Source of the DNA: Segetibacter aerophilus
Lineage (GTDB): Bacteria > Bacteroidota > Bacteroidia > Chitinophagales > Chitinophagaceae
Reading direction: 5' to 3'
Assembly (NCBI RefSeq): GCF_007991655.1
Contig: NZ_BJYT01000004.1
Span: 186,001-250,000 of the forward strand
DNA: 64,000 bases
The notes below the pieces were generated by a model. The model made no database searches and was not told the DNA's origin. It saw nothing but the letters and a program-made list of their open reading frames with translations. The translations under genes were made by a program, and so were the position numbers. Shown in pieces: positions 1 through 64,000 of this stretch. Each line of letters starts with the position of its first letter. The stretch's first letter is position 1.

Positions 1-385
1 GTATGCTCAGGTAGAACTCTTTTACAGGGTTTGGACCAGGATAATAAACGTCCTGTGCAATCAGCACCTTACTTACTTTTTTACCTGCAGGTCCTGTTTG
101 AATAGTAACCAAAGTGCCACCCAATATATTTTTAGCAATATTCGAAACGTCTTCAAGGCTTTTGCCTACGGCCACACCACGCTGTTCTTTCCCTTCAATT
201 TTTCCCTTGCCACGTCCGCCTGCGTGTATTTGCGCTTTCACTACCGCAAAGTTATTGCCCGTGTCATTTTTGATTTGCCTGTATGCTTCCTCGGCAGCCA
301 TAACAGTATCTACAGCGATGCCTTCCTGTACAGGAACTTTGTATTTCTTTAGTAACTCCTTAGCCTGGTACTCATGCAAATTCAT
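1..385 (-). CDS. sucC: Succinyl-CoA synthetase (ADP-forming) beta subunit, N-terminal part
   Basis: The gene reads leftwards and runs off the window, so only the first 128 residues are visible. It begins MNLHEYQAKELLKKYKVPV, the typical ATP-grasp start of SucC, and contains KAQIHAGGRGKG, the conserved nucleotide-binding segment of this family. The enzyme pairs with SucD to convert succinyl-CoA to succinate with formation of ATP in the TCA cycle in the cytoplasm. The start is the ATG whose complement lies at 383-385; no better start is seen upstream. The catalytic and CoA-contacting C-terminal part is outside the window. Identification is secure from the N-terminal signature. Confidence 0.93.
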   Translation of the reverse strand, partial: MNLHEYQAKELLKKYKVPVQEGIAVDTVMAAEEAYRQIKNDTGNNFAVVKAQIHAGGRGKGKIEGKEQRGVAVGKSLEDVSNIAKNILGGTLVTIQTGPAGKKVSKVLIAQDVYYPGPNPVKEFYLSI

Positions 386-538
386 ATAGCTAATTTATTT
401 TTGACGAAGATAGTTGAATTAGAAATCGGGATTTAGAAATTGAGCATTTTTTGTTTGCTGGCGAGTTTGCGAAGTGATGCTCGTTGTAAGATATTTAATG
501 ATAATAGCTACGCTTATAATTCTAACTATCTCATAGAA

Positions 539-2086
539 TTAATTCGTTGCCGCATCAGCGTTTAGTTTACCCCAGCCATAATTGCTGCTTTTGTTTGGAT
601 ACCCACTTGCTGTAACGGTTAGTTTATTTATTAGCTGGTCTCTTGTATAAGAAGGGAACCGGCTCCATACAAGTGCTGCAATGCCGGAAGCTGTAGCGGT
701 GGCTACTGACGAGCCGCCTACAACGGTTGGAACGTCTCCGCTTGTTGCTGTTGATAAAGCTTTCAGGCCGCTACTTTGCTTCTGCATTACTATTACAAAG
801 TCGACCTGCTTCCCTTTATGACAAGCCTCACATGCTGATAAAGAAGAGAGATCTTTTACCCCGGTTACAGCCTGAACCTCATCAAGACTCGCAGGAAACA
901 TAACACCGATTAAAGTTGCAAGAAAACTTTTTGAAGTGCCTGCTGCACAGAACATGACCTTGCCTTTGCCGTAAGCATATTGGATAGCGTCTTTAATTTG
1001 TCCACTGTTAGTAATACGGGCCATGCTCATGCTTACAATCTTTACGCTTTTGTTGTCTGCGGCAAATAGATATGCGTCGCTTACTCCCTTTACTTCGTTA
1101 CTGCCGTCGATATACACGTTGTTTGCAGCGCGGCAAACTATGAGGTTGCTGTTATAAGCAACGCCACATGAATTGCCGTCATTCCCTCGCGGCGCAGCAA
1201 TCGTTCCGCTCATGGTAGTGCCATGCCCGCACGCGTCGTTGGTATTGCTTCCTCCGGGTAGGGTTACTATTTTTTCGATTGTGCGCTCACCCGAGTATCC
1301 CTGGTTGAATTGGCTGCCGAGGTTGTCCTGATCCGGACTCACTCCTGTATCTATCACCATTACCTTCACGCCTGTTCCTGTTGACTTAGTCCAAGCCTGG
1401 GTGATTTTGTGGTAACCAAAATTCCAAGAAACTTTTGTGTTTGGAAGAAGCGAGATGTAGTCGGAACCGGCAATGAGGGAACTGCTTCCGCTATAGCCAC
1501 CACACCCAATACCTCCAAAAAGACCATCACTTTCAGAGCGTTGAGCTGGCCCTGCATCTTCTTTGTCAAATTCTTCTATCGGATCATAGCCCATCGGTTC
1601 TGCATAGCGAACAAGATTATTACGTCGTAATTGTTTTACGGTTTGCAGGCTAGAAATCTTTACATCCAATACCGGTAATTTATTTTCTTTCCATACTTCC
1701 AGTGTTTCAAATTGTATTGTTGCATTTCTTTTTTTCTCTTCATTAAATATTATTTGCATCACTTTTTCTTTAGTTGCCCGCCAGTCGCTTTTTGTAATGT
1801 CAATTGAAGATTGTCTGTTGTCGATGCTTGATTCGTTTTCAGGTATGTAGCCGATGGACATGATACTGTCACTGTTTATTAAAGCACTCCATACCATTTC
1901 GTCGGTAGCATCTTTCCAGTCAAATGATCCCTTTTCCAATAATTGTTGCTGAATGAAATGATTGATCTGTTCGTTGCTCAATGGCTGCCCTTGTTCCTGA
2001 TTTGGAGTAACGGCTTGTAGTTCACTGTTTTTTTTGCAGCTGCAAATGACACATGCTATGAGGATGCATTTTAAAATTTTGGTCAT
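539..2086 (-). CDS. Subtilisin-like S8 serine protease, lipoprotein
   Basis: This 515-residue protein starts with a lipoprotein signal (lipobox VICSC, probable lipidated Cys17), so it should be anchored in an envelope membrane. Residues about 30-170 look like an inhibitory prodomain ending in the phrase LVRYAEPMG, as in fervidolysin-type proteases. The catalytic triad is visible: Asp246 in VMVIDTGVS, His288 in HGTTMSGTIAAP and Ser460 in GSSVATA. The C-terminus ends with the S8-typical YGWGKLNADAA. Several cysteines in the mature domain suggest disulphides. No operon partner is evident; sucC lies downstream on the same strand 153 bp away. The substrate is unknown. The family assignment is firm, the role is general extracytoplasmic proteolysis by inference. 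Confidence 0.9.
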   Translation of the reverse strand: MTKILKCILIACVICSCKKNSELQAVTPNQEQGQPLSNEQINHFIQQQLLEKGSFDWKDATDEMVWSALINSDSIMSIGYIPENESSIDNRQSSIDITKSDWRATKEKVMQIIFNEEKKRNATIQFETLEVWKENKLPVLDVKISSLQTVKQLRRNNLVRYAEPMGYDPIEEFDKEDAGPAQRSESDGLFGGIGCGGYSGSSSLIAGSDYISLLPNTKVSWNFGYHKITQAWTKSTGTGVKVMVIDTGVSPDQDNLGSQFNQGYSGERTIEKIVTLPGGSNTNDACGHGTTMSGTIAAPRGNDGNSCGVAYNSNLIVCRAANNVYIDGSNEVKGVSDAYLFAADNKSVKIVSMSMARITNSGQIKDAIQYAYGKGKVMFCAAGTSKSFLATLIGVMFPASLDEVQAVTGVKDLSSLSACEACHKGKQVDFVIVMQKQSSGLKALSTATSGDVPTVVGGSSVATATASGIAALVWSRFPSYTRDQLINKLTVTASGYPNKSSNYGWGKLNADAATN

Positions 2087-2282
2087 AAAAATTGGTTGAA
2101 GGATTAAAGGATTAATGTATGAAGTATTAAGTGAAACTCAAAACTTGGAAGCTCGATCCACTAGTCACTTCGGGAGCTACTTCCCGGTTTAAACGTTATT
2201 TAATGTCTTTTTTGAGTATGAAAAAACCTTTTTCGTAGGGTAGTTGGCGGGCTTGTTGAGGCGTATTTACAAATCCTGTTGT

Positions 2283-2654
2283 ATGGTTTATACGGATGGC
2301 AGTCACTTGACAGCCAACAATCTTCATGAGCTTTATAATTACGCAAATAAAATAGGTCTGCATCCAGATTGGATTGATTTTATGGGAAAGACTATTCATC
2401 CCCATTTTGATATCTGTGGACATGTGAAAAGAAGAGTACTGGCAGATGCGGCTGTAAAAAAAGTGAGTTGCAAGGAACTGGTGAGGTTATGCAAATTGAA
2501 TTTCCGCCTACCAGAAAAAGATAGCGACTTGCAGGAATGGGATCTTCATCACAACAAACATTCGTTGGATTTACAGATGCCTTCAGAAAGCGAATACGAA
2601 AGAATGATAGACAACATTTTTAAAAGGACAGGAATTGAACGTTTCCGCCCTTAA
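2283..2654 (+). CDS. DUF4031 domain protein
   Basis: This is a 123-residue protein when started at the ATG at 2283 (MVYTDGSHLTANNLHELYNY). An in-frame TTG start 13 codons upstream is possible but gives a poor N-terminus. The pattern xVYxD..HLxAxxxxELxxFAxxIGL followed by H.HFDI resembles DUF4031, a small domain of unknown function; the matching stretch covers about residues 1-48. The tail is basic with several Tyr and Arg residues. It stands alone between two convergent or independent genes, and context gives no function. I recognise the family only by this pattern and cannot assign an activity. Confidence 0.7.
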   Translation: MVYTDGSHLTANNLHELYNYANKIGLHPDWIDFMGKTIHPHFDICGHVKRRVLADAAVKKVSCKELVRLCKLNFRLPEKDSDLQEWDLHHNKHSLDLQMPSESEYERMIDNIFKRTGIERFRP

Positions 2655-2842
2655 ATAATCTGCCCCTCAGGGAAATTAGCAAAGGAAAAAAGACCTTTAA
2701 TTTTTACCTACCTTCTTTTTATAAAAGCCTTTTATTGCCTCCAAAACATTTAAACTTACGGCCCTTTGTAGGTATTGCTATATCCATTTTTATACCCTAA
2801 TTTGTTTAAACAAAGACGGGTTTTCGTAACTCAACAATAATA

Positions 2843-2881
2843 TTAAGATTACAATATCTTAATAGGTCAACTCTACTTTTG
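2843..2881 (+). promoter_or_regulatory. Promoter and candidate operator of the Oar-like receptor gene
   Basis: TACTTTTG at 2874-2881 fits the Bacteroidota -7 element and lies 29 bp before the ATG at 2910. Just upstream is a perfect inverted repeat, TTAAGAT (2843-2849), six-base gap, ATCTTAA (2856-2862), placed where a regulator could contact the -33 region. No good TTG -33 box is seen, which would fit an activator-dependent promoter. This is a reading of the sequence only. Confidence 0.45.
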
Positions 2882-2909
2882 CTGCAAATTTAAAATCAAA
2901 ACTAGCCGT

Positions 2910-5900
2910 ATGTGTAAAAATCTATTCACTCTTCTATTAGTGTTATTTGGCCTTTTGTCTGCAAACGCAATAGCACAGACGACGCAAGCATCAATCTCCG
3001 GAATAGTATTGAACAATGACAAAAAACCACAGGTAGGTGCCTCGGTTACGGTTCGCAACGAATCAACAGGCTTTACTACAAAAGCTTTAACCAATGCACA
3101 AGGAGAATACACTTTTAAGGAGCTACCCCTTGGGGGACCATACACTGTAAGTGTTACTTATGTGGGGTTTGGAGAGCAAAAGATAAGCGGTTATACACTC
3201 AATCAGGGCGACGCAGTAAAGGTCAATATCAACATGCAGGTTAGGGAGAACACCCTTGAAGTGGTACAGGTTGTAGCATCAGGTTTAAAAAATAAAATAG
3301 AAAACATTGGCGCCGCTACTGCGATCTCTGCCCGTACAATGACACGGCTACCTGTTAACGGAAGAAACTTTACGACATTGATGGATCTTTCTCCATTAAG
3401 CAGGGGAGGAAACATTGCCGGCCAATTAAATTCTTCCACGAATTACACAATTGATGGTATGAATGCTAAGAACCCTACTTCCGCGGGATCAACCACAAGC
3501 CGTAGTGGTGCTCCATATTCCATTTCTATAGAAGCTGTTAGAGAATTTAAAGTAGTTACGAATCAATACGATGTTACCTATGGAAGAAGTGGAGGAGGAA
3601 CTGTTAGCGCTGTAACCAAGTCAGGAACTAACACATTAAGTGGAAGCGCATTTACTTACGGCCGCGACAATCGCCTGGCCAGTAGTTATGATATCAGGGG
3701 TAATAAGCGTAATAACAATTATTCTACTTACCAGTATGGATTCTCCTTAGGCGGTCCCATTATTAAAGATAAACTACATTATTTTGTTGCGTGGGATCAC
3801 CAGCAGGATAAACGTTCTTTAGTTATTGCTGATGTACAATCGCCAGCGGATGAGACAAGGTTCAACGTAACAAAAGCTACCCTTGATAATTTTGTAAGTA
3901 TTGCCCGTGCCAAGTACGGAGTTTCTAACAAAGCACAGTATGGTTCATTTGATAAAAACCGCGGTTCTGATGCTGTTTTTGCCCGTCTTGATTGGCAGAT
4001 CAACAGCAAAAACTTGCTAACGATTCGCGACAACTATACGAACGACCGAAATAAGTTAGGGCTGACAGATAATACGGCAATTAATCTATACGAATCAACT
4101 GGCAATGATTTCAACAGGGATAACAGTCTGCTTGCAACCTTACGTACTTCTGTTAGTTCACGCGTTACCAATGAGCTGAAAGTACAGCACCTCTACACTT
4201 TTCAGTCGAGCGAGCCCGGTGATGATCTGCCTGGGGCAAACATACCCAGGGCAATTGTAGAAAACGTTACCTCCTCAATTGGTGGAGTTACAAGGTCAAC
4301 AAATATTCAGATCGGGGGTCATCGTTTCGCCCAGGAAAACTTTGATAACAACGTAGTGCAGGTGGTCGATAATTTATATTACAACACGAATAAAATTAAA
4401 TACACGTTCGGGATAGACGCTATGAATACCCGTTCACATTCGAGATATGGTAGCGAGGTAAACGGGAGATTTCATTACATTAACCTTGCAGCATTTGAAA
4501 GCAATACACCTTACAGGTATTACCGCGAAGTACCTATTGTACCTGATCCAAGTGTAGTGGGCAATATCCAAAACTTTGGGGTATATGCGCAAATGCAAAC
4601 TACCCTCGCACCGGGTTTAGATCTGACAGCCGGTTTGCGCTTCGATTACGCTCATTATCCTTCATCTCCTCTAAATCAGTTAGTTTTTGATGAGCTGAAA
4701 TTACGAACAGACAATAAACTTAAATCTTCGGTAATACAGCCACGTTTTCAATTTACGTGGGATGTGAATGAAAAACGTACGGACTTTATTCGTTTCGGTG
4801 CCGGCATTTTTGCATCAGACATTAATAACTATGTCTTGATCAATAACCTGGTGTTTGATGGTAAGCATTCAGCTACCGTGGATGTAAGAGCCCCTAATAT
4901 TCCACCTGTTGATTTCACGGCTTATCGTGCTGATCCATCGAAAATTCCCACACTAACCGACTTTCAGCTGCCTACCATCAACACAAATGGTACGGATGCG
5001 CAAGTGCCGGTAATGTATAAGGCTAACCTCTCTTATAGCCATTATTTTACCGCTAAGTTTAAAATGAGTATAACAGGTTACGCAACACTAGGTCGACACA
5101 ATTATATGTATGTGGACCGTAACATGGCCGCCCAGCCTTTTTTTACATTGCCTGACGAAGACAACCGCGGCGTGTATGTGCCATTAAGCACCATGCCTGC
5201 AAACGGGGCCGGCGATTGGCTTGAAGGACGGATCAGTAAGAAACTGGGGCGCGTATTGGAATTAAATAGCCAAGGTAAGGTGAACCAGTTTGCAATAGTT
5301 GTCGATGGTACTTACCAGTACTTTAAAGATGGAGATATCTCTTTTAGTTACACTTGGAACGATACAAGGGATAATACGTCGTACAATGGTAACGTCGCCA
5401 ACACGGCTACTCTTTCCTTGCAGGTGAAAGATGATCCGAGGGATTTAAGTAAAATGAGTTATTCCGATAACCAGTTCAGGCATAAGGTAGTTGTTTATGG
5501 GTCCTTACCTACATTTTATGGTGTAAGTATTGGAATTCGCTACTCCGGAATTGGTGGCACCCGTTATACTTTGTTATCGGGTGCTAACAGTAACGCAGAT
5601 TTTGTTTCAGGTACAAATGACCTGGCATTTATTTTCGACCCTAATAATCCTGCTGTACCAGTGAACGTTCAAACAGGATTAACGGCAATTCTTAATAATT
5701 CTGATGCAAGCCCAAGTATCAAAAATTATATCACTAAGTACTTTGGCAAAATTGCAGAAAGGAACGGCGGCGTGAACGGTTTTTATGGCATCATCGATGT
5801 AAGGGTAAGCAAGAAATTTAAACTGTATAAAGCTCACAATCTCGAATTGTCGGCGGATGTGTTCAATGTGGCAAACGTCTTCAATAGAAACCGAGGTGTA

Positions 5901-6083
5901 AACAAATCTTTAGGAAATCAAAACCTCTATGCTATTGGCATACCTGCAACCAGTACAAGTCCTGCTCTTCCAGCTTTTGATGCTTCTAATAGAAGATTTA
6001 ATTATAGAGTAAATACTGCTGGTATTGCAACTCCGTCAGGTGACCCTTTCCAGGTTCAAATAGGGCTCCGGTACAACTTCTAA
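2910..6083 (+). CDS. Oar-like TonB-dependent outer membrane receptor
   Basis: The 1057-residue protein has a signal peptide (cleavage probably after ANAIAQ, about residue 23). A carboxypeptidase-regulatory-like beta-sandwich follows, about 27-110 (ASISGIVLNNDKKPQVGASV and GEYTFKELPLGGPYTVSV). The plug domain is at about 115-240 (YTIDGMNAKNP, and AVREFKVVTNQYDVTYGRSG, a phrase typical of Oar-type receptors). A long beta-barrel ends in aromatic QIGLRYNF, the usual C-terminal signature of outer membrane barrels. Such proteins import or export substrates across the outer membrane using TonB energy, or serve as adhesion factors. There is no SusD partner next to it, which favours the Oar class over SusC. 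The substrate cannot be told from sequence. Confidence 0.9.
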   Translation: MCKNLFTLLLVLFGLLSANAIAQTTQASISGIVLNNDKKPQVGASVTVRNESTGFTTKALTNAQGEYTFKELPLGGPYTVSVTYVGFGEQKISGYTLNQGDAVKVNINMQVRENTLEVVQVVASGLKNKIENIGAATAISARTMTRLPVNGRNFTTLMDLSPLSRGGNIAGQLNSSTNYTIDGMNAKNPTSAGSTTSRSGAPYSISIEAVREFKVVTNQYDVTYGRSGGGTVSAVTKSGTNTLSGSAFTYGRDNRLASSYDIRGNKRNNNYSTYQYGFSLGGPIIKDKLHYFVAWDHQQDKRSLVIADVQSPADETRFNVTKATLDNFVSIARAKYGVSNKAQYGSFDKNRGSDAVFARLDWQINSKNLLTIRDNYTNDRNKLGLTDNTAINLYESTGNDFNRDNSLLATLRTSVSSRVTNELKVQHLYTFQSSEPGDDLPGANIPRAIVENVTSSIGGVTRSTNIQIGGHRFAQENFDNNVVQVVDNLYYNTNKIKYTFGIDAMNTRSHSRYGSEVNGRFHYINLAAFESNTPYRYYREVPIVPDPSVVGNIQNFGVYAQMQTTLAPGLDLTAGLRFDYAHYPSSPLNQLVFDELKLRTDNKLKSSVIQPRFQFTWDVNEKRTDFIRFGAGIFASDINNYVLINNLVFDGKHSATVDVRAPNIPPVDFTAYRADPSKIPTLTDFQLPTINTNGTDAQVPVMYKANLSYSHYFTAKFKMSITGYATLGRHNYMYVDRNMAAQPFFTLPDEDNRGVYVPLSTMPANGAGDWLEGRISKKLGRVLELNSQGKVNQFAIVVDGTYQYFKDGDISFSYTWNDTRDNTSYNGNVANTATLSLQVKDDPRDLSKMSYSDNQFRHKVVVYGSLPTFYGVSIGIRYSGIGGTRYTLLSGANSNADFVSGTNDLAFIFDPNNPAVPVNVQTGLTAILNNSDASPSIKNYITKYFGKIAERNGGVNGFYGIIDVRVSKKFKLYKAHNLELSADVFNVANVFNRNRGVNKSLGNQNLYAIGIPATSTSPALPAFDASNRRFNYRVNTAGIATPSGDPFQVQIGLRYNF

Positions 6084-6219
6084 AAGTTGTTCGCCTGAGC
6101 CTTTAATTAAAACGAGATTTTATCACATTATACATTTATTTAATTTGGCATATCTTCGTTTTCCAGTAACTACCTGAAAAAGGTGCATACTGAAGTTGAC
6201 AAGAAATAATGTCGATTTT

Positions 6220-7311
6220 ATGGAAACAACAGAACCGCTACCTTCAGGAAACCCCTTACAGCGACTGCCCGAATTAACGGAAGAAGTGTTCTTTGCTTTT
6301 CATCTGCAGATAAACAAGATGCTTTATCTCAACGAGGCGTTCGAACGCATTTGGAATATTTCCCGCGAGTCAATAGGTTCTAAGCTGAACTTGCTCCTAG
6401 AAACCGTTCATCCTGATGACAGGTCTCATGTGACATCTAGTTTTTTCAATCTCAAGGAGGATAAGCAAAAGCAAACTATCGAATTTCGAATACTGCAACC
6501 CGAAGGGAGTATCAAGTGGCTTAAGGTTGATGCGTACTTGTCGGAAAAAAGTGACAATAAAATTGTCGTCGGAACAGGTTCTGATATTACTGGGTACAAA
6601 AACTACATTGAGACCTTACATAAATTTTCGAATAAGAAGAATTCGATTCTACAAATTTTATCTCATGACCTTTTAGGACCGCTTGGAAATATTCAAATGT
6701 CTGCACTAATGCTGTCAAAATATCCGGAGATAGCAGAGAATGAGGATATTATGGAATTAATTGACCTGGTTGATAAAAACAGTAAGCGAAGTGTCACTAT
6801 GATTCGAGACTTGATTAACAGGGAATTTCTTGAATCAAGCGAAACAACATTGGTTAAACAAAGGGTTGATATTGTTTTAAAAATTCAGGAGATTATTGAG
6901 CAATACAAAGATCCGCATACGGTCGCTAGGCAAACTGTCGATTTTGAAACTCCCCTCAAGAGCCTGTATGTATCTATTGATGTCTCAAAGTTTATGCAGG
7001 TCGTTAATAACCTTCTCTTGAATGCTCAGAAGTTTACTCCTGACGGAGGACATATTGTAGTGAAGCTGGAAGATCAACAGCAAACGATCATTATAAAAGT
7101 GCAGGATAATGGAATTGGAATACCAGCAGAAATGCAGCCTTTTATTTTTAACAAATTTACAAAGGCAAGAAGAATGGGTATTAAAGGTGAACCTACTACC
7201 GGACTTGGTATGTCAATTATAAAAACAATTGTAGAATGGCACGATGGCCGCATCTGGTTTGAAAGTACAGAGGGAAAGGGGACTACTTTTTATGTTGAAA
7301 TACCAAAGTAA
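6220..7311 (+). CDS. PAS-domain sensor histidine kinase, soluble, orphan
   Basis: I take the ATG at 6220 (METTEPLPSG, 363 residues); a TTG 24 bp upstream is in frame but less likely. A PAS_3-type sensor domain spans about 15-125 (HPDDR, EFRILQPEGSIKWLKVDA, then the ITGYKNY exit). It is followed by a HisKA helix with the phospho-acceptor His149 in LSHDLLGPLGN, then an HATPase_c domain with N-box Asn268 (NNLLLNAQKFTPDGG), G1 box D296NGIGIP and G2 box TTGLGMSI. There is no transmembrane segment, so it should sense a cytoplasmic cue. No response regulator is nearby. A strong terminator follows 34 bp after the stop. Before the mobile element arrived, this gene would have faced ssrA convergently. 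Confidence 0.9.
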   Translation: METTEPLPSGNPLQRLPELTEEVFFAFHLQINKMLYLNEAFERIWNISRESIGSKLNLLLETVHPDDRSHVTSSFFNLKEDKQKQTIEFRILQPEGSIKWLKVDAYLSEKSDNKIVVGTGSDITGYKNYIETLHKFSNKKNSILQILSHDLLGPLGNIQMSALMLSKYPEIAENEDIMELIDLVDKNSKRSVTMIRDLINREFLESSETTLVKQRVDIVLKIQEIIEQYKDPHTVARQTVDFETPLKSLYVSIDVSKFMQVVNNLLLNAQKFTPDGGHIVVKLEDQQQTIIIKVQDNGIGIPAEMQPFIFNKFTKARRMGIKGEPTTGLGMSIIKTIVEWHDGRIWFESTEGKGTTFYVEIPK

Positions 7312-7345
7312 GTGATGGAGCTATTTGCTACAAAAATAAAAAAAT

Positions 7346-7379
7346 AAAAAAGTCTGCCACTTTAGTTGCAGACTTTTTT
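7346..7379. terminator. Bidirectional intrinsic terminator (also the probable ancestral ssrA terminator)
   Basis: A perfect 12-bp stem (AAAAAAGTCTGC at 7346-7357 and its complement at 7368-7379) with a ten-base loop is flanked by A- and T-runs, so it can stop transcription from both sides. It ends the histidine kinase gene. It also lies only 21 bp beyond the outer att copy at 7401-7421, where the 3' end of ssrA would have been before the element inserted. Confidence 0.85.
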
Positions 7380-7400
7380 ATTTTTTCTTAATGCCAAGTA

Positions 7401-7421
7401 GTGGAGCTGAGCGGAGTCGAA
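7401..7421. repeat. Outer att copy (direct repeat of ssrA 3' end)
   Basis: Identical over 21 bp to 9552-9572. It differs just outside (position 7400 A versus 9551 C; 7422 T versus 9573 C), so the shared core is exactly 21 bp. It carries no functional tmRNA remainder. Confidence 0.9.
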
Positions 7422-7520
7422 TGTTCCATATCTATCTTAAATCAGCCTTACTTAAACTTATATTAAATACTTGATTATTAATGTCTTAATTGGAATTGAC
7501 GTAAATAAAGGTAAACGGAA

Positions 7521-7601
7521 TTAAACCTAGATAAGTAAAAAATTGCTACCTTTTTTGCTACCTATTTATTTAATAAATAGTATCTTCAATGTTAAACCTA
7601 G
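7521..7601 (+). promoter_or_regulatory. Leader of the recombinase gene with duplicated TTAAACCTAG
   Basis: TTAAACCTAG occurs at 7521-7530 and again at 7592-7601, the second copy ending six bases before the ATG of the recombinase. The AT-rich region between them contains TTTATTTAATAAATAG, a short palindrome. The paired decamers could bind the recombinase itself or a repressor, coupling expression to occupancy of the element end. This is an inference from position; no known operator is recognised. Confidence 0.35.
7546..7565 (+). repeat. Candidate recombinase arm-type site, left
   Basis: CTACCTTTTTTGCTACCTAT matches 9479-9498 at 19 of 20 positions in the same orientation. Both copies lie inside the element, 124 bp and 53 bp from the respective att cores. 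Such paired subterminal repeats are typical of arm-binding sites of the N-terminal domain of tyrosine recombinases. The internal repetition GCTACCTTTTTTGCTACC adds a second half-site. Confidence 0.55.
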
Positions 7602-7607
7602 GCTACT

Positions 7608-8966
7608 ATGGGAACAATTCGCTACGTCCTTCGCTTAGATAAGTCTTTAAAAGATGGCACCTCTCCAGTTGATTTAATCTACCAAGTATCGGGTCAAAGA
7701 AGGTATTACAGAACTAGAATAAAACTTCATCCTTGCTCCTGGGATTCCGGAACGCAAAAAGCAGTTTATATTGATAAAAAATTGGCTAAATCATTTGCAA
7801 TCGATTTTTATTCCTTGCCCGCCTTCAGTGAAGTAGAAGAAACTAACATTCATTTAAATAAACTTTCCTTAACTATTATTGAAATTGAAAAGCGTTTTGA
7901 AATGGATAGCGTTGCTTATTCTTCTGAAATGGTTGTAGAGAAGCTTAACCAGCAACAGAAACCAGCCACTAAGAAGGAGGAAGCGTCTAATATTTTGTTT
8001 GATTTTATGCAAAAATATATTGACGAGCATAAAGACATTCGTACCAGGACGAGCATTTCTGTTTATAAATCAGTCAAGAACCACTTGCAGGATTATTGTA
8101 AAAGCACTGGCAAGAAAGTCACTTTCGATAATTTGGATTACAGTTTTTTTCAGTCTTTCCAGAATTTCTTATATCAAGACAGAACAGTTTTACGAGAAAA
8201 AAATGGCGAGGTAGAAAAGAAAATTATTAAAGGACTAAATAATACTACGGTAGCAAAGCAACTAAGCACAATAAAGACTTTTTTAAATTATGCTAAACAG
8301 CAGGGTGTTGAAGTCAGTGACAAGTATAAAGATTTTAAAATAAAACGTGAAAGCCTTGAGGTAATTGCACTTACGAACGAAGAGTTTGAAACACTTTTTC
8401 ACATGGATCTGTCAGGCAATAAGCGACTGGCCAATGTCCGAGATGTTTTTTGTTTTGCATGTGTTACTGGTTTAAGGTATTCAGATTTATGGCAATTGAA
8501 AAGAGAGCACATAAAAAGTGAAGAAATAAGGCTTACAGTTAAGAAAACAAAAGAAATCCTCACAATACCATTAAATCTTTATTCTCGGGCAATTTTGAAG
8601 AAATATGAAGGGATGTTAAAGCCTTTACCAGTTATTTCAAATCAAAATATGAATTATGCATTAAAGGATCTTTGCAAACTTGCTTGCATTGACGAACAAA
8701 TAGAGATTGTTCGTTTCAGAGGCATAAAGCGGGAAGCAATTACATATCCAAAATATGAGTTAGTTGGTGTTCATACAGGTCGAAAAACGTTTTGCACCTT
8801 GTCATTAGAAAAGGGGATGTCGGCAGAGGAAGTAATGTCAATTAGTGGCAATTTAGACTATAGAAGCTTCAAACGTTATGTGAAGGTTACAGAGCAGCGA
8901 AAAAAAGTTGTAATGGTTAAAGCCTGGGGAGGTTCTCATGAAGAAAATCAGCTAAAGGCAGTGTAA
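7608..8966 (+). CDS. Tyrosine recombinase (site-specific integrase) of the ssrA element
   Basis: This 452-residue protein has the layout of Bacteroidota integrases. An Arm DNA-binding beta domain lies at about 1-110 (GTIRYVLRLDKSLKDGTSPV, YYRTRIKLHP). A SAM-like core-binding domain follows at about 130-245, then the catalytic domain at about 255-445. Catalytic residues are Arg290 in TGLRYSDLW, Lys in the beta hairpin LTVKKTKEIL, His389 and Arg392 in HTGRKTF, and Tyr424 in FKRYVKV. The position normally held by His or Trp nine residues before the Tyr is Asn415 (SGNLDYRSFKRY), an unusual change. The gene is intact and converges on ssrA. It should catalyse insertion and excision between the 21-bp att cores; whether it is still active is unknown. 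Confidence 0.92.
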   Translation: MGTIRYVLRLDKSLKDGTSPVDLIYQVSGQRRYYRTRIKLHPCSWDSGTQKAVYIDKKLAKSFAIDFYSLPAFSEVEETNIHLNKLSLTIIEIEKRFEMDSVAYSSEMVVEKLNQQQKPATKKEEASNILFDFMQKYIDEHKDIRTRTSISVYKSVKNHLQDYCKSTGKKVTFDNLDYSFFQSFQNFLYQDRTVLREKNGEVEKKIIKGLNNTTVAKQLSTIKTFLNYAKQQGVEVSDKYKDFKIKRESLEVIALTNEEFETLFHMDLSGNKRLANVRDVFCFACVTGLRYSDLWQLKREHIKSEEIRLTVKKTKEILTIPLNLYSRAILKKYEGMLKPLPVISNQNMNYALKDLCKLACIDEQIEIVRFRGIKREAITYPKYELVGVHTGRKTFCTLSLEKGMSAEEVMSISGNLDYRSFKRYVKVTEQRKKVVMVKAWGGSHEENQLKAV

Positions 8967-9206
8967 TACTATTTTGACAGATCTTACTTTTTTTTCACCA
9001 GCTAAAATTTCAGTTCAACTCAAAACTATGTGCAAAAATTCAGTGCGCCTGTATTAAGGCGAGCGGTGTTTCTGTCGAACAAAAACTCATTGCTCGTTTA
9101 TTACTCCCGTTGGTCGTATAAAATGTCTTATCCCAAAATTGCCTCTAATATTTTTGATGAATGCACCGCATGATATTAAGTTTTGGCCCGACCAAAACAT
9201 AGCTGG

Positions 9207-9261
9207 CTCACACTCTCTAATTTTACTCACACTCTCAAATTTTACCTTCACTGTAATTTTA
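9207..9261 (+). repeat. Three tandem 17-19 bp iterons
   Basis: CTCACACTCTCTAATTTTA (9207-9225) is followed directly by CTCACACTCTCAAATTTTA (9226-9244), one mismatch in 19, and by a shorter CCTTCACTGTAATTTTA (9245-9261). The head-to-tail arrangement with no spacer is like replication iterons or accessory-factor sites. No initiator gene is present in the element. Confidence 0.7.
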
Positions 9262-9478
9262 CGCCTCCAATTTCAGGTGCGAGTAATATTTTGCACTTTA
9301 AGTTTCTCCGAACTTGTTAAAGGAGGCAGGTAAAATATTTATGACTGGGGCGGGTGAAAAAGAAAAAGTAGAGCAGTACCTCTCATTCCCATGTGAAAAA
9401 TATCAAGGTTGTTTTACACTTGAGGAAAGCTTTGTGGCTCGGTAAGTGTAAAAACATATGAAAATCCTTTTAAATTTA

Positions 9479-9498
9479 CTACCTTTTTTGCTCCCTAT
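9479..9498 (+). repeat. Candidate recombinase arm-type site, right
   Basis: CTACCTTTTTTGCTCCCTAT, 19/20 identical to 7546-7565 and in direct orientation, 53 bp inside the right att core. See the left copy for the reasoning. Confidence 0.55.
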
Positions 9499-9548
9499 AA
9501 AAAAAATAAGAGGATAAGATATTGATTTACAATACACTTATCCTCTTA
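9499..9548 (-). terminator. Terminator of ssrA supplied by the integrative element
   Basis: Read on the minus strand just after the tmRNA 3' end, a 12-bp perfect stem (arms 9537-9548 and 9507-9518, 18-base loop) is followed by a run of eight U (complement of 9499-9506). This is a standard intrinsic terminator. It lies wholly inside the inserted element, so the insertion replaced the original downstream sequence and restored both the RNA 3' end and termination. Confidence 0.85.
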
Positions 9549-9551
9549 ACC

Positions 9552-9572
9552 GTGGAGCTGAGCGGAGTCGAA
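9552..9572. repeat. Inner att copy within ssrA
   Basis: 21-bp direct repeat partner of 7401-7421. It covers the T-arm 3' half and the acceptor 3' strand of the tmRNA, the usual crossover site for tRNA/tmRNA-targeting recombinases. Confidence 0.9.
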
Positions 9573-9927
9573 CCGCTGTCCAAACATATTTGCCATAAGC
9601 CTTCTACATGCTTATTCCGGAATTATTTGTCGGGAAGCAGCCGGAGCCGGACGAACCAATCACTTCCTTAGCTGTATGGTCTTACACTACAGTCACAGCC
9701 TTCCGTAGTGGCAACCCGTTTTGTTTGTTTGATTCGGCGGGGAAGCGTGGTAACAGGTCAACCTGCATTCCCGGCCATAATGGGTGCTAATTCTCTGAAT
9801 TAAGCAGCCATGGCGTAAGTATTTTCGCCTTTTGTTTGTTGAGCTTTCAGATTAAAGTGCTAATAACACAACGCACTGCATGCTTATACCCACAACAACC
9901 TATGCTGTCAAAACCAGGTACAGCCCC
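9553..9927 (-). ncRNA. ssrA: Transfer-messenger RNA (tmRNA)
   Basis: Read leftwards, the RNA begins GGGGCTGTACCTGGTTTTGAC and ends with a T-arm (GGTTCGACTCC) and CAGCTCCA. The seven-base acceptor stem GGGGCTG/CAGCTCC pairs with one G-U. CCA is not encoded. The tag frame lies at 9829-9800: GGC GAA AAT ACT TAC GCC ATG GCT GCT TAA, giving tag GENTYAMAA after the charged alanine. The RNA, with SmpB, rescues stalled ribosomes and marks the unfinished protein for proteolysis. The 3' end overlaps the att core of the mobile element but is intact. About 375 nt is a normal size. Confidence 0.95.
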
Positions 9928-10005
9928 ATTGTTGTTGCGCAAATTTACTAAACATTGCTATTCCAATCGTTATCTTAACGTTTTTATTATGTTCTTACTA
10001 TAGCT

Positions 10006-11802
10006 ATGAACCAACAGAAGACACCAGGAGAAATATACAAACAACAGGTAAGTTATTATTCGGATCTCTTAAGAAAACTAAAAAGTAAACGAAGCAATAT
10101 TGGTTGGTTAAGATTAGTAATAGTTCTAGCGATACTACTTCTCATTTATTCTCTTTTCTTCAAATCCTCCCTGATAACATGGATACTAGTCGCTGCAGGA
10201 ATTGCTCTTTTCCTTTATGTAATTTCTATTGACGCAGATAACAATGAAAAGATAGCCGACGCTCAGCGATTGTTATTTATTAACCGGGAAGAACTGGAGA
10301 TACTATCAGGAAATTATCAAAACAGGGAAGACGGCATTTCTTTTTTACCTCATGAACATCCCTATGCCGGTGACATAGATTTGTTCGGAACAGCATCTCT
10401 TTACCAATATATAAGTCGTTGCACATCGCAGCAATCGAAACAATTATTAGCGACCGCCCTGCTCCAGGCATCTGAAGAAAACGTCATAATAGATCGACAA
10501 GCGGCAGCAAAAAGCCTGGCTCCACAATGGGCGTGGCGGCAGAATCTGCAATCAACGGGTATGGCAAATCCTTTGACTTTTGCAACCGAACAAAAGATAA
10601 AGGTATGGCTGTCTATGCCTAAGCCATTAAAGCAGGCTTTGTGGAAAATATTGCCTGTTGTATTCACTGCTATCACGTTAGCCACTGTAGCAGCTTACCT
10701 TTTTGGTTGGATCAATTCTTCTGTTTTCTGGCTGCTTGTTTTTGCTTACTTTCTTTTTGCTAAATACACAAGTGCAAAAGTAATTCAGACATATACGGCA
10801 CTTACAAAAATCGAAGGTGAACTAGACACGCTCTACAAGCAATTGTTGTTGGTAGAAAAGTTGCCTTGTAGTTCGCCATTATTAGACTCTTATAAAGAGA
10901 TTTTAGTGTCTAAAAAGGGCGGCACTGAAGGCATTAGAGATTTAAAGGAAATACTAAAACGCTTTGATTTTCGGTTAAACCTCCTTGTGTTCTTTGTTTT
11001 AAACACGTTCTTTCTCTGGGACGTTCGGCAAACGCTAAGCCTGAATAAATGGAAAGACAAGTATGCACTGGTAGTGCCGGAATGGTTTAAAATATTACAA
11101 AACATCGAACTGGTAAATACCCTTGCAACACTTACTTTCAATCATCCTACATGGAATTTTCCAACCAATTCCAGTGAACATTTTACTTTGATAGGGGAGA
11201 ACATCGGGCATCCGTTAATAGATGAAAAAAAGCGTGTTGATAATTCCTTCTCTACCAGCGGAACGGGGAAAGTAGCCATCATAACAGGTTCTAATATGGC
11301 GGGCAAAAGTACTTTTTTGCGCAGTATTGCCGTCAATCTTGTACTTGCACAATTAGGAGCGCCGGTGTGTGCAAGCACATTTGAGTTTAGCCCTGTTAAG
11401 CTTTATAGCAGTATGCGAATTGCCGATAATCTTGCAGAAAATACTTCTACTTTTTACGCCGAATTAAAGAAATTGAAAAGTATCATTGACCAGGTAAAAC
11501 AACATGAAAAGGTCTTCATTTTACTCGATGAAATTCTGCGAGGCACCAATTCTCTTGATCGTCATACAGGCTCAGAGGCATTGATCCGACAATTAATAAG
11601 GGAGCAGGCTGTAGCAATAATTGCAACGCATGATGTAGAACTTGCCAATCTTTATAAAACGCAGCAAGGTGCTGCCAGCAACTATCATTTCGACGTTCAG
11701 GTTGAAGGAGAGGAATTGTACTTCGATTACAAGTTAAAGAGCGGCATTTGCCAAAGTATGAACGCATCTTTGTTGATGAAGAAGATCGGCATTGAAATGT
11801 AA
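10006..11802 (+). CDS. Membrane-anchored MutS-like ATPase
   Basis: 598 residues. Two hydrophobic hairpins (about 33-75 and 213-250) predict four membrane segments. A helical region follows, then a MutS-type ABC ATPase domain with Walker A GSNMAGKST (428-436), the signature region ENTSTFYAELKKLK, Walker B VFILLDE (503-509) and the closing His in ATHDVELA. The mismatch-recognition and connector domains of true MutS are absent. This architecture occurs widely in Bacteroidota and is usually annotated as a MutS family DNA mismatch repair protein, but a role in mismatch repair is not established for it. It is transcribed away from ssrA, 78 bp from the tmRNA 5' end. The function is unknown beyond ATP use at a membrane. 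Confidence 0.85.
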   Translation: MNQQKTPGEIYKQQVSYYSDLLRKLKSKRSNIGWLRLVIVLAILLLIYSLFFKSSLITWILVAAGIALFLYVISIDADNNEKIADAQRLLFINREELEILSGNYQNREDGISFLPHEHPYAGDIDLFGTASLYQYISRCTSQQSKQLLATALLQASEENVIIDRQAAAKSLAPQWAWRQNLQSTGMANPLTFATEQKIKVWLSMPKPLKQALWKILPVVFTAITLATVAAYLFGWINSSVFWLLVFAYFLFAKYTSAKVIQTYTALTKIEGELDTLYKQLLLVEKLPCSSPLLDSYKEILVSKKGGTEGIRDLKEILKRFDFRLNLLVFFVLNTFFLWDVRQTLSLNKWKDKYALVVPEWFKILQNIELVNTLATLTFNHPTWNFPTNSSEHFTLIGENIGHPLIDEKKRVDNSFSTSGTGKVAIITGSNMAGKSTFLRSIAVNLVLAQLGAPVCASTFEFSPVKLYSSMRIADNLAENTSTFYAELKKLKSIIDQVKQHEKVFILLDEILRGTNSLDRHTGSEALIRQLIREQAVAIIATHDVELANLYKTQQGAASNYHFDVQVEGEELYFDYKLKSGICQSMNASLLMKKIGIEM

Positions 11803-11899
11803 AAGCTTTTTGGAGTTTATTAGATTAGGAAGAAGGTAGAAAACAGCACAGTTCCTTAAGCCCTTCCAATTACTTTCGATCTTTTTAGAACAGATTCTC

Positions 11900-13246
11900 T
11901 TATTTGAACAATCTCCAAAAGTCCAGACCTAAAGCATAAGCCATCAGTCCCAGAAGTAATACCATACCTACCATCTGGGCATACTCCATAAACTTATCAC
12001 TTGGCTTGCGACCACTCACCATTTCCACCAAAGTAAATAAAGCATGGCCGCCATCAAGCGCCGGGATAGGCAGTATATTCATAAAGGCGAGAATAATCGA
12101 AAATATGGCTGTAAGAGTCCAAAACTTTTGCCAGTCCCATAAGCTTGGGAAAGTATTGCCGATACTGATTACACTACCCAAAGAGTCGCTTGCATTTACC
12201 TTACCCGTAAACAACTGCTTCAATCCGGTAACATAACGGTCTAAAGTTTCAAAGCATTTATTAAAGCCAACAGGAAATGATTGAGCTAGCGTATAAGTCT
12301 TTACAGTTGTTCCAAACAAAGTACCGGGCGTTCTAAAGTATATTCCTAAAGCACTCTTCTCATTAACCTTCACTTTTACGTCAACCGTATCTGTTCCCCG
12401 CAGCAATTTCATTGGGACATCAACGTTTTTCAACTTGCTTTTTTCCGCATCAAATTCATGAAAGAATTGAACAGGTTTATTATTGAAAGCAATGAGTTTA
12501 TCCCCTCTTTCAACTTTACCTTGGGTGAAGGTTGCACTCTGTGCAACGGAGTCGAATATTACCGGGAAGCGAACGTCAATGAATCCTTGCAGTTTGTTTT
12601 TATTTAGTTGCTTAACTAACCCATTAGGAATTGGAATTGTTACCGACTGACCGTTCCTGTCAACCTGTAATTGTTTGGCTTCAGACAATATAATTTCAGC
12701 TTCTACAGTTTCAATGTTATCGACCGGTTTTCCGCCAATTGAGACAATTTTATCGCCGTCTTGCAGACCTATTTTTGTTGCAAGCGTGTCGGCATGTATA
12801 CCGTAAGTAAGATTCTTTGCAGGTAAATATTCCTCACCCCACACATACATAATCATTATAAAAAGAGCGATAGCAAGCACAATGTTTACAACCACTCCGC
12901 CGATCATAATTATTAATCGTTGCCATGCTTTTTTGCTTCTAAACTCCCACGGCTCGGCTGGCTTTTTAAGTTGCTCTTTGTCCATGCTCTCATCTACCAT
13001 TCCGGATATTTTTACATATCCTCCAAATGGTACCCACCCAAGACCATATTCGGTTTCACCTATTTTTTTCTTCCATAAACTTATTCCCGGATTGAAGAAA
13101 AGGTAGAATTTTTCTACCCTGCATTTAAACCATTTGGCGGGAAAGAAGTGGCCCATCTCATGTAGTACCACCAATATAGAAAACGATAAAATAAATTGTC
13201 CTGTTTTAACTGCTACGCTACTCCAGTCTATAGCTAATAATGTCAT
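11900..13246 (-). CDS. rseP: RseP-type site-2 zinc metalloprotease
   Basis: 448 residues. The zinc-binding motif H29EMGH lies in the first transmembrane helix (FSILVVLHEMGHFFPAKWF) and the second S2P motif NILPIPALDGGHALF near the C-terminus supplies the Asp ligand. A PDZ domain is visible (IGLQDGDKIVSIGGKPV), with a second degenerate one after it. RseP cleaves membrane-embedded anti-sigma factors and leftover signal peptides inside the inner membrane. The gene lies downstream of dxr on the same strand, a pairing conserved in many bacteria, though here separated by 262 bp containing a dispersed repeat. Length is normal for the family. Confidence 0.93.
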   Translation of the reverse strand: MTLLAIDWSSVAVKTGQFILSFSILVVLHEMGHFFPAKWFKCRVEKFYLFFNPGISLWKKKIGETEYGLGWVPFGGYVKISGMVDESMDKEQLKKPAEPWEFRSKKAWQRLIIMIGGVVVNIVLAIALFIMIMYVWGEEYLPAKNLTYGIHADTLATKIGLQDGDKIVSIGGKPVDNIETVEAEIILSEAKQLQVDRNGQSVTIPIPNGLVKQLNKNKLQGFIDVRFPVIFDSVAQSATFTQGKVERGDKLIAFNNKPVQFFHEFDAEKSKLKNVDVPMKLLRGTDTVDVKVKVNEKSALGIYFRTPGTLFGTTVKTYTLAQSFPVGFNKCFETLDRYVTGLKQLFTGKVNASDSLGSVISIGNTFPSLWDWQKFWTLTAIFSIILAFMNILPIPALDGGHALFTLVEMVSGRKPSDKFMEYAQMVGMVLLLGLMAYALGLDFWRLFK

Positions 13247-13347
13247 GTTTACCCTAATCCCCTCGGGACTTTAACCTTAAATCCGTATTCTAAGCGGAGT
13301 TAAGAATGATGAAATTTTTTTAACCGGTTTTGATGTACCTGTTGTAA

Positions 13348-13404
13348 GTTTTTGGAAATCAACAGTAGTTCTGTGGCTAGCATTGTTGTGTCACTCACTT
13401 GTAC
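13348..13404 (+). repeat. Dispersed intergenic repeat, copy 1 (T/A variant)
   Basis: Core GTTGTGTCACTCACTTGTAC at 13385-13404; the other end carries GTTTTTGG at 13348-13355. It lies between dxr and rseP. See the finding on the dispersed repeat family. Confidence 0.75.
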
Positions 13405-13508
13405 CGTCTGCTCATTGTTCGGCAAATAAAAACATAAACCGCGAAAGTATTACAAGTATTTACGTTAAAGGTTCGGCACGTGTAAGCCACTTTTTGCATG
13501 CTGCTAAC

Positions 13509-14666
13509 TTACATTTGAATCAAAGACGCTGCAAAGCTTCGTGCCTCTCCATCGCTATCAAAATACTCATCTAAGGTTGGAGTTTCAATAAAAGGAATTT
13601 TGTTCATCGTTTGCTCTACCACCTCGGTCATATCCAAAAACCCGATGCGGTTGCGGAGAAAAGCATATACTGCTATCTCGTTCGCGGCATTCAAGATACT
13701 CGGCATGTTTCCACCTTTATTCAATGCTTCTATTGCCAGACCTAAATTTCTAAACGTTTTAATATCCGGTTCTTCAAAGTTTAAAGTCGAGAATGTACGG
13801 AAGTTTAAACGAGGGGAGTTATTTGCAATCCGGTTTGGAAACCCTAAGGCATACTGTATAGGCAACTTCATGTCAGGCAAACCCATTTGTGCTTTGATAC
13901 TTCCATCTTCAAACTGCACCATGCTATGAATAATGCTTTGAGGGTGTATAACAACCTGGATCTGATCAGGCGCTAAATTAAAGAGCCATTTAGCCTCTAT
14001 CATTTCAAGGCCTTTATTCATGAGCGTCGCACTGTCAATAGTAATCTTTGCACCCATTGTCCAGTTGGGGTGTTGTAGCGCGTGATCCCTTTTTACATTT
14101 ACCAGGAAGTTAGGTTTTTTACCTCTAAACGGACCACCACTTGCAGTCAGGATCACTTTTTCTATCCGGTTTCTTGTTTCACCCACAAGGCATTGAAAAA
14201 TGGCAGAATGTTCGCTGTCCACTGGAATTACAGGTACTCGTTTTTCCATTGCCTTTTTCATTACAATGTCTCCTGCAACAACCAATGTCTCTTTATTGGC
14301 GAGTGCTACAGCTTTACCTGTTTCCAATGCTTCAAGGGTTGGTTTTAAACCTGCATAACCCACAATCGCCGCCAGCATAAGGTCGTAGCAATCCATTGCA
14401 GCTACTTCTTCCAAAGCTTTTTCGCCGGCGAAAACTTTTACATCTGTTCCAGCTAAGGCCTCTTTTACTTTAAAATATTTTTTTTCGTCGCCTATTACTA
14501 CAACGTTAGGGTTGAATTTTATTGCCTGCTGCACCAATAGTTCATCGTTGGTTTGGGCAGTAAGAACTTCAGCAGAAAATTTCTCAGGATTAGCCGCAAT
14601 AACCTCGAGTGCTTGTGTACCGATTGAGCCTGTCGAGCCAAATATTGCTATTCTTTTTTGAGACAT
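13509..14666 (-). CDS. dxr: 1-deoxy-D-xylulose 5-phosphate reductoisomerase
   Basis: 385 residues, the usual length. The N-terminal NADPH-binding loop is GSTGSIG (10-16). The catalytic and metal-binding region includes VDSEHSAIFQCL and the flexible-loop phrase ASGGPFRG. MGAKITIDSATLMNKGLEMIEA and the downstream HPQSIIHSMVQFEDGS are diagnostic. It converts DXP to 2-C-methyl-D-erythritol 4-phosphate, the committed step of the MEP isoprenoid pathway, in the cytoplasm. rseP follows on the same strand. The start ATG gives MSQKRIAIFGSTGS, as expected for the family. Assignment is firm. Confidence 0.97.
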   Translation of the reverse strand: MSQKRIAIFGSTGSIGTQALEVIAANPEKFSAEVLTAQTNDELLVQQAIKFNPNVVVIGDEKKYFKVKEALAGTDVKVFAGEKALEEVAAMDCYDLMLAAIVGYAGLKPTLEALETGKAVALANKETLVVAGDIVMKKAMEKRVPVIPVDSEHSAIFQCLVGETRNRIEKVILTASGGPFRGKKPNFLVNVKRDHALQHPNWTMGAKITIDSATLMNKGLEMIEAKWLFNLAPDQIQVVIHPQSIIHSMVQFEDGSIKAQMGLPDMKLPIQYALGFPNRIANNSPRLNFRTFSTLNFEEPDIKTFRNLGLAIEALNKGGNMPSILNAANEIAVYAFLRNRIGFLDMTEVVEQTMNKIPFIETPTLDEYFDSDGEARSFAASLIQM

Positions 14667-14847
14667 AAATTTTAAAATCAGGGGCGGTAAAGATATAGGA
14701 ATATTAGATTTTAAAAATTGATGAGAACGGTAAGTCGTTAAAGCACCCCGTCGCTCTTATAACTTCAATCGGAATTGAAGAAGTCTTAACATTTTGGATA
14801 GGAGGGAATAGCCTAGCAGCAGACGCAATTTTATAAAGGGAGGCAGC

Positions 14848-16341
14848 TTAAGCAACAAATGGCGATAATTCCTCAGCAATCTTTCGATCGTTGCTTAACC
14901 TCGGTACTTTATTTTGTCCGCCAAGTTTACCAATGCTTTTCATGTAGTCGATAAACCCATTCTTTTTCACCAAAGAAATTTTGAGCTCGTCTAAGATATT
15001 TCCGGCGATCAGATCATCATAATACACATTCTTACTTCTAAGGTTTTCATCCACTTTTTTCGAAAAGGACGAAAGATCAGTGGGCAGGTTTTCAAACTCG
15101 ATAAACCATTCGTGGTAACTCTTTCCTTTCGTTTGGCTTATGAAAGGTGCTACTGTAAATTCAACAATTTTAATATTTTCTTCGGTTGCAGCCTTCAACA
15201 ATGCATACTCAACTTCTTCAGCAATTACGTGTTCTCCAAAAGCAGAAATAAAATGCTTGATCCTACCGGTTACGATTATTTTATACGGGTTCGTACTTAT
15301 AAATTTAATTGTGTCGCCAATGTTATAACCCCACAACCCTGCATTATTGCTTATTATTAACGCGTAATTTTCACCCACCTTCACATCCTTTAATGAAAGA
15401 CGATTCGGAGTTGCGTTGAAAATTTCTGCAGCAGGAATAAACTCAAAGAAAATACCTGAATTAGTATTTAACAGCAAACCGGGTTCCTTATAGTTATCCT
15501 GGAAAGCGAAAAAGCCTTCAGAAGCGGGAAAGAGTTCAATTGTATCAATCGGTTTCCCAATACTGTCTAACAGTTTTGCCTTGTAAGGTTCATAGTTTAC
15601 TCCTCCCTGAACCATCACAGAAAAGTTTGGAAAAATGTCTTTGACTTTCTTTCCCGTTTTTTCGGTTAGTCGGTCAAAATACATTTGCATCCAAGGTGGA
15701 ATACCGCTTATCAAGGTCATGTTTTGATTAATTGTTTCTTCAACAATCCGGTCTAGTTTCGTTTCCCATTCTTCAATACAATTTGTCTCATAACTTGGCA
15801 TTTGGTTAGAGCGTAAGTATGCAGGCACATGATGATTTACTATTCCGCTCAACCTGCCTGTAGGAATACCTCCACTTAGATCTAAAACAGGAGAGCCGCT
15901 GAGAAAAATGAGTTTGCCATTTATGAAAGAATAGTTACCACTCAAGACCATATAGCAGAGTAAGGCATTCCGTGCAGTATTTATATGATTGGAGATAGAG
16001 TCTTTTGAAATAGGAATGTATTTGACTCCACTGGTCGTTCCGCTGGTCTTTGCAAAATAAATCGGCTTGCCTTTCCATAAAATGTCTGCTTCGCCTTTTT
16101 TTACTCGTTCGATAAAAGGTTTTAATTGTTCGTAATCTCTTACTGGAACAGCTTCTTTAAAGTCTTCGTAAGAAGCGACGTTGTCAAAATTGTGCTCTTT
16201 CCCAAAAGCAGTACTACTAGCTTTGGCGATTAACATTTCGAGAATTTTCTTCTGGTCATTGACAGCAGTAAGAGTTTCCTTTTTTATTTGATTGTAGATA
16301 AAAGAGGCAAATGGTTTAGCCAGAAAAGATTTTATACTCAT
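14848..16341 (-). CDS. GH3 (auxin-responsive promoter) family acyl-adenylating enzyme
   Basis: I start at MSIKSFLAKPF (16341); ten extra residues are possible upstream but look like leader. The 497-residue protein has the adenylate-forming P-loop YFAKTSGTTSGVKYIPISKDS-like segment near residues 100-120, ELFPASEGFFAFQ in the middle and VTGRIKHFISAFGEHV, the hallmarks of the GH3 family. Plant members conjugate amino acids to hormones. Bacterial members are poorly known, although some act in acyl amide synthesis. No membrane segment or partner gene is visible, and the substrate is unknown. The family call is strong. Confidence 0.85.
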   Translation of the reverse strand: MSIKSFLAKPFASFIYNQIKKETLTAVNDQKKILEMLIAKASSTAFGKEHNFDNVASYEDFKEAVPVRDYEQLKPFIERVKKGEADILWKGKPIYFAKTSGTTSGVKYIPISKDSISNHINTARNALLCYMVLSGNYSFINGKLIFLSGSPVLDLSGGIPTGRLSGIVNHHVPAYLRSNQMPSYETNCIEEWETKLDRIVEETINQNMTLISGIPPWMQMYFDRLTEKTGKKVKDIFPNFSVMVQGGVNYEPYKAKLLDSIGKPIDTIELFPASEGFFAFQDNYKEPGLLLNTNSGIFFEFIPAAEIFNATPNRLSLKDVKVGENYALIISNNAGLWGYNIGDTIKFISTNPYKIIVTGRIKHFISAFGEHVIAEEVEYALLKAATEENIKIVEFTVAPFISQTKGKSYHEWFIEFENLPTDLSSFSKKVDENLRSKNVYYDDLIAGNILDELKISLVKKNGFIDYMKSIGKLGGQNKVPRLSNDRKIAEELSPFVA

Positions 16342-16499
16342 GCATTTCCCAAAAAATAAAAGGGATGACAAAAGTATAGAAACCTCTACTAAAGCATTTA
16401 TTTTTACTCTGATTCACCCTGTCCGTGAAATTTGCTGATTATTAAGAGACTTTTTAGACTTTTTTTAATTATTTCCGTTCTTTTCTAACTGCTTCTCCC

Positions 16500-16507
16500 T
16501 ACCTTCG
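16500..16507 (+). promoter_or_regulatory. Promoter -7 element of rplU
   Basis: TACCTTCG at 16500-16507 matches the Bacteroidota -7 consensus and continues as CGATCC, like the infA and DUF177-rpmF promoters in this window. It is 22 bp before the rplU ATG. Confidence 0.6.
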
Positions 16508-16529
16508 CGATCCTAATTTTGGAAAAGTT

Positions 16530-16835
16530 ATGTTTGCAGTAGTAAAAATCGCAGGACAACAATTTAGAGTACAGGCTGGTCAAAGTTTGTATGTACCTCA
16601 CCTGCAAGGTAAAACCGGAGATACTGTTGAGTTCAGTGATGTACTGTTAACAGGTAGCGAAGGCGATCTATCTTCAGGCGCAGGAGTGACAGCAAAAGTT
16701 ACCGCGGAAATCGTAAGTGATCTTATTAAAGGCGATAAAGTAATCGCTTTTAAGATGAAAAGAAGAAAAGGTTTCCGTAAAAAGCTTGGGCACAGAACTC
16801 AGTATACTCAAATTAAAATTCAAAGCATCGCGTAA
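16530..16835 (+). CDS. rplU: 50S ribosomal protein L21
   Basis: 101 residues beginning MFAVVKIAGQQFRVQAGQ and ending with the basic segment KMKRRKGFRKKLGHRTQYTQ, the classical L21 signature that binds 23S rRNA. It is first in the rplU-rpmA pair, followed by L27 after 77 bp and then a Lys/Ala-rich gene. A TACCTTCG promoter lies directly upstream. Standard length and sequence. Confidence 0.97.
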   Translation: MFAVVKIAGQQFRVQAGQSLYVPHLQGKTGDTVEFSDVLLTGSEGDLSSGAGVTAKVTAEIVSDLIKGDKVIAFKMKRRKGFRKKLGHRTQYTQIKIQSIA

Positions 16836-16912
16836 TTGTCAGATTTATCGATGACGGATGAACTCCTACATCATGAAATCAGAACATTACAAAATCTCTA
16901 AATCAAAATATT

Positions 16913-17194
16913 ATGGCTCATAAGAAAGGTGAAGGTTCCGTAAAAAACGGTCGTGACTCGCAGGCTAAACGCCTCGGTGTAAAAATATTTGGCGGTCAAC
17001 CGGCTATTGCTGGTAATATTCTCATCCGTCAACGTGGTACTCAATATCATCCTGGGAAAAATGTTGGTCTTGGTAAAGACTTTACATTGTTTGCTTTAAC
17101 AGACGGATTGGTAGAATTTAAGAAAGGAAGAAATGAAAGAACTACCGTATCTGTAGTTACAGAAGTTCCTTCAGAAGTACCTGTGGCTGAATAA
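16913..17194 (+). CDS. rpmA: 50S ribosomal protein L27
   Basis: 93 residues. The start [20 protein letters not shown] is characteristic. The N-terminal extension reaches the peptidyl-transferase centre in other bacteria; there is no cleavable Firmicutes-type leader here. A short acidic C-terminal tail ([10 protein letters not shown]) is extra to the core. It is co-oriented with rplU and very probably cotranscribed. Confidence 0.97.
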
Positions 17195-17259
17195 ATTTTG
17201 AGGGTTGGTATAAGTTTTTTAATTTTAATGGATATTTACTAACCATTAAATTTTAAAAC

Positions 17260-17517
17260 ATGGCAACTGCAAAAAAAGCTGCTCCTAAAAAGGCTGCCGC
17301 TAAGAAAGCTGCTGCACCTAAGAAAGCTGCTGCTCCAAAAAAAGCCGCTGCTGCTCCTAAGAAAGCTGCCGCAAAAAAAGCTGAAGCTCCAAAGAAAGCT
17401 GCTGCTAAAAAAGCCGCCGCTCCTAAGAAAGCTGCTGCTAAGAAAGCTGAGGCTCCTAAGAAGGCTGCCGCTAAAAAAGCCGCTCCTAAAAAAGCTGCTA
17501 AGAAATCATCTGAATAA
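17260..17517 (+). CDS. Lys/Ala/Pro-rich histone H1-like protein
   Basis: 85 residues made almost entirely of short units such as KKAAAPKKAA and KKAEAPKKAA. This composition is like the C-terminal tail of histone H1 and of bacterial AlaLys-rich H1-like proteins, which bind nucleic acid without sequence preference. There is no folded domain. It lies 65 bp after rpmA and ends in a strong terminator, so it is likely cotranscribed with the two ribosomal proteins. A nucleoid or ribosome-assembly role is possible but unproven. Repeat number probably varies between strains because the DNA itself is a tandem array. Confidence 0.8.
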   Translation: MATAKKAAPKKAAAKKAAAPKKAAAPKKAAAAPKKAAAKKAEAPKKAAAKKAAAPKKAAAKKAEAPKKAAAKKAAPKKAAKKSSE

Positions 17518-17543
17518 GATTATTTCAATAGCTTAAATAGTTT

Positions 17544-17570
17544 AAAGTCCCGCTTATCGGGACTTTTTTT
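17544..17570 (+). terminator. Intrinsic terminator of the rplU-rpmA-H1-like operon
   Basis: AAAGTCCCG (17544-17552), loop CTTAT, CGGGACTTT (17558-17566), running into a T tract through 17570. It lies 27 bp after the stop codon. Confidence 0.9.
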
Positions 17571-17637
17571 ATGCCGCTTTAAAAAATAAAAAGAGGGATT
17601 TTAATAACAACGCCAATCAAAATGTGTGGGTAGAAAA

Positions 17638-18249
17638 CTAATGAATTCGGTCACCTCTTGTTTCTAGCTCTTTCATTATGCCCGCTTCATATGCAAGCCA
17701 TTGCTGCCACCTCGTTCTCACACGTTCTTTGTTGATATAAGTCTCGGCTAATTCAATAAACAATGTATAGTGACCTGCCTCACTTTCCATAAACCGGCGA
17801 TAGAAATTACTTAGGTAAGCATCATTTAATCCCTCGCTTAGTCTTTTAAATCTTTCGCAGCTGCGGGCTTCTATCAAAGCAAAAATTAATAGTTTATCCA
17901 GGAACCTTTCATCATCACTTCCGTCCTTTTTTTGAAATGGCATTAACTTGTTTACATAGTCATCCTTGCGCTGCTTTCCAAGCGTTAGATTTCTTTTTTT
18001 CAACTCTGCTAATACAAGTCTAAAATGGCCCCATTCCTCAGTAACAATAGGAGCTAATTCTGTAACGAGTTTTTCCTTTTCCGAATAACGTTGTATTAAA
18101 GAAATACAACTGGTGGCAGCTTTTTGCTCGCAGTACGCGTGATCAGTTAAAATTTCTTCTAGCGAAATATTCGCAAGGTCAGCCCAACGAGGATCCGTTG
18201 GTAAGTGTAATCCTAGAATATTCTTTTGGTATTCAGTAACTTCTTCCAT
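17638..18249 (-). CDS. miaE: tRNA-(ms2io6A)-hydroxylase MiaE-like
   Basis: I start at the ATG giving MEEVTEYQKNILGL (18249, 203 residues). A longer start at 18294 would place part of a dispersed repeat inside the gene, so it is less likely. The di-iron ligands appear in a ferritin-like four-helix pattern: EQKAA early, EEWGHFRLV, EARSCERF and ESEAGHYTLFI. MiaE hydroxylates the isopentenyl group of ms2i6A at tRNA position 37 with oxygen. The order and spacing of these motifs match the family. No neighbour is functionally linked. Confidence 0.88.
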   Translation of the reverse strand: MEEVTEYQKNILGLHLPTDPRWADLANISLEEILTDHAYCEQKAATSCISLIQRYSEKEKLVTELAPIVTEEWGHFRLVLAELKKRNLTLGKQRKDDYVNKLMPFQKKDGSDDERFLDKLLIFALIEARSCERFKRLSEGLNDAYLSNFYRRFMESEAGHYTLFIELAETYINKERVRTRWQQWLAYEAGIMKELETRGDRIH

Positions 18250-18278
18250 CAAGTGCCTTTTTTTCTGATTGTTCTTTT

Positions 18279-18328
18279 GTTTTTGGGCTGACAATTACAA
18301 GCAAAATTGTTGTGTCACTCCCTTGTAC
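18279..18328 (+). repeat. Dispersed intergenic repeat, copy 2 (T/A variant)
   Basis: Core GTTGTGTCACTCCCTTGTAC at 18309-18328 and GTTTTTGGG at 18279-18287, in the divergent spacer between miaE and the penicillin acylase gene. Confidence 0.75.
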
Positions 18329-18501
18329 TTTAATTATTTTACTCGACCTTTTGTAACTACGTCAAATTCGCAGTTCTCCGATCTTTATTGCATTTCGGCA
18401 AATATCTATAACAATAGTTGAAGTGATTTAGGCAAGTCTGCTTTTATTGCAATTGGTGATTGCTTTTAAAAAAATGTATTTTCGATTCTTATTGTTTACT
18501 T

Positions 18502-20964
18502 ATGAGAATTGTGCTTTTCACAATATGTGCTATTATAACAATTGTCTTAATTCTTGTCTTAAACATTCCTTTAAGTGTTAGCGGAAGTAAGACACCCCGT
18601 TTTGGTGCATTTTTAAGTCCTCAACATGGTTTCTGGCAAAATGCAGAACCAGCAGATGAAGACTTCAATGCTACCCTACATTTCTCTAATCTTAGGGGAA
18701 AGGTGCAAGTTTACTTTGACGACAGGCTAGTCCCTCATGTATATGCTGAAGATGAAAACGACGCCTACTTTGTACAAGGCTACCTGCATGCAAAGTTCAG
18801 GTTATGGCAAATGGAGTTTCAAACATATGCAGCTGCAGGCAGACTCAGCGAAATTATGGGCGAAAAGAGCGGAGGAAGTAATTTTCTTAAAATAGATCGT
18901 TTTTTTAGAAGGCTGGGAATGGTTTACGGGGCAGAGCAGTCTCTAAAAAAAATGGAAGCGGACCCAATTACAAAAAATGAAACGGACGCATATACGGCTG
19001 GAGTGAACGCCTACATCAGCGCACTAAAAACTAATCACATTCCTTTTGAATATAAACTTCTAAATTATCGGCCCGAAAAATGGACAAACCTTAAAACCCA
19101 ATTATTTTTAAAGTACATGTCGTTTGATTTGGCGGGTGGTGACAACGATTTTGAAATGACAAACGCGAAGAACATTTTTTCTGCAACTGATATTGAACTC
19201 TTGTATCCAACAACCAGCGACAGTCTTGACCCTATAATTCCAAAAGGTACAATATTTCAACAGGCTACTGTTGTAGCCCATAAACCGTCTGCTGCTGACT
19301 CTGTTTATTTTCATTCAACCGACACTACTGAAACTCCCCTAATCATCAAGCCAAATAAAAATAATGGCAGTAATAATTGGGTGGTGGCAGGTAGCAAAAC
19401 TAAAAGCGGGGCGCCCATTCTTTGTAATGATCCTCACCTAGGTTTAAACCTCCCATCCTTGTGGTACGAAATGCAGATATCTACCCCAACTTTTAATGCT
19501 TACGGAGTGAGTTTCCCCGGTGCGCCGTCAATCGTTATAGGGTTCAACGATAGTTGTGCCTGGGGAGTTACAAATGCTGGCCGGGATGTAAAGGACTATT
19601 ATGAAATTAGCTTTAGGGATACCTCTATGCAGGAGTACATGTATAACGGTGATTGGAGAAGAACGACTTTTCGAAACGAAGTAATCAAGGTAAAAGGTCA
19701 GCAAGATGTCACGGAACGAATTGCCATGACTGCTTTTGGCCCTGTTATGTTTGACAAAAACTATTCTAATGTCTTAAAAGATGGAAAGTACTATGCATTG
19801 CGCTGGAAGGCGCATGATGCCAGCAACGAGTTGCTTACGTTCAATAAACTTAACCACGCTAGGAATTATGTGGATTATATAAAAGCCATAACCACTTTTC
19901 AAACACCGGGACAAAATTTTGTGTTTGCAACCAAAACAGGCAATATAGCGATACGTCAACAGGGCCAATTTCCTGCCAAGTGGAAAAGGCAAGGTGATTT
20001 TCTAATGCCCGGAACAGACACCGGTTATTTGTGGCAGGGCTTTATTCCTTCCCGGGAAAACCCATCAATCATTAATCCTGCACGTGGTTTTCTTAGCAGT
20101 GCCAATCAATTGGCTACTGATGCAACTTATCCTTATTATCTCGCTGGACAATTGGAGATTTATAGGGGTATTATTATCAATAGAAAACTCAGTCACATGT
20201 CTGATATAACTATTGCAAACATGCAAAGGTTGCAAACGGACAATTACAACGTGTTTGCAGAAATGGCAAAGCCGGTTTTTCTTAAGTATTTAGATCAAAC
20301 GAAACTTACAGAAGATGAGTTACGTTACCTGGATAAATTTAAAAATTGGAATCTGCGAAGTGACATAAATGAAGAAGGCCCGACAGTCTTTAAGTTGTGG
20401 TGGGACAACTTTGCTCAAACCGTTTTTAGAGATGAATTTGCTCAAACCTCACTCCCTCTGAAGTGGCCAGATGAAAGTACTTTGCTTGAAGGATTGCTAA
20501 AGGACAGCACCTATAAATTTATTGATGACGTAAGTACTCCAGCCATTGAAAGTGTAAATGATATTGTTTTAAAGGCTTTCAAATCTGCATACAGTGATAT
20601 GAAAATAGCCGACGCCGATAATAAACTAGCTTGGGGCAAGTTTAAGGACACCGGAATAAGGCATCTGTTGAAACTGCCTTCGATGAGCCAACTGCACCTG
20701 CCAATTGGTGGGGGTACGAATATTATTAATGCGACGTCCGGTGATCATGGGCCTAGCTGGAGAATGATAGTACAACTTACTGAAGACACAGAAGCATATG
20801 GAGTGTATCCGGGTGGCCAGAGTGGCAACCCTGGCAGTAAGTATTACGATCAATTTGTTGATAGCTGGGTTAATGGTAAGTATTTTCCTTTGTTGTTTGT
20901 AACAGCAGCAAATGCGCGCACAAATAGCAAAATGAAATGGAAGATGACTTTCTCAAAAGCATAG
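18502..20964 (+). CDS. Penicillin acylase family (Ntn-hydrolase) protein
   Basis: Started at the ATG at 18502 (MRIVLFTICAIITIVLILV), 820 residues with one N-terminal membrane or signal segment, so it should act in the periplasm. The alpha part carries VQVYFDDRLVPHVYAEDENDAYFVQGYLHA, here cited in part, typical of the S45 family. The autocatalytic cleavage site is GSNNWVVAGSKT, with Ser290 becoming the N-terminal nucleophile of the beta chain. NDPHLGL, SFPGAPSIVIGFN and WGVTNAGRD are also conserved. Members cleave amide bonds of acylated compounds such as penicillins or acyl-homoserine lactones; the natural substrate here is unknown. Downstream the alpha ribosomal operon begins after 329 bp. 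Confidence 0.9.
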   Translation: MRIVLFTICAIITIVLILVLNIPLSVSGSKTPRFGAFLSPQHGFWQNAEPADEDFNATLHFSNLRGKVQVYFDDRLVPHVYAEDENDAYFVQGYLHAKFRLWQMEFQTYAAAGRLSEIMGEKSGGSNFLKIDRFFRRLGMVYGAEQSLKKMEADPITKNETDAYTAGVNAYISALKTNHIPFEYKLLNYRPEKWTNLKTQLFLKYMSFDLAGGDNDFEMTNAKNIFSATDIELLYPTTSDSLDPIIPKGTIFQQATVVAHKPSAADSVYFHSTDTTETPLIIKPNKNNGSNNWVVAGSKTKSGAPILCNDPHLGLNLPSLWYEMQISTPTFNAYGVSFPGAPSIVIGFNDSCAWGVTNAGRDVKDYYEISFRDTSMQEYMYNGDWRRTTFRNEVIKVKGQQDVTERIAMTAFGPVMFDKNYSNVLKDGKYYALRWKAHDASNELLTFNKLNHARNYVDYIKAITTFQTPGQNFVFATKTGNIAIRQQGQFPAKWKRQGDFLMPGTDTGYLWQGFIPSRENPSIINPARGFLSSANQLATDATYPYYLAGQLEIYRGIIINRKLSHMSDITIANMQRLQTDNYNVFAEMAKPVFLKYLDQTKLTEDELRYLDKFKNWNLRSDINEEGPTVFKLWWDNFAQTVFRDEFAQTSLPLKWPDESTLLEGLLKDSTYKFIDDVSTPAIESVNDIVLKAFKSAYSDMKIADADNKLAWGKFKDTGIRHLLKLPSMSQLHLPIGGGTNIINATSGDHGPSWRMIVQLTEDTEAYGVYPGGQSGNPGSKYYDQFVDSWVNGKYFPLLFVTAANARTNSKMKWKMTFSKA

Positions 20965-21293
20965 AAACTTTTAAGGATTATTTTAATGAAAACCCATTTT
21001 AGAAACCCGCAAAAAATTAAAAACTGAAGACTTAAAGACAAATCTTAAAACACAAATAATTAGAAAACCCGAAAGATAACAGCATTAAAACCATTTAAGT
21101 AAAGATTTCTGAAGCTTTGAATGATTTGCTGCTTCTTTTTATATAGTGCAAAAGAAGTCTTTCCTATAATTTTTTTTAGTTTTGGCGTCTTTTTATAACC
21201 TATTTCTTAAGTTTTCCCCAAAAAAGCGAAAATTATCCCCGTTTTTTTCTCTATTAAATTGCATACTCTTATCTTCGCGCTCCGAAAAATAGT
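20965..21293 (+). promoter_or_regulatory. 329-bp leader and promoter region of infA
   Basis: AT-rich spacer. A weak hairpin (CTTCTTTT at 21132-21139 and AAAAGAAG at 21150-21157) may end the upstream gene. The -7 element TATCTTCG at 21270-21277 is followed by CGCTCC, 16 bp before the infA ATG. Nothing else was recognised; no secY, adk or map gene is here although they usually precede infA. Confidence 0.6.
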
Positions 21294-21512
21294 ATGTCGA
21301 AACAAGCACTGATTAAACAAGATGGTTCTATAGTTGAAGCCCTTTCAAATGCAATGTTCAGGGTTAAGTTGGAAAATGGTCACGAGATCATTGCTACTAT
21401 CAGCGGAAAGATGAGGATGAATTATATCCGTATTCTGCCTGGAGATAAAGTTGGAGTCGAGATGAGCCCTTATGATTTGAGCAGAGGCAGAATTATTTTT
21501 AGATACAAATAA
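21294..21512 (+). CDS. infA: Translation initiation factor IF-1
   Basis: 72 residues, [20 protein letters not shown], with the S1/OB-fold phrases [20 protein letters not shown] and [19 protein letters not shown]-1 occupies the ribosomal A site during initiation. It leads the operon infA-rpmJ-rpsM-rpsK-rpsD-rpoA-rplQ and has its own promoter. Sequence and length are standard. Confidence 0.98.
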
Positions 21513-21514
21513 AC

Positions 21515-21538
21515 TAGCTGTTAGCCTCGCTTATAGCT
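21515..21538 (+). repeat. Imperfect palindrome in the infA-rpmJ spacer
   Basis: AGCTGTTAGC (21516-21525) pairs imperfectly with GCTTATAGCT (21529-21538), 8 of 10. It starts two bases after the infA stop. It is the shortest of the alpha-operon spacer palindromes. Confidence 0.45.
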
Positions 21539-21571
21539 GCAAGCAATAGAAATTACTAATAAAAACAAGAC

Positions 21572-21688
21572 ATGAAAGTAAGAGCATCCATCAAAAAACG
21601 CAGCGCCGATTGTAAGATCGTGAGAAGAAAAGGAAAGCTGTACATCGTAAACAAAAAGAACCCTCGTTTTAAGCAGCGCCAAGGGTAA
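21572..21688 (+). CDS. rpmJ: 50S ribosomal protein L36
   Basis: 38 residues: it starts [20 protein letters not shown] and ends [10 protein letters not shown]. Only one Cys (Cys14) of the zinc ribbon remains and the usual HCK-type second half reads [15 protein letters not shown], so this is a zinc-independent (C-minus) form. It sits in its conserved place between infA and rpsM. It is too short for most ORF callers but certain from sequence and context. Confidence 0.96.
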
Positions 21689-21694
21689 TTATTT

Positions 21695-21730
21695 AGTTGG
21701 CAGTTAACAGAGAAATTGTTGACCGTCAAG
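21695..21730 (+). repeat. Imperfect heptad palindrome in the rpmJ-rpsM spacer
   Basis: AGTTGGC AGTTAAC on the left is partly complementary to TTGTTGACCGTC on the right (8 of 12 strict pairs, more with G-U). Same style as the other spacers of this operon. Confidence 0.4.
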
Positions 21731-21757
21731 ACAAATTTTAAAATTAGAAATTAACAT

Positions 21758-22138
21758 ATGGCTCGTATTGCCGGTATAGATTTACCAAAAAATAAAAGAG
21801 GCGAAATAGGTCTTACCTATATTTATGGTATTGGTCTTTCAACTGCTCAGCACATTCTTGATGCGAATGGAATAGACAGGAATAAAAAAGTGAACCAATG
21901 GAATGATGAAGAGCAGACTGCTATTCGTAATACCATCAACAGCGAGATTAAAGTTGAAGGTGCTTTACGTAGTGAAGTTCAGATGAGCATTAAGCGCCTG
22001 ATGGACATTGCTTCTTATCGTGGTCTTCGCCATCGTAAAGGTTTACCTCTTCGCGGTCAACGAACTCGTACTAACAGTCGTACAAGAAAAGGTAAGCGTA
22101 AGACAGTTGCCGGCAAAAAGAAAGTTGCCAAAAAATAA
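21758..22138 (+). CDS. rpsM: 30S ribosomal protein S13
   Basis: 126 residues, [19 protein letters not shown], with the helix-two-turn-helix phrase [14 protein letters not shown] and the basic C-terminal tail [20 protein letters not shown] that contacts rRNA and tRNA. It lies in the conserved order after rpmJ and before rpsK. Standard member. Confidence 0.98.
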
Positions 22139-22147
22139 GTAGTTGTT

Positions 22148-22209
22148 AAGTTACCTGTTGCCTGTCAGCGGTACTAAACCTGCAACTGGCACCAGGTAGT
22201 TTGTAACTT
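22148..22209 (+). repeat. Long imperfect palindrome in the rpsM-rpsK spacer
   Basis: Outer arms AAGTTAC (22148-22154) and GTAACTT (22203-22209) are perfect. Inside, CCTGTTGCCTG faces CTGGCACCAGG with mismatches. The whole fold would span about 60 bases between two cotranscribed genes. Confidence 0.55.
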
Positions 22210-22281
22210 ATTATACAGCCGCCGGATCTCTATAATAGGAGGGAGGGGCTTTTTAAATCACAGATTACCTTAAAAAAAATT

Positions 22282-22692
22282 ATGGCTAAAGCACCACAAA
22301 GGCAAGACAGCGCAAAAGCTGCTGCCAAAAAAAGAATCGTAAAAGTAGACGCCTATGGCGATGCACATATCAATGCTACTTTTAACAACATCATCATTAG
22401 TCTTACAAATAAAAGCGGCCAGGTAATTAGCTGGGGAAGTGCTGGTAAGATGGGTTTCAGAGGTTCTAAGAAGAACACGCCTTATGCCGCACAATTAGCT
22501 GCACAAGATGCCGCTAAGGTTGCATTAGACGCTGGTTTAAAAAGAGTAGATGTATTTGTAAAAGGACCAGGTTCTGGTAGAGAGGGTGCTATTCGTGCAC
22601 TTGCTAACAGTGGTCTTGAAGTGACAATGATTAAAGACGTTACTCCTTTACCACACAATGGTTGTCGTCCTCCAAAAAAGCGTAGAGTATAA
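22282..22692 (+). CDS. rpsK: 30S ribosomal protein S11
   Basis: 136 residues. Conserved phrases include [54 protein letters not shown] and the end [13 protein letters not shown]. It forms part of the 30S platform near the Shine-Dalgarno helix. The N-terminus has about 20 extra Ala/Lys-rich residues, common in Bacteroidota. It lies between rpsM and rpsD as expected. Confidence 0.98.
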
Positions 22693-22706
22693 AATAAATC
22701 AAGAGT

Positions 22707-22738
22707 AAAAAGTCAAAAAGCAAAAGTTTTGACTTTTT
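22707..22738 (+). repeat. Perfect 12-bp hairpin in the rpsK-rpsD spacer
   Basis: AAAAAGTCAAAA (22707-22718) and TTTTGACTTTTT (22727-22738) are perfectly complementary with an eight-base loop, followed by a T-rich stretch. It looks like a weak, GC-poor terminator or processing site inside an operon. Confidence 0.7.
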
Positions 22739-22837
22739 CATTTTTCCTTTCTAATTATTCAAAAGCTGGTACAGGTCGAATTTTTAAGATTTTTAATGAA
22801 CTGTACCGGGAACTAAAAAATCTAAATAACTAAGAAC

Positions 22838-23443
22838 ATGGCAAGGTACACTGGTCCAAAGACCAAGATTTCAAGAATGTTTGGAGAGCCTATATTAGGC
22901 AACGGAAAGTGGTTAGGGAAAAACAGCAACCCTCCGGGAATGCACGGTGCTCAGCGTAAGCGCAAAACTTTAGGTGAGTATGCATTACAGTTGAAAGAGA
23001 AGCAAAAAGCAAAATACTCTTACGGCGTGTTAGAGAAACAATTCCGCAACACATTCGTAGAGGCTGCACGTCGTAAAGGTGTAACAGGTGAGAACCTTAT
23101 TAAGTTATTAGAAGCTCGTTTAGACAACACAGTTTTCCGTTTAGGTATTGCGATTAGCCGTCCTGCTGCCCGCCAGCTGGTTGCTCATAAGCATGTAACC
23201 GTAAACGGTATGGTTGTAAATGTTCCTTCTTATCAATTACAGCCTGGTGATATAATTGGTCTAAAAGAAAAGAGCGCTATCAATACTGCTGTTACTAGCA
23301 ATATTCGTGGTAGGAATCCCAAGTTTGGCTGGTTAGACTGGAATGAAGCTGAAATGAAAGGGACTTTCATAGCTTATCCTGAAAGAGAAAGTGTTCCTGA
23401 GAATATCAAGGAGCAACTGATCGTGGAATTGTATAGCAAGTAA
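22838..23443 (+). CDS. rpsD: 30S ribosomal protein S4
   Basis: 201 residues, starting MARYTGPKTKISRMFGEPIL with the Bacteroidota-type N-terminus lacking a zinc cluster. The S4 RNA-binding domain is LEARLDNTVFRLGIAISRPAARQLV with HKHVTVNGMVVNVPSY. S4 nucleates 30S assembly and represses the alpha operon in E. coli; whether it does so here is untested. It is placed after rpsK and before rpoA. Confidence 0.98.
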   Translation: MARYTGPKTKISRMFGEPILGNGKWLGKNSNPPGMHGAQRKRKTLGEYALQLKEKQKAKYSYGVLEKQFRNTFVEAARRKGVTGENLIKLLEARLDNTVFRLGIAISRPAARQLVAHKHVTVNGMVVNVPSYQLQPGDIIGLKEKSAINTAVTSNIRGRNPKFGWLDWNEAEMKGTFIAYPERESVPENIKEQLIVELYSK

Positions 23444-23446
23444 GAT

Positions 23447-23504
23447 AGTGAGTTATGAGTAGTGAATTTCAATTGCTTTCACTTACCACTGACAACTAAC
23501 TTTT
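23447..23504 (+). repeat. Heptad-type imperfect palindrome in the rpsD-rpoA spacer
   Basis: AGTGAGT TATGAGT AGTGAAT on the left (23447-23467) faces TTTCACT TACCACT GACAACT on the right (23478-23498). The arms are imperfectly complementary and both repeat in units of seven bases. It begins four bases after the rpsD stop. Confidence 0.6.
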
Positions 23505-23540
23505 CACACAAATATTAAATCAATAAATCGTCAATAAATA

Positions 23541-24542
23541 ATGGCCATTTTAAATTTTCAGAAACCCGACAAAATCGTTTTACAGAAAGCTAATGATTTT
23601 GATGCCCAGTTTGAGTTTCGTCCTTTGGAGCCAGGTTATGGCCTTACCATTGGAAACGCACTTCGTAGAGTGTTATTGAGTTCACTGGAGGGTTATGCCA
23701 TTGTAGGTATTAAGATAGAAGGAGCCGAGCATGAATTTGCTACATTGAAAGGCATCACAGAAGACGTAACCGAAATAGTATTAAATCTAAAGCAGGTTCG
23801 TTTCAAAAAGAGAGTTGACGGAGACGTTAACAACGAAAAAGTAACATTGAGCATTAAAAATCAAACCGAGTTTACTGCAGGTATGATTGGAGATGCTACA
23901 CAAGCTTTTGAAGTAATGAATCCAATGTTGCTTATTTGTACCATGGATAACAGCTCTAAGCTTGATATCGAAATTACTATTGCAAAAGGTCGTGGATATG
24001 TCCCAGCTGAAGATAATAGAGTAAAAGACTCTGTTTTTGGATATATTCCTATCGATAGTATTCACACACCGATCAAAAACGTAAAGTACACTATCGAAAA
24101 TACCAGGGTTGAACAAAGAACCGACTTTGAAAAACTGGTAATGGATGTCGCTACAGATGGTACTATTCATCCTGAAGAAGCTGTTAAGCAAGCTTCTCGT
24201 ATTTTGATCCAGCACCTGATGATCATTACAGATGAAAACATCACTTTTGACAGCAAAGAAGAAAAGAAAGAAGACCTCGTAGATGAGCAAACATTGCAAC
24301 TTCGTAAGGTTCTAAAAACTCCACTTGAAGATCTTGATCTTTCAGTTCGTGCATTCAACTGCCTTAAAGCTGCTAAGATCAACAGTTTAAGCGAATTGGT
24401 TCAATACGAACAAGAAGACCTGATGAAGTTTAGAAACTTCGGTCAAAAGTCTTTAAGTGAAATCGAACAAGTTCTGAACGAAAGAGGCCTAGGCTTCGGA
24501 ATGGACCTTGGTAAATTAGGTGTAGATAAAGATGATTATTAA
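23541..24542 (+). CDS. rpoA: RNA polymerase alpha subunit
   Basis: 333 residues. The N-terminal dimerisation domain includes FEFRPLEPGYGLTIGNALRR and VLLSSLEGYAIVGIKIEG; the C-terminal domain has the helix-hairpin-helix segment LDLSVRAFNCLKAAKINSLS and FRNFGQKSLSEIEQVL used for UP-element and activator contacts. A charged linker (SKEEKKEDLVDEQ) joins them. It is cotranscribed with rpsD and rplQ. Standard length. Confidence 0.98.
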   Translation: MAILNFQKPDKIVLQKANDFDAQFEFRPLEPGYGLTIGNALRRVLLSSLEGYAIVGIKIEGAEHEFATLKGITEDVTEIVLNLKQVRFKKRVDGDVNNEKVTLSIKNQTEFTAGMIGDATQAFEVMNPMLLICTMDNSSKLDIEITIAKGRGYVPAEDNRVKDSVFGYIPIDSIHTPIKNVKYTIENTRVEQRTDFEKLVMDVATDGTIHPEEAVKQASRILIQHLMIITDENITFDSKEEKKEDLVDEQTLQLRKVLKTPLEDLDLSVRAFNCLKAAKINSLSELVQYEQEDLMKFRNFGQKSLSEIEQVLNERGLGFGMDLGKLGVDKDDY

Positions 24543-24606
24543 AAAGTAAAAAGGCAAAAGTAAAAAGTCGAAAAACAAGTTTTTAATTTTCACTTTTTAC
24601 TTTTGA
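24543..24606 (+). repeat. Heptad-type palindrome in the rpoA-rplQ spacer
   Basis: Left arm units AAAAGTA, AAAAGGC, AAAAGTA, AAAAGTC; right arm TTTTCAC, TTTTTAC, TTTTGAT. The central part (AAAAGTAAAAAGTC against CACTTTTTACTTTT) pairs almost fully. It starts directly after the rpoA stop codon. Confidence 0.65.
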
Positions 24607-24660
24607 TTTCTCACCGGTTGTAATTCCTGACACGGTACAACTCATAAAACAAAACATGTC

Positions 24661-25227
24661 ATGCGTCACGGAGACAAAATCAACAATTTAGGCCGTAAAA
24701 AGGCCCACCGCTCAGCGTTACTTAGTAACCTCGCGGCTCAGTTAATCGCTAATAAGCGTATCACTACAACATTGGCGAAAGCAAAAGCTTTAAGAACTTA
24801 TGTTGAGCCCCTTATTACAAAGGCGAAAGAAAATACTACTCACCAACGTCGTATTGTGTTCAGTTATCTTCAAGATAAAGAGTCTATCAAAGAATTATTT
24901 GATGTGGTTCGTTTGAAGGTAGAAGGTCGCCCAGGTGGTTATACACGTATCATTAAGTTAGGAGCCAGGGTAGGTGACAATGCTGAATTGGCGATGATCG
25001 AGTTGGTTGACTACAACGAGATATACGGTAAAGGCGTTGCAACTGATACTACTGAGACCGCTAAAAGAACACGTCGTGGACGTAGCAAAAAAGGTGGCGA
25101 AGGAACAGCAACTGCTGCTACTTCAACCCCTGAAGCTACGACAGCTACGGATCTTCCTGCTGCTACTGATGCAAATGCTGATGCTGCTGTTATCGACAAT
25201 AACCCTGAAGAGAAAGCTGCTGAGTAA
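24661..25227 (+). CDS. rplQ: 50S ribosomal protein L17 with long low-complexity tail
   Basis: 188 residues. The first about 120 are ordinary L17 ([40 protein letters not shown]). The remainder is a basic patch [12 protein letters not shown] followed by an Ala/Thr/Asp-rich acidic tail, roughly 60 residues longer than the bacterial core. L17 lies near the exit tunnel. It is last in the alpha operon and is followed by a strong terminator. Confidence 0.96.
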
Positions 25228-25246
25228 TGTTAGCTTACAAAATATC

Positions 25247-25280
25247 AAAAGGCAAAGTCATTACGGCTTTGCCTTTTTTG
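25247..25280 (+). terminator. Terminator of the alpha ribosomal operon
   Basis: AAAAGGCAAAG (25247-25257), nine-base loop, CTTTGCCTTTT (25267-25277) and further T residues; 19 bp after the rplQ stop. Confidence 0.88.
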
Positions 25281-25320
25281 TTGTTGGTAACTTTAGCATA
25301 ACGTTTTTCAGGATAACAAT

Positions 25321-25375
25321 AATTTTGGGTCGCTCTTAAGAAAGATAGCAACATGGTTGCGTCGCACAATTGTAC
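25321..25375 (+). repeat. Dispersed intergenic repeat, copy 3 (C/G variant)
   Basis: Core GTTGCGTCGCACAATTGTAC at 25356-25375 with ATTTTGGG at 25322-25329 at the far end. It is 43 bp upstream of carA. Confidence 0.7.
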
Positions 25376-25418
25376 GGCAAATATTTTTTGAACAATTTGA
25401 ACAAGCACTAACTTCCAA

Positions 25419-26510
25419 ATGAACAAACAAGCTACAGCAATTTTACTTCTTGCAGACGGAACAACTTATTACGGTAAAGCCTTTGGAAAAACCGGAACCA
25501 CCACAGGTGAGATTTGTTTTAACACAGGCATGACTGGCTACCAGGAAGTGTTTACAGACCCCAGTTATTACGGGCAAATAGTTATAATGAATAATGTCCA
25601 CGTGGGCAATTACGGAGTGAAGGAAAGTGACGTAGAAAGTGCGACAGTAAAAATTCAGGGACTTATCGGAAGAAATCTGGAAGAGCTTTATAGTAGGAAA
25701 CAAGCCAAGGGCTCGCTTGATGAGTATTTAAAGCAAAACAATATTGTTTCTATTGAAGATGTCGATACAAGGGCCCTTGTAGCTCATGTGCGTACTAAGG
25801 GTGCGATGAATTGTATTATCTCTTCTGAAATTTTGGAAGTTGAGCAATTGAAACAGGAGCTCGCAAAGGTGCCGAGCATGGACGGGCTTGAGTTGGCTTC
25901 GAGAGTATCGACACAAGAGGCTTATGAGCAAGGCGATAAAAGCTCTCCAATAAAAATTGCAGTTATCGATTATGGCGTTAAGCAAAATATCTTGACCTGC
26001 ATGACATCTAGAGGTGCACACGTAAAGGTTTTTCCTGCAACAGCTACCCTTAGTGATATGAAGAGCTTCAATCCAAATGGTTACTTTATTTCAAATGGTC
26101 CCGGCGATCCTGCGGCTATGGATTATGCAGTCGATACCTTGAAGGAGATTTTACAAGAAGACAAGCCTGTATTTGGTATTTGCTTAGGCCACCAGTTGTT
26201 AGCACTTGCCAATGACATTCCTACTTATAAGATGCATCATGGTCATAGAGGATTGAATCATCCTGTAAAAAATATTATTACAGGTTTATGTGAGATTACT
26301 ACGCAAAATCATGGCTTTGGTGTAGACCCGGAAGCAGTAAAAAGCAACTCAAATATTGAGATTACCCACATTAACCTTAACGATGACAGCATCGAAGGTA
26401 TTAGGATGAAAGATAAGCCTGCTTTTAGCGTTCAATACCACCCTGAAAGTTTTCCTGGCCCACACGACAGCCGGTATCTATTTGATGATTTTATTGGCAT
26501 GATGAAATAA
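25419..26510 (+). CDS. carA: Carbamoyl-phosphate synthase small subunit
   Basis: 363 residues. The N-terminal CPSase domain shows ADGTTYYGKAFGKTGTTTGE and FNTGMTGYQEVFTDPSYYGQ. The C-terminal class I glutamine amidotransferase has the nucleophile Cys255 in FGICLGHQLL and the partner His in VQYHPESFPGP. It releases ammonia from glutamine for carbamoyl phosphate in pyrimidine and arginine synthesis. carB is not in the window. A dispersed repeat lies in the promoter region. Start ATG follows an AT-rich leader. Confidence 0.97.
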   Translation: MNKQATAILLLADGTTYYGKAFGKTGTTTGEICFNTGMTGYQEVFTDPSYYGQIVIMNNVHVGNYGVKESDVESATVKIQGLIGRNLEELYSRKQAKGSLDEYLKQNNIVSIEDVDTRALVAHVRTKGAMNCIISSEILEVEQLKQELAKVPSMDGLELASRVSTQEAYEQGDKSSPIKIAVIDYGVKQNILTCMTSRGAHVKVFPATATLSDMKSFNPNGYFISNGPGDPAAMDYAVDTLKEILQEDKPVFGICLGHQLLALANDIPTYKMHHGHRGLNHPVKNIITGLCEITTQNHGFGVDPEAVKSNSNIEITHINLNDDSIEGIRMKDKPAFSVQYHPESFPGPHDSRYLFDDFIGMMK

Positions 26511-26619
26511 CTCAAGCAGCCTCACTAAAGGGGAGGCTTTGAAAGCTATCTATATGCTATACTAAACTGCCTATCATTTTATCAATGTCTTTAAAATTCC
26601 CCTTTCAGGGGCTAGGGTT

Positions 26620-27054
26620 ATGAAAATAGCAATCATCAACGGCCCTAATTTAAACCTGCTTGGTAAGCGAGAGCCGGAGGTATATGGTTCAAAGGATTTT
26701 GAGCAGTATTTTCTAGAACTCCAAAACAAATTCCCGGAGGTGACTTTTACTTATTATCAAAGTAATGTGGAGGGCGAGTTGATAAACAAGTTACAGGAAG
26801 TAGGTTTTAGTTATGATGGTATTGTCATGAATCCCGGCGGTTACACTCACACTTCTGTAGCCATTGGAGATGCCATAGCTGCTATCACAACTCCCGTTAT
26901 TGAAGTTCATATAAGTAACATTCATGCAAGGGAAGACTTCAGAAAAATAAGTCACGTTTCCGCGAAATGTAAAGGCACTATTGCTGGTCTTGGATTGAAG
27001 GGATACCAGCTAGCCCTCATCAGTCTTATTGAGAAAGAGGGCACAAATAGGTAG
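26620..27054 (+). CDS. aroQ: Type II 3-dehydroquinate dehydratase
   Basis: 144 residues, MKIAIINGPNLNLLGKREPE, the typical type II start, with the active-site loop tyrosine in EVYGSKDF, MNPGGYTHTSVAIGDAIAA and EVHISNIHAREDFR. The enzyme forms dodecamers and makes 3-dehydroshikimate in the shikimate pathway. It lies 109 bp after carA; that spacer holds a GC-rich stretch (TTCCCCTTTCAGGGGCTAGG) ending just before the ATG, which could fold over the start. Confidence 0.97.
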   Translation: MKIAIINGPNLNLLGKREPEVYGSKDFEQYFLELQNKFPEVTFTYYQSNVEGELINKLQEVGFSYDGIVMNPGGYTHTSVAIGDAIAAITTPVIEVHISNIHAREDFRKISHVSAKCKGTIAGLGLKGYQLALISLIEKEGTNR

Positions 27055-27155
27055 CTACTTTCGCCTCAAACTCCAATAATCACTTTGGGACTTTAACAGC
27101 ACATTTCCTATAATTAGGATAAATCCGTCTAATTTTATTCTCTCAATATCTACCA

Positions 27156-27818
27156 ATGAAGTCGCTATTCATTTTGTTTCTAACCATCTCTTTCGCAGGC
27201 AATGCACAGTGGAAAAGCTACCGGATAACCAGTAATAACGATACCATTAATTGTGTTGATAAAAATGATTTAAAGCAAGGCAGATGGTCGATTAAAATTG
27301 AAGGTTTGCGAGGTGAACCTGGTCGCGACGAAGAAGGTGTTTTTAAAGATGGGAAAAAAGAAGGCCTTTGGAGAACTTATACGAGTATGGGTGATTTATA
27401 TGCTATCGAAAACTATCGCTGGGGAAATAAAGACGGTAAGTGCCAATACTATAATATTACCGGCATAGTAAGGGAAGAAAGTTGGAAGGCGGTTAATCCC
27501 GAAAACCCCTATGATACAATAGACGTCTACGATCCTGTAGATCAGAATAAGATGCATAGGCAAATAGTAAAAATGGAAGGCTCCTCTGTGAAACATGGAA
27601 CTTGGAATTTTTACGAAGACGGACTTATTAAAAGGAGCGAGAATTATTTCTTAGATAAACGGCAGGATCTTTTCAAACCAGGATTAGCAGAAGGAGAAGT
27701 TGCAAGTGACACGAAAGCCGCCAAAGCTGCGGTTAAAACCAAACCTAAAGAAGTGATGGAATTTGAGAAAAAAGTCGGTAAAAAGAAAGTTAAGGTGATT
27801 GACGGCACTACTTTTTAA
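27156..27818 (+). CDS. Secreted MORN-like repeat protein of unknown function
   Basis: 220 residues with a signal peptide (MKSLFILFLTISFAGNAQ). The body carries MORN/YwqK-like units such as GVFKDGKKEGLWRTYTSMGD, YRWGNKDGKCQYYN and VKHGTWNFYEDGLIKRSENY. The C-terminus is Lys/Ala-rich and charged (KTKPKEVMEFEKKVGKKKVK). Such repeats form short beta hairpins in exported or surface proteins; no enzymatic motif is seen. It is followed by a terminator. Function unknown. Confidence 0.7.
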   Translation: MKSLFILFLTISFAGNAQWKSYRITSNNDTINCVDKNDLKQGRWSIKIEGLRGEPGRDEEGVFKDGKKEGLWRTYTSMGDLYAIENYRWGNKDGKCQYYNITGIVREESWKAVNPENPYDTIDVYDPVDQNKMHRQIVKMEGSSVKHGTWNFYEDGLIKRSENYFLDKRQDLFKPGLAEGEVASDTKAAKAAVKTKPKEVMEFEKKVGKKKVKVIDGTTF

Positions 27819-27894
27819 AGTGCTCATCTCAGCTAATCAAAAGAGTTTTCCTGTGTTTTAGGTTAAATTATTGAATTGCTTATAATAAACTAGG

Positions 27895-27915
27895 GCCTCC
27901 TTTGGGAGGCTTTTT
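27895..27915 (+). terminator. Intrinsic terminator after the MORN-like gene
   Basis: GCCTCC (27895-27900), loop TTTG, GGAGGC (27905-27910), then TTTTT. Confidence 0.82.
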
Positions 27916-28159
27916 TATTGGATCTACAGGGAAATAACGAAGTGCAGGAGTGTGATAAGCTTATATCCGTCCGCAACTTAAAGACCCATATTCTATCTAA
28001 GGGCTGAGAAATTTACCATGCCTCAAATAATCCCTGCCTTTGTAAGTGTCATACCCTTGTACTGAATAACTCTATTTCGAGGATTGAGGGTAACCTTTGT
28101 TTGTTTAGGGCTGTACTAATTTTAGTTGTTGATCTTACAAATCATCGCGCCAGTTGTCA
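27916..28159. other. Intergenic region with a degenerate repeat copy
   Basis: No gene is seen. At 28042-28062 the sequence GTAAGTGTCATACCCTTGTAC resembles the core of the dispersed repeat (GTTGTGTCACTCCCTTGTAC), but the rest of the unit is not recognisable. Confidence 0.4.
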
Positions 28160-28203
28160 TATAAATAAAAAGAAACCTGTTTCGAGGTTTCTTTTTATTT
28201 ATA
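28160..28203. terminator. Bidirectional terminator downstream of the L,D-transpeptidase gene
   Basis: A 19-bp perfect stem (28160-28178 and 28185-28203) around loop GTTTCG, with A/T-rich outer arms able to act on both strands. It ends 13 bp from the transpeptidase stop codon. Confidence 0.88.
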
Positions 28204-28216
28204 AAGCGTGTTTCTC

Positions 28217-29872
28217 TTACAAAGGATTAGTAAACATTTTTTGTGCAAGGGTAGCATCGTGACCGTAAATGTCGTCTCTGAAGTTTAAAACTCCATTCTC
28301 ATCAACCCAGGCAGTGTAGTAGGTAATTAAAACAGGTATAGGTTTTTTTACCCTTACAAATTGTTCCTCACCACTATTCATCGCTTCTTCTATTCTTTCA
28401 GGTGTCCACTCCGGCTGATTTCGCAGCACATATTCCGCCATCTTCGTAGGATCACTTAGCCTGATGCATCCATGACTAAAAGCTCTTTTGTCGCTGCTGA
28501 ATAGGCTTTTTGCAGGAGTATCATGAAAGTAAATATCAAAGCTGTTTGGAAACAGGAACTTTACCTTTCCCAAGGAGTTTTTGGGGCCGGGCAGTTGCCT
28601 GATATTTGGTAACCCATCTTCGCCACCTGGAACTTCTTCCATATTATTTCTTGATAGATAGTCAGGGTCATTTGCCATCGCAGGGAGAATTTCATTCTTT
28701 ACAATGTTTAGGGGAACATTCCAATAAGGGCTAAATACAACCTGGTTTAAGTTACCGGTAAACATGGTGGTGTTATGACCTTCTTTTCCTACTACAACCT
28801 CCATCCTAAAAGCTTCATTTTTTCCTTCGTAAACATGCAGTATGAATTCAGGGATATTAACAAGGAGCAAATTTCCAGTCTCCGGTGTTAGCATCCAGCG
28901 CATTCTACCCATATTAATTAAAAGTTGTTCAACCCGTTTTAGTGCAGGAACATTCATTTCTTTTATCAGCGAAGCATTTACTACTCCCGTGGGTGTTAAT
29001 CCGCGGCTTGCCTGGAAGGCTTTAACTGCATTTTCAAGCTGCTCATCAAATAGTTGAGAAGTATCTCCCGCAGGCAACTCTCCTGTGACTTCAAGCCTTT
29101 TTTTGATAGCTAAAATGTCTGGGGAGGAAGTGCCTTTCTTAATTGTTTTTAGCTTGCTGTTGATCGCCGGCCAGCCGCCCTTCTTAGTTATGTCGTAGTA
29201 TTTTTGAAGCTGGTTTTTAAGAAGACCATAGGCAGGATTTACGTCAGCATAATACTTATTGTCTTTGTGTTTTTTAGTAAGTAGAGAGTCAGCTAAATAC
29301 ATTGCTTCAGCTTTTTTAAATGGAACAAACCTTTCCATTTCTTTCCTTTTAATTTCACCCTTTTGATAATTTTCTAAAATGTATTCAATAAAGTGAGAAG
29401 TAACGGAAATCTCCGTATTGATCATTGAATTGTCTCCGGCACTAACCCTCAGACTTTCCTCGCTAAGGAGGTAGTCCATTTTTTTCTTTAATTTTTTATC
29501 GTCCGAAGAGTTGTTGTGCTTATAAGTGGTCGAGTACTCGTGCAGGTTCCAAAAGCTTCTGCCTTCCTCTGTTGGTCCATCAGTAGAGAACCATGCAAAC
29601 TGATAATTTCTTGCGTTGTAAAAACTTCTCATGCGCCGCGATATAGTATCATTCACTTTATTTTGGGCGATATAGTCTTCAACCGCAGCGCTGTCTAGGA
29701 AAAGATTTGAGTAGGAGTTCGATTTGTTTATGCTGTAATCTCTTTTACTAATTTTCTTCTCGGTGACTTGGTCTGTTTTTTCTTCATTTGCAGAGCCGTC
29801 TTCGTTGTTGTTATCATTATTACAGGCTACAAAAAAGTTTAATAGTAAGGCGTAGATAAGGAGTCTTTTCAT
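28217..29872 (-). CDS. L,D-transpeptidase (YcbB/LdtD-like) lipoprotein
   Basis: 551 residues with a lipobox (LNFFVAC, Cys17). A long helical N-terminal part is followed by a peptidoglycan-binding motif (LEVTGELPAGDTSQLFD, AVKAFQASRGLTPTGVVN) at about 260-320. The YkuD catalytic domain follows at about 340-490: YFHDTPAKSLF, RAFSHGCIRLSDP with catalytic Cys469 and its His. Such enzymes make 3-3 crosslinks in peptidoglycan or attach proteins to it, in the periplasm. The layout and size fit the YcbB/LdtD branch. Confidence 0.92.
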   Translation of the reverse strand: MKRLLIYALLLNFFVACNNDNNNEDGSANEEKTDQVTEKKISKRDYSINKSNSYSNLFLDSAAVEDYIAQNKVNDTISRRMRSFYNARNYQFAWFSTDGPTEEGRSFWNLHEYSTTYKHNNSSDDKKLKKKMDYLLSEESLRVSAGDNSMINTEISVTSHFIEYILENYQKGEIKRKEMERFVPFKKAEAMYLADSLLTKKHKDNKYYADVNPAYGLLKNQLQKYYDITKKGGWPAINSKLKTIKKGTSSPDILAIKKRLEVTGELPAGDTSQLFDEQLENAVKAFQASRGLTPTGVVNASLIKEMNVPALKRVEQLLINMGRMRWMLTPETGNLLLVNIPEFILHVYEGKNEAFRMEVVVGKEGHNTTMFTGNLNQVVFSPYWNVPLNIVKNEILPAMANDPDYLSRNNMEEVPGGEDGLPNIRQLPGPKNSLGKVKFLFPNSFDIYFHDTPAKSLFSSDKRAFSHGCIRLSDPTKMAEYVLRNQPEWTPERIEEAMNSGEEQFVRVKKPIPVLITYYTAWVDENGVLNFRDDIYGHDATLAQKMFTNPL

Positions 29873-29942
29873 ATTGATTGCTTTTTTGCAAAAGCCGTGC
29901 CTCTAATACGTACTTAAGCAATTCAGCTTTAGGAGATTTTGG

Positions 29943-30578
29943 TCATGAAATGTTTGAAACTACCCAAACCATTGTAAGGTTATTTACCTGTTTGTATTGC
30001 AAAACCAGCTGGTGTTGAAAGTCACATTTAAGAAATGCCGCATTTATTTTACCTTGGTCACTAAGTTCAAAAGGAAATATTCTCATCATTTCACTGAAAT
30101 CAACTTCGCCAGCTCCATACCACTTATACATAGCTTCTTTTGCACTCCACAGTATGCTTAGAAGTTGAAGTTGCTGACTTTCCAGCTGAGAGTTCACAAA
30201 ACGTAGTTCTTCGGGGTGTAAGAATTTAAATTTTATTCTGTGAAGTCGTGGGGTTATTAATTCTACATCTATGCCTACACGTTTTGTACTACTTACAATA
30301 GCTGCAGCATAGTTACTACAATGAGAAATCGAGAAATGATAACGTTCGCTGGGAAGAAAAGGTTTTCGCGTATCAGCAATCTTGATTTCATCATTTGGAA
30401 AATCTTCAAATAAAAAGGGTAGTAGATAACGTCCGGCGAGGTGCTGTAGTTTTTTGTGCGGATGGGTAATCGGTTTATGCAAAGGCACCGCTACTTTGAA
30501 AAATTTTTCATCTTCATCAATCTCCCAAATGGCAAGGCGGGTGGTGTCGTTGATATTTTGTTGATAAAAGAGGGGCAT
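29943..30578 (-). CDS. 4'-phosphopantetheinyl transferase superfamily protein
   Basis: Started at MPLFYQQNINDTTRLAIWEI (30578), 211 residues; a start 42 codons earlier would add an unrelated leader. The Sfp-type motifs are HFSISHCSNYAAAIVSS, VGIDVELITP (metal-binding Asp/Glu) and WSAKEAMYKWYG. It transfers phosphopantetheine from CoA to carrier proteins. The length suggests the Sfp/HetI-like two-domain class rather than AcpS. No carrier protein or synthase gene is nearby, so the target is unknown. It is divergent from dcd. Confidence 0.88.
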   Translation of the reverse strand: MPLFYQQNINDTTRLAIWEIDEDEKFFKVAVPLHKPITHPHKKLQHLAGRYLLPFLFEDFPNDEIKIADTRKPFLPSERYHFSISHCSNYAAAIVSSTKRVGIDVELITPRLHRIKFKFLHPEELRFVNSQLESQQLQLLSILWSAKEAMYKWYGAGEVDFSEMMRIFPFELSDQGKINAAFLKCDFQHQLVLQYKQVNNLTMVWVVSNIS

Positions 30579-30791
30579 ATTACTATTTACAATATTATAG
30601 ATTGCAGGCTTGCTAATAGTTGTTGATGCATAGATAGTTAATCTAAATTTTAAAGGTTTTGAGGATGCTTCATTAGTTACAAAAAGATGAATGGAGCGTC
30701 GCAACTCTGCTGAGTAAAAATAAAAAGACAGGTATATCTAGAAAATAAATTATTGCTACTTGTACTAAATGCAATTAAAAAGAGACATAGT

Positions 30792-31328
30792 ATGATTTTA
30801 TCCGACGAACGAATTTTGGAAGAAATAGATAAAGGGACAATTAAAATTGAGCCTTATGACAGGGAAAGCCTCGGAAGCAATAGTTATGATGTACACCTCG
30901 GTAAGTGGTTGGCCACCTATACTGATGCGGTGCTTGACGCAAAAAAACACAATACAATAGAATATTTTGAAATACCCGAGGACGGTTTTGTACTAGAGCC
31001 GCAGCACTTTTATTTGGGGGTTACTGATGAATATACTGAAACGCACGCGCATGTTCCTTTCTTAGAAGGGAAGTCTTCAACAGGCCGACTTGGGATTGAT
31101 ATACACGCCACGGCAGGTAAAGGCGACGTTGGATTTTGCGGAAATTGGACGTTGGAAATTTCTTGCAAACAGCCGGTTCGAATATATAAAGGCATGCCCA
31201 TCGGCCAGCTTATTTACTTCCCCGTAGAAGGCGATGTGCAGGTGAAATACAATAATAAAACAAATGCGAAATATAGCGGTCAGCCAAATAAGCCTATAGA
31301 AAGTATGATGTGGAAGAACAGTTTTTAG
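30792..31328 (+). CDS. dcd: dCTP deaminase
   Basis: 178 residues from MILSDERILEEIDKGTIKIEP; 13 upstream codons in frame are unlikely to be translated. The signature EGKSSTGRLGIDIHATAG and GFCGNWTLEISC holds the catalytic Glu and nucleotide-binding residues; GMPIGQLIYF follows. It converts dCTP to dUTP for dTTP synthesis. The motifs fit the monofunctional Dcd/Dut-fold family. It stands as a single gene between divergent and convergent neighbours. Confidence 0.95.
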   Translation: MILSDERILEEIDKGTIKIEPYDRESLGSNSYDVHLGKWLATYTDAVLDAKKHNTIEYFEIPEDGFVLEPQHFYLGVTDEYTETHAHVPFLEGKSSTGRLGIDIHATAGKGDVGFCGNWTLEISCKQPVRIYKGMPIGQLIYFPVEGDVQVKYNNKTNAKYSGQPNKPIESMMWKNSF

Positions 31329-31369
31329 ACGGTTTTTAAGAAAGAGCGTGTATGTAAAGCGCGTTCAGT

Positions 31370-32464
31370 CTAGATTTTTCCATATTTAGCATGATACGAA
31401 ATTAGCCAGCCTACAACTTCGTTGTAACTCTTTACGCCTTTCGCCTGTTGGTTTGCTTTTAGATAGCGGTCGTAGAAAATTTTGATAAGAGGCTCAAAAA
31501 TATTGTCGCTTTTACGCCAGTATTCCCGCAGCTCTTGCTCGTCTTTTTTAACCAAAGTATCCAGTTGCTTATAGTTGTTTTTCGCTGCAATTGAGTCGCT
31601 TGCCCATAATTGCCGATTCGCGTAGTTAAAGAGATCGAAGTAGGCAGAATAGTGAAACAACTTGTTAGGGGAGTGGACAGCGGCCAAATAACCTACAAAA
31701 TTTGCCTCACTCTCGCTTGCATATCCCAACTGATGAGCCATTTCATGGCAAGACACATAAGGAATAAGAAAGCGCGGCTGGGTTAAATTTACCTGTGCTT
31801 CACCGGTAAAGGGATTGTAATATCCAAGAAAACCAAGAAAATTGCCCATTCTTCCATACATCGATTTTTTTATTGATTTAGGGCTGTAGTTAAGGAACGG
31901 GAACGTAGCAGATGCATTTTGATAAGCAACACTGGCTTGTTCAAATACGAGATCATAGGAACCATACTTAATCTCTTCGCTACCTAATACTGCCCTGCTT
32001 TCATTTACTTTTTTTAGTAAAATTGCCGTTATTTCCTTTAAAGCGCTATCGCCGTAGTCTTGCTGACTAAGCTGAAGTTGATATGCAATGCCCGGACGAT
32101 TGTAGTTCAGACCCCAGGAAAGATTGAAATAGATGTAGATAACTGAAGCGATGAAGAAAGCTTTTTTTAGATTTTCCCGATAGTCGAATTGCTTTAAGCC
32201 CTGACGAGCAATAATCTTAACAAAACGTAAAACACTCCAAAAAAGAAGTAAACCTACAACAGCATAAAAAACATCCCCGAAACTAAAAGGTATCCAGCCG
32301 AAGATGGTCCGATAAAAAGAAGAAATATAAGGGTATAAACCTTGGCTATACATTCTTTCAACCCAAAACGGGAAATAAGAAACAACCTTAATCAAAATAC
32401 TGATTACCAATATTAAAGTGAAAAAAATAATGGTAGTCTTCCTGGAATTTATATATTTTTTCAT
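31370..32464 (-). CDS. DUF3810 membrane protein with HExxH motif
   Basis: 364 residues. Three N-terminal hydrophobic helices (about 11-30, 61-82, 103-120) precede a soluble domain with SCHEMAHQLGYASESEANFVGYLA. This is a gluzincin-like zinc site HExxH with a second Glu further on, as in DUF3810. By motif it should be a membrane metallopeptidase, but activity has not been assigned. It is divergent from the DUF177-rpmF operon; the 153 bp between them hold the promoter of the latter. Confidence 0.82.
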   Translation of the reverse strand: MKKYINSRKTTIIFFTLILVISILIKVVSYFPFWVERMYSQGLYPYISSFYRTIFGWIPFSFGDVFYAVVGLLLFWSVLRFVKIIARQGLKQFDYRENLKKAFFIASVIYIYFNLSWGLNYNRPGIAYQLQLSQQDYGDSALKEITAILLKKVNESRAVLGSEEIKYGSYDLVFEQASVAYQNASATFPFLNYSPKSIKKSMYGRMGNFLGFLGYYNPFTGEAQVNLTQPRFLIPYVSCHEMAHQLGYASESEANFVGYLAAVHSPNKLFHYSAYFDLFNYANRQLWASDSIAAKNNYKQLDTLVKKDEQELREYWRKSDNIFEPLIKIFYDRYLKANQQAKGVKSYNEVVGWLISYHAKYGKI

Positions 32465-32597
32465 ATCCCGCGCCCGAAGATAATTAAGGAGTTAAACGAT
32501 TGTAGTATTTTTGACTAAATAGTAGCGGTGCCCGGAAGAAAGCTATCTGCTCTTGCAATCGATCATGCATTGTTCTACTATTTTCCAAGAAAATCCT

Positions 32598-32605
32598 TAC
32601 CTTCG
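32598..32605 (+). promoter_or_regulatory. Promoter -7 element of the DUF177-rpmF operon
   Basis: TACCTTCG, continuing CGTGCC, 12 bp before the ATG at 32618. TTGTTC about 30 bp upstream (from 32569) may be the -33 box. Same extended form as at rplU and infA. Confidence 0.6.
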
Positions 32606-32617
32606 CGTGCCCAAAAA

Positions 32618-33169
32618 ATGAGTATGAGCCATAGGAGAGAATATGAGATTGCATTTGTAGGATTGAAGCCGGGGTTGCATCATTTTTCTTATGAAATAGA
32701 CGATAGTTTTTTCGAGACCTTCCAACAGCAGGATTTCAAAAACTGTAAAGCTAATGTGAAGTTTACCTTAGACAAGAAGGTTGGCTTTATGCTATGCAAG
32801 TTTGATGTTGATGGCAAGGTGGAACTTATTTGTGACCGATGCGGTAATAATCTGCAGTTGCAATTATGGGATGAATTTAACCTGGTGGTGAAAATGGTTG
32901 ATAATCCAGAAGTGATGAACGACCAGGAGGATGATCCCGATATTTATTATATCAGCAAGGGGGAAAGCCACTTACACCTGGAAGATTGGATTTATGAGTT
33001 TATCAACTTAAGCATTCCAATGCAACGGATGTGTAAGGAAGATGAGGTAGGCGGTCCGCAATGTAATTTGGAAGTATTGGAGAAGCTAAAGAAGATGGAA
33101 GAAGGTGCAAAAGCAGCAGAAGCCAGTGGAATTTGGAAAGGACTTGATCAATTTAAAGATTTACAATAA
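32618..33169 (+). CDS. DUF177 (YceD-like) protein
   Basis: 183 residues from MSMSHRREYEIAFVGL; a second ATG two codons on is equally possible. A GTG 90 bp upstream is excluded because the promoter lies within that stretch. The DUF177 core has a Cys pair (ICDRCGNNL) and LDLEDWIYEFINLSIPMQRMC-like segment, here LHLEDWIYEFINLSIP. YceD homologues are linked to 23S rRNA accumulation and precede rpmF in most bacteria, as here (30 bp gap). The C-terminus is a charged helix. Confidence 0.9.
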   Translation: MSMSHRREYEIAFVGLKPGLHHFSYEIDDSFFETFQQQDFKNCKANVKFTLDKKVGFMLCKFDVDGKVELICDRCGNNLQLQLWDEFNLVVKMVDNPEVMNDQEDDPDIYYISKGESHLHLEDWIYEFINLSIPMQRMCKEDEVGGPQCNLEVLEKLKKMEEGAKAAEASGIWKGLDQFKDLQ

Positions 33170-33199
33170 CGTTTTTGATATTTATTAAAATTAAGAGAT

Positions 33200-33394
33200 A
33201 TGCCTAATCCTAAAAGGAGACACTCGCAACAACGCAGTGCAAAACGAAGAACACATTATAAAGCTGAGCCGGTTACGTTAAGCAAAGACTCCACAACAGG
33301 TGAACTGCATGTACGTCATCGTGCGCATGTTAGTGAAGGAAAGCTATTCTACAAGGGTAAGCTAGTTGCTGAAAAAGCGCCTTTAAAGGCTTAA
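33200..33394 (+). CDS. rpmF: 50S ribosomal protein L32
   Basis: 64 residues, MPNPKRRHSQQRSAKRRTHY, the usual L32 start, followed by ELHVRHRAHVSEGKLFYKGK. There is no Cys, so it is the zinc-free form. It lies between the DUF177 gene and plsX, the classical arrangement, with a terminator-like hairpin before plsX. Confidence 0.97.
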   Translation: MPNPKRRHSQQRSAKRRTHYKAEPVTLSKDSTTGELHVRHRAHVSEGKLFYKGKLVAEKAPLKA

Positions 33395-33417
33395 ACCCTC
33401 CCAATCAATACTTTTAA

Positions 33418-33456
33418 AATTATTCATCCCTTAATAAAGTGGATGAATAATTTTTT
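33418..33456 (+). terminator. Terminator-like hairpin between rpmF and plsX
   Basis: AATTATTCATCC (33418-33429) and GGATGAATAATT (33441-33452) form a perfect 12-bp stem with an 11-base loop, then TTTT. It may partly or fully separate plsX expression from rpmF. Confidence 0.8.
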
Positions 33457-33518
33457 GTGCTTTATACTGGTTGGTCTACTTTCAGTTCTATTATTTTAAT
33501 CAAAAGAGTGTCGCTTAT

Positions 33519-34460
33519 ATGAATATCGGTATAGATATGATGGGTGGAGACTTTGCGCCGCTTGAAGCGGTGAAAGGCTTGCAAACGTATTTATCTACGT
33601 CGAATTCTCGAGCCACTCTTTATTGTATAGGAAATGAAGCTGAGCTAGAGCTGCTTTTCGCAGAGTACAGTTTAGTCAGTCCTGAACTAGTGATTGTACA
33701 TGCCTCACAGGTGATTGATATGGATGAGCATGCTACAAAAGCTTTCAAAGAAAAGCAAGACTCGTCGATAGCAGTAGGTTTCCGCACCCTTGCCGCAGGA
33801 AAAGTCGATGCGTTTATCAGTGCTGGTAATACGGGCGCTATGCTTGTTGGTGCTTTTTATAGTATTAAAGCCATTGCTGGCGTGCATCGTCCTGCAATAG
33901 CAAGCATAGTTCCCAAGGTAAGTGGGGCAACCGGTATTCTACTTGATGTTGGCTTGAACGCAGATTGCAAACCAGAGAATCTTAATCAATTTGCTTTATT
34001 AGGAAGCCTTTACGCGAAAGATGTTTTTGGGATAGAAAATCCAAAAGTTGGATTATTGAACGTAGGAGAGGAAGAGGGCAAAGGGAATATCCTTACGCAG
34101 GCTACTTATCCCTTATTAAAAGAAAATCGTGGCATCAATTTCATTGGAAATATTGAGGGCCGTGACGTGTTCCTGGATAAAGCAGATGTGATGATTTGTG
34201 ATGGTTTTACGGGCAACATTATTTTAAAAATGGCCGAAAGCCTGTATGACGCAGCTAAAGAACGAAACATTCCTGATACGTTCATGCATCGTTTTAATTA
34301 TGAAGATGTCGGGGGCACACCGGTGCTAGGTGTAGCAAAACCGATAGTAATTGGTCACGGCATTAGTAATGCTACTGCTTTTTCAAATATGATACTTCTT
34401 GCAGAAAAAATGGTTGCTTCGAATATTTGTGGCCATATCATTGATCAATTTAAGGCATAA
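33519..34460 (+). CDS. plsX: Phosphate acyltransferase PlsX
   Basis: 313 residues from MNIGIDMMGGDFAPLEAVKG (ATG 33519); the upstream in-frame TTG is rejected because the family begins at this phrase. Other signatures: SAGNTGAMLVGAFY, LLDVGLNADCKPENLNQFA, LLNVGEEEGKGN and CDGFTGNIILKMAE. It makes acyl-phosphate from acyl-ACP for phospholipid synthesis. It follows rpmF as in many bacteria. The usual downstream fabH is not here; the next gene is convergent. Confidence 0.96.
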   Translation: MNIGIDMMGGDFAPLEAVKGLQTYLSTSNSRATLYCIGNEAELELLFAEYSLVSPELVIVHASQVIDMDEHATKAFKEKQDSSIAVGFRTLAAGKVDAFISAGNTGAMLVGAFYSIKAIAGVHRPAIASIVPKVSGATGILLDVGLNADCKPENLNQFALLGSLYAKDVFGIENPKVGLLNVGEEEGKGNILTQATYPLLKENRGINFIGNIEGRDVFLDKADVMICDGFTGNIILKMAESLYDAAKERNIPDTFMHRFNYEDVGGTPVLGVAKPIVIGHGISNATAFSNMILLAEKMVASNICGHIIDQFKA

Positions 34461-34541
34461 CCCTTCTTTCCTTTACACCTTCCTTTCCTTCAGCCTTAAG
34501 TCATAAAATCGTTTTCCAGGACTTATCTCGCAAAAAACGAT

Positions 34542-35897
34542 CTACTTTGCCATGCTCTGTATGACATCGTACTTCGTAACGATGTGTAGGTTGCCACTTT
34601 CATCCTTTGCCATTACTGCGCCATTGCCCTTGGTGATTAAACTACCTAGGCGTTCAACAGGGGTATCATAAGAAACTACCGGGTAAGCAGGCTCTATAAC
34701 CATTGAAATAGTAGATGTGTTAATCTCAGGATTATTAAATATTTTTTGAAACAGTCCACCCTCGCTCACTGCCCCTACCAGGCCTTCCGCGTCTATAACC
34801 GGGATATGTTCTATATCATATTTCCGCATTAGATCAACCGCTTCTGCAACTGTTTGGTTTGGTTCAACAGTTACCAGCCTTTTTGACACGCGCGTGTTGA
34901 CAATGTCTTTAAAGGTTTTAACGTCGAAAAAACCTCTTTCCATCATCCACTGATCATTGTACACCTTGCCAACATAACGGCTTCCATGGTCAGAAAATAT
35001 AACTACAACTAAATCATTCTTTTTAAGTTCATGTTTCAACTGCATTAGCCCTTGCAAAGCGGTTCCGGAGCTATATCCCACGAAAATTCCTTCTTCTCTA
35101 GATATCCGCCTGGCCATCACAGCTCCTTCTTTATCAGTCACTTGTTCAAAATGGTCAATAACACTCATATCATAATTAGCAGGCACGAAGTCTTCGCCAA
35201 TTCCTTCGGTTATGTAGGGGTGGACTTGCTTCATATCAACCTCTCCTGTCTCAAAGTACTTTTTTAGCAAGGAGCCGTAAACATCTATAGCCCAAACCTT
35301 TATGTCTTTGTTCTTCTCTTTTAAATATTGTCCTGTTCCGGTGATAGTGCCACCAGTGCCGGTAGCAATAACAAGATGGGTAATCTTTCCTTCCGTCTGT
35401 TCCCATAGCTCCGGACCAGTGTTTTCGTAGTGCGCCTGCCTGTTTGCAAGGTTATCGTACTGGTTCATATGAAAAGAGTTCGGGATCTCTTTCGTCAATC
35501 TTTTAGCAACAGAATAATAACTTCTCGGATCTTCAGGGTCAACATTTGTAGGACAAACTATAACTTCTGCCCCAACGGCTTTTAGTATGTCTGCTTTCTC
35601 TTTCGACTGCTTATCTGTTGTGGCAAAAATGCATTTGTACCCTTTAATAACGGCGGCAAGCGCCAGACCCATTCCGGTGTTGCCGCTGGTTCCTTCAATA
35701 ATGGTTCCTCCTGGTTTTATTTTTCCAGCCTTTTCAGCTTCCTCCAACATCTTTACCGCCATGCGGTCTTTAATTGAATTGCCGGGGTTAAAGTACTCGA
35801 CTTTGGCAAGCACAGTACAAGGAAGTTCTTTAGTAATCTTATTGAGTTTAATAAGCGGAGTGTTGCCAATTGTTTCAAGAATGTTGTTAAACCACAT
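34542..35897 (-). CDS. Cystathionine beta-synthase with CBS domain pair
   Basis: 451 residues. The PLP fold type II domain has Lys43 in NPGNSIKDRMA, the phosphate loop GTSGNTGMGLALAA-type segment and GTGGTITGTGQYLKEK. A C-terminal pair of CBS motifs follows (about 330-450: VEPNQTVAEAVDLMRKYDIE, HIPVIDAEGLVGAVSEGGLF, YDTPVERLGSLI). That order marks cystathionine beta-synthase rather than plain cysteine synthase; the enzyme joins serine or homocysteine-related substrates in transsulfuration. No heme-binding N-terminus is present. A transsulfuration-type PLP enzyme is encoded at 58055-59221, far away. Confidence 0.9.
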   Translation of the reverse strand: MWFNNILETIGNTPLIKLNKITKELPCTVLAKVEYFNPGNSIKDRMAVKMLEEAEKAGKIKPGGTIIEGTSGNTGMGLALAAVIKGYKCIFATTDKQSKEKADILKAVGAEVIVCPTNVDPEDPRSYYSVAKRLTKEIPNSFHMNQYDNLANRQAHYENTGPELWEQTEGKITHLVIATGTGGTITGTGQYLKEKNKDIKVWAIDVYGSLLKKYFETGEVDMKQVHPYITEGIGEDFVPANYDMSVIDHFEQVTDKEGAVMARRISREEGIFVGYSSGTALQGLMQLKHELKKNDLVVVIFSDHGSRYVGKVYNDQWMMERGFFDVKTFKDIVNTRVSKRLVTVEPNQTVAEAVDLMRKYDIEHIPVIDAEGLVGAVSEGGLFQKIFNNPEINTSTISMVIEPAYPVVSYDTPVERLGSLITKGNGAVMAKDESGNLHIVTKYDVIQSMAK

Positions 35898-36071
35898 AGA
35901 AGAAAAATTAATTTAGGGCAAAGGTAGGAAAGGAAAAGTGCGTTTAAGCGCTGTCAAGTAAGAAATGATAAACTGTTCATTATCTTGATACTATAAGTTT
36001 TGCTTAGAGTATTAGTAAAGGCAGAAGGGGGATAAGAATATCGAAAGGCTGTATTACCTGGTTAAATACTG

Positions 36072-36683
36072 TTACGCTGCAACTCTTTGCAGTATAACCT
36101 TACAAGGAATTTCTGAGGTGACTTTAACAAGATGATTTTGGTGAAGTGGAATGGATAGAAAATTACCAGGTACCAGTTGGTGTACATCTTGTCCAATAAT
36201 AATTTCGCAACTTCCTTCCACGATTAGAAACCTTTCATATTCATCGTGATGTACTTCTTGCGGCGCTAATTCTTTTATCCAAACAATTGCGGTTGTTATC
36301 CGGGGAGTATAGCCAATAATGCGGGCGTAAACGTCAGAAAAACTTCCGGGCGCAAGGAAATCTGAGCGATTTAGCCACTCGTCATAATCGGAAATCTTCG
36401 AGTTTTCATTTAGTTCAGGTGGAAAAGCAGCCATCTCTCCATTTTCCATTCTGCTGATAAAATCAATGGTAGCCATTAGCATGGGCTTTATAATCGGATC
36501 AGGGGTAACGGCATTTGCCATTGCCTCCTGCTCTAAAGCTTTGCTAAATTGATCAATAGCTTCCCTCACCTCAGCATTAACAAGCATAAGCTCTTCCAGT
36601 TCCCTTACTTCATCCGGAGACGCTAACCCGAGAACATAAGATTCAATAATGCCTGACTGTATGTAGTTGCTAATATCTTTCAT
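36072..36683 (-). CDS. Cupin protein with RskA-like anti-sigma N-terminus
   Basis: 203 residues. Residues 1-70 (IESYVLGLASPDEVRELEEL, then AEVREAIDQFSKALEQEA) resemble the N-terminal anti-sigma domain of RskA-type factors. The C-terminal part, about 115-200, is a cupin with HHDEYERFLIVEGSCEIIIG and VPGNFLSIPLHQNH giving metal-ligand His residues. There is no transmembrane helix. ChrR-type proteins join an anti-sigma domain to a cupin in the same order and respond to singlet oxygen or metals, but no ECF sigma gene adjoins here. Role inferred only. Confidence 0.7.
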   Translation of the reverse strand: MKDISNYIQSGIIESYVLGLASPDEVRELEELMLVNAEVREAIDQFSKALEQEAMANAVTPDPIIKPMLMATIDFISRMENGEMAAFPPELNENSKISDYDEWLNRSDFLAPGSFSDVYARIIGYTPRITTAIVWIKELAPQEVHHDEYERFLIVEGSCEIIIGQDVHQLVPGNFLSIPLHQNHLVKVTSEIPCKVILQRVAA

Positions 36684-37070
36684 GCTGCTGTACCTTCTTC
36701 GCCTTCTCGCTATGATGCTGTTACGTGTTTTAAAGAATCCTTCAAATGTAAATAACGGATTTTACTTTCCTTTATATACTCGTTTAATTAACAAGTAGTT
36801 TTTTAGGTCAATGTTTTTTTAGTTAAAACGGCTCTATAGTAATAATATTTCTTTTTTACTTATTCCTTTATTATTCTCCTTTACTGCATTAACTATTCAA
36901 ATTTATTGAAACTAGCGATTGCGGTTGCTATGAATAAAACGGGGAGTTCAGATATCTGCCACCTATTTTAAACTATAGTCGTTTATTTTTTCTTTTTTTC
37001 TTAGCGCTTTGAAAAATACTTTTGCTCGATTTTTATTTTCTATTACTTCCTCGTTTCATTTAGAGCAGAC
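36684..37070. promoter_or_regulatory. 387-bp divergent intergenic region
   Basis: AT-rich and without a credible gene. A -7 element TACTTTTG at 37017-37024 lies 46 bp before the S9 peptidase ATG. No matching strong promoter was recognised for the cupin gene. Confidence 0.5.
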
Positions 37071-39011
37071 ATGAAAAAATTTCTGATTTTTCTTTTGTTA
37101 AGCCACCAACTAATCTTTGCCCAAGACTCCGCTTCACCAACTTCAAATCTTATTATTAGCGGGATCCCTTCCATTCCCGATACAATAGCTGAAAGCATTA
37201 GACCTTATTCAGAATTCCGGAGTGGTGTTTTTTGCGACTGGCACCCAAAGCGGCAGGAAATGCTGATAAGCACAAGATTTGGAAATGTACCTCAAATACA
37301 CCTGGTGAGTATGCCTCTTGGGGCGAGGAAGCAGCTCACTTTTTCTAATGAACCCATTACCAATGCCTCCTATGAACCAATTAGGGGCGATTATTTTTTA
37401 TTTACAAAAGATGTAGGCGGTAATGAGTTTTCTCAGATCTACCGCTACAACCTAAGTGATGGAAGTATTGCTTTACTAACCGATGGCAAAAGATCTCAAA
37501 ACGGCGGAATTGCCTGGAGCAGGAAAGGGAAACGTGTGGCCTATAGTTCGACGGCGCGAAACGGCACAGACCGCGATATTTATCTAATGGATCCATTAGA
37601 CACGTCGAGCAAAAAGTTATTGCTTGAGGTGAATGGCGGTGGCTGGGCGGTAATCGATTGGTCACCCGATGACAAACAATTATTGGTTAGCGAAGAAATA
37701 TCTGCGAATGAATCGCACTACTGGTTAGTGGACATTGCGACCGGCACAAAAAAAGAGTTAACCGCGCCGGGGGAAAAAGGAGTTTATTATGGCCAGGCCA
37801 AGTTCAATAAAAGTGGTACCGGCATTTATTTCCTTACCGACAAGGATAGCGAGTTCAGCAGGTTTGCATTTTTGGATCTGCTTACAAAAAACATTACTTA
37901 CTACACTTCTTCTATTAATTGGGATGTAACGACTTTTGATGTTGCCGAAGACGGAAAACGAATTGCATTTATAGCCAACGAAGGTGGAATATCAAAGCTC
38001 TATTTAATAAATACCACCACTCCCTCGCAGCAGTATTTTTTAATCAGAACTATCCCTGCTGGTGTATATGCTAATTTATCTTTTCACAAAGACAGTAAAC
38101 ATCTTTTGGTTTCCGTAAATACTGCTCAAAATCCTGCAGACCTTTATGTGATTTCAACCTCCAACGGAAAAACAGAACGTTGGACCGAAAGTGAAATGGG
38201 TGGAATAGCACCCGGTGCTTTAAGATCTGCGGACCTGGTCAAATGGAAAAGCTTCGATGGAAAAGAGATCAGTGGGTTTTATTACAAACCTGCTGCGAAG
38301 TTTACAGGTAAGCGACCCATTATCATTAATATTCACGGAGGACCTGAAGGACAGTCTTTACCTGTTTTCCAAGGCGCAAATAATTTTTATCTAAACGAAC
38401 TTGGAGTAGCAATGATCTATCCTAATGTAAGGGGATCGTCAGGTTATGGAAAGACTTTTTTGAAAGCCGATAATGGGATGAAAAGAGAAGAGTCTGTAAA
38501 AGATATTGGAGCACTGCTCGATTGGGTAGCTCAACAACCTGAATTGGATGCGAGCAGAATTATGGTAATGGGAGGAAGTTACGGAGGATATATGACTCTT
38601 GCCGTCGCCGCCAATTACAATGACAAGATCCGATGCGCGCTAGATGTTGTAGGTATTTCAAACTTCAACACATTCTTGAAAAACACCGAAAGCTATAGAC
38701 GTGATTTGAGAAGGGTAGAGTATGGAGACGAGCGTGATACTGCTATGGCCGCTTATTTTGAAAAGATTGCTCCTTACAATAATTCAGATAAAATCAAAAA
38801 ACCTCTTTTTATTGTTCAAGGTGGAAATGATCCACGGGTGCCTCGCACTGAGTCGGTACAGATGGCAGATAAGTTGCGCTCCGGCGGAACAACAGTATGG
38901 TATCTCGAGGCCAACGACGAGGGGCATGGTTTCAGGAAAAAGAATAATATAGATTTTCAGAGAAATGCAACAGTACTGTTTATGAAGAACTACCTGTTAG
39001 ACGGTTTATAA
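37071..39011 (+). CDS. S9 family peptidase (prolyl oligopeptidase type), secreted
   Basis: 646 residues with a signal peptide (MKKFLIFLLLSHQLIFAQ). A PD40-type beta-propeller covers about 50-370 (WSRKGKRVAYSSTARNGTDR, DWSPDDKQLLVSEE). The alpha/beta hydrolase domain follows with Ser503 in GGSYGGYM, Asp587 in GGNDPRVPR and His619 in DEGHGF. Such enzymes trim oligopeptides in the periplasm or outside. It starts the co-oriented hydrolase region on this strand but has its own promoter and probably acts alone. Confidence 0.93.
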   Translation: MKKFLIFLLLSHQLIFAQDSASPTSNLIISGIPSIPDTIAESIRPYSEFRSGVFCDWHPKRQEMLISTRFGNVPQIHLVSMPLGARKQLTFSNEPITNASYEPIRGDYFLFTKDVGGNEFSQIYRYNLSDGSIALLTDGKRSQNGGIAWSRKGKRVAYSSTARNGTDRDIYLMDPLDTSSKKLLLEVNGGGWAVIDWSPDDKQLLVSEEISANESHYWLVDIATGTKKELTAPGEKGVYYGQAKFNKSGTGIYFLTDKDSEFSRFAFLDLLTKNITYYTSSINWDVTTFDVAEDGKRIAFIANEGGISKLYLINTTTPSQQYFLIRTIPAGVYANLSFHKDSKHLLVSVNTAQNPADLYVISTSNGKTERWTESEMGGIAPGALRSADLVKWKSFDGKEISGFYYKPAAKFTGKRPIIINIHGGPEGQSLPVFQGANNFYLNELGVAMIYPNVRGSSGYGKTFLKADNGMKREESVKDIGALLDWVAQQPELDASRIMVMGGSYGGYMTLAVAANYNDKIRCALDVVGISNFNTFLKNTESYRRDLRRVEYGDERDTAMAAYFEKIAPYNNSDKIKKPLFIVQGGNDPRVPRTESVQMADKLRSGGTTVWYLEANDEGHGFRKKNNIDFQRNATVLFMKNYLLDGL

Positions 39012-39306
39012 CCCTCAGGAAAGCTTTTTAGTAACGACGGTTTTAAGGTATTTAAGCAGGAAATCCAATCTTTGAAAATCTTGCACATTCAGCAAAAAAT
39101 TTCTCCGGAATAGTTAGATTGGATGTGCGGACTCTTGTACTGGTCCTTTTATTCAGCAAAGAAACGGACCGCACTACTCGTTGCCCTGCTTTGGACGAAG
39201 AACCACTTGATTTAGTAGGGCAGCTCGCTGCTATGAAACAATATTTAAGCAATTAAGACAAATAGAGAAGATATCTTCAATTGTAAACTAAAGCCGTAAT
39301 TAAGTT
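39012..39306. other. Intergenic region, possible gene remnant
   Basis: On the plus strand one frame is open from about 39056 to 39256 without a good start codon (it ends LVGQLAAMKQYLSN). The opposite strand has a 66-codon frame over the same stretch. Neither resembles a known family. It also contains GGACTCTTGTAC, a short partial match to the dispersed repeat. No firm feature. Confidence 0.3.
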
Positions 39307-40563
39307 ATGATAAAGAAAAATGTATTCCTTGTTCTTTCTATCGTTACTACATTATTCTCAGTACAAGTTTTCGCGCAGCCCCAACAAGCTCACCTTAGTT
39401 GGAACAGCATTAAGAAAGATGCAACGTCCAATACAATGACGATTACGTGGGCAGACAATAATCACAACAAGGGGCTGGTTAAATATGGCATCGATCAGCG
39501 GCTAACGAAGACGGAAACAGCGACTGGCAAATATTCCGACACTGCAAAAAATTACATCTACCACGCTACTTTGAAGGGTTTGCAGCCTAATACCAAATAT
39601 TACTATAAATGTGGCTCGAGTGAAGGCGGATGGAGCGAACAGTTTTCCTTCACAACAGCGCCGCCTTTTGGAAGCAAATCAAAATTTGTAGTAGGCGTTT
39701 GGGGCGATACGCAGGATAATGAGTTTAATGAACAGTTTCAGAAAACAGCAGTGATTGTACAACAATTGAAAAAATCTCCTATCCAGTTCATGGTGCACAT
39801 GGGCGACATTGTTGATAATGGTTCTGTTGGTAAAAAATGGAATGGACTTTTTACCACAATTCAATCTGTAGCTGCCTACGCACCTTTCATGCCTGTGACA
39901 GGTAATCACGATGTCGACAACGACTCGGCGAGCAAGGGATATCAAAAGCCGTTTCCGGTTTTTTATGATGTACTTCATTTGCCCGCAAACAACATAGACT
40001 ATTCCTATAACTATGGCAACACTCACTTTGTAGCCATAAGCTCCGGCCATGCAAAGGGTGCAGAAGCGGCGGGTAATTTTACTTTTGCTCCGGGCTCACC
40101 TGAGTACCGCTGGTTGGAAGATGATTTAGCGAAAGCAAGAGCTGATAAGAACATTACCTGGATCATACTTTATATGCACCACCCGCTTTATTCATTTGGG
40201 TGGAGTCATGTTACCGGTTGGCAAAACAGGATTACGCCTTTGGTAGACAAGTATAAAGTAGATCTGTGCCTTGCAGGTCATCGCCATGTATACGAGCGCC
40301 ATAAACCTATCAGGAATAATGAAGTGTTGCCGCAGACGGATGATCACGTGTATCAAAAACCGGCGGGAACAGTTTACATCACCAACGGGACTGCAGGGGG
40401 ATCGCCACAGGGATTAGGTGGAAAAGACATGCCTTCCATGATTTTTACAAATACAGTGAAAGAGTATAACTACGCCATTATGACGATTGAAGGCAACACG
40501 ATTAGCTACAACGTCTACAACCAGGATGGTAAAAAAATAGATTATTTTACATTAACTAAATAG
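39307..40563 (+). CDS. Purple acid phosphatase-like metallophosphoesterase, secreted
   Basis: 418 residues, signal peptide ending VQVFAQ. An N-terminal fibronectin III-like domain (about 25-118: ITWADNNHNKGLVKYGID, LQPNTKYYYKCGS) precedes the calcineurin-like domain. Its metal motifs are in order GDTQDN, MGDIVDNG, GNHDVDN, MHHPLYS and AGHRHVYER. This is the purple acid phosphatase architecture. It hydrolyses phosphomonoesters outside the cytoplasm. GH16 follows after 26 bp and further phosphoesterases come after, suggesting joint action. Confidence 0.92.
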   Translation: MIKKNVFLVLSIVTTLFSVQVFAQPQQAHLSWNSIKKDATSNTMTITWADNNHNKGLVKYGIDQRLTKTETATGKYSDTAKNYIYHATLKGLQPNTKYYYKCGSSEGGWSEQFSFTTAPPFGSKSKFVVGVWGDTQDNEFNEQFQKTAVIVQQLKKSPIQFMVHMGDIVDNGSVGKKWNGLFTTIQSVAAYAPFMPVTGNHDVDNDSASKGYQKPFPVFYDVLHLPANNIDYSYNYGNTHFVAISSGHAKGAEAAGNFTFAPGSPEYRWLEDDLAKARADKNITWIILYMHHPLYSFGWSHVTGWQNRITPLVDKYKVDLCLAGHRHVYERHKPIRNNEVLPQTDDHVYQKPAGTVYITNGTAGGSPQGLGGKDMPSMIFTNTVKEYNYAIMTIEGNTISYNVYNQDGKKIDYFTLTK

Positions 40564-40589
40564 AAGTATATATCCAATCAACCCACCTT

Positions 40590-41435
40590 ATGCGACTACT
40601 TGTTCGTTTACTATTTTTTATTGTTTTACTCACTCTCAACGTTTCGGCTGTACAAGCACAGGCGACTTCTTCCGGTTGGAAACTGGCTTGGAGTGATGAG
40701 TTTAATTACTCGGGGTTACCCGACTCCACCAAATGGGGTTACGAGCAGGGATTTGTAAGGAATAATGAAAAACAGTATTATACCTATAAAAGAAAAGAGA
40801 ACGCTTTTGTAGAAAACGGAGTATTAACGATTACAGCGAAAAAGGAAATTTATCCAAATAGAGATTTTAGTTCCACAAGTTCTGCATGGCAGAAGAAAGA
40901 CTCGCTTGCTTCATACACTTCTGCAGCCCTTATTACACTTGGAAAGGCATCTTGGAAGTTTGGGAAGATTGAAGTTCGTGCGAAAATTCCACGGGGATTG
41001 GGAGTGTGGCCGGCTATATGGATGCTTGGTAACAATGTGAGTGAAGTTGGTTGGCCCCTAAGTGGAGAGATAGATATTATGGAGTTTGTTGGTCATGACT
41101 CATCTTCCATCCATGGTACGATGCACTATGCTGATCCTATAACCAAGAAGCACTTACAAAGTGGAAACAAGATTGTTGTTTCGCAGCCTTTTAATGATTT
41201 TCACACTTATTCTGCAGAATGGAACAATGAGGAAATGCGGTGTCTGTTTGACGGAAGAGTGTACCACACTTTTCCTCTCAATAAGGCCGGTGAAGATTTA
41301 AGTAATGCATTCCGCAAGCCATTTTACCTGTTGATTAATTTTGCGCTTGGCGGCAGTTGGGGCAAAACTATCGACGACGCTGTCTTACCTCAAAAATTTA
41401 TCGTTGACTATGTTCGAGTTTATCAAAAAGAGTAA
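40590..41435 (+). CDS. Glycoside hydrolase family 16, secreted
   Basis: 281 residues, signal peptide MRLLVRLLFFIVLLTLNVSA. The catalytic motif GEIDIMEFVG carries nucleophile Glu160, assisting Asp162 and acid/base Glu165. The fold is a jelly roll (KFGKIEVRAKIPRGLGVWPA, IHGTMHYADP, and final DYVRVYQKE). GH16 enzymes cut beta-1,3 or beta-1,3-1,4 glucans and related galactans; this form with EIDIME looks like a laminarinase-type endoglucanase. It lies 26 bp after the phosphatase and is likely cotranscribed. Confidence 0.92.
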   Translation: MRLLVRLLFFIVLLTLNVSAVQAQATSSGWKLAWSDEFNYSGLPDSTKWGYEQGFVRNNEKQYYTYKRKENAFVENGVLTITAKKEIYPNRDFSSTSSAWQKKDSLASYTSAALITLGKASWKFGKIEVRAKIPRGLGVWPAIWMLGNNVSEVGWPLSGEIDIMEFVGHDSSSIHGTMHYADPITKKHLQSGNKIVVSQPFNDFHTYSAEWNNEEMRCLFDGRVYHTFPLNKAGEDLSNAFRKPFYLLINFALGGSWGKTIDDAVLPQKFIVDYVRVYQKE

Positions 41436-41474
41436 GAGCAAGGGATGGGTTTTTAAAAATTATAAAGCAATCAA

Positions 41475-43322
41475 TTGAGCATACGTTTACTTTTTATACT
41501 GCTGTGTACTTTCATTTTTGCCGATCTCTTTTCTCAAAGTTTCAAGTTTGCATTTCTTTCAGATACTCATATTGGAGTAAAGAATGCAGATGAAGACCTG
41601 AGAAGAACTGTTGCTGATATAAATGCAGATACGTCTCTCCAATTCATCCTCATTTCGGGCGATATAACAGAGAATAGTTTTGATGAAGAAATGTGGATGG
41701 CTCAAAGCATACTCTCAAAACTGAATAAGCCCTTATATATCGTAACAGGTAATCATGATACCTACTGGTCTCCGAATGGCGGAAGAATATTTACCACGGT
41801 TTTTGGTAGTGGCCGATTCTTGTTTCAACACAAAGGATACCTTTTTATTGGTACGAACGCAGGACCAAATATGCAACATAAAGCGCCGGGACAAGTGCCT
41901 AAAGAAGACCTGGTTTGGCTGGACTCGGTGTTGAATAATTTGCAAGACAAGAACATTCCCATTGTTTATGTCAACCATTATCCCCAGGATCAATCGCAAC
42001 GGAATTCATATGAAGCAATTGACAGGCTTAAGAAAAGAAATATCCAGTTGTTCCTTGTTGGACATGGTCATCAAAACAAGCAATACTTTTTTGAGGGAGT
42101 ACCGGGTATAATGGGGAGAACAAATACAAGAGGAGCAGACCCGACAGGCGCGTATAACATAGTAACATTTGAAAACGGCAAAGTCACTTTTGAAGAAAGA
42201 AAGCCTTTGATCCGGACACAAAAAAAATGGGCAGAAGCGATCTTAACTCATCATCATTTTGCCACGGATACTACACGGTATCCTCGTCCTTATTATGCCA
42301 TGAACGATATGTACTCGAACGTAAGAAAGCTTTGGCAGCACGAAGAGCAATATGACATTGGTAGTGGAACAGCGCTGAAAGGCAATCTTGTTATTGCGAC
42401 AAGCAATGAAGGTTTTATTTATGCTTTAGACGAAAAAGACGGAGGGAGGAAATTGTCTTTCAAAACGAAAGGAAAAGTTTACAGTACGCCGACGGTTGCA
42501 GGAAATTTTGTAATTGCTCCTTGCACGGATAGCACAATCTATTGTTTAAATGCAACCACCGGAAATCTCATTTGGAAATTCAAATCTTCACGACCGTTTG
42601 TTTCTTCACCTGGTGAAAAAAATGGCGTCATATTTATCGGAAGCTCCGATGGACATTTTCGGGCAATTAATCTAAAGACGGTAAATTGAAATGGGACTTT
42701 AATGGAGTGAGAGATTTCGTGATGACGAAGCCACTACTATATAAAGGCAAGGCTTATTTTGGAAGTTGGGGTAGTGAATTTTACGCACTCAATATGTCTA
42801 CAGGAAAGCTTACGTGGAAGTGGAAAGACACCTCTACTACCCGGATGTTTTCACCAGCGGGTTGTCGGCCCGTTGCAACAAATGGGAAAGTGTTCATTGT
42901 CGCGCCAGATCAATACATGACTTGTTTTGATGCAACGGACGGACATATAGTGTCGCGCTACTATGCCTAATATAAAGTTGAGAGAGTCGATGGGCTTATC
43001 AACAGACAGTTCTTTAGTTTATATAAAAACTACTGACGGAAAGCTGTTTGGAATATCAACTTCAGCGTCAGAAATGCAAACAGTTTTTAGCGTTGATTTG
43101 AAATTATCAAATGACATTTGTGCTTCCCAAATTGTCGAAAGTAAAGGGGTCATATTTGTGCCGTCTAATTCGGGAGTAGTAAATGCTATAGACGGTCGAA
43201 CAAAAAAATTATTGTGGCAGCATAAAGTTTCGGATAGCATGATAAACTCGGTAATGCCAATAGCAGATAATAGACTAGTTGTGGCTACAGTTGATGGTAA
43301 GATTTGTTGTTTACAGTTTTGA
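41475..43322 (+). pseudogene. Metallophosphoesterase fused to a PQQ-type beta-propeller, frame-disrupted
   Basis: The protein begins at a TTG (MSIRLLFILLCTFIFADLFS, signal peptide) and has calcineurin motifs SDTHIG, SGDITENS, GNHDTYW, NHYPQ and GHGHQN, then propeller units with FIYALDEKDGG and IYCLNATTGNLIW. The frame breaks twice. Near 42670 (LKTVN stop) one A seems missing, since adding one yields LKDGKLKWDFNG. The middle part 42686-42970 continues the propeller in another frame, and about 42955-42963 a single extra base returns to the first frame (IKLRESMGLSTDSSLVYIK). The outer parts share one frame. It is a recent mutation pair, a sequence error, or less likely programmed shifting. Confidence 0.8.
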
Positions 43323-43431
43323 TAAAACCGCGTCATTTTTGTTCAAAGTAATATTTGTATTATTTTTTTTGCAGTTGGGTTTAGTTTAACAAATTGGCCG
43401 TTGTTTACTTTTTGACGATTGAAATATAAAA

Positions 43432-43486
43432 GTACAAGGGAGTGACACAACGATGCTTCGTTGGAAAACAAATGCTTGCAAAAAAC
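43432..43486 (-). repeat. Dispersed intergenic repeat, copy 4 (T/A variant)
   Basis: Minus-strand core GTTGTGTCACTCCCTTGTAC at 43451-43432; the other end GCAAAAAAC reaches 43486. It lies between the disrupted phosphoesterase and the YncE-phosphoesterase gene. Confidence 0.72.
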
Positions 43487-43573
43487 GGGGTTCATAATTA
43501 AAAGCACAGCGGGGATTTTTAATAAAACAGGATTTGGTAACACCAGAGATATTAAAAAAGAAATTTGAAAAAT

Positions 43574-46261
43574 ATGAAAAATGAGAGGCTTTCATTGCTA
43601 CTAAAATACTCTGTGATTGCGATCGTATCGACGCTAGCGGCCTGCCGGTCATCACGTACGATGAAATCGTCTGTAGTTACTGATGGTTACCACAGTTCTT
43701 ACGATAATGCAACTCTGGCGGTAGACAGCAGGTCTGTGCTGATGCCCTATAACCGGTTTATAGATCCTGCTGGTACTGTTATTCGCTTTGGTAATCCCGT
43801 TTTAGAAAATCATAGTCTTGACTGCGCTCTTTTACCCGGTAATGAAATACTTGCGGTAGAAGATCGATACGGCCTTGCCTTCATTGACCTCACTACTAAA
43901 AGCATTCTTTATCACCTGGATTACGAAGGAACTTACCAAGGTTTGATGAGCACTTATTCAGGAATTAAGGTTTTAGAGGATGGGGGAAAAGTACATATTT
44001 ATTGGGGTGCTTCTAATCCTGCAACAAAGGCTTCTTACATCATAGATGCTACATGGGATGGCAGAAAAGCAGTCATCAGCGACGCTTTTCTATTTCAAGG
44101 CATGGCCCCCTCTCCAATGGCGCTGCCAAATGATATAGCTATTAATAAAGAGGGCGGTGAGAATTATTTGTATGTGGTGCTTAATGGAAACAGCCAGTTG
44201 GTGAAAGTAAGGATGAGCGATAAAAAAATTATTTGGACAACTGCTACCGGGATGGCTCCTTTTGGTATTGCGCTCACTGCTTCGAAAGCATATGTAACCA
44301 ACTGGGCAGGACCGGTACCAACAGATGCTTCACGCCAAACTGCAGGCGTACCGTATGCAAACGTTTATATAGACCCTCGCACAGGGGCTACTGCAATGGG
44401 TACGGTAAGTGTAATTGATCTTGAAAGCGGGAAGAAACAATCAGAAATCGAAGTAGGTCTGCATCCAAACGCGATCATCACTAATAAGGAGCGTGATTTT
44501 GTGTACGTAGCAAACGGAAACAGTGATAACATTTCCGTGATTAGCACGGCAACTGACAAGGTGGTAGATTCTATATCTGTGAGATTGGGTGGTGAAGCAA
44601 CAAAGTATATTGGTGATTCTCCAAATGCATTGGCTATCGACGATAACAGCACAAGATTATACGTGTCAAATGGAATGGACAATGCGATAGCCGTGATTAG
44701 GCTTGGTTCGAAATCATCTGCGTCAGGCATAGAAAAATCTGTAGTGGAAGGCTTTATCCCAACCGAAGCATACCCGGCAGGAATGGTGTTGACAAAGGAT
44801 GCCTTATACGTGGCGAACCTGGAAGGTGAAGGAGCGAGGGTTGCCTCGAAAAAGGGAATGACTATTCATGAGCAGGAAGCAACAGTATCAATTATTTCGT
44901 TGCCCGGCAAAAGTCAGTTGGCGTCTTATACAAAAAGGGTAGAAGTAGCTAACATGTTATTTAGAACAAAAATTACCCAACTATTACCGAGGAAAGAAGT
45001 TGCTCCACGGCCAGTTCCGGAGAGAATAGGAGAGCCTTCTGTTTTTAAGCATGTCGTGTACATTATAAAAGAAAACAAAACGTATGACCAGGTTTTGGGG
45101 GATATGGTCGAAGGCAATGGAAAAAAGGAGCTTTGTATCTTCGGAAACGAGGTGACGCCAAACCAGCATAAGCTTGCAAGAGAATTTATGTTGATGGATA
45201 ATTTCTATGCTTCCGGAAAATCCTCTGCTGAAGGACACTCCTGGTCCACTGCTGCAATAGTTACAGATTACGTCGAAAAAAATGTTCGCGCATGGTTTAG
45301 AAGTTACCCTCATGTGCTAGCTGATGCGTTGGTTTACAACAAAGAAGGCTTTATCTGGAATAATGCTTTAGATCACGGCAAAACAGTACGGGTATATGGC
45401 GAAGCCTGCGTGCCGAGATTACCAGCCGGTTCAAACTGGACAAATATTTACCAGGCGTATGTTGAGGGTAAGCCGATTGATTTTAAAAACGAAACTACCA
45501 TCTCGAGGTTGCGTCCAATACTATCAACCACGTACCCCTGTTATGAAGGTGCCAGGATCAACGACCAGTTTAGGGCAGACGATTTTGTCAGGGAGCTAAA
45601 GTCTTATGAGCAGATGCCGGGCGATCAGCTTCCCCAGTTGATGATACTCGCACTGCCGGCCGATCATACAAGTGGTACCCGCGAAGGATTTCCTACACCG
45701 AGAGCGATGGTAGCGGATAATGATCTTGCTTTAGGAAAGATAATAGATGCACTAACTAAAAGCCGGTTTTGGGACTCTACGGCAGTATTTGTAACGGAAG
45801 ATGATTCGCAATCAGGATGGGATCACGTGTCACCTTATCGCACAACTGGTTTTGTATTGAGCCCTTATTCCCGCCTGGCAAAAACTGTGAAGACTAACTA
45901 TAATCAAACTTGTATTATTCGCACAATAGAGCAAATTCTTGGCATCCCGCCTATGAACCTTTTCGATGCGACAGCCCTTCCTATGTTTGATTGTTTTACG
46001 GGCAATTTTGATAAAACGCCATACACGTTTTTAAAGAATAATATCCCACTCAACGAGATGAACAAAAACACCGCATCATTGAAAGGGAAGGCAAAAAAAT
46101 ATTCTATTTTGTCGGCTTCACCTGAGTTTGACCATATCGACGGCGGTAATGATGACCTTTTAAACAGGATTTTGTGGTTTGCCGCAAATGGCAATAAGCC
46201 TTATCCAAAACAAAACACGCTTCCAAAAAAAGAACAGAAAGACGATGATGACGATGACTAG
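43574..46261 (+). CDS. Bifunctional YncE-like propeller / phosphoesterase lipoprotein
   Basis: 895 residues from ATG 43574. The lipobox is TLAAC. An N-terminal seven-bladed YncE-type propeller spans about 60-450 (GTVSVIDLESGKKQSEIEVG, NAIITNKERDFVYVANGNSD, NDSPNALAID-type repeats). The C-terminal part (about 480-830) is a phosphoesterase/alkaline phosphatase domain of the phospholipase C type: IIKENKTYDQVLGDM, SAEGHSWSTAA, LPADHTSGTREG and TEDDSQSGWDHVSPYRTT. The protein ends in a run of six Asp. It sits among other extracytoplasmic phosphatases and upstream of SusCD. The substrate is probably a phosphodiester or phosphomonoester of an environmental polymer, by inference. Confidence 0.9.
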   Translation: MKNERLSLLLKYSVIAIVSTLAACRSSRTMKSSVVTDGYHSSYDNATLAVDSRSVLMPYNRFIDPAGTVIRFGNPVLENHSLDCALLPGNEILAVEDRYGLAFIDLTTKSILYHLDYEGTYQGLMSTYSGIKVLEDGGKVHIYWGASNPATKASYIIDATWDGRKAVISDAFLFQGMAPSPMALPNDIAINKEGGENYLYVVLNGNSQLVKVRMSDKKIIWTTATGMAPFGIALTASKAYVTNWAGPVPTDASRQTAGVPYANVYIDPRTGATAMGTVSVIDLESGKKQSEIEVGLHPNAIITNKERDFVYVANGNSDNISVISTATDKVVDSISVRLGGEATKYIGDSPNALAIDDNSTRLYVSNGMDNAIAVIRLGSKSSASGIEKSVVEGFIPTEAYPAGMVLTKDALYVANLEGEGARVASKKGMTIHEQEATVSIISLPGKSQLASYTKRVEVANMLFRTKITQLLPRKEVAPRPVPERIGEPSVFKHVVYIIKENKTYDQVLGDMVEGNGKKELCIFGNEVTPNQHKLAREFMLMDNFYASGKSSAEGHSWSTAAIVTDYVEKNVRAWFRSYPHVLADALVYNKEGFIWNNALDHGKTVRVYGEACVPRLPAGSNWTNIYQAYVEGKPIDFKNETTISRLRPILSTTYPCYEGARINDQFRADDFVRELKSYEQMPGDQLPQLMILALPADHTSGTREGFPTPRAMVADNDLALGKIIDALTKSRFWDSTAVFVTEDDSQSGWDHVSPYRTTGFVLSPYSRLAKTVKTNYNQTCIIRTIEQILGIPPMNLFDATALPMFDCFTGNFDKTPYTFLKNNIPLNEMNKNTASLKGKAKKYSILSASPEFDHIDGGNDDLLNRILWFAANGNKPYPKQNTLPKKEQKDDDDDD

Positions 46262-46285
46262 GGAATGTAGTTCCCTCTTTCTTTT
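46260..46285 (+). terminator. Terminator overlapping the stop codon of the YncE-phosphoesterase gene
   Basis: AGGGAA (46260-46265), loop TGTAG, TTCCCT (46271-46276), then a pyrimidine-rich CTTTCTTTTC tract. The first bases belong to the TAG stop. Confidence 0.6.
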
Positions 46286-46574
46286 CATTTTTAAAGTATA
46301 AAAAAAAGCTATCTGATTAATACTAAAGCTGATACGAGCCAAAAATTTTGCACTAATGCAGCGAATTACGATAAAATGTTCTCTAAATACTGAAGTCTTA
46401 TGTACCCGACTTCTATAATTTCGTTGCCATTTCTGCCCTAACAAAAAACGATTGCTAATGGAAATGTACCCTTTTCTTCGCGCTGCTAATTCCTCTGCGC
46501 GAGATACTCTCACCTTCTCACTTCACCAATTCCGACCCATTTTTTATTTATTAAGACTTGCTAAACAAAACAGT
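46286..46574 (+). promoter_or_regulatory. Leader of the SusC/SusD operon
   Basis: About 290 bp without a convincing gene. The frame open upstream of the SusC ATG (from 46452) lacks a signal peptide and is probably not translated. CGCGCTGCTAATTCCTCTGCGCG around 46478-46501 could fold into a short GC-rich hairpin. No sigma/anti-sigma gene or two-component hybrid is adjacent, so the regulator is elsewhere. Confidence 0.4.
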
Positions 46575-49500
46575 ATGAAAAAAATTTACTATTGGCTGAT
46601 GCTACTAGTCTTACTCCCTTTTGGAATATTTGCTCAAAGCAGCACCATTAAAGGCAGAGTAATTAATGCAACTAACGGTACTCCTTTGCCGGGAGTAAGT
46701 ATTACCGTTAATACTACGTCAGGTCAAAGGCCTGCAACTACAACCAATGAAAACGGTGAGTATTCTATTGTAGATCCGGGTGGCGCCACTTCACTCGTTT
46801 TTACTTTTACCGGAATGGAAAGTAAAACAGAAGCGATTAAGGGACGTAATACTATTAATGTGCAAATGGCTTCCACAAGCCAGGAGCTGGAGCAGGTTAT
46901 TGTCGTAGGTTATGGTACACAAAAAAGAGCAAATGCAACAGGTGCGGTTGATCAAATCAGTTCGAAAAATTTGGAAAATCGCCCAATGACTAACCTTAGC
47001 CAGGGTTTACAGGGTTTGCTACCGAATTTGAATTTGAAAATGGGGGATGGCAAGCCTACCCAATCGCCCAGTTACAATATCAGGGGCACTACTTCAATCG
47101 GCCAGGGAGGTAGCGCGCTCGTTTTGATAGATGGCTTTGAAGGTGATCCAAGTCTGATAAATCCAAACGATATTGAAACCGTATCCATCCTCAAGGATGC
47201 AGCATCGGCTGCTATTTACGGTGCAAGGGGAGTATTTGGTGTGGTGTTAATTACTACCAAGAAAGGAGTAAAAGGTCGGACTAGTGTAACGTATTCAAAC
47301 AATTATGCCATAAAAGCGCCCGTCACCAGGCCTGATTTCGTAACCGATGGTTACACGTGGGCAAAAATGTTTTCAGAGGCGTTCGTAAATGGTGATGGAT
47401 CATTTCCGCAGAATGCTAATAAGACACAAAAATTTTCTCAGGCATACCTCGATGAATTTAAGAGAAGAAAAGAATCAGGGCAGCCTTATAATGAGATTGA
47501 AATAGATCCGAACACCGGTGAGTATACCTATTATGGCAGCACCGACTATTACGGAGCATTATATAAGAAAAATTTAGGCGCCTTTGAAAACAATATCTCA
47601 ATAAGTGGAGGTGGTGAGAAAGCAACGTTCTTGATTTCGGGGCGAATTTTAAAGCAGGACGGTTTATTCAGGTACAATAGCGATGACTACAATACAAAAA
47701 ATATCCGGGCAAGGGGTTCTATTGATGTGTTCCCCTGGTTAACAGTTGAAAACAATACAGATTATTCCACTGTAGATTATCATAACCCTATTAACGTGGG
47801 CGAAGGCGGCGGTATCTGGAGAAATATAGCCGACGAGGGACATCCCACCATGCCTTTGTTTAACCCCGATGGTTCGTTAACTTTTTCTTCAGTATATACA
47901 GTCGGAGATTTTGTATATGGGAAAAACGGTATTGATACACGTCGCGAGGTATTCAGAAACATTACCGGTTTGAGAAGTAAGTTTTTTAATAACAAGTTCC
48001 GTGTAAACGTTGATTTTACGTTTCGTAATACAGAAAATGACAGAGAACAAAGACGTGTGCAGGTTCCCTATAGTAACTTCAAGGGAGTTACTTCTTATGT
48101 TGGAACAACCACTAATGATTTAGCCTTTGATAATCGTACAACCAGGTATTGGGCAACGAATATCTATACTGAATATGAAAACCATCTGGGGGAAAATCAC
48201 TATTTGAAAGCGATGGTTGGTTATAACTATGAGCAATCTACTTTTAACCGTGTTGCAATACAGCGTAACGGTCTGATTTTCGAAAATGCCACTGATCTGA
48301 ACCTTGCTTTGGGACAGGCTATAACGACTGGTGGGGGGTATGAACAATGGGCTATCCTAGGAGGCTTTTCAAGACTCAATTATGCTTTTAAAGATCGTTA
48401 CCTCGTTGAAATTAACGGCCGTTACGACGGCTCATCAAAATTCCCGTCCAACCAACAATATGGTTTTTTCCCATCTGTATCTGCAGGCTGGAGAATTAAT
48501 AAAGAGTCATTCTGGAATGTTTCCCCAAGGGCTATTTCCGATTTAAAGCTCAGGGCTTCTTATGGATCGTTAGGTAATGGTAACATCGCATCCTATGCCT
48601 TCCAGGAGGTCTTTAACATTAGCCAGTCAGGAGTGATCTTAAACGGAGCCAGACCTCAAACCACCCGTAACCCTGCCGTGGTGCCTTCTGGCCTCACCTG
48701 GGAAACTTCTACTACCAGTAACATTGGCTTAGATGTGGCTATGTTGTCGGGCCGTTTAAGTTTTTCGGGCGATGCATATATTCGCAAAACAACAGACATG
48801 TTTACAACTGGCCTCACGCCTCCTGCTGTCTTTGGAGCAGGTACTCCAAAGGGCAACTACGCTGACCTCACTACCAGGGGTTGGGAAGCTTCCCTTACCT
48901 GGAACGACAAAATTGGCAATAGCAAAAAGCCGGTCAGGTATAACGTACGATTGACTTTATCTGACAATAAATCAACAATCGACCGGTACTTGAACCCTAC
49001 CAAATTGCTAAGCGATTACTACGAAGGGCAAACGATCGGTGAGATATGGGGCTACGAAACAGAAGGTTTCTTTATTGATGCGGCAGATGTTGCTTCACAT
49101 GCCAAACAAAATCCGCAAATGCGGGCTTCTCCATCCAATTTATGGTATCCGGGTGATATCAAGCTGAGAGACCTTAATAAAGATGGGTTGATTAACGTGG
49201 GGGAGAATAGAGTGGACGCGCCTGGTGATAGGAGAATTATCGGCAATTCTTCCCCAAGGTATAGTTATGCTGCAAACCTGGGTGCGGACTGGAATAATAT
49301 TTCATTTTCTGTCTTTTTCCAAGGTATTGGGAAGCAACAATGGTATCCAAGTACTGAGGCAGAAATGTTTTGGGGACAATACAATCGCCCTTACAATAAC
49401 ATACCAAACTTCCATCTGGGAAATATGTGGACTCCGGAAAATACCAATGCGTATTTCCCAAGAACAATGTCAAGAGCTGCATCTAGCAATACGAACCGTA

Positions 49501-49802
49501 CATTGGGTGTAGCCCAGACGCGTTACCTGCAAAATGTTGCGTATTTAAGAATGAAAAATATCCAGGTCGGCTACAACTTGCCTTCTGCATGGGTCAGCCG
49601 TATCGGTGCCCGCAGCTTAAGGGTTTATTTCTCCGGCGAGAATTTGTTCACTTATTCGCCAATGTACAAGATCGTCAAAAATACCATTGACGTAGAAAAC
49701 GCTGTAGCTGCAGACCAGGACCTGAACTCTAGTAATGCTGGTGATGGTTATAATTATCCATTATTAAAGGGTTTTTCTTTTGGCATAAACCTTACCTTTT
49801 AA
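46575..49802 (+). CDS. SusC/RagA-family TonB-dependent transporter
   Basis: 1075 residues from ATG 46575 (MKKIYYWLMLLVLLPFGIFAQ signal peptide, quoted in part in the family sense). A CarboxypepD_reg-like domain covers about 24-105 (TIKGRVINATNGTPLPGVSI). A plug with the SusC hallmark VLIDGFEGDPSLINPNDIET and VSILKDAASAAIYGARG follows, then the barrel ending YPLLKGFSFGINLTF. It imports oligomers across the outer membrane together with the SusD lipoprotein, whose gene follows after 50 bp. The GH16 and phosphatase genes upstream suggest that the cargo is a phosphate-bearing or glucan polymer, but this is inference. Confidence 0.95.
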   Translation: MKKIYYWLMLLVLLPFGIFAQSSTIKGRVINATNGTPLPGVSITVNTTSGQRPATTTNENGEYSIVDPGGATSLVFTFTGMESKTEAIKGRNTINVQMASTSQELEQVIVVGYGTQKRANATGAVDQISSKNLENRPMTNLSQGLQGLLPNLNLKMGDGKPTQSPSYNIRGTTSIGQGGSALVLIDGFEGDPSLINPNDIETVSILKDAASAAIYGARGVFGVVLITTKKGVKGRTSVTYSNNYAIKAPVTRPDFVTDGYTWAKMFSEAFVNGDGSFPQNANKTQKFSQAYLDEFKRRKESGQPYNEIEIDPNTGEYTYYGSTDYYGALYKKNLGAFENNISISGGGEKATFLISGRILKQDGLFRYNSDDYNTKNIRARGSIDVFPWLTVENNTDYSTVDYHNPINVGEGGGIWRNIADEGHPTMPLFNPDGSLTFSSVYTVGDFVYGKNGIDTRREVFRNITGLRSKFFNNKFRVNVDFTFRNTENDREQRRVQVPYSNFKGVTSYVGTTTNDLAFDNRTTRYWATNIYTEYENHLGENHYLKAMVGYNYEQSTFNRVAIQRNGLIFENATDLNLALGQAITTGGGYEQWAILGGFSRLNYAFKDRYLVEINGRYDGSSKFPSNQQYGFFPSVSAGWRINKESFWNVSPRAISDLKLRASYGSLGNGNIASYAFQEVFNISQSGVILNGARPQTTRNPAVVPSGLTWETSTTSNIGLDVAMLSGRLSFSGDAYIRKTTDMFTTGLTPPAVFGAGTPKGNYADLTTRGWEASLTWNDKIGNSKKPVRYNVRLTLSDNKSTIDRYLNPTKLLSDYYEGQTIGEIWGYETEGFFIDAADVASHAKQNPQMRASPSNLWYPGDIKLRDLNKDGLINVGENRVDAPGDRRIIGNSSPRYSYAANLGADWNNISFSVFFQGIGKQQWYPSTEAEMFWGQYNRPYNNIPNFHLGNMWTPENTNAYFPRTMSRAASSNTNRTLGVAQTRYLQNVAYLRMKNIQVGYNLPSAWVSRIGARSLRVYFSGENLFTYSPMYKIVKNTIDVENAVAADQDLNSSNAGDGYNYPLLKGFSFGINLTF

Positions 49803-49852
49803 TTTGACATTGATTGCTGCGAAAAGGCAGCTAAATATAAAATATTAGAAAG

Positions 49853-51628
49853 ATGAAAAAACTATGTATAGGGCTTTTACTGGGTAGTTTAAGTTTTACA
49901 GCTTGTGACAAACTTGACCAGCTCCCACAATCAACCGCTTCAAAAGAGGCCGTATTCAACAACGAGAATGGCCTGAAATTGTACACGAATTCCTTTTATG
50001 GAATGGGTTTTCTTCCTAGAAACACTATCAGTCTTGAGGCTATGACAGACTACCTGGCAGTAAAAGCAGTCGATAACTTTATTCGCGAAGGAGGCTATGG
50101 CGCTAACACCAGCTCTGGATGGAGCTGGTCAGACTTAAGGAATATCAACTATTTTATTCAAAATAATAATAATCCGGCAATCCCTGAAGCTGTTCGCAAC
50201 AACTACCAGGGTATCGCCCGCTATTTCAGGGCGTATTTTTACATGGACAAGGTGATTCGCTTTGGTGATGTGCCGTGGATTGGGAAACCGCTGGATATTG
50301 AAGATCCGGCCTTAACAGCTGGTCGTGATAAAAGAGAGGTTGTTATGGACTCCGTATTGGCCGATCTCAATTTTGCTACTACAAACATTCAAACTACCAA
50401 TGATCCAAGCCGCACCACCATTACTAAATGGGTAGCTTATGCTTTTAAATCAAGAGTTTGTCTTTTTGAAGGGACTTATAGAAAGTACCATACAGAATTG
50501 AATTTGGTAAGTTCGGCTAACAAATGGCTTGAGGAATCGGCTTCAGCGGCTGACCAAATTATTAAAAACGGTGGTTTCTCGCTTAACACAGCAGGGGGCC
50601 CGGGAGTGTCTTACCGCCAGGTGTTTACCAGCAATACACCTTTAGCCAATGAAGTGTTGCAAGCGGCAGTTGCAGACGTTAGTCTTGGGGTATTAAGTGA
50701 TGCCAATTGGTGGTATACCAGCGGAACTTATGGCGCAAAAGCAAGTTTTATCCGCACGTTCATCAACACCTATCTCAAACTAGATGGTACACCCTTTACC
50801 GACAATCCCGCCTACACCACAATGGTGTTTAAAGATGAGGTAAAGAATCGCGATCTTAGGCTGAAGCAGACGATCCGTACAGGTGATTATAAAAGGATTA
50901 GCAATGGACAACTCGTACCTGCACCGCCTGTTTTCTCTTACACTTTTACAGGGTATCAGCCAATTAAGATGACGCTTGACGATGTCTATTTCGACGCAGG
51001 CGCGTTGAACACGAACATTGTGCCTTTGTTCAGGTATGCAGAGGTATTATTAAATTATGCAGAAGCAAAAGCGGAGTTAGGCACGCTGACAAATCAAGAT
51101 TGGGCACTTACGATTGGTGCACTGAGATCAAGAGCAGGTATTACGGGCGGCTTAACTACCAAGCCAACTATAGCTGATCCTTATTTAAGGACAAATTATT
51201 TTCCAAATATTAGTGACCCAACTATACTCGAAATCAGGAGGGAGCGAGGTATTGAAATGAGCCTGGAAGGACTTCGTTTCCCAGATCTGTTAAGGTGGAA
51301 AAGAGGGGAATTGATGGAAAAAGAATGGAATGGGTTTTATGTGCCGGCGCTGAACACGCCTATGGATTTAAATGAGGATGGTATTCTTGATGTAGTATTT
51401 TACCAGGGAACAAAACCTACCATAAGTGGCGTAACATCCTTTGTTGATGTTTCCCCTAAGATTGGCAGTGCAGTTAATTCGTTACAACTGAAGAACGGTA
51501 CGTCGGGTGAACTGATATGGATGAATGAAGTTCAGAGAAAATGGAGCGACAAAAACTACTACTATCCAATTCCTTTGAACGATTTGCAGCGCAATCCGAA
51601 CTTAAAACAAAACCCAGGCTGGAATTAA
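49853..51628 (+). CDS. SusD/RagB-family nutrient-binding lipoprotein
   Basis: 591 residues, lipobox SFTAC (Cys18). The SusD core shows TPR-like segments NYFIQNNNNPAIPEAVRNNY, RYFRAYFYMDKVIRFGDVPW, VPLFRYAEVLLNYAEAKAEL and the C-terminal IRRERGIEMSLEGLRFPDLL and YYYPIPLNDLQRNPNLKQNP. It caps the SusC barrel and binds the polymer at the cell surface. It is translated right after SusC, and the next gene starts one base after its stop, so the three form an operon. Confidence 0.95.
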   Translation: MKKLCIGLLLGSLSFTACDKLDQLPQSTASKEAVFNNENGLKLYTNSFYGMGFLPRNTISLEAMTDYLAVKAVDNFIREGGYGANTSSGWSWSDLRNINYFIQNNNNPAIPEAVRNNYQGIARYFRAYFYMDKVIRFGDVPWIGKPLDIEDPALTAGRDKREVVMDSVLADLNFATTNIQTTNDPSRTTITKWVAYAFKSRVCLFEGTYRKYHTELNLVSSANKWLEESASAADQIIKNGGFSLNTAGGPGVSYRQVFTSNTPLANEVLQAAVADVSLGVLSDANWWYTSGTYGAKASFIRTFINTYLKLDGTPFTDNPAYTTMVFKDEVKNRDLRLKQTIRTGDYKRISNGQLVPAPPVFSYTFTGYQPIKMTLDDVYFDAGALNTNIVPLFRYAEVLLNYAEAKAELGTLTNQDWALTIGALRSRAGITGGLTTKPTIADPYLRTNYFPNISDPTILEIRRERGIEMSLEGLRFPDLLRWKRGELMEKEWNGFYVPALNTPMDLNEDGILDVVFYQGTKPTISGVTSFVDVSPKIGSAVNSLQLKNGTSGELIWMNEVQRKWSDKNYYYPIPLNDLQRNPNLKQNPGWN

Positions 51629-51629
51629 G

Positions 51630-52496
51630 ATGAACAGAAGACTAAATTTTCAAATGATGAATGTCCGAATGTGGATGGCTGGGGCTTTTCTTATCCTCGG
51701 TTCAGTTAGCATAAGCGCTCAGAGAATTACTATTGGCACTTTTAATATTCGTTACGACAACCCTCGAGATACGGGTAATTTGTGGGTTGACAGAGCTCCC
51801 ATTGTGTCAAACCTCATCCGCTTCCATGATTTTGATGTACTTGGTACGCAGGAGGGATTGCCAAATCAAGTGAACGATATCGCTGCTGCCTTGCCCGAGT
51901 ACGCCCGGTATGGCAAAGGTCGCGACGATGGACAGGATGCGGGTGAACACTCTGCAATCTTTTACAAGAAGGATCGTTTCACCTTATTAAAAAGCGGTGA
52001 TTTCTGGTTGTCTGAAACGCCTGACAAACCTGGTAAAGGGTGGGACGCCACTTGTTGCAACAGAATTTGCTCGTGGGTTTATCTTGAAGATAAGAAAACA
52101 AAAAAGCGATTGTACGCATTCAATGTACATTTCGATCACCAGGGAGTAGTGGCCCGCCGGGAAAGTAGCAAACTAATTCTGGCGAAAATTCAGGAAATCG
52201 CCGGCCAGGCTCCAGTTCTTTTGACTGGAGATTTGAATGGTGGAAGAGATAGCGAATGGTACCAGGCTCTGGCTACGTCCAACCTGTTAACAGATGTATT
52301 TGCAAGCACCAAGTTTCCATATGCCAACAATGCATCGTTTAACAGTTTCAGGACACCGAGAGGCAAAACAGTTATAGACCATATCTTCATGACGAAACAC
52401 TTTACAGCGGTCAAATGGGGAATATTAACTGACACTTATTTCGGCAAATATCCTTCAGACCATTTTCCTGTTTTAGCAGTAGTCGAACTGAAGTAA
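51630..52496 (+). CDS. Secreted endonuclease/exonuclease/phosphatase-fold hydrolase
   Basis: 288 residues with an N-terminal hydrophobic segment ending SISAQ, so exported. The EEP fold motifs are ordered: GTFNIRYDN, LGTQEGLPNQ (metal Glu), FNVHFDHQG, LLTGDLNGGRDSEWY, VIDHIFMT and SDHFPVLAVVEL (catalytic His). The family includes DNase I, inositol polyphosphate phosphatases and sphingomyelinases. The proximity to SusCD, one base from the susD stop, suggests it processes the phosphorylated substrate of this locus. A long terminator follows. Confidence 0.9.
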   Translation: MNRRLNFQMMNVRMWMAGAFLILGSVSISAQRITIGTFNIRYDNPRDTGNLWVDRAPIVSNLIRFHDFDVLGTQEGLPNQVNDIAAALPEYARYGKGRDDGQDAGEHSAIFYKKDRFTLLKSGDFWLSETPDKPGKGWDATCCNRICSWVYLEDKKTKKRLYAFNVHFDHQGVVARRESSKLILAKIQEIAGQAPVLLTGDLNGGRDSEWYQALATSNLLTDVFASTKFPYANNASFNSFRTPRGKTVIDHIFMTKHFTAVKWGILTDTYFGKYPSDHFPVLAVVELK

Positions 52497-52545
52497 TCGA
52501 CAACGTTGGTAACAGCTGAAACAATTACCTGGTTAAAGCCGGTAT

Positions 52546-52586
52546 AAAAAGAACTAGCCGCCCCAAATGGGCGGCTAGTTCTTTTT
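52546..52586. terminator. Strong bidirectional terminator after the SusCD operon
   Basis: A perfect 18-bp stem (52546-52563 and 52569-52586) with a five-base loop CAAAT, GC-rich inside and flanked by A5 and T5. It separates the convergent EEP hydrolase and glutathione peroxidase genes. Confidence 0.93.
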
Positions 52587-52624
52587 ATAGTCAGTACCAA
52601 AGTCGAAATAAATGGGAGAGGTTT

Positions 52625-53140
52625 CTAGTTGAAATATTTCAATACTTCCTCGCTCATTGGCTTTGTCTTGTTATGTATCACTGTAATAAGGTTTCCTTTT
52701 TCGTCTAGCAAAAACTTGGTAAAGTTCCATTTGATCGGATCTTCTATTCCCTGCTTCTTAGCCTCGTCAACGAGGTATTGGAATAGAGGAGCAATGTCAT
52801 CGCCCTTTACAGAAACCTTCTCAGCCATTGGAAAAGTAACTCCGTAATTTTTCTTGCAAAACTCCTGGATTTCCGCGTTTGTTCCAGGTTCTTGTTCCCT
52901 GAAATTGTTGGCAGGGAAACCGATGATTACGAGCTTGTTTTTATATTTTTCGTAAAGCTGTTCAAGCTCGGCATACTGTGGAGTGTTACCGCATTTAGAA
53001 GCAGTATTTACAATCATTATTTTCTTTCCTTTAAACTTTGAGAAATCAATCGTTTCTCCACTTAGGCCTGTTACTTTAAAACTATAGATGGAAGAAGCGA
53101 GAAGGAAAGAAGTTAGCGCAATAAGGAGTAATGTTTTCAT
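52625..53140 (-). CDS. Glutathione peroxidase family protein, exported
   Basis: 171 residues with an N-terminal signal segment (MKTLLLIALTSFLLASSIYS). The peroxidatic Cys50 lies in NTASKCGNTPQY, the Gln motif is replaced by GFPANNFREQEPG, and WNFTKFLLDEKG contains the conserved Trp and Asn. It reduces hydroperoxides, in bacteria usually with thioredoxin. Export to the periplasm is a little unusual but known in Bacteroidota. It converges with the SusCD operon across a terminator. Confidence 0.93.
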   Translation of the reverse strand: MKTLLLIALTSFLLASSIYSFKVTGLSGETIDFSKFKGKKIMIVNTASKCGNTPQYAELEQLYEKYKNKLVIIGFPANNFREQEPGTNAEIQEFCKKNYGVTFPMAEKVSVKGDDIAPLFQYLVDEAKKQGIEDPIKWNFTKFLLDEKGNLITVIHNKTKPMSEEVLKYFN

Positions 53141-53204
53141 GATAAAATTTTTATAGATCTAAAGTTAGCTCATTTGCAACTTTTGTCAACTTGTTAATAG
53201 ATCC

Positions 53205-54053
53205 CTAGTATTTAATGTTACTAAGAAACTTAAGACTTTCAGGAATTTGTTCGACCGACTTAGGCGACTCATCTTCTATGAAATAATATTTCACCCCTAT
53301 CTTTTTTGCCTGCTTCATAATTGCTTCTATACCCACATCTCCCTTTCCCAAAACTACGTTTGTCTCATCTGGTGCGCGTCCCTCCTGGTTGCCTTTTGTT
53401 CCCGGCTCCCTGTCTTTTAAGTGAAGCATCAAGAAACGCTTTGGATATTTTTTAAGTAAGGCTACCGGATCTTGCCCGGGATGTTTTACCCAAAAGACAT
53501 CCATCTCGAAGTTTACATATCGAGGGTCAGTCTTCTTAACCATATAGTCGAACATTGTTCCTTTCTCATAGGGTCTAAATTCGTAGCCGTGTGGATGATA
53601 ACAAAATTTAATGCCGTTGTCAGCCAGCACTTTCCCTGCTGTGTTAAAAACGGTGATTGCCCTGTTAATTTCTTCCATTGTGAAGTTTCCTTCTTTGTGC
53701 GGTACCCATGCGCACATAACATACTTGGCTCCAAATGCCTTTGCGTTGTCTACAACTTTTTGCGGGTCTTTTTCTAATTCTTCAAATCCGGCACCTACGC
53801 TTGCCATTGTCAGGTTGTTCTGCTTAAGTAAATTTTTATACTCTTCCATAGGAAGACCATAAGAGCCACCGCCTTCTATGAGCGTTATTTTCCACTCTTT
53901 TATTTTAGCTAACGTTCCCGGTACGTCCTTTTTAAATTCGTTTCGCAGACTATACAACTGCAAACCTATGTTCTGTGCAAACAGCCCGTTCAGCGAAAGA
54001 CCTAAAGCAAGGCCAACGGCAATTACCCTGCTAGTAACTTTTTTCATTTTCAT
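53205..54053 (-). CDS. Sugar phosphate isomerase/epimerase (xylose isomerase-like TIM barrel), exported
   Basis: 282 residues, with signal peptide (GLALGLSLNGLFAQ). AP endonuclease 2-like TIM barrel phrases: IGLQLYSLRNEFKKDVPGTL, IKFCYHPHGYEFRPY, VNFEMDVFWVKHPGQDP (metal ligands) and YFIEDESPKSVEQI. Many such exported proteins are paired with Gfo/Idh/MocA oxidoreductases in sugar oxidation routes. The neighbour AXE-like esterase (80 bp) and oxidoreductase on the same strand support that, by inference. Confidence 0.88.
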   Translation of the reverse strand: MKMKKVTSRVIAVGLALGLSLNGLFAQNIGLQLYSLRNEFKKDVPGTLAKIKEWKITLIEGGGSYGLPMEEYKNLLKQNNLTMASVGAGFEELEKDPQKVVDNAKAFGAKYVMCAWVPHKEGNFTMEEINRAITVFNTAGKVLADNGIKFCYHPHGYEFRPYEKGTMFDYMVKKTDPRYVNFEMDVFWVKHPGQDPVALLKKYPKRFLMLHLKDREPGTKGNQEGRAPDETNVVLGKGDVGIEAIMKQAKKIGVKYYFIEDESPKSVEQIPESLKFLSNIKY

Positions 54054-54132
54054 ATTTGTGTGTTAAGAGGTTTGAAAGTATTTAGGGATTATTTCTAAAA
54101 AAAGAAAAATTCTAAGTGCCTGGCTTGCCAAG

Positions 54133-55434
54133 CTATTTCTTTAATTGATCCACGATCCAGTTGTTGGTTTTTTCATTTTGTTCGGGAAAAGTCCAGTGAC
54201 CCGTTTCGAGCGCAAGGAACAATTGCTTTGGAGCAGAGATAACATTATAAGCCGAATAAGTTGAGGTAGGTGGACACGTTTCATCATTAAACCCCCATGA
54301 ATACATGCCCGGTACTTTCAATAACCTTGCAAAGTTGACTACGTCGTAATACTGCACCGTATTCAATTTTTCTTTCGTGTTATTGTAAGCCACATTGTTT
54401 TTTGCAAACAAGTGAGGCCACCCGCCGGCCCTTCCTTCAAGGTAGCCGGTGACATCGCTGATAGCGGGATAAAAAGAAACGAGACATTTAACACGCTTAT
54501 CTAGTGCAGCCGTTACGATAGATAACGCGCCGCCCTGGCTTCCACCCGCCACTCCTAAATTCTTACCGTCATACTGGGGAAGGCTGGTTAAGAAGTCGTT
54601 GGCCCGCAGGCAACCAACGTAAACTCTTTTATAAAAATACTTGTCACGATCATCAAGGTTATAGCTTGGATAATCGTTGAGTACGCCAGCACCTAAGCTG
54701 GTGTAAACAGAAGGATCTAAATTAACAGGGATTCCGTGAATGCCGATTTCGAATGTGATAATCCCTCTTTCAGCAGTTGCGATATCTCCTCCGTAGGGTC
54801 TTACGCCAGCTCCGGGAACTCTAAGCAATGCAGGATATTTGCCCTCTTTTTTAGGAACGCTTAAAATTCCATAAAGCCTTGTACCAACACGATAGTTTTG
54901 AAGATTTACGTGGTAAACATTTACATTTTCGGTACAGCGTTCTGGTAGCAAAGTCATTCGAGCATCCATCGGGATTTTGGCCAGATCTGATTTTGCTTTA
55001 TCCCAAAACTGCACGAAATCTGCAGGATTTTTTTCAGTTGGCTTAATAGCCTCAGGGTCGTAACCGGCAGTAGCAAGGTTGCGATATTCCTTATCATCCA
55101 CGTAAGCAACTACGGTACAGCGAAGAAAACCAGGAGTTCTCATGGTCCCTCCGCTAACAGTGATCTTTCCATCGGCAAGATTTAATGAGTCTTTTTTAGA
55201 AGCCTCCATTTTTTCAGGCCCTATCTCGTATTTGATTTTTGCATTAGGAACGGGGTTGCCATAGCGCAAAACTGAGATTGTGAATTTTACCTCTTCCCCT
55301 GTTTTGTAAATCCAATTCGGATGGTCCGGGGCGACCAACACTTTTACCAGTTGATTAGGTGGTTGACTGTAAGCAGTCAGCTGAAGAAATACAAAGAGTA
55401 GGAAAGTAGGAAATAGAGCTTTCGATTTATTCAT
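54133..55434 (-). CDS. Acetyl xylan esterase/cephalosporin C deacetylase-like hydrolase
   Basis: 433 residues, signal peptide (FLLFVFLQLTAYSQ). A beta-sandwich domain at about 25-130 precedes the AXE1 alpha/beta hydrolase with nucleophile Ser299 in GGSQGGALS and the final GHWTFPEQNEKTNNW with catalytic His; NFARLLKVPGMYSWGFNDETCPP carries the Asp. These enzymes remove acetyl groups from sugars. It is co-oriented with the isomerase and oxidoreductase genes, a probable carbohydrate group. The gap to the oxidoreductase holds a dispersed repeat. Confidence 0.87.
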   Translation of the reverse strand: MNKSKALFPTFLLFVFLQLTAYSQPPNQLVKVLVAPDHPNWIYKTGEEVKFTISVLRYGNPVPNAKIKYEIGPEKMEASKKDSLNLADGKITVSGGTMRTPGFLRCTVVAYVDDKEYRNLATAGYDPEAIKPTEKNPADFVQFWDKAKSDLAKIPMDARMTLLPERCTENVNVYHVNLQNYRVGTRLYGILSVPKKEGKYPALLRVPGAGVRPYGGDIATAERGIITFEIGIHGIPVNLDPSVYTSLGAGVLNDYPSYNLDDRDKYFYKRVYVGCLRANDFLTSLPQYDGKNLGVAGGSQGGALSIVTAALDKRVKCLVSFYPAISDVTGYLEGRAGGWPHLFAKNNVAYNNTKEKLNTVQYYDVVNFARLLKVPGMYSWGFNDETCPPTSTYSAYNVISAPKQLFLALETGHWTFPEQNEKTNNWIVDQLKK

Positions 55435-55468
55435 ATGGTTTTATTTAAAGTTCCATAAATACAAAAAC

Positions 55469-55524
55469 GTGCAAGTGTGCGACGCAACAATGTACCTTTT
55501 TATTCAGCTGTTGGTCACCAAAAT
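55469..55524 (-). repeat. Dispersed intergenic repeat, copy 5 (C/G variant)
   Basis: Minus-strand core GTTGCGTCGCACACTTGCAC at 55488-55469; CCAAAA at 55518-55523 marks the other end. Confidence 0.75.
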
Positions 55525-55571
55525 CAAGTTACGTTTTCAAAAGACAACGACCAGTAACAGCTAAGCGTAGA

Positions 55572-56708
55572 TTATATTTCAACTGGTCTTCCGGTTGCGG
55601 CTGATTTGTAAATAGCCTCAACGATCCTGATATCCCGAAGGCCTTCCTCGCCCGGTACGAGCATTGGCTTTTCCTGGATAATGGAAGTTGCGTCGTCGTC
55701 CATTTGTTTGGCTTGCTGCCAGGGAACAGTGTAAGGATGATTGATCTGACCCAACGGACTATCAGCAATTACGCCGGCATATGCCTGGTAGGGCGCAACT
55801 TTTATCTCGCCCTTGTCGCAGTTGATATTGAGATAATTGATGTTTTCTCCAAAGCTCGTTTTTATATCTACCATAATACCACCGGGAAATGCAAGGGTAG
55901 CAGTGGTAGTTTCGTCAAGGCCATTTTTATAAATCTGCGGACGATTAGTAGAGGTCTTTGCAGTCATTACACCTACAGGCTCCAAACCAGTTCCAAGTCT
56001 TGAACCTTGTATTGCGTACACACCCATGTCGTACAAAACGCCGCCGCCGAGGGCCTTGTTTTGTTTCCAATGATCAGTGCGATTCTCTACATACCCGGCG
56101 CCGCAGCTAGCTTTAAGTACTTTGCCAAGCTTATTTTGCTTTACTAATTTTCTGTATTCCTGGGTATTTGGTTCATGCTGCAGGCGGTAACCAATCGCCA
56201 GCGAGCGCTTATTCTTTTTGCAGGCATCTATCATTGCACCGCATTCGCCTGCAGATATTGCCATCGGTTTTTCACACCACACATGTTTGCCCGCATTTGC
56301 TGCGCGTATCACATACTCCTTATGCATCGACGGCGGCAGTACCACGTAGATAACATCTATGTCCGGGTTGTTTGCAACCTGGTCGAAAGTCTGGTAGTTA
56401 TAAATATTCTTGTCGGGTATGTTGTACTTCTTTTTCCATGCTTCTGCTTTGGCAGGAGTGCCGGTTACGATACCGGCGAGATAGCAATTTTTTGTTTGCT
56501 GTAGCGCGGGTGCCAGCAGGTCTGTGCTATAATATCCTAAGCCTACGAGTGCTACACCCAGCTTGTCTTTTTTCTGCCTTGTGGCGGCGAGTAAAGTATT
56601 TGGAGAAAAGATTAATCCCGCGCTGGCAGCAGCAAGCGTTTTAATTACATCTCTTCTCGAAGGTGATTTTATCGAACCCAATTCTTGATTTAATATTTCC
56701 GTTTTCAT
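55572..56708 (-). CDS. Gfo/Idh/MocA-family oxidoreductase, Tat-exported
   Basis: 378 residues. A twin-arginine leader SRRDVIKTLAAASAG (about 17-31) indicates folded export. The NAD(P)-binding Rossmann part has VALVGLGYYSTDLLAPALQQ and YVVLPPSMHKEYVIRAANAG with the EKPMAIS catalytic motif (Lys). Exported members act on sugars at the cell surface or in the periplasm, often with a bound cofactor. It is upstream of the acetyl esterase and TIM-barrel genes on the same strand. Confidence 0.92.
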   Translation of the reverse strand: MKTEILNQELGSIKSPSRRDVIKTLAAASAGLIFSPNTLLAATRQKKDKLGVALVGLGYYSTDLLAPALQQTKNCYLAGIVTGTPAKAEAWKKKYNIPDKNIYNYQTFDQVANNPDIDVIYVVLPPSMHKEYVIRAANAGKHVWCEKPMAISAGECGAMIDACKKNKRSLAIGYRLQHEPNTQEYRKLVKQNKLGKVLKASCGAGYVENRTDHWKQNKALGGGVLYDMGVYAIQGSRLGTGLEPVGVMTAKTSTNRPQIYKNGLDETTTATLAFPGGIMVDIKTSFGENINYLNINCDKGEIKVAPYQAYAGVIADSPLGQINHPYTVPWQQAKQMDDDATSIIQEKPMLVPGEEGLRDIRIVEAIYKSAATGRPVEI

Positions 56709-56772
56709 ACTAGATGTTTACAATTTATTCTTAGCTCTAACTATATATTTTGCAGCCTTTTTAATAACTTAT

Positions 56773-56829
56773 TTTTTTGGGACCAGCTCTTGTTTTTCAA
56801 TTAAGCATCGTTGTGTCACTCACTTGTAC
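56773..56829 (+). repeat. Dispersed intergenic repeat, copy 6 (T/A variant)
   Basis: Core GTTGTGTCACTCACTTGTAC at 56810-56829, identical over 20 bp to copy 1; TTTTTTGG at 56773-56780. Confidence 0.78.
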
Positions 56830-56974
56830 TTTTCGTAACGATGCATCTTTTCTTACGCTTTATTGCTTAGCCGGTTGCAATGTCGTAATATTTTAAAAGA
56901 GATAAACCGTTTTTGATAATTAAGTCGGTGAAACAACCTCTTTTAAAATGTTACTAAAGGCTTGCAACATAAAA

Positions 56975-57006
56975 TGAAAAAGGCAGCCTCTTGCATTGAG
57001 ACTGCC
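56975..57006 (-). terminator. Terminator of the NTF2-like gene
   Basis: On the minus strand GGCAGTCTC (57006-56998), seven-base loop, GAGGCTGCC (56990-56982), then a U run. One T-G mismatch or wobble in the stem. The remainder of the 322-bp gap 56709-57030 contains only the dispersed repeat. Confidence 0.8.
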
Positions 57007-57030
57007 CCTGACATAAGTTTTATATATTAA

Positions 57031-57492
57031 TTATTTAGCAGCAGCAGTTTCTACGGGTTGTTTTACTGCCTGCCTTGCCACAAGCTTCCATTGACCACCT
57101 GTCTTTTGCCATACAAGCAAAACGAATAAATGCGCTTCGGCAGGTTTTCCATCGTTGCTTGTTACAGCATCTAATTTGTGCCGAACAAGCGCAACGTTGT
57201 CACTTATGCTAATGGTTTGATTAGTGAGGTCCATCGTAGCAAAAGAAGATTTCTTATTCACAATATTTCCAATGAATAACTTTTTGTCCTCAATAGTACC
57301 TGAACTATGGCCGTAAGTAAGTTTATCAGAGGTTAGATTTTGTAGCGCCGTTTGATCGCCATCAATCATAGCCTTTCTTAATTTTTCTACTTGTTGGGCC
57401 ACTGCCTGCTCTTCTTTAGCCTGGGCAAAGGTTAGCACTGTAGATAAAACGAGGAACAAAAACAAGCAACTCTTTTTTAGCATAACCATCAT
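57031..57492 (-). CDS. NTF2-like (DUF4440/SnoaL-fold) exported protein
   Basis: 153 residues with signal peptide (LFLFLVLSTVLTFAQA). The cone-fold pattern includes VEKLRKAMIDGDQTALQNLT, LTYGHSSGTIEDKKLFIGNI and LFVLLVWQKTGGQWKLVARQ, as in nuclear transport factor 2 family proteins of DUF4440 type. These are small binding or isomerase-like proteins; no specific activity can be assigned. It is a monocistronic gene with its own terminator. Confidence 0.85.
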   Translation of the reverse strand: MMVMLKKSCLFLFLVLSTVLTFAQAKEEQAVAQQVEKLRKAMIDGDQTALQNLTSDKLTYGHSSGTIEDKKLFIGNIVNKKSSFATMDLTNQTISISDNVALVRHKLDAVTSNDGKPAEAHLFVLLVWQKTGGQWKLVARQAVKQPVETAAAK

Positions 57493-57616
57493 TTTTATTT
57501 TAAAATCTTTGAAAGCAATCTTATTAATCGCCTTGTAATTTACATTCTAATTTCTAAATTAACCCGCCAGAATTTCTTTTAACTATTCTGTTCGTTACCC
57601 CGTGTTTCTAGGCTAC

Positions 57617-58012
57617 TTAAATTTTCATCTCGATCATCCACAGGTGTCCAAACGGATCTTTAATCTTAGCTTGCCTGTAGCCATAATCATAATCTTGTGC
57701 TGGTGAAATTTCTGTTGCGCCTGCTGCAATTGCCCGCGCTATAAAGGCATCCACATCCGGTACAAATAGTCCTACGGTTGTTGTCGTTCCTCCATGCCTT
57801 TCCGGGCTAAAACTGCCCAATCTAAGAGTCTCCTCGTGAAGGTGAAATACTGCTCCGTCTATTGATAACTCTGCAACGTGTATGGAACTGTCGTCGTTTA
57901 ACCATTTCCTTAATTCGATGGCACCAAAGCCATTTATATAAAAATCAATATTGGTAACGCCGCTTTGTATATTAAGCTGCGGGGCGAAAGTGGTTTTTTG
58001 TGGTTCAGGCAT
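57617..58012 (-). CDS. VOC-fold (glyoxalase/bleomycin resistance-like) protein
   Basis: 131 residues with paired beta-alpha-beta-beta-beta modules: LNIQSGVTNIDFYINGFGAI at the start and VDAFIARAIAAGATEISPAQ with DPFGHLWMIEMKI at the end, typical of PhnB-like VOC proteins. Metal or ligand residues cannot be assigned safely. It lies 42 bp after the PLP enzyme gene on the same strand and may be cotranscribed. Function unknown. Confidence 0.85.
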   Translation of the reverse strand: MPEPQKTTFAPQLNIQSGVTNIDFYINGFGAIELRKWLNDDSSIHVAELSIDGAVFHLHEETLRLGSFSPERHGGTTTTVGLFVPDVDAFIARAIAAGATEISPAQDYDYGYRQAKIKDPFGHLWMIEMKI

Positions 58013-58054
58013 AGCTAACTTTTTTGATTGTAAAAGAATCGTTCGTCAAAATAG

Positions 58055-59221
58055 TCATTCTTTCATTTTATCAAAAGCTTGCTGTAAATCTTCGATTATG
58101 TAGGTCGCTTCTTCAAGGCCGACATATAGCCTTACCATTTGATGGTCCGCAATGTTTCGATCAAATGTTAGTCGTTCCATCCCCGCTACTTTTGGTATGA
58201 TTAAAGACTCGTAACCCCCCCAACTTACTGCCATTAAAATATGTTTTAGTGAGTTGCAAAAAGTTTCTATCTCGCACGCCGTTTCAGCCCTCAATACAAA
58301 CGTTAGTAATCCACCGGCACCTTTCATTTGTTTTTTAGCAAGCTCATATTGATGGAAGCTTTCGTCGAGCGGATAGATTACTTTTTCAACCTTTGGATTG
58401 GATTGTAGGAATTTTATTACTTCAAGAGTTGTTGCCGAAATACGTTCTAACCTTGCCGGCAGAGTCCGTAGGCCACGCAACAAAAGCCACGCATTAAAAG
58501 GCTGGATGCCGCTTCCAATATTCAGGTATTCGCTATTGAAGATTCTTGCCATCATTTCGCTGCTGCCACTTAAAACTCCTGCAACTGTGTCGCTGTGTCC
58601 GCCAATATATTTGGTAGCAGATTGCAAAACAAGATCGATTCCAAAAGTGATAGGCTTTTGATAAATTGGCGTGCAATAACTGTTATCGCAAATAGTAACG
58701 ATGTTGTGTTTTTTGGCTAGTTGCGCTACAGCTTGCAAATCCTGCAGGGAGTAGTCCCAACTGTTGGGACATTCAAGGTAAATGATGGATGTATTGGCAG
58801 TAATAGCTTTTTCAAAATTCGTAATATCGGTTCCGTCGATATAGGTTGTGGTAATGTTGAAACGAGTAAGAAATACATCGAAAGTTTTTTGAGCCCACGA
58901 GTAGGGTGCTTTAACGGAAACGATGTGGTCGCCCGTTTTTACATTGGCCAGCACAGCAGCAAAAATGGCGGCAGCTCCGCTATTGAAAACGAGACAATCT
59001 TCTGCTTCATCGAGCGCTGCAAGTTTTTTGCGAAGCATATCAACTGTGGGGTTCAAGCCACGGCTATAGAGGTAAGTTGAATATTCGTCTTTAAACGCGC
59101 TGCGCATTTCATCAACCGTTTTAAAAACGAAGTTGCTTGTCTGCATAATAGGTGGGGCGACTGCATTAAAATAAAGCGCTCGATCTTCAGCAAACTCATT
59201 TATAAGATAAGATGTATCCAA
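58055..59221 (-). CDS. Trans-sulfuration PLP enzyme (cystathionine gamma-synthase/lyase family)
   Basis: 388 residues. PLP Lys204 in SATKYIGGHSD, cofactor loop FNSGAAAIFAAVLANVKTGD, ICDNSYCTPIYQKP and final substrate-loop SWGGYESLIIPK are diagnostic of the Cys/Met metabolism fold I family. The ring of residues does not let me separate beta-lyase, gamma-lyase and gamma-synthase; the SWGGYES phrase often marks lyases. It may act with the distant cystathionine beta-synthase (34542-35897) in transsulfuration. Confidence 0.9.
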   Translation of the reverse strand: MDTSYLINEFAEDRALYFNAVAPPIMQTSNFVFKTVDEMRSAFKDEYSTYLYSRGLNPTVDMLRKKLAALDEAEDCLVFNSGAAAIFAAVLANVKTGDHIVSVKAPYSWAQKTFDVFLTRFNITTTYIDGTDITNFEKAITANTSIIYLECPNSWDYSLQDLQAVAQLAKKHNIVTICDNSYCTPIYQKPITFGIDLVLQSATKYIGGHSDTVAGVLSGSSEMMARIFNSEYLNIGSGIQPFNAWLLLRGLRTLPARLERISATTLEVIKFLQSNPKVEKVIYPLDESFHQYELAKKQMKGAGGLLTFVLRAETACEIETFCNSLKHILMAVSWGGYESLIIPKVAGMERLTFDRNIADHQMVRLYVGLEEATYIIEDLQQAFDKMKE

Positions 59222-59323
59222 GGGAGATTTTTTAGAATGGCAAATAAATCATTTTTTTATTTATTGGGCTGGCATTTCGCCCGCAACATAACAAGTAGGA
59301 ATAGATGCACAAAGATTTTCTGA

Positions 59324-59380
59324 TGAACGAAATGCGACGCAACGATGACTCATTAAAAACAAATGGCTGTATCAAAAACA
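59324..59380 (-). repeat. Dispersed intergenic repeat, copy 7 (C/G variant, diverged)
   Basis: Minus-strand GTTGCGTCGCA at 59343-59333 and CAAAAAC at the far end (59374-59380). The CTTGTAC half is degenerate. Confidence 0.55.
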
Positions 59381-59391
59381 GTAATAAACCT

Positions 59392-60735
59392 CTAAGCCTG
59401 CTTTGATTGTTTTTGAGTGCCTTTTGTTACAAAGTATAAAATTGTAAACCCGCCCAACACGGCTAAAGCAGTAAGGGCAGTAGCTGGCCGATCGATAAAA
59501 ATGCTGATGGCTACGAAAATATAAGCAGCAATAAATATCAGCGGAAGAAGAGGGTAGAGGCCAACGGTATAAATCTTTGTCTCGTCGAGATCAGCTGTTC
59601 GCTTTCTTAGAATAAAAATGGTTGCAGCGGAAGTGGCCATGCCGATACAGTCTAGAAAAATAGTAAAACCGAGGATTTCATCGAACTCTTTCGCCCAAAA
59701 AACAATCAGGATACAGATAGCTGCAAAAACGGAAAGTGAAGTCGTTAAGACATTTGTACGCTCGTTCTTTGCGCCGAAGACTTTCGGCAGCACGTTGTCT
59801 TCGCTCATTGCATACATCACTCTTGGGTTGCTCATGAGTAGTACATTTACGTACGCCAATACAGACAGAAATAAAAGGACTGATAGTATTCTGCCTGCCG
59901 CGTCTCCAAACACATGCGACGCCATAATTGCCGCAATGTTTTTTGCGCCTTTTAAATTGTCAAAACCTATTACTCTTATGTACGCATAGTTGATTGCGAG
60001 ATAAAGAGTGATGATTACAAAAATGCCAATAAAGATTCCGCGGGGAATGTTTTTACGGGGATTTTCTACGTCTGCACCAAAGTTGATCGTTTGCTGGTAC
60101 CCGCCATAAGTAAAAGAAACAGCGACAAGGCCAATGCCGAAAGCTTTGATATATTCAGTGAAAGCCGGGCTGGCATTTTGTAAAGTTTGAGGAATGAAAT
60201 CTGCCGAAGGTGTTGCAAAAAATAGCGGTGCCATCAGCAACAGGATCATGGAGATTTTTATAACAGTAAGTACGTTTTGTGTTTTTGCACTCATCCTGAG
60301 GCCAAGCAGGTTTACACCATAAAAAACTGCAATGGAAAATATGGCGATACCTATCTGTATAAATTGAACATCTGTAGCATTAGGTGCAATTACTTTTGTT
60401 ATGTACTCTGCGCCAATGAGTGCAACGCCCGCTAACGAAGCTGCATTTGAAACGAGGATGATGCAGTTGATTGCAAAGGCAATGGAAGGATGATAACAGT
60501 AAGAAAAGATTTTATAATAAGCACCGGTAACGGGAAACCGCGAACCAATTTCAGCATAAGTAAGTGCACCGCATAAAGCGACCAACCCGCCAGCGAGCCA
60601 AACAACAAAAAAAACAAAAGGAGTAGGAACTGCAGCCGCAACATTAGCTGGTGTTCTAAAAATACCCATCCCGATTACCAGGCTCACCACGATCATGGTG
60701 AAGTCAAAAATGTTGAGCTTCGTTTTAGTTTGCAT
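59392..60735 (-). CDS. APC-superfamily amino acid permease
   Basis: 447 residues, about twelve hydrophobic helices. The N-terminal FDFTMIVVSLVIGMGIFRTP and GGLVALCGALTYAEIGSRFP, with GAYYKIFSYCY, are typical of the LAT/APC family; MYAMSEDNVLPKVFGAKNERT is the conserved cytoplasmic loop. It moves amino acids across the inner membrane; the substrate is not evident. It is on the same strand as the transsulfuration enzyme but 170 bp upstream of it, with a repeat between. Confidence 0.92.
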   Translation of the reverse strand: MQTKTKLNIFDFTMIVVSLVIGMGIFRTPANVAAAVPTPFVFFVVWLAGGLVALCGALTYAEIGSRFPVTGAYYKIFSYCYHPSIAFAINCIILVSNAASLAGVALIGAEYITKVIAPNATDVQFIQIGIAIFSIAVFYGVNLLGLRMSAKTQNVLTVIKISMILLLMAPLFFATPSADFIPQTLQNASPAFTEYIKAFGIGLVAVSFTYGGYQQTINFGADVENPRKNIPRGIFIGIFVIITLYLAINYAYIRVIGFDNLKGAKNIAAIMASHVFGDAAGRILSVLLFLSVLAYVNVLLMSNPRVMYAMSEDNVLPKVFGAKNERTNVLTTSLSVFAAICILIVFWAKEFDEILGFTIFLDCIGMATSAATIFILRKRTADLDETKIYTVGLYPLLPLIFIAAYIFVAISIFIDRPATALTALAVLGGFTILYFVTKGTQKQSKQA

Positions 60736-60867
60736 GCAGTAGATTAGGCCGGTAATTTATTGATAAAAAAGCAAGTAACATTAATTCGACTAAAACTTGC
60801 TTTCGTAAAATAGTTACCGGGAAGGCCTGGAAAGACACGCAAATGAAGGACAGAAAGAACTAGCTAA

Positions 60868-61053
60868 TTATCTGTTTGAATAAGTAATGTTATCAGATAA
60901 AAGATGTTTACTTTCTAATTTTTTAACTGTAAAAAACAGCGTGCTGACCATAAGTATTCCAGCGACAAAAGCTATTACAAAGCTAAAAAGCAGGATCGAA
61001 GCTTCGGAGTTGTTATTTTCTTCTAGCTGGGCTAGCGGTTGTTTTACAGTCAT
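60868..61053 (-). CDS. Small single-pass membrane protein, hypothetical
   Basis: 61 residues from MTVKQPLAQLEENNNSEASI; one transmembrane helix (ILLFSFVIAFVAGILMVSTLFF) and a short charged C-terminus (KKLESKHLLSDNITYSNR). An eight-codon longer start at 61077 is possible. No recognised family. The clear amphipathic-tail plus helix composition makes it more believable than a random frame, but there is no independent support. Confidence 0.45.
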   Translation of the reverse strand: MTVKQPLAQLEENNNSEASILLFSFVIAFVAGILMVSTLFFTVKKLESKHLLSDNITYSNR

Positions 61054-61328
61054 TGTATAATTATTAGAGTGGCTCAAAGTTGCCCCGCGTTAGCAAGCTT
61101 TAGTACTTCTAAAGGTTAAACCTTTAGCCTGTTCGGACATAATGCCAAATTTGGGACAAGCTCTAGAGACAGCATGCTACCAGCGAAAAGGGAAGTTTGT
61201 AAAGGAGGTAGCGGAGATAATAGATATACTTTTGCGCCGAGGAAACATTAAAGGTGCCTGGTTGTTTAAAAGCTAGTTTTAACCTTTTTCATCTATTTTT
61301 TGCAAAATCCTAAGTTGTTCATCGTATT

Positions 61329-61715
61329 ATGAAGTATTCAAATTATGTTGGTGTAATCGTCGCTATTCTACTTATTGGCTGTTGCTTTTTACCTTGGGTA
61401 TATATTGAATCTATTAAAACTACTATCACCGGCCTTCACACTGAACCGACACGCTACGGTAAACCTGGAATTCTTCATATTGCTTTTTCAGTTCTCTGCA
61501 TACTATTTTTTCTAATCCCAACGTTGTGGGCGAAACGAACTAATCTTTTTGTCGGAGCATTCAACTTTGCATGGGGCATCCGCAACTTTTTAATTGTTAC
61601 GCACTGCGATTTTGGAGAGTGCCCGGAGAAGCGTTTCGGCATCTATGCCATTCTCTTACTCTCCATACTAATGCTGGTCATGACCACTATTCCAAAGGTG
61701 AAGTTGAAAGAGTAG
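61329..61715 (+). CDS. Four-helix membrane protein of unknown function
   Basis: 128 residues with four hydrophobic helices (about 5-25, 48-66, 78-95, 104-122). Extramembrane parts include ESIKTTITGLHTEPTRYGKP and THCDFGECPEKRFGIYA, with two Cys that could pair. Such short four-helix proteins are common in Bacteroidota and unassigned. The ATG is preceded by a plausible AT-rich promoter. I do not recognise a family. Confidence 0.7.
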   Translation: MKYSNYVGVIVAILLIGCCFLPWVYIESIKTTITGLHTEPTRYGKPGILHIAFSVLCILFFLIPTLWAKRTNLFVGAFNFAWGIRNFLIVTHCDFGECPEKRFGIYAILLLSILMLVMTTIPKVKLKE

Positions 61716-61765
61716 ATGATTGAGGAGGTGCTCCAGATTTAAAAAATTTTCAGTATTGAACAAGC

Positions 61766-61821
61766 GCACAAGAGTGCGACGCAAGAGAAGATTCCTTTTA
61801 TTCAAATGCGCGCTACCAAAG
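61766..61821 (-). repeat. Dispersed intergenic repeat, copy 8 (C/G variant)
   Basis: Minus-strand core CTTGCGTCGCACTCTTGTGC at 61785-61766; CCAAA at 61816-61820. It ends next to the stop codon of the VIT1-like gene. Confidence 0.68.
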
Positions 61822-61822
61822 G

Positions 61823-62524
61823 TCAATGTCCTTCAATAAGTCTTGCAATCACGAAAGCTGCACTCGCTGCGAGAGCCCCGATAAACATTACTTTTAAACC
61901 TCCCTGTATCGGTGCTACACCGGTCATGGTAGATTTATAATAGCCAAAAATAAATAAGCAAATAAGAGTAATGATGGCAGAAACCTTCAAACCTTTAAGA
62001 GTGTTGTCAGTAAAAAAATAGGGCGATAGCGGCACAAGTCCACCAACGATATAAGAAAGGGCGATGTTAAAAGCGCTTTTACGGGCTCTCTTTTCATCCG
62101 GCCGCTCGAGGCCCAGTTCGTGCTTCATCATAAATTCCACCCAAACGTCTTTGTCTTTTGTAAGTTCCTGAACCGCTTTCTCCTGCACTTCTTTACTCAG
62201 TCCAAGTCCTTCAAAAAATTCTCTTACTTCTTCTTTTTCTTTTTCGGGCAAATTTTCGACTTCGTCATATTCCCGCTTAAGTTCCGCATTGTAATGATCG
62301 ACCTCGGTCTGACCCGCTAAGTAGCCTCCAAGTCCCATTGCGATTGACCCTGCCGCAACTTCAGCCAGCCCTGCTATAACGATAAGACTAGTGTTGTCGA
62401 CAGCGCCACTTAATCCTGCAGCGAGGGCAAACGGAACGGTTAGCCCGTCACTCATACCAATAACAATATCTCTTAAAACATCAGAACTGTTGGAATGCTC
62501 TTCGTGCGAGTAATGATCGTGCAT
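61823..62524 (-). CDS. VIT1/CCC1-family metal transporter
   Basis: 233 residues from MHDHYSHEEHSNSSDVLRDI (62524); eleven residues more are possible upstream. The first helix carries the family phrase DIVIGMSDGLTVPFALAAGL, followed by EVAAGSIAMGLGGYLAGQTE, a charged cytoplasmic metal-binding-like segment (about 85-150) and three C-terminal helices with GGLVPLSPYFF. VIT1/CCC1 proteins move Fe2+ or Mn2+ out of the cytoplasm. His-rich N-terminus. It lies 47 bp after rocD on the same strand. Confidence 0.9.
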   Translation of the reverse strand: MHDHYSHEEHSNSSDVLRDIVIGMSDGLTVPFALAAGLSGAVDNTSLIVIAGLAEVAAGSIAMGLGGYLAGQTEVDHYNAELKREYDEVENLPEKEKEEVREFFEGLGLSKEVQEKAVQELTKDKDVWVEFMMKHELGLERPDEKRARKSAFNIALSYIVGGLVPLSPYFFTDNTLKGLKVSAIITLICLFIFGYYKSTMTGVAPIQGGLKVMFIGALAASAAFVIARLIEGH

Positions 62525-62571
62525 GTAATTGGTTTGAACCTGGATAAAAACCGGCAACTAAAGATTTTTAC

Positions 62572-63804
62572 CTATTCGAGTACTTTTAGCGACTGTTTAA
62601 TAATTTGAATACAATCCAAAACCTGCTTTTTACTGATAATTAATGGAGGCGCAAACCTGATTTTATCGCCATGCGTTGGTTTTGCCAACAAACCATTTTT
62701 CATTAATTCTATACAGAGATGCCACGCAGCGTTAGGGTCAGCGTGGTTGATAACGATGGCATTTAGAAGGCCTTTTCCACGAACGAGTTGGATTGCAGGG
62801 GAGCGCAGATTCTCAAGTTCATGTCTTAAAAGCTTTCCCATATCCGCTGCATTTTGAGCCATGTTTTCGTCTTTTAAGACTTGCAAAGCTTCGATTGCAA
62901 CTGCGCATGCCAGCGGATTTCCTCCGTAAGTTGAGCCATGCTCGCCTGCTTTTAGGTTGAGCATTATTTCATCGTCTGCAAGCACCGCTGAAACCGGCAA
63001 GACACCTCCACTTAAGGCTTTGCCAAGTATCAGTATATCCGGCCTTACATCTTCATGATCACATGCGAGCATTTTTCCCGTCCGGCATAAGCCGGTTTGA
63101 ATTTCATCGGCAATAAATAAAACATTGTGCTCGTCACACAATTCACGAACACCTTTTAGATAACCATCGTCAGGGATCACTACACCCGCTTCTCCCTGTA
63201 TAGGCTCAACCATAAAAGCTGCTACATTAGAGTCTTGGAAAGCTCTTTCGAGTTCGGTTAGATTGTTATAAGGAACCAGTTCGAAACCGGGCATATAAGG
63301 GCCAAAATTTGTGTAACTGTCAGGATCAGTCGATGAAGAGATAGCAGCGAGTGTTCGTCCCCAGAAATTATGTGTAGCAAAAACGATCTTCGCTTTATTG
63401 TCCGGAATACCCTTGTTTATATAACCCCACTTCCTAGCGAGCTTTATTGCCGTCTCGCCACCTTCGACACCAGTATTCATGGGCAACACCTTATCGTATC
63501 CGAAGTATTCTGTTATATACCTGCAGTACTCTCCTAATAAATTATTATGAAAAGCGCGGCTTGTAAGTGTTAGTTTTTGCGCTTGTTCTACTAACGCGGC
63601 AATTATTCTCGGGTGACAATGTCCCTGGTTAACTGCAGAATAACCACTTAAAAAATCGTAATATTTCTTGCCTTCAACATCCCATAAAAACACACCCTGC
63701 CCCTTTTTAAGTACAACTGGCAAAGGATGGTAATTATGTGCGCCATATTTCTCTTCCAAGTCCAGGAAATGAGCAGTATGAGAATTGGCGGTATTAATTG
63801 TCAT
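62572..63804 (-). CDS. rocD: Ornithine aminotransferase
   Basis: 410 residues of fold type I class III aminotransferase. PLP Lys262 in [17 protein letters not shown], Asp233 in [15 protein letters not shown], and the substrate-specific start [12 protein letters not shown] and [20 protein letters not shown] are typical of ornithine--oxo-acid transaminase. It converts ornithine and 2-oxoglutarate to glutamate semialdehyde, linking arginine and proline metabolism. The length agrees with the family. Confidence 0.95.
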
Positions 63805-63887
63805 GGTGATGATTGATTAAGAAGTGGGCGTATTGAAAAGTTAATTTTGATGCACTTGCCTTTCTTTTTTAAAATAGAGTCAATTTC

Positions 63888-63920
63888 TTTTGTTTCTTTT
63901 AATGAAATTAATGACATTTG
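63888..63920 (+). promoter_or_regulatory. Promoter of rpmB
   Basis: TTTTG at 63888-63892 as a -33 box and GACATTTG at 63913-63920 as a -7 element, 21 bp before the rpmB ATG, followed by CACTCCG. A fair match to the Bacteroidota consensus. Confidence 0.5.
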
Positions 63921-63941
63921 CACTCCGAAAAAAAACAAATC

Positions 63942-64000
63942 ATGGCGAGAGTATGTCAGGTAACCGGTAAGAAGCCAATCGTTGGAAATACTGTTTCTCA
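63942..64000 (+). CDS. rpmB: 50S ribosomal protein L28, N-terminal part
   Basis: The gene starts at ATG 63942 with MARVCQVTGKKPIVGNTVS and runs off the window. This phrase is the conserved start of L28, including the CxxTGKKP segment. Only 19 full codons are visible. A promoter is present upstream. In many Bacteroidota rpmG follows; that cannot be seen. Confidence 0.92.
   Translation, partial: MARVCQVTGKKPIVGNTVS

Follow-up and report, generated by a model that had tools for sequence, protein, structure and literature searches.

A one-gene integrative element at ssrA in Segetibacter aerophilus with two putative origins of transfer and probable mobilization in trans

In the window, by which we mean the whole 64,000-nucleotide stretch of Segetibacter aerophilus DNA analysed here, the 3' end of the tmRNA gene ssrA is duplicated as a perfect 21-bp direct repeat (21/21 identical; 7401-7421 and 9552-9572, 2151 bp from start to start), and a search of the 5.89-Mb draft genome (G000) that allowed up to 3 mismatches gave no further copy (reversed-pattern control, 0). 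Between the repeats lies one clear gene, an open frame for a tyrosine recombinase with three Pfam domains; ORF and domain searches found no second convincing gene between them, and neither a cargo gene nor an excisionase gene was recognised in the element. These data confirm that the 2.15-kb segment is a one-gene integrative element at ssrA, as a first-pass annotation had proposed from the duplicated ssrA end and the single recombinase gene. The open recombinase frame, the perfect repeats and the ordered non-coding sites remarked on in that annotation are likewise borne out. The features of the locus are as follows.

7339-7386, no strand: hairpin beyond the distal repeat (inverted repeat I1, fold -25.5 kcal/mol)
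7401-7421, plus strand: att repeat, copy distal to ssrA, identical to 9552-9572
7543-7562, plus strand: putative arm-type site for the integrase, TTGCTACC-n4-TTGCTACC, lying upstream of its gene (repeat D1)
7608-8966, plus strand: tyrosine recombinase, 452 aa (Pfam Arm-DNA-bind_5, Phage_int_SAM_5, Phage_integrase)
9053-9123, plus strand: module A, putative origin of transfer (57.2 bits, E 5.5e-17 over 64 kb)
9158-9208, minus strand: module B, a putative transfer origin differing in type from A (31.2 bits, E 4.4e-9 over 64 kb)
9207-9244, minus strand, noted to 9262: two 19-bp tandem repeats, CTCACACTCTC-AATTTTAC, adjoining module B (D6, 95% identical)
9341-9445, plus strand: 34-codon open frame after a GGAGG-like stretch, inside ORF 9314-9445
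9476-9495, plus strand: second putative arm-type site for the integrase, oriented like the first and close to the ssrA end (repeat D1)
9507-9548, minus strand: hairpin directly after ssrA, inside the element (inverted repeat I14, fold -20.6 kcal/mol)
9552-9572, plus strand: att repeat, ssrA 3' end (ARAGORN tmRNA end and repeat search)
9552-9927, minus strand: ssrA (tmRNA), the target gene, intact (ARAGORN; Rfam tmRNA model)

The Rfam tmRNA model match spans positions 1-374 of ssrA. When the flanks of the element are joined in silico, ARAGORN returns a normal tmRNA gene beside a strong hairpin, together with a second, shorter permuted tmRNA candidate at the same place. The hairpin at 7339-7386 is probably the former ssrA terminator, common to the convergent kinase gene, and that at 9507-9548 is a probable replacement terminator; because the element's own hairpin lies right behind the ssrA end, the element appears to replace the terminator that it displaced. 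Neither hairpin was flagged by a simple terminator scan, non-tmRNA matches to Rfam between 6800 and 10200 all fall below gathering scores and lie nearly all on the A/T-rich hairpin at 7339-7386, and a promoter scan gave 5 sites against 8.4 expected. The sites at 7543-7562 and 9476-9495 would be arm-type integrase sites, and sites resembling them also adjoin related integrases; moreover, a match to 9472-9498 in genome G292 lies just upstream of an integrase, which fits an arm site. The tandem repeats beside module B are possibly binding sites, and the 34-codon frame, for which no relative was found, may not be a gene.

ssrA was found in 9 of the 10 genomes of the genus, G000 included. All of the other eight carry the 21-bp sequence with 0-1 mismatch and have different DNA beyond it, and the stretches fetched around ssrA in these eight genomes contain no integrase match. 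In the same stretches a MutS-like gene lies upstream of ssrA in six of the eight and an RseP-like gene is present in six, genome G004 having neither. The downstream side of ssrA is thus variable in the genus, and the empty site that the first-pass annotation proposed to look for in close relatives was not seen, there being no exact one among the genus genomes examined. The left flank does not yield an empty site either, because none of the other genus genomes holds a close relative of the kinase gene at 6196-7311 (best among the matches listed, 35% identity). A paralogue of this kinase gene, 61-64% identical and split into two frames, is found elsewhere in the same genome (G000:C35:6410-7515). 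In genome G007 (L049, contig C68), 74 bp beyond ssrA are 82% identical to the element's end, hairpin included, which suggests that a related element once sat at ssrA in this genome. A further arm-like site, in opposite orientation, occurs ~1.1 kb past the element-like DNA in this locus, and the region as a whole (L049, G007:C68, 8938-10083) is perhaps a remnant of a related element. In a family-wide search, copies of the ssrA 3' end were matched in 23 of 244 genomes and were found twice only in G000 and G176, the two copies in the latter being ~700 kb apart.

The recombinase retains the catalytic motifs R, K, HxxR and Y and has Asn at the usual His/Trp position, where 36 aligned relatives have His (34/36), Trp (1/36) or Ile (1/36); the presence of Asn at this position of the catalytic site counts against present activity. 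The closest integrase is encoded in L087, a 22.6-kb IMG/VR record (81% identity in the best segment, with a frame break), and over 310 codons the comparison of the two gives dN 0.10 and a saturated dS of 2.5, a ratio of ~0.04, indicating that the integrase has been under purifying selection. Searches with tblastn against plasmids (51 records) and phages (62 records) gave matches only below 60% identity. A 71% identical integrase is cut by a contig end in G005 (L054, G005:C15, 3-128), where its initial 42 residues are preserved and an arm-like site lies upstream of them. It is conceivable that the segment is the dead remnant of a larger mobilizable element, from which replication and mobilization genes have been deleted so that the integrase and the origins are left over and immobile. 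The Asn residue speaks in favour of this, as do the broken integrase relatives in two members of the same genus, Segetibacter koreensis and G007, and the additional genes that adjoin related integrases, such as the HTH, AAA and DUF6371 genes in L087. The perfect att repeats, however, speak against a dead remnant, as does the finding that at integrase sites otherwise invariant among five sequences (303 columns) window-only changes are as few as L087-only changes (2 and 2).

Further evidence comes from the non-coding third of the element, that is, the 585 bases after the integrase (8967-9551), which we compared with 396 genomes of the order. Matches were obtained in 12 of these genomes, and two segments gave sensible ones. 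The segment at ~9054-9122 matches G260, G044, G412, G496 and a second place in G000, in each case just upstream of a small gene that is followed by a relaxase-like gene, and for 9178-9209 the match is in G292, where the opposite strand agrees at 31 of 32 positions ahead of a second kind of MobC-relaxase pair. These segments define modules A and B, which are 34 bp apart and in opposite orientation. Profiles trained on mob-linked sites of other loci only (17 for A and 20 for B, the window and other orphans being excluded) give the window scores listed above, which exceed the best obtained in 2000 dinucleotide shuffles of the stretch (9.0 bits for A, 12.1 bits for B); these scores have to be read with the proviso that we had already seen the window matches when designing the survey patterns, so that at the positions covered by the patterns the training sites are similar to the window; the flanks of A and, beyond B, the motif TCATGC..GCATTCA were not part of the patterns. 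Both modules score lower than their mob-linked counterparts (57.2 against 63-87 bits for A, and 31.2 against 58-111 bits for B). Weak cross-matches occur between the A and B hairpins, most clearly in L089 and L114. Since none of the other loci scanned with the profiles holds both modules, the two-origin arrangement is a single case among the loci fetched. Several other non-coding matches were dropped, those in L079, L081, L082, L083 and L086 because they overlap ordinary open frames and that in L084 because it lies between ordinary genes. A third module at ~9348-9372, suggested by short stretches common to L082 and L090, was rejected because the L082 match lies, as judged by eye, inside a carbonic anhydrase-like frame.

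In a survey of 394 genomes of the family, the module A pattern was found at 20 sites in 14 genomes and the module B pattern, at up to 3 mismatches, at 24 sites in 21 genomes; reversed controls gave 0 for both. With the window copy counted in each total, and with most loci fetched as 1.5 kb on each side of the site, 17 of the 20 A sites and 20 of the 24 B sites lie beside MobC/relaxase genes. The fetched locus holds a relaxase at 16 A sites and 20 B sites, and one further A locus, L116, which is cut by a contig end, has MobC. A sites without mob genes are those of the window, L103 (G015) and L108 (G169), and B sites without a relaxase are those of the window, L127 (G506), L143 (G069) and L144 (G275); at the five other orphan places no mob relatives were found at E 1e-5 in stretches of 12-18 kb. 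Representatives that were tested match PF03432 (relaxases, 4/4) or are NikA-like mobilization proteins (2/2). The end of the site lies 14-121 bp before a cleanly called MobC frame in 15 of the 17 mob-linked A loci and 16 of the 20 mob-linked B loci; the site is spanned by an overlong frame in L112, L123, L140, L141 and L142, and an antisense frame masks MobC in L104. Given that promoters also sit at this distance upstream of MobC, modules A and B might be mobC operators or promoters and not transfer origins. The element, however, has no mobC to regulate, and yet the hairpins and flanking motifs are kept. The oriT of a MOBP system lies upstream of relaxosome genes and takes the form of a hairpin flanked by conserved sequence, and this likeness also counts against a regulatory role, which we consider extremely improbable. 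Modules A and B gave no DNA match in the plasmid collection in distant blastn searches.

The first-pass annotation had also stated that the element lacks transfer genes, and this is correct insofar as six MobC and relaxase queries gave 0 matches in the window (tblastn, E 1e-3). Elsewhere in G000 there are five relaxase genes. Those on contigs C4, C17 and C58 are of type A, with 54% identity to the relaxase of G260 over 239-332 aligned positions, and each has an A site upstream as detected by the profile. The relaxase on C28 belongs to type B and shares 54% identity with that of G292 over 253 positions; this contig ends near MobC, so that the locus's own site lies beyond the available sequence. 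The fifth relaxase, on C29, is unlike types A and B. For three relaxases scanned against NCBIfam, the nearest models are Bacteroid_MobB and TraI_MobP, all below curated cut-offs. One type A mob locus (L089, G000:C4:14000-33900, at 9509-12780) is located on the same contig as the window; its MobC and relaxase frames are open and, by eye, an upstream primase-like gene is split into two frames. TIGR03783, which represents one Bacteroidetes conjugation ATPase family, has no match in G000, a result that again favours a dead remnant. On the other hand, 8967-9551 shows no recognisable pieces of genes that might have been lost, whether mob, primase or others, and two unrelated modules have both been kept. 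We therefore regard the remnant explanation as rather unlikely. The doubt about plain decay voiced in the first-pass annotation is upheld by the missing gene fragments and by the two modules, and is weakened by the Asn for His replacement and the lack of a TIGR03783 match.

Because the closest integrase comes from an IMG/VR record, the segment could also be a small island carried by a phage, as a satellite or by transduction, to which the transfer-type modules are irrelevant. The target gene and integrase type are the same as those of Pseudomonas tmRNA islands moved by a jumbo phage, as described in PMC12595487. Like the element, the islands I23, I44 and I55 treated there are inserted in tmRNA, are flanked by direct repeats and have a tyrosine integrase and no transfer genes; they differ in carrying AlpA and defence cargo, and it is I55 that the jumbo phage moves (PMC12595487). 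The element, in contrast, has no second gene, and so neither the AlpA-like gene and cargo of an I55-type island nor a packaging gene. In addition, the exact A and B patterns gave 0 matches in the IMG/VR collection, and no phage structural gene was confirmed among the 8 proteins of L087 that were scanned, a 538-aa gene there matching a phrog without known function. A phage-carried island is thus, in our view, highly unlikely. The first 5275 bp of L087 (1-5275) hold the integrase, then HTH, AAA and DUF6371 genes and an A-like module of 35 bits. There is no relaxase in the whole 22.6-kb record, which may be a fragment.

Taken together, these observations make it probable, though by no means certain, that the unit belongs to the relaxase-less integrative mobilizable elements (iOriT), that it has two origins of transfer and no recognisable cargo, and that other elements mobilize it in trans. 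Besides the Asn residue and the missing TIGR03783 match, the failure to recognise an excisionase gene, to find an exact empty site or to detect either module among plasmids weighs against this reading, as does the occurrence of the two-origin arrangement in a single fetched locus. Like members of that class, it has its own recombinase and att sites at a specific target, it contains neither a relaxase nor mating-pore genes, and its putative origins are related, by sequence and position, to the oriTs of relaxase-bearing elements. It is not a canonical integrative mobilizable element (IME), which encodes its own relaxase. A CIME is flanked by att sites and has no recombinase gene, and the element has a 452-aa recombinase frame. 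Phage satellites carry phage-derived packaging, capsid or regulatory genes, and here the integrase is the only clear gene. The first-pass annotation had entertained a self-mobile unit; this does not agree with the lack of a relaxase or MobC relative and of a second convincing gene, and since the modules resemble two transfer origins the element would depend on other elements. We infer that A and B are nicked and that the element excises and transfers. The integrase, perhaps with the excisionase of another element, would recombine the 21-bp repeats and release a circle, whereupon ssrA would regain its old terminator. A type A or type B MobC-relaxase pair supplied by another element would then nick the matching module, and the single strand would exit via the conjugative apparatus of an element in the same cell. 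After arrival in the recipient, the circle would be inserted by the integrase into the 3' end of ssrA, bringing the new terminator with it. Whether the element is a purely selfish, cargo-free hitchhiker, made up of an integrase and two transfer origins and movable by either of two unrelated MobC-relaxase systems, is in our judgement evenly balanced. Moreover, with no conjugation ATPase of the searched family in the genome, the home relaxases may themselves belong to hitchhikers, making the element a hitchhiker on hitchhikers. If our reading is right, the element shows the minimal needs of an integrative mobilizable element with a site-specific integrase, extends the relaxase-less kind to Bacteroidota, and provides two oriT families for which the same genome encodes candidate relaxases. 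It would also be a warning that islands at tRNA and tmRNA genes taken for 'integrase-only' may be mobile, because their key parts are non-coding and are missed by annotation.

Plasmids with only an oriT, or with several oriTs, are reportedly the subject of one further study. IMEs without a relaxase have been described from Firmicutes and Proteobacteria, according to a section of a 2017 review (PMC5704250). As presented there, MGIVflInd1-type islands resemble the window element in having their own tyrosine integrase, no relaxase, a partner-like oriT and mobilization in trans, and differ in that they are 18-33 kb long, carry an excisionase and other genes and one oriT, come from Gammaproteobacteria and have proven transfer (PMC5704250); the window element measures 2.15 kb, has no recognised excisionase or cargo and has two modules, and its transfer is predicted from sequence. 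MTnSag1 and tISCpe8 are also very small (1.7-2.0 kb), lack a relaxase and use another element's machinery, whereas they have a DDE transposase and a lincosamide resistance gene, occur in Firmicutes and have their oriT inside the resistance gene and not clearly related to that of the helper (PMC5704250). NBU1, Tn4555, Tn4399 and Tn5520 belong to the same phylum as the window element and have, in the review's account, a tyrosine integrase in most cases and a MOBP-type relaxase, which is also the type of the candidate partners in this study; unlike the window element, they encode this relaxase themselves (PMC5704250). The label iOriT and plasmids with several oriTs appear in PMC11389934, multi-oriT plasmids also in PMC7755788. 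The origins of such oriT-only or multi-oriT plasmids match the relaxases of other elements, as is the case here, although those are plasmids and the window element is a chromosomal unit with its own integrase (PMC11389934, PMC7755788). A partial literature search found no relaxase-less, two-oriT integrative element in Bacteroidota, which is weak evidence of novelty.

Other loci in the survey show that a recombinase and a transfer-type site without a relaxase are not unique to the window. In G275:C242 (L150, 1-3553), tRNA-Arg, an integrase, a B site and a Kinase-PolyVal gene occur without a relaxase, and 29 core bases of the B site are identical to those of the mob locus on C235 of the same genome; similar 23-bp repeats lie at 62-84 and 3340-3362, and the contig ends ~60 bases beyond, before the far att site. 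In G169:C4 (L147, 6230-8941), a serine recombinase at tRNA-Glu is accompanied by an A site and no mob genes, and although the element ends were not found this may be a relaxase-less element that uses a recombinase of a different type. No mob relatives were found in the 3.8-21 kb around L038, L039, L051-L054 and L057, which hold close integrase relatives. Of the cases encountered in this analysis, that of the window is the most reduced and no other has two modules, and the element would be the most reduced of a wider set in the family that combines a recombinase with an oriT (G275 at tRNA-Arg and perhaps G169 and L087). In L148 (G506:C7, 8903-9556), no recombinase or mob gene was seen in 17.9 kb and a lone B site lies ~550 bp from tRNA-Pro; L146 and L149 look like isolated sites or remnants.
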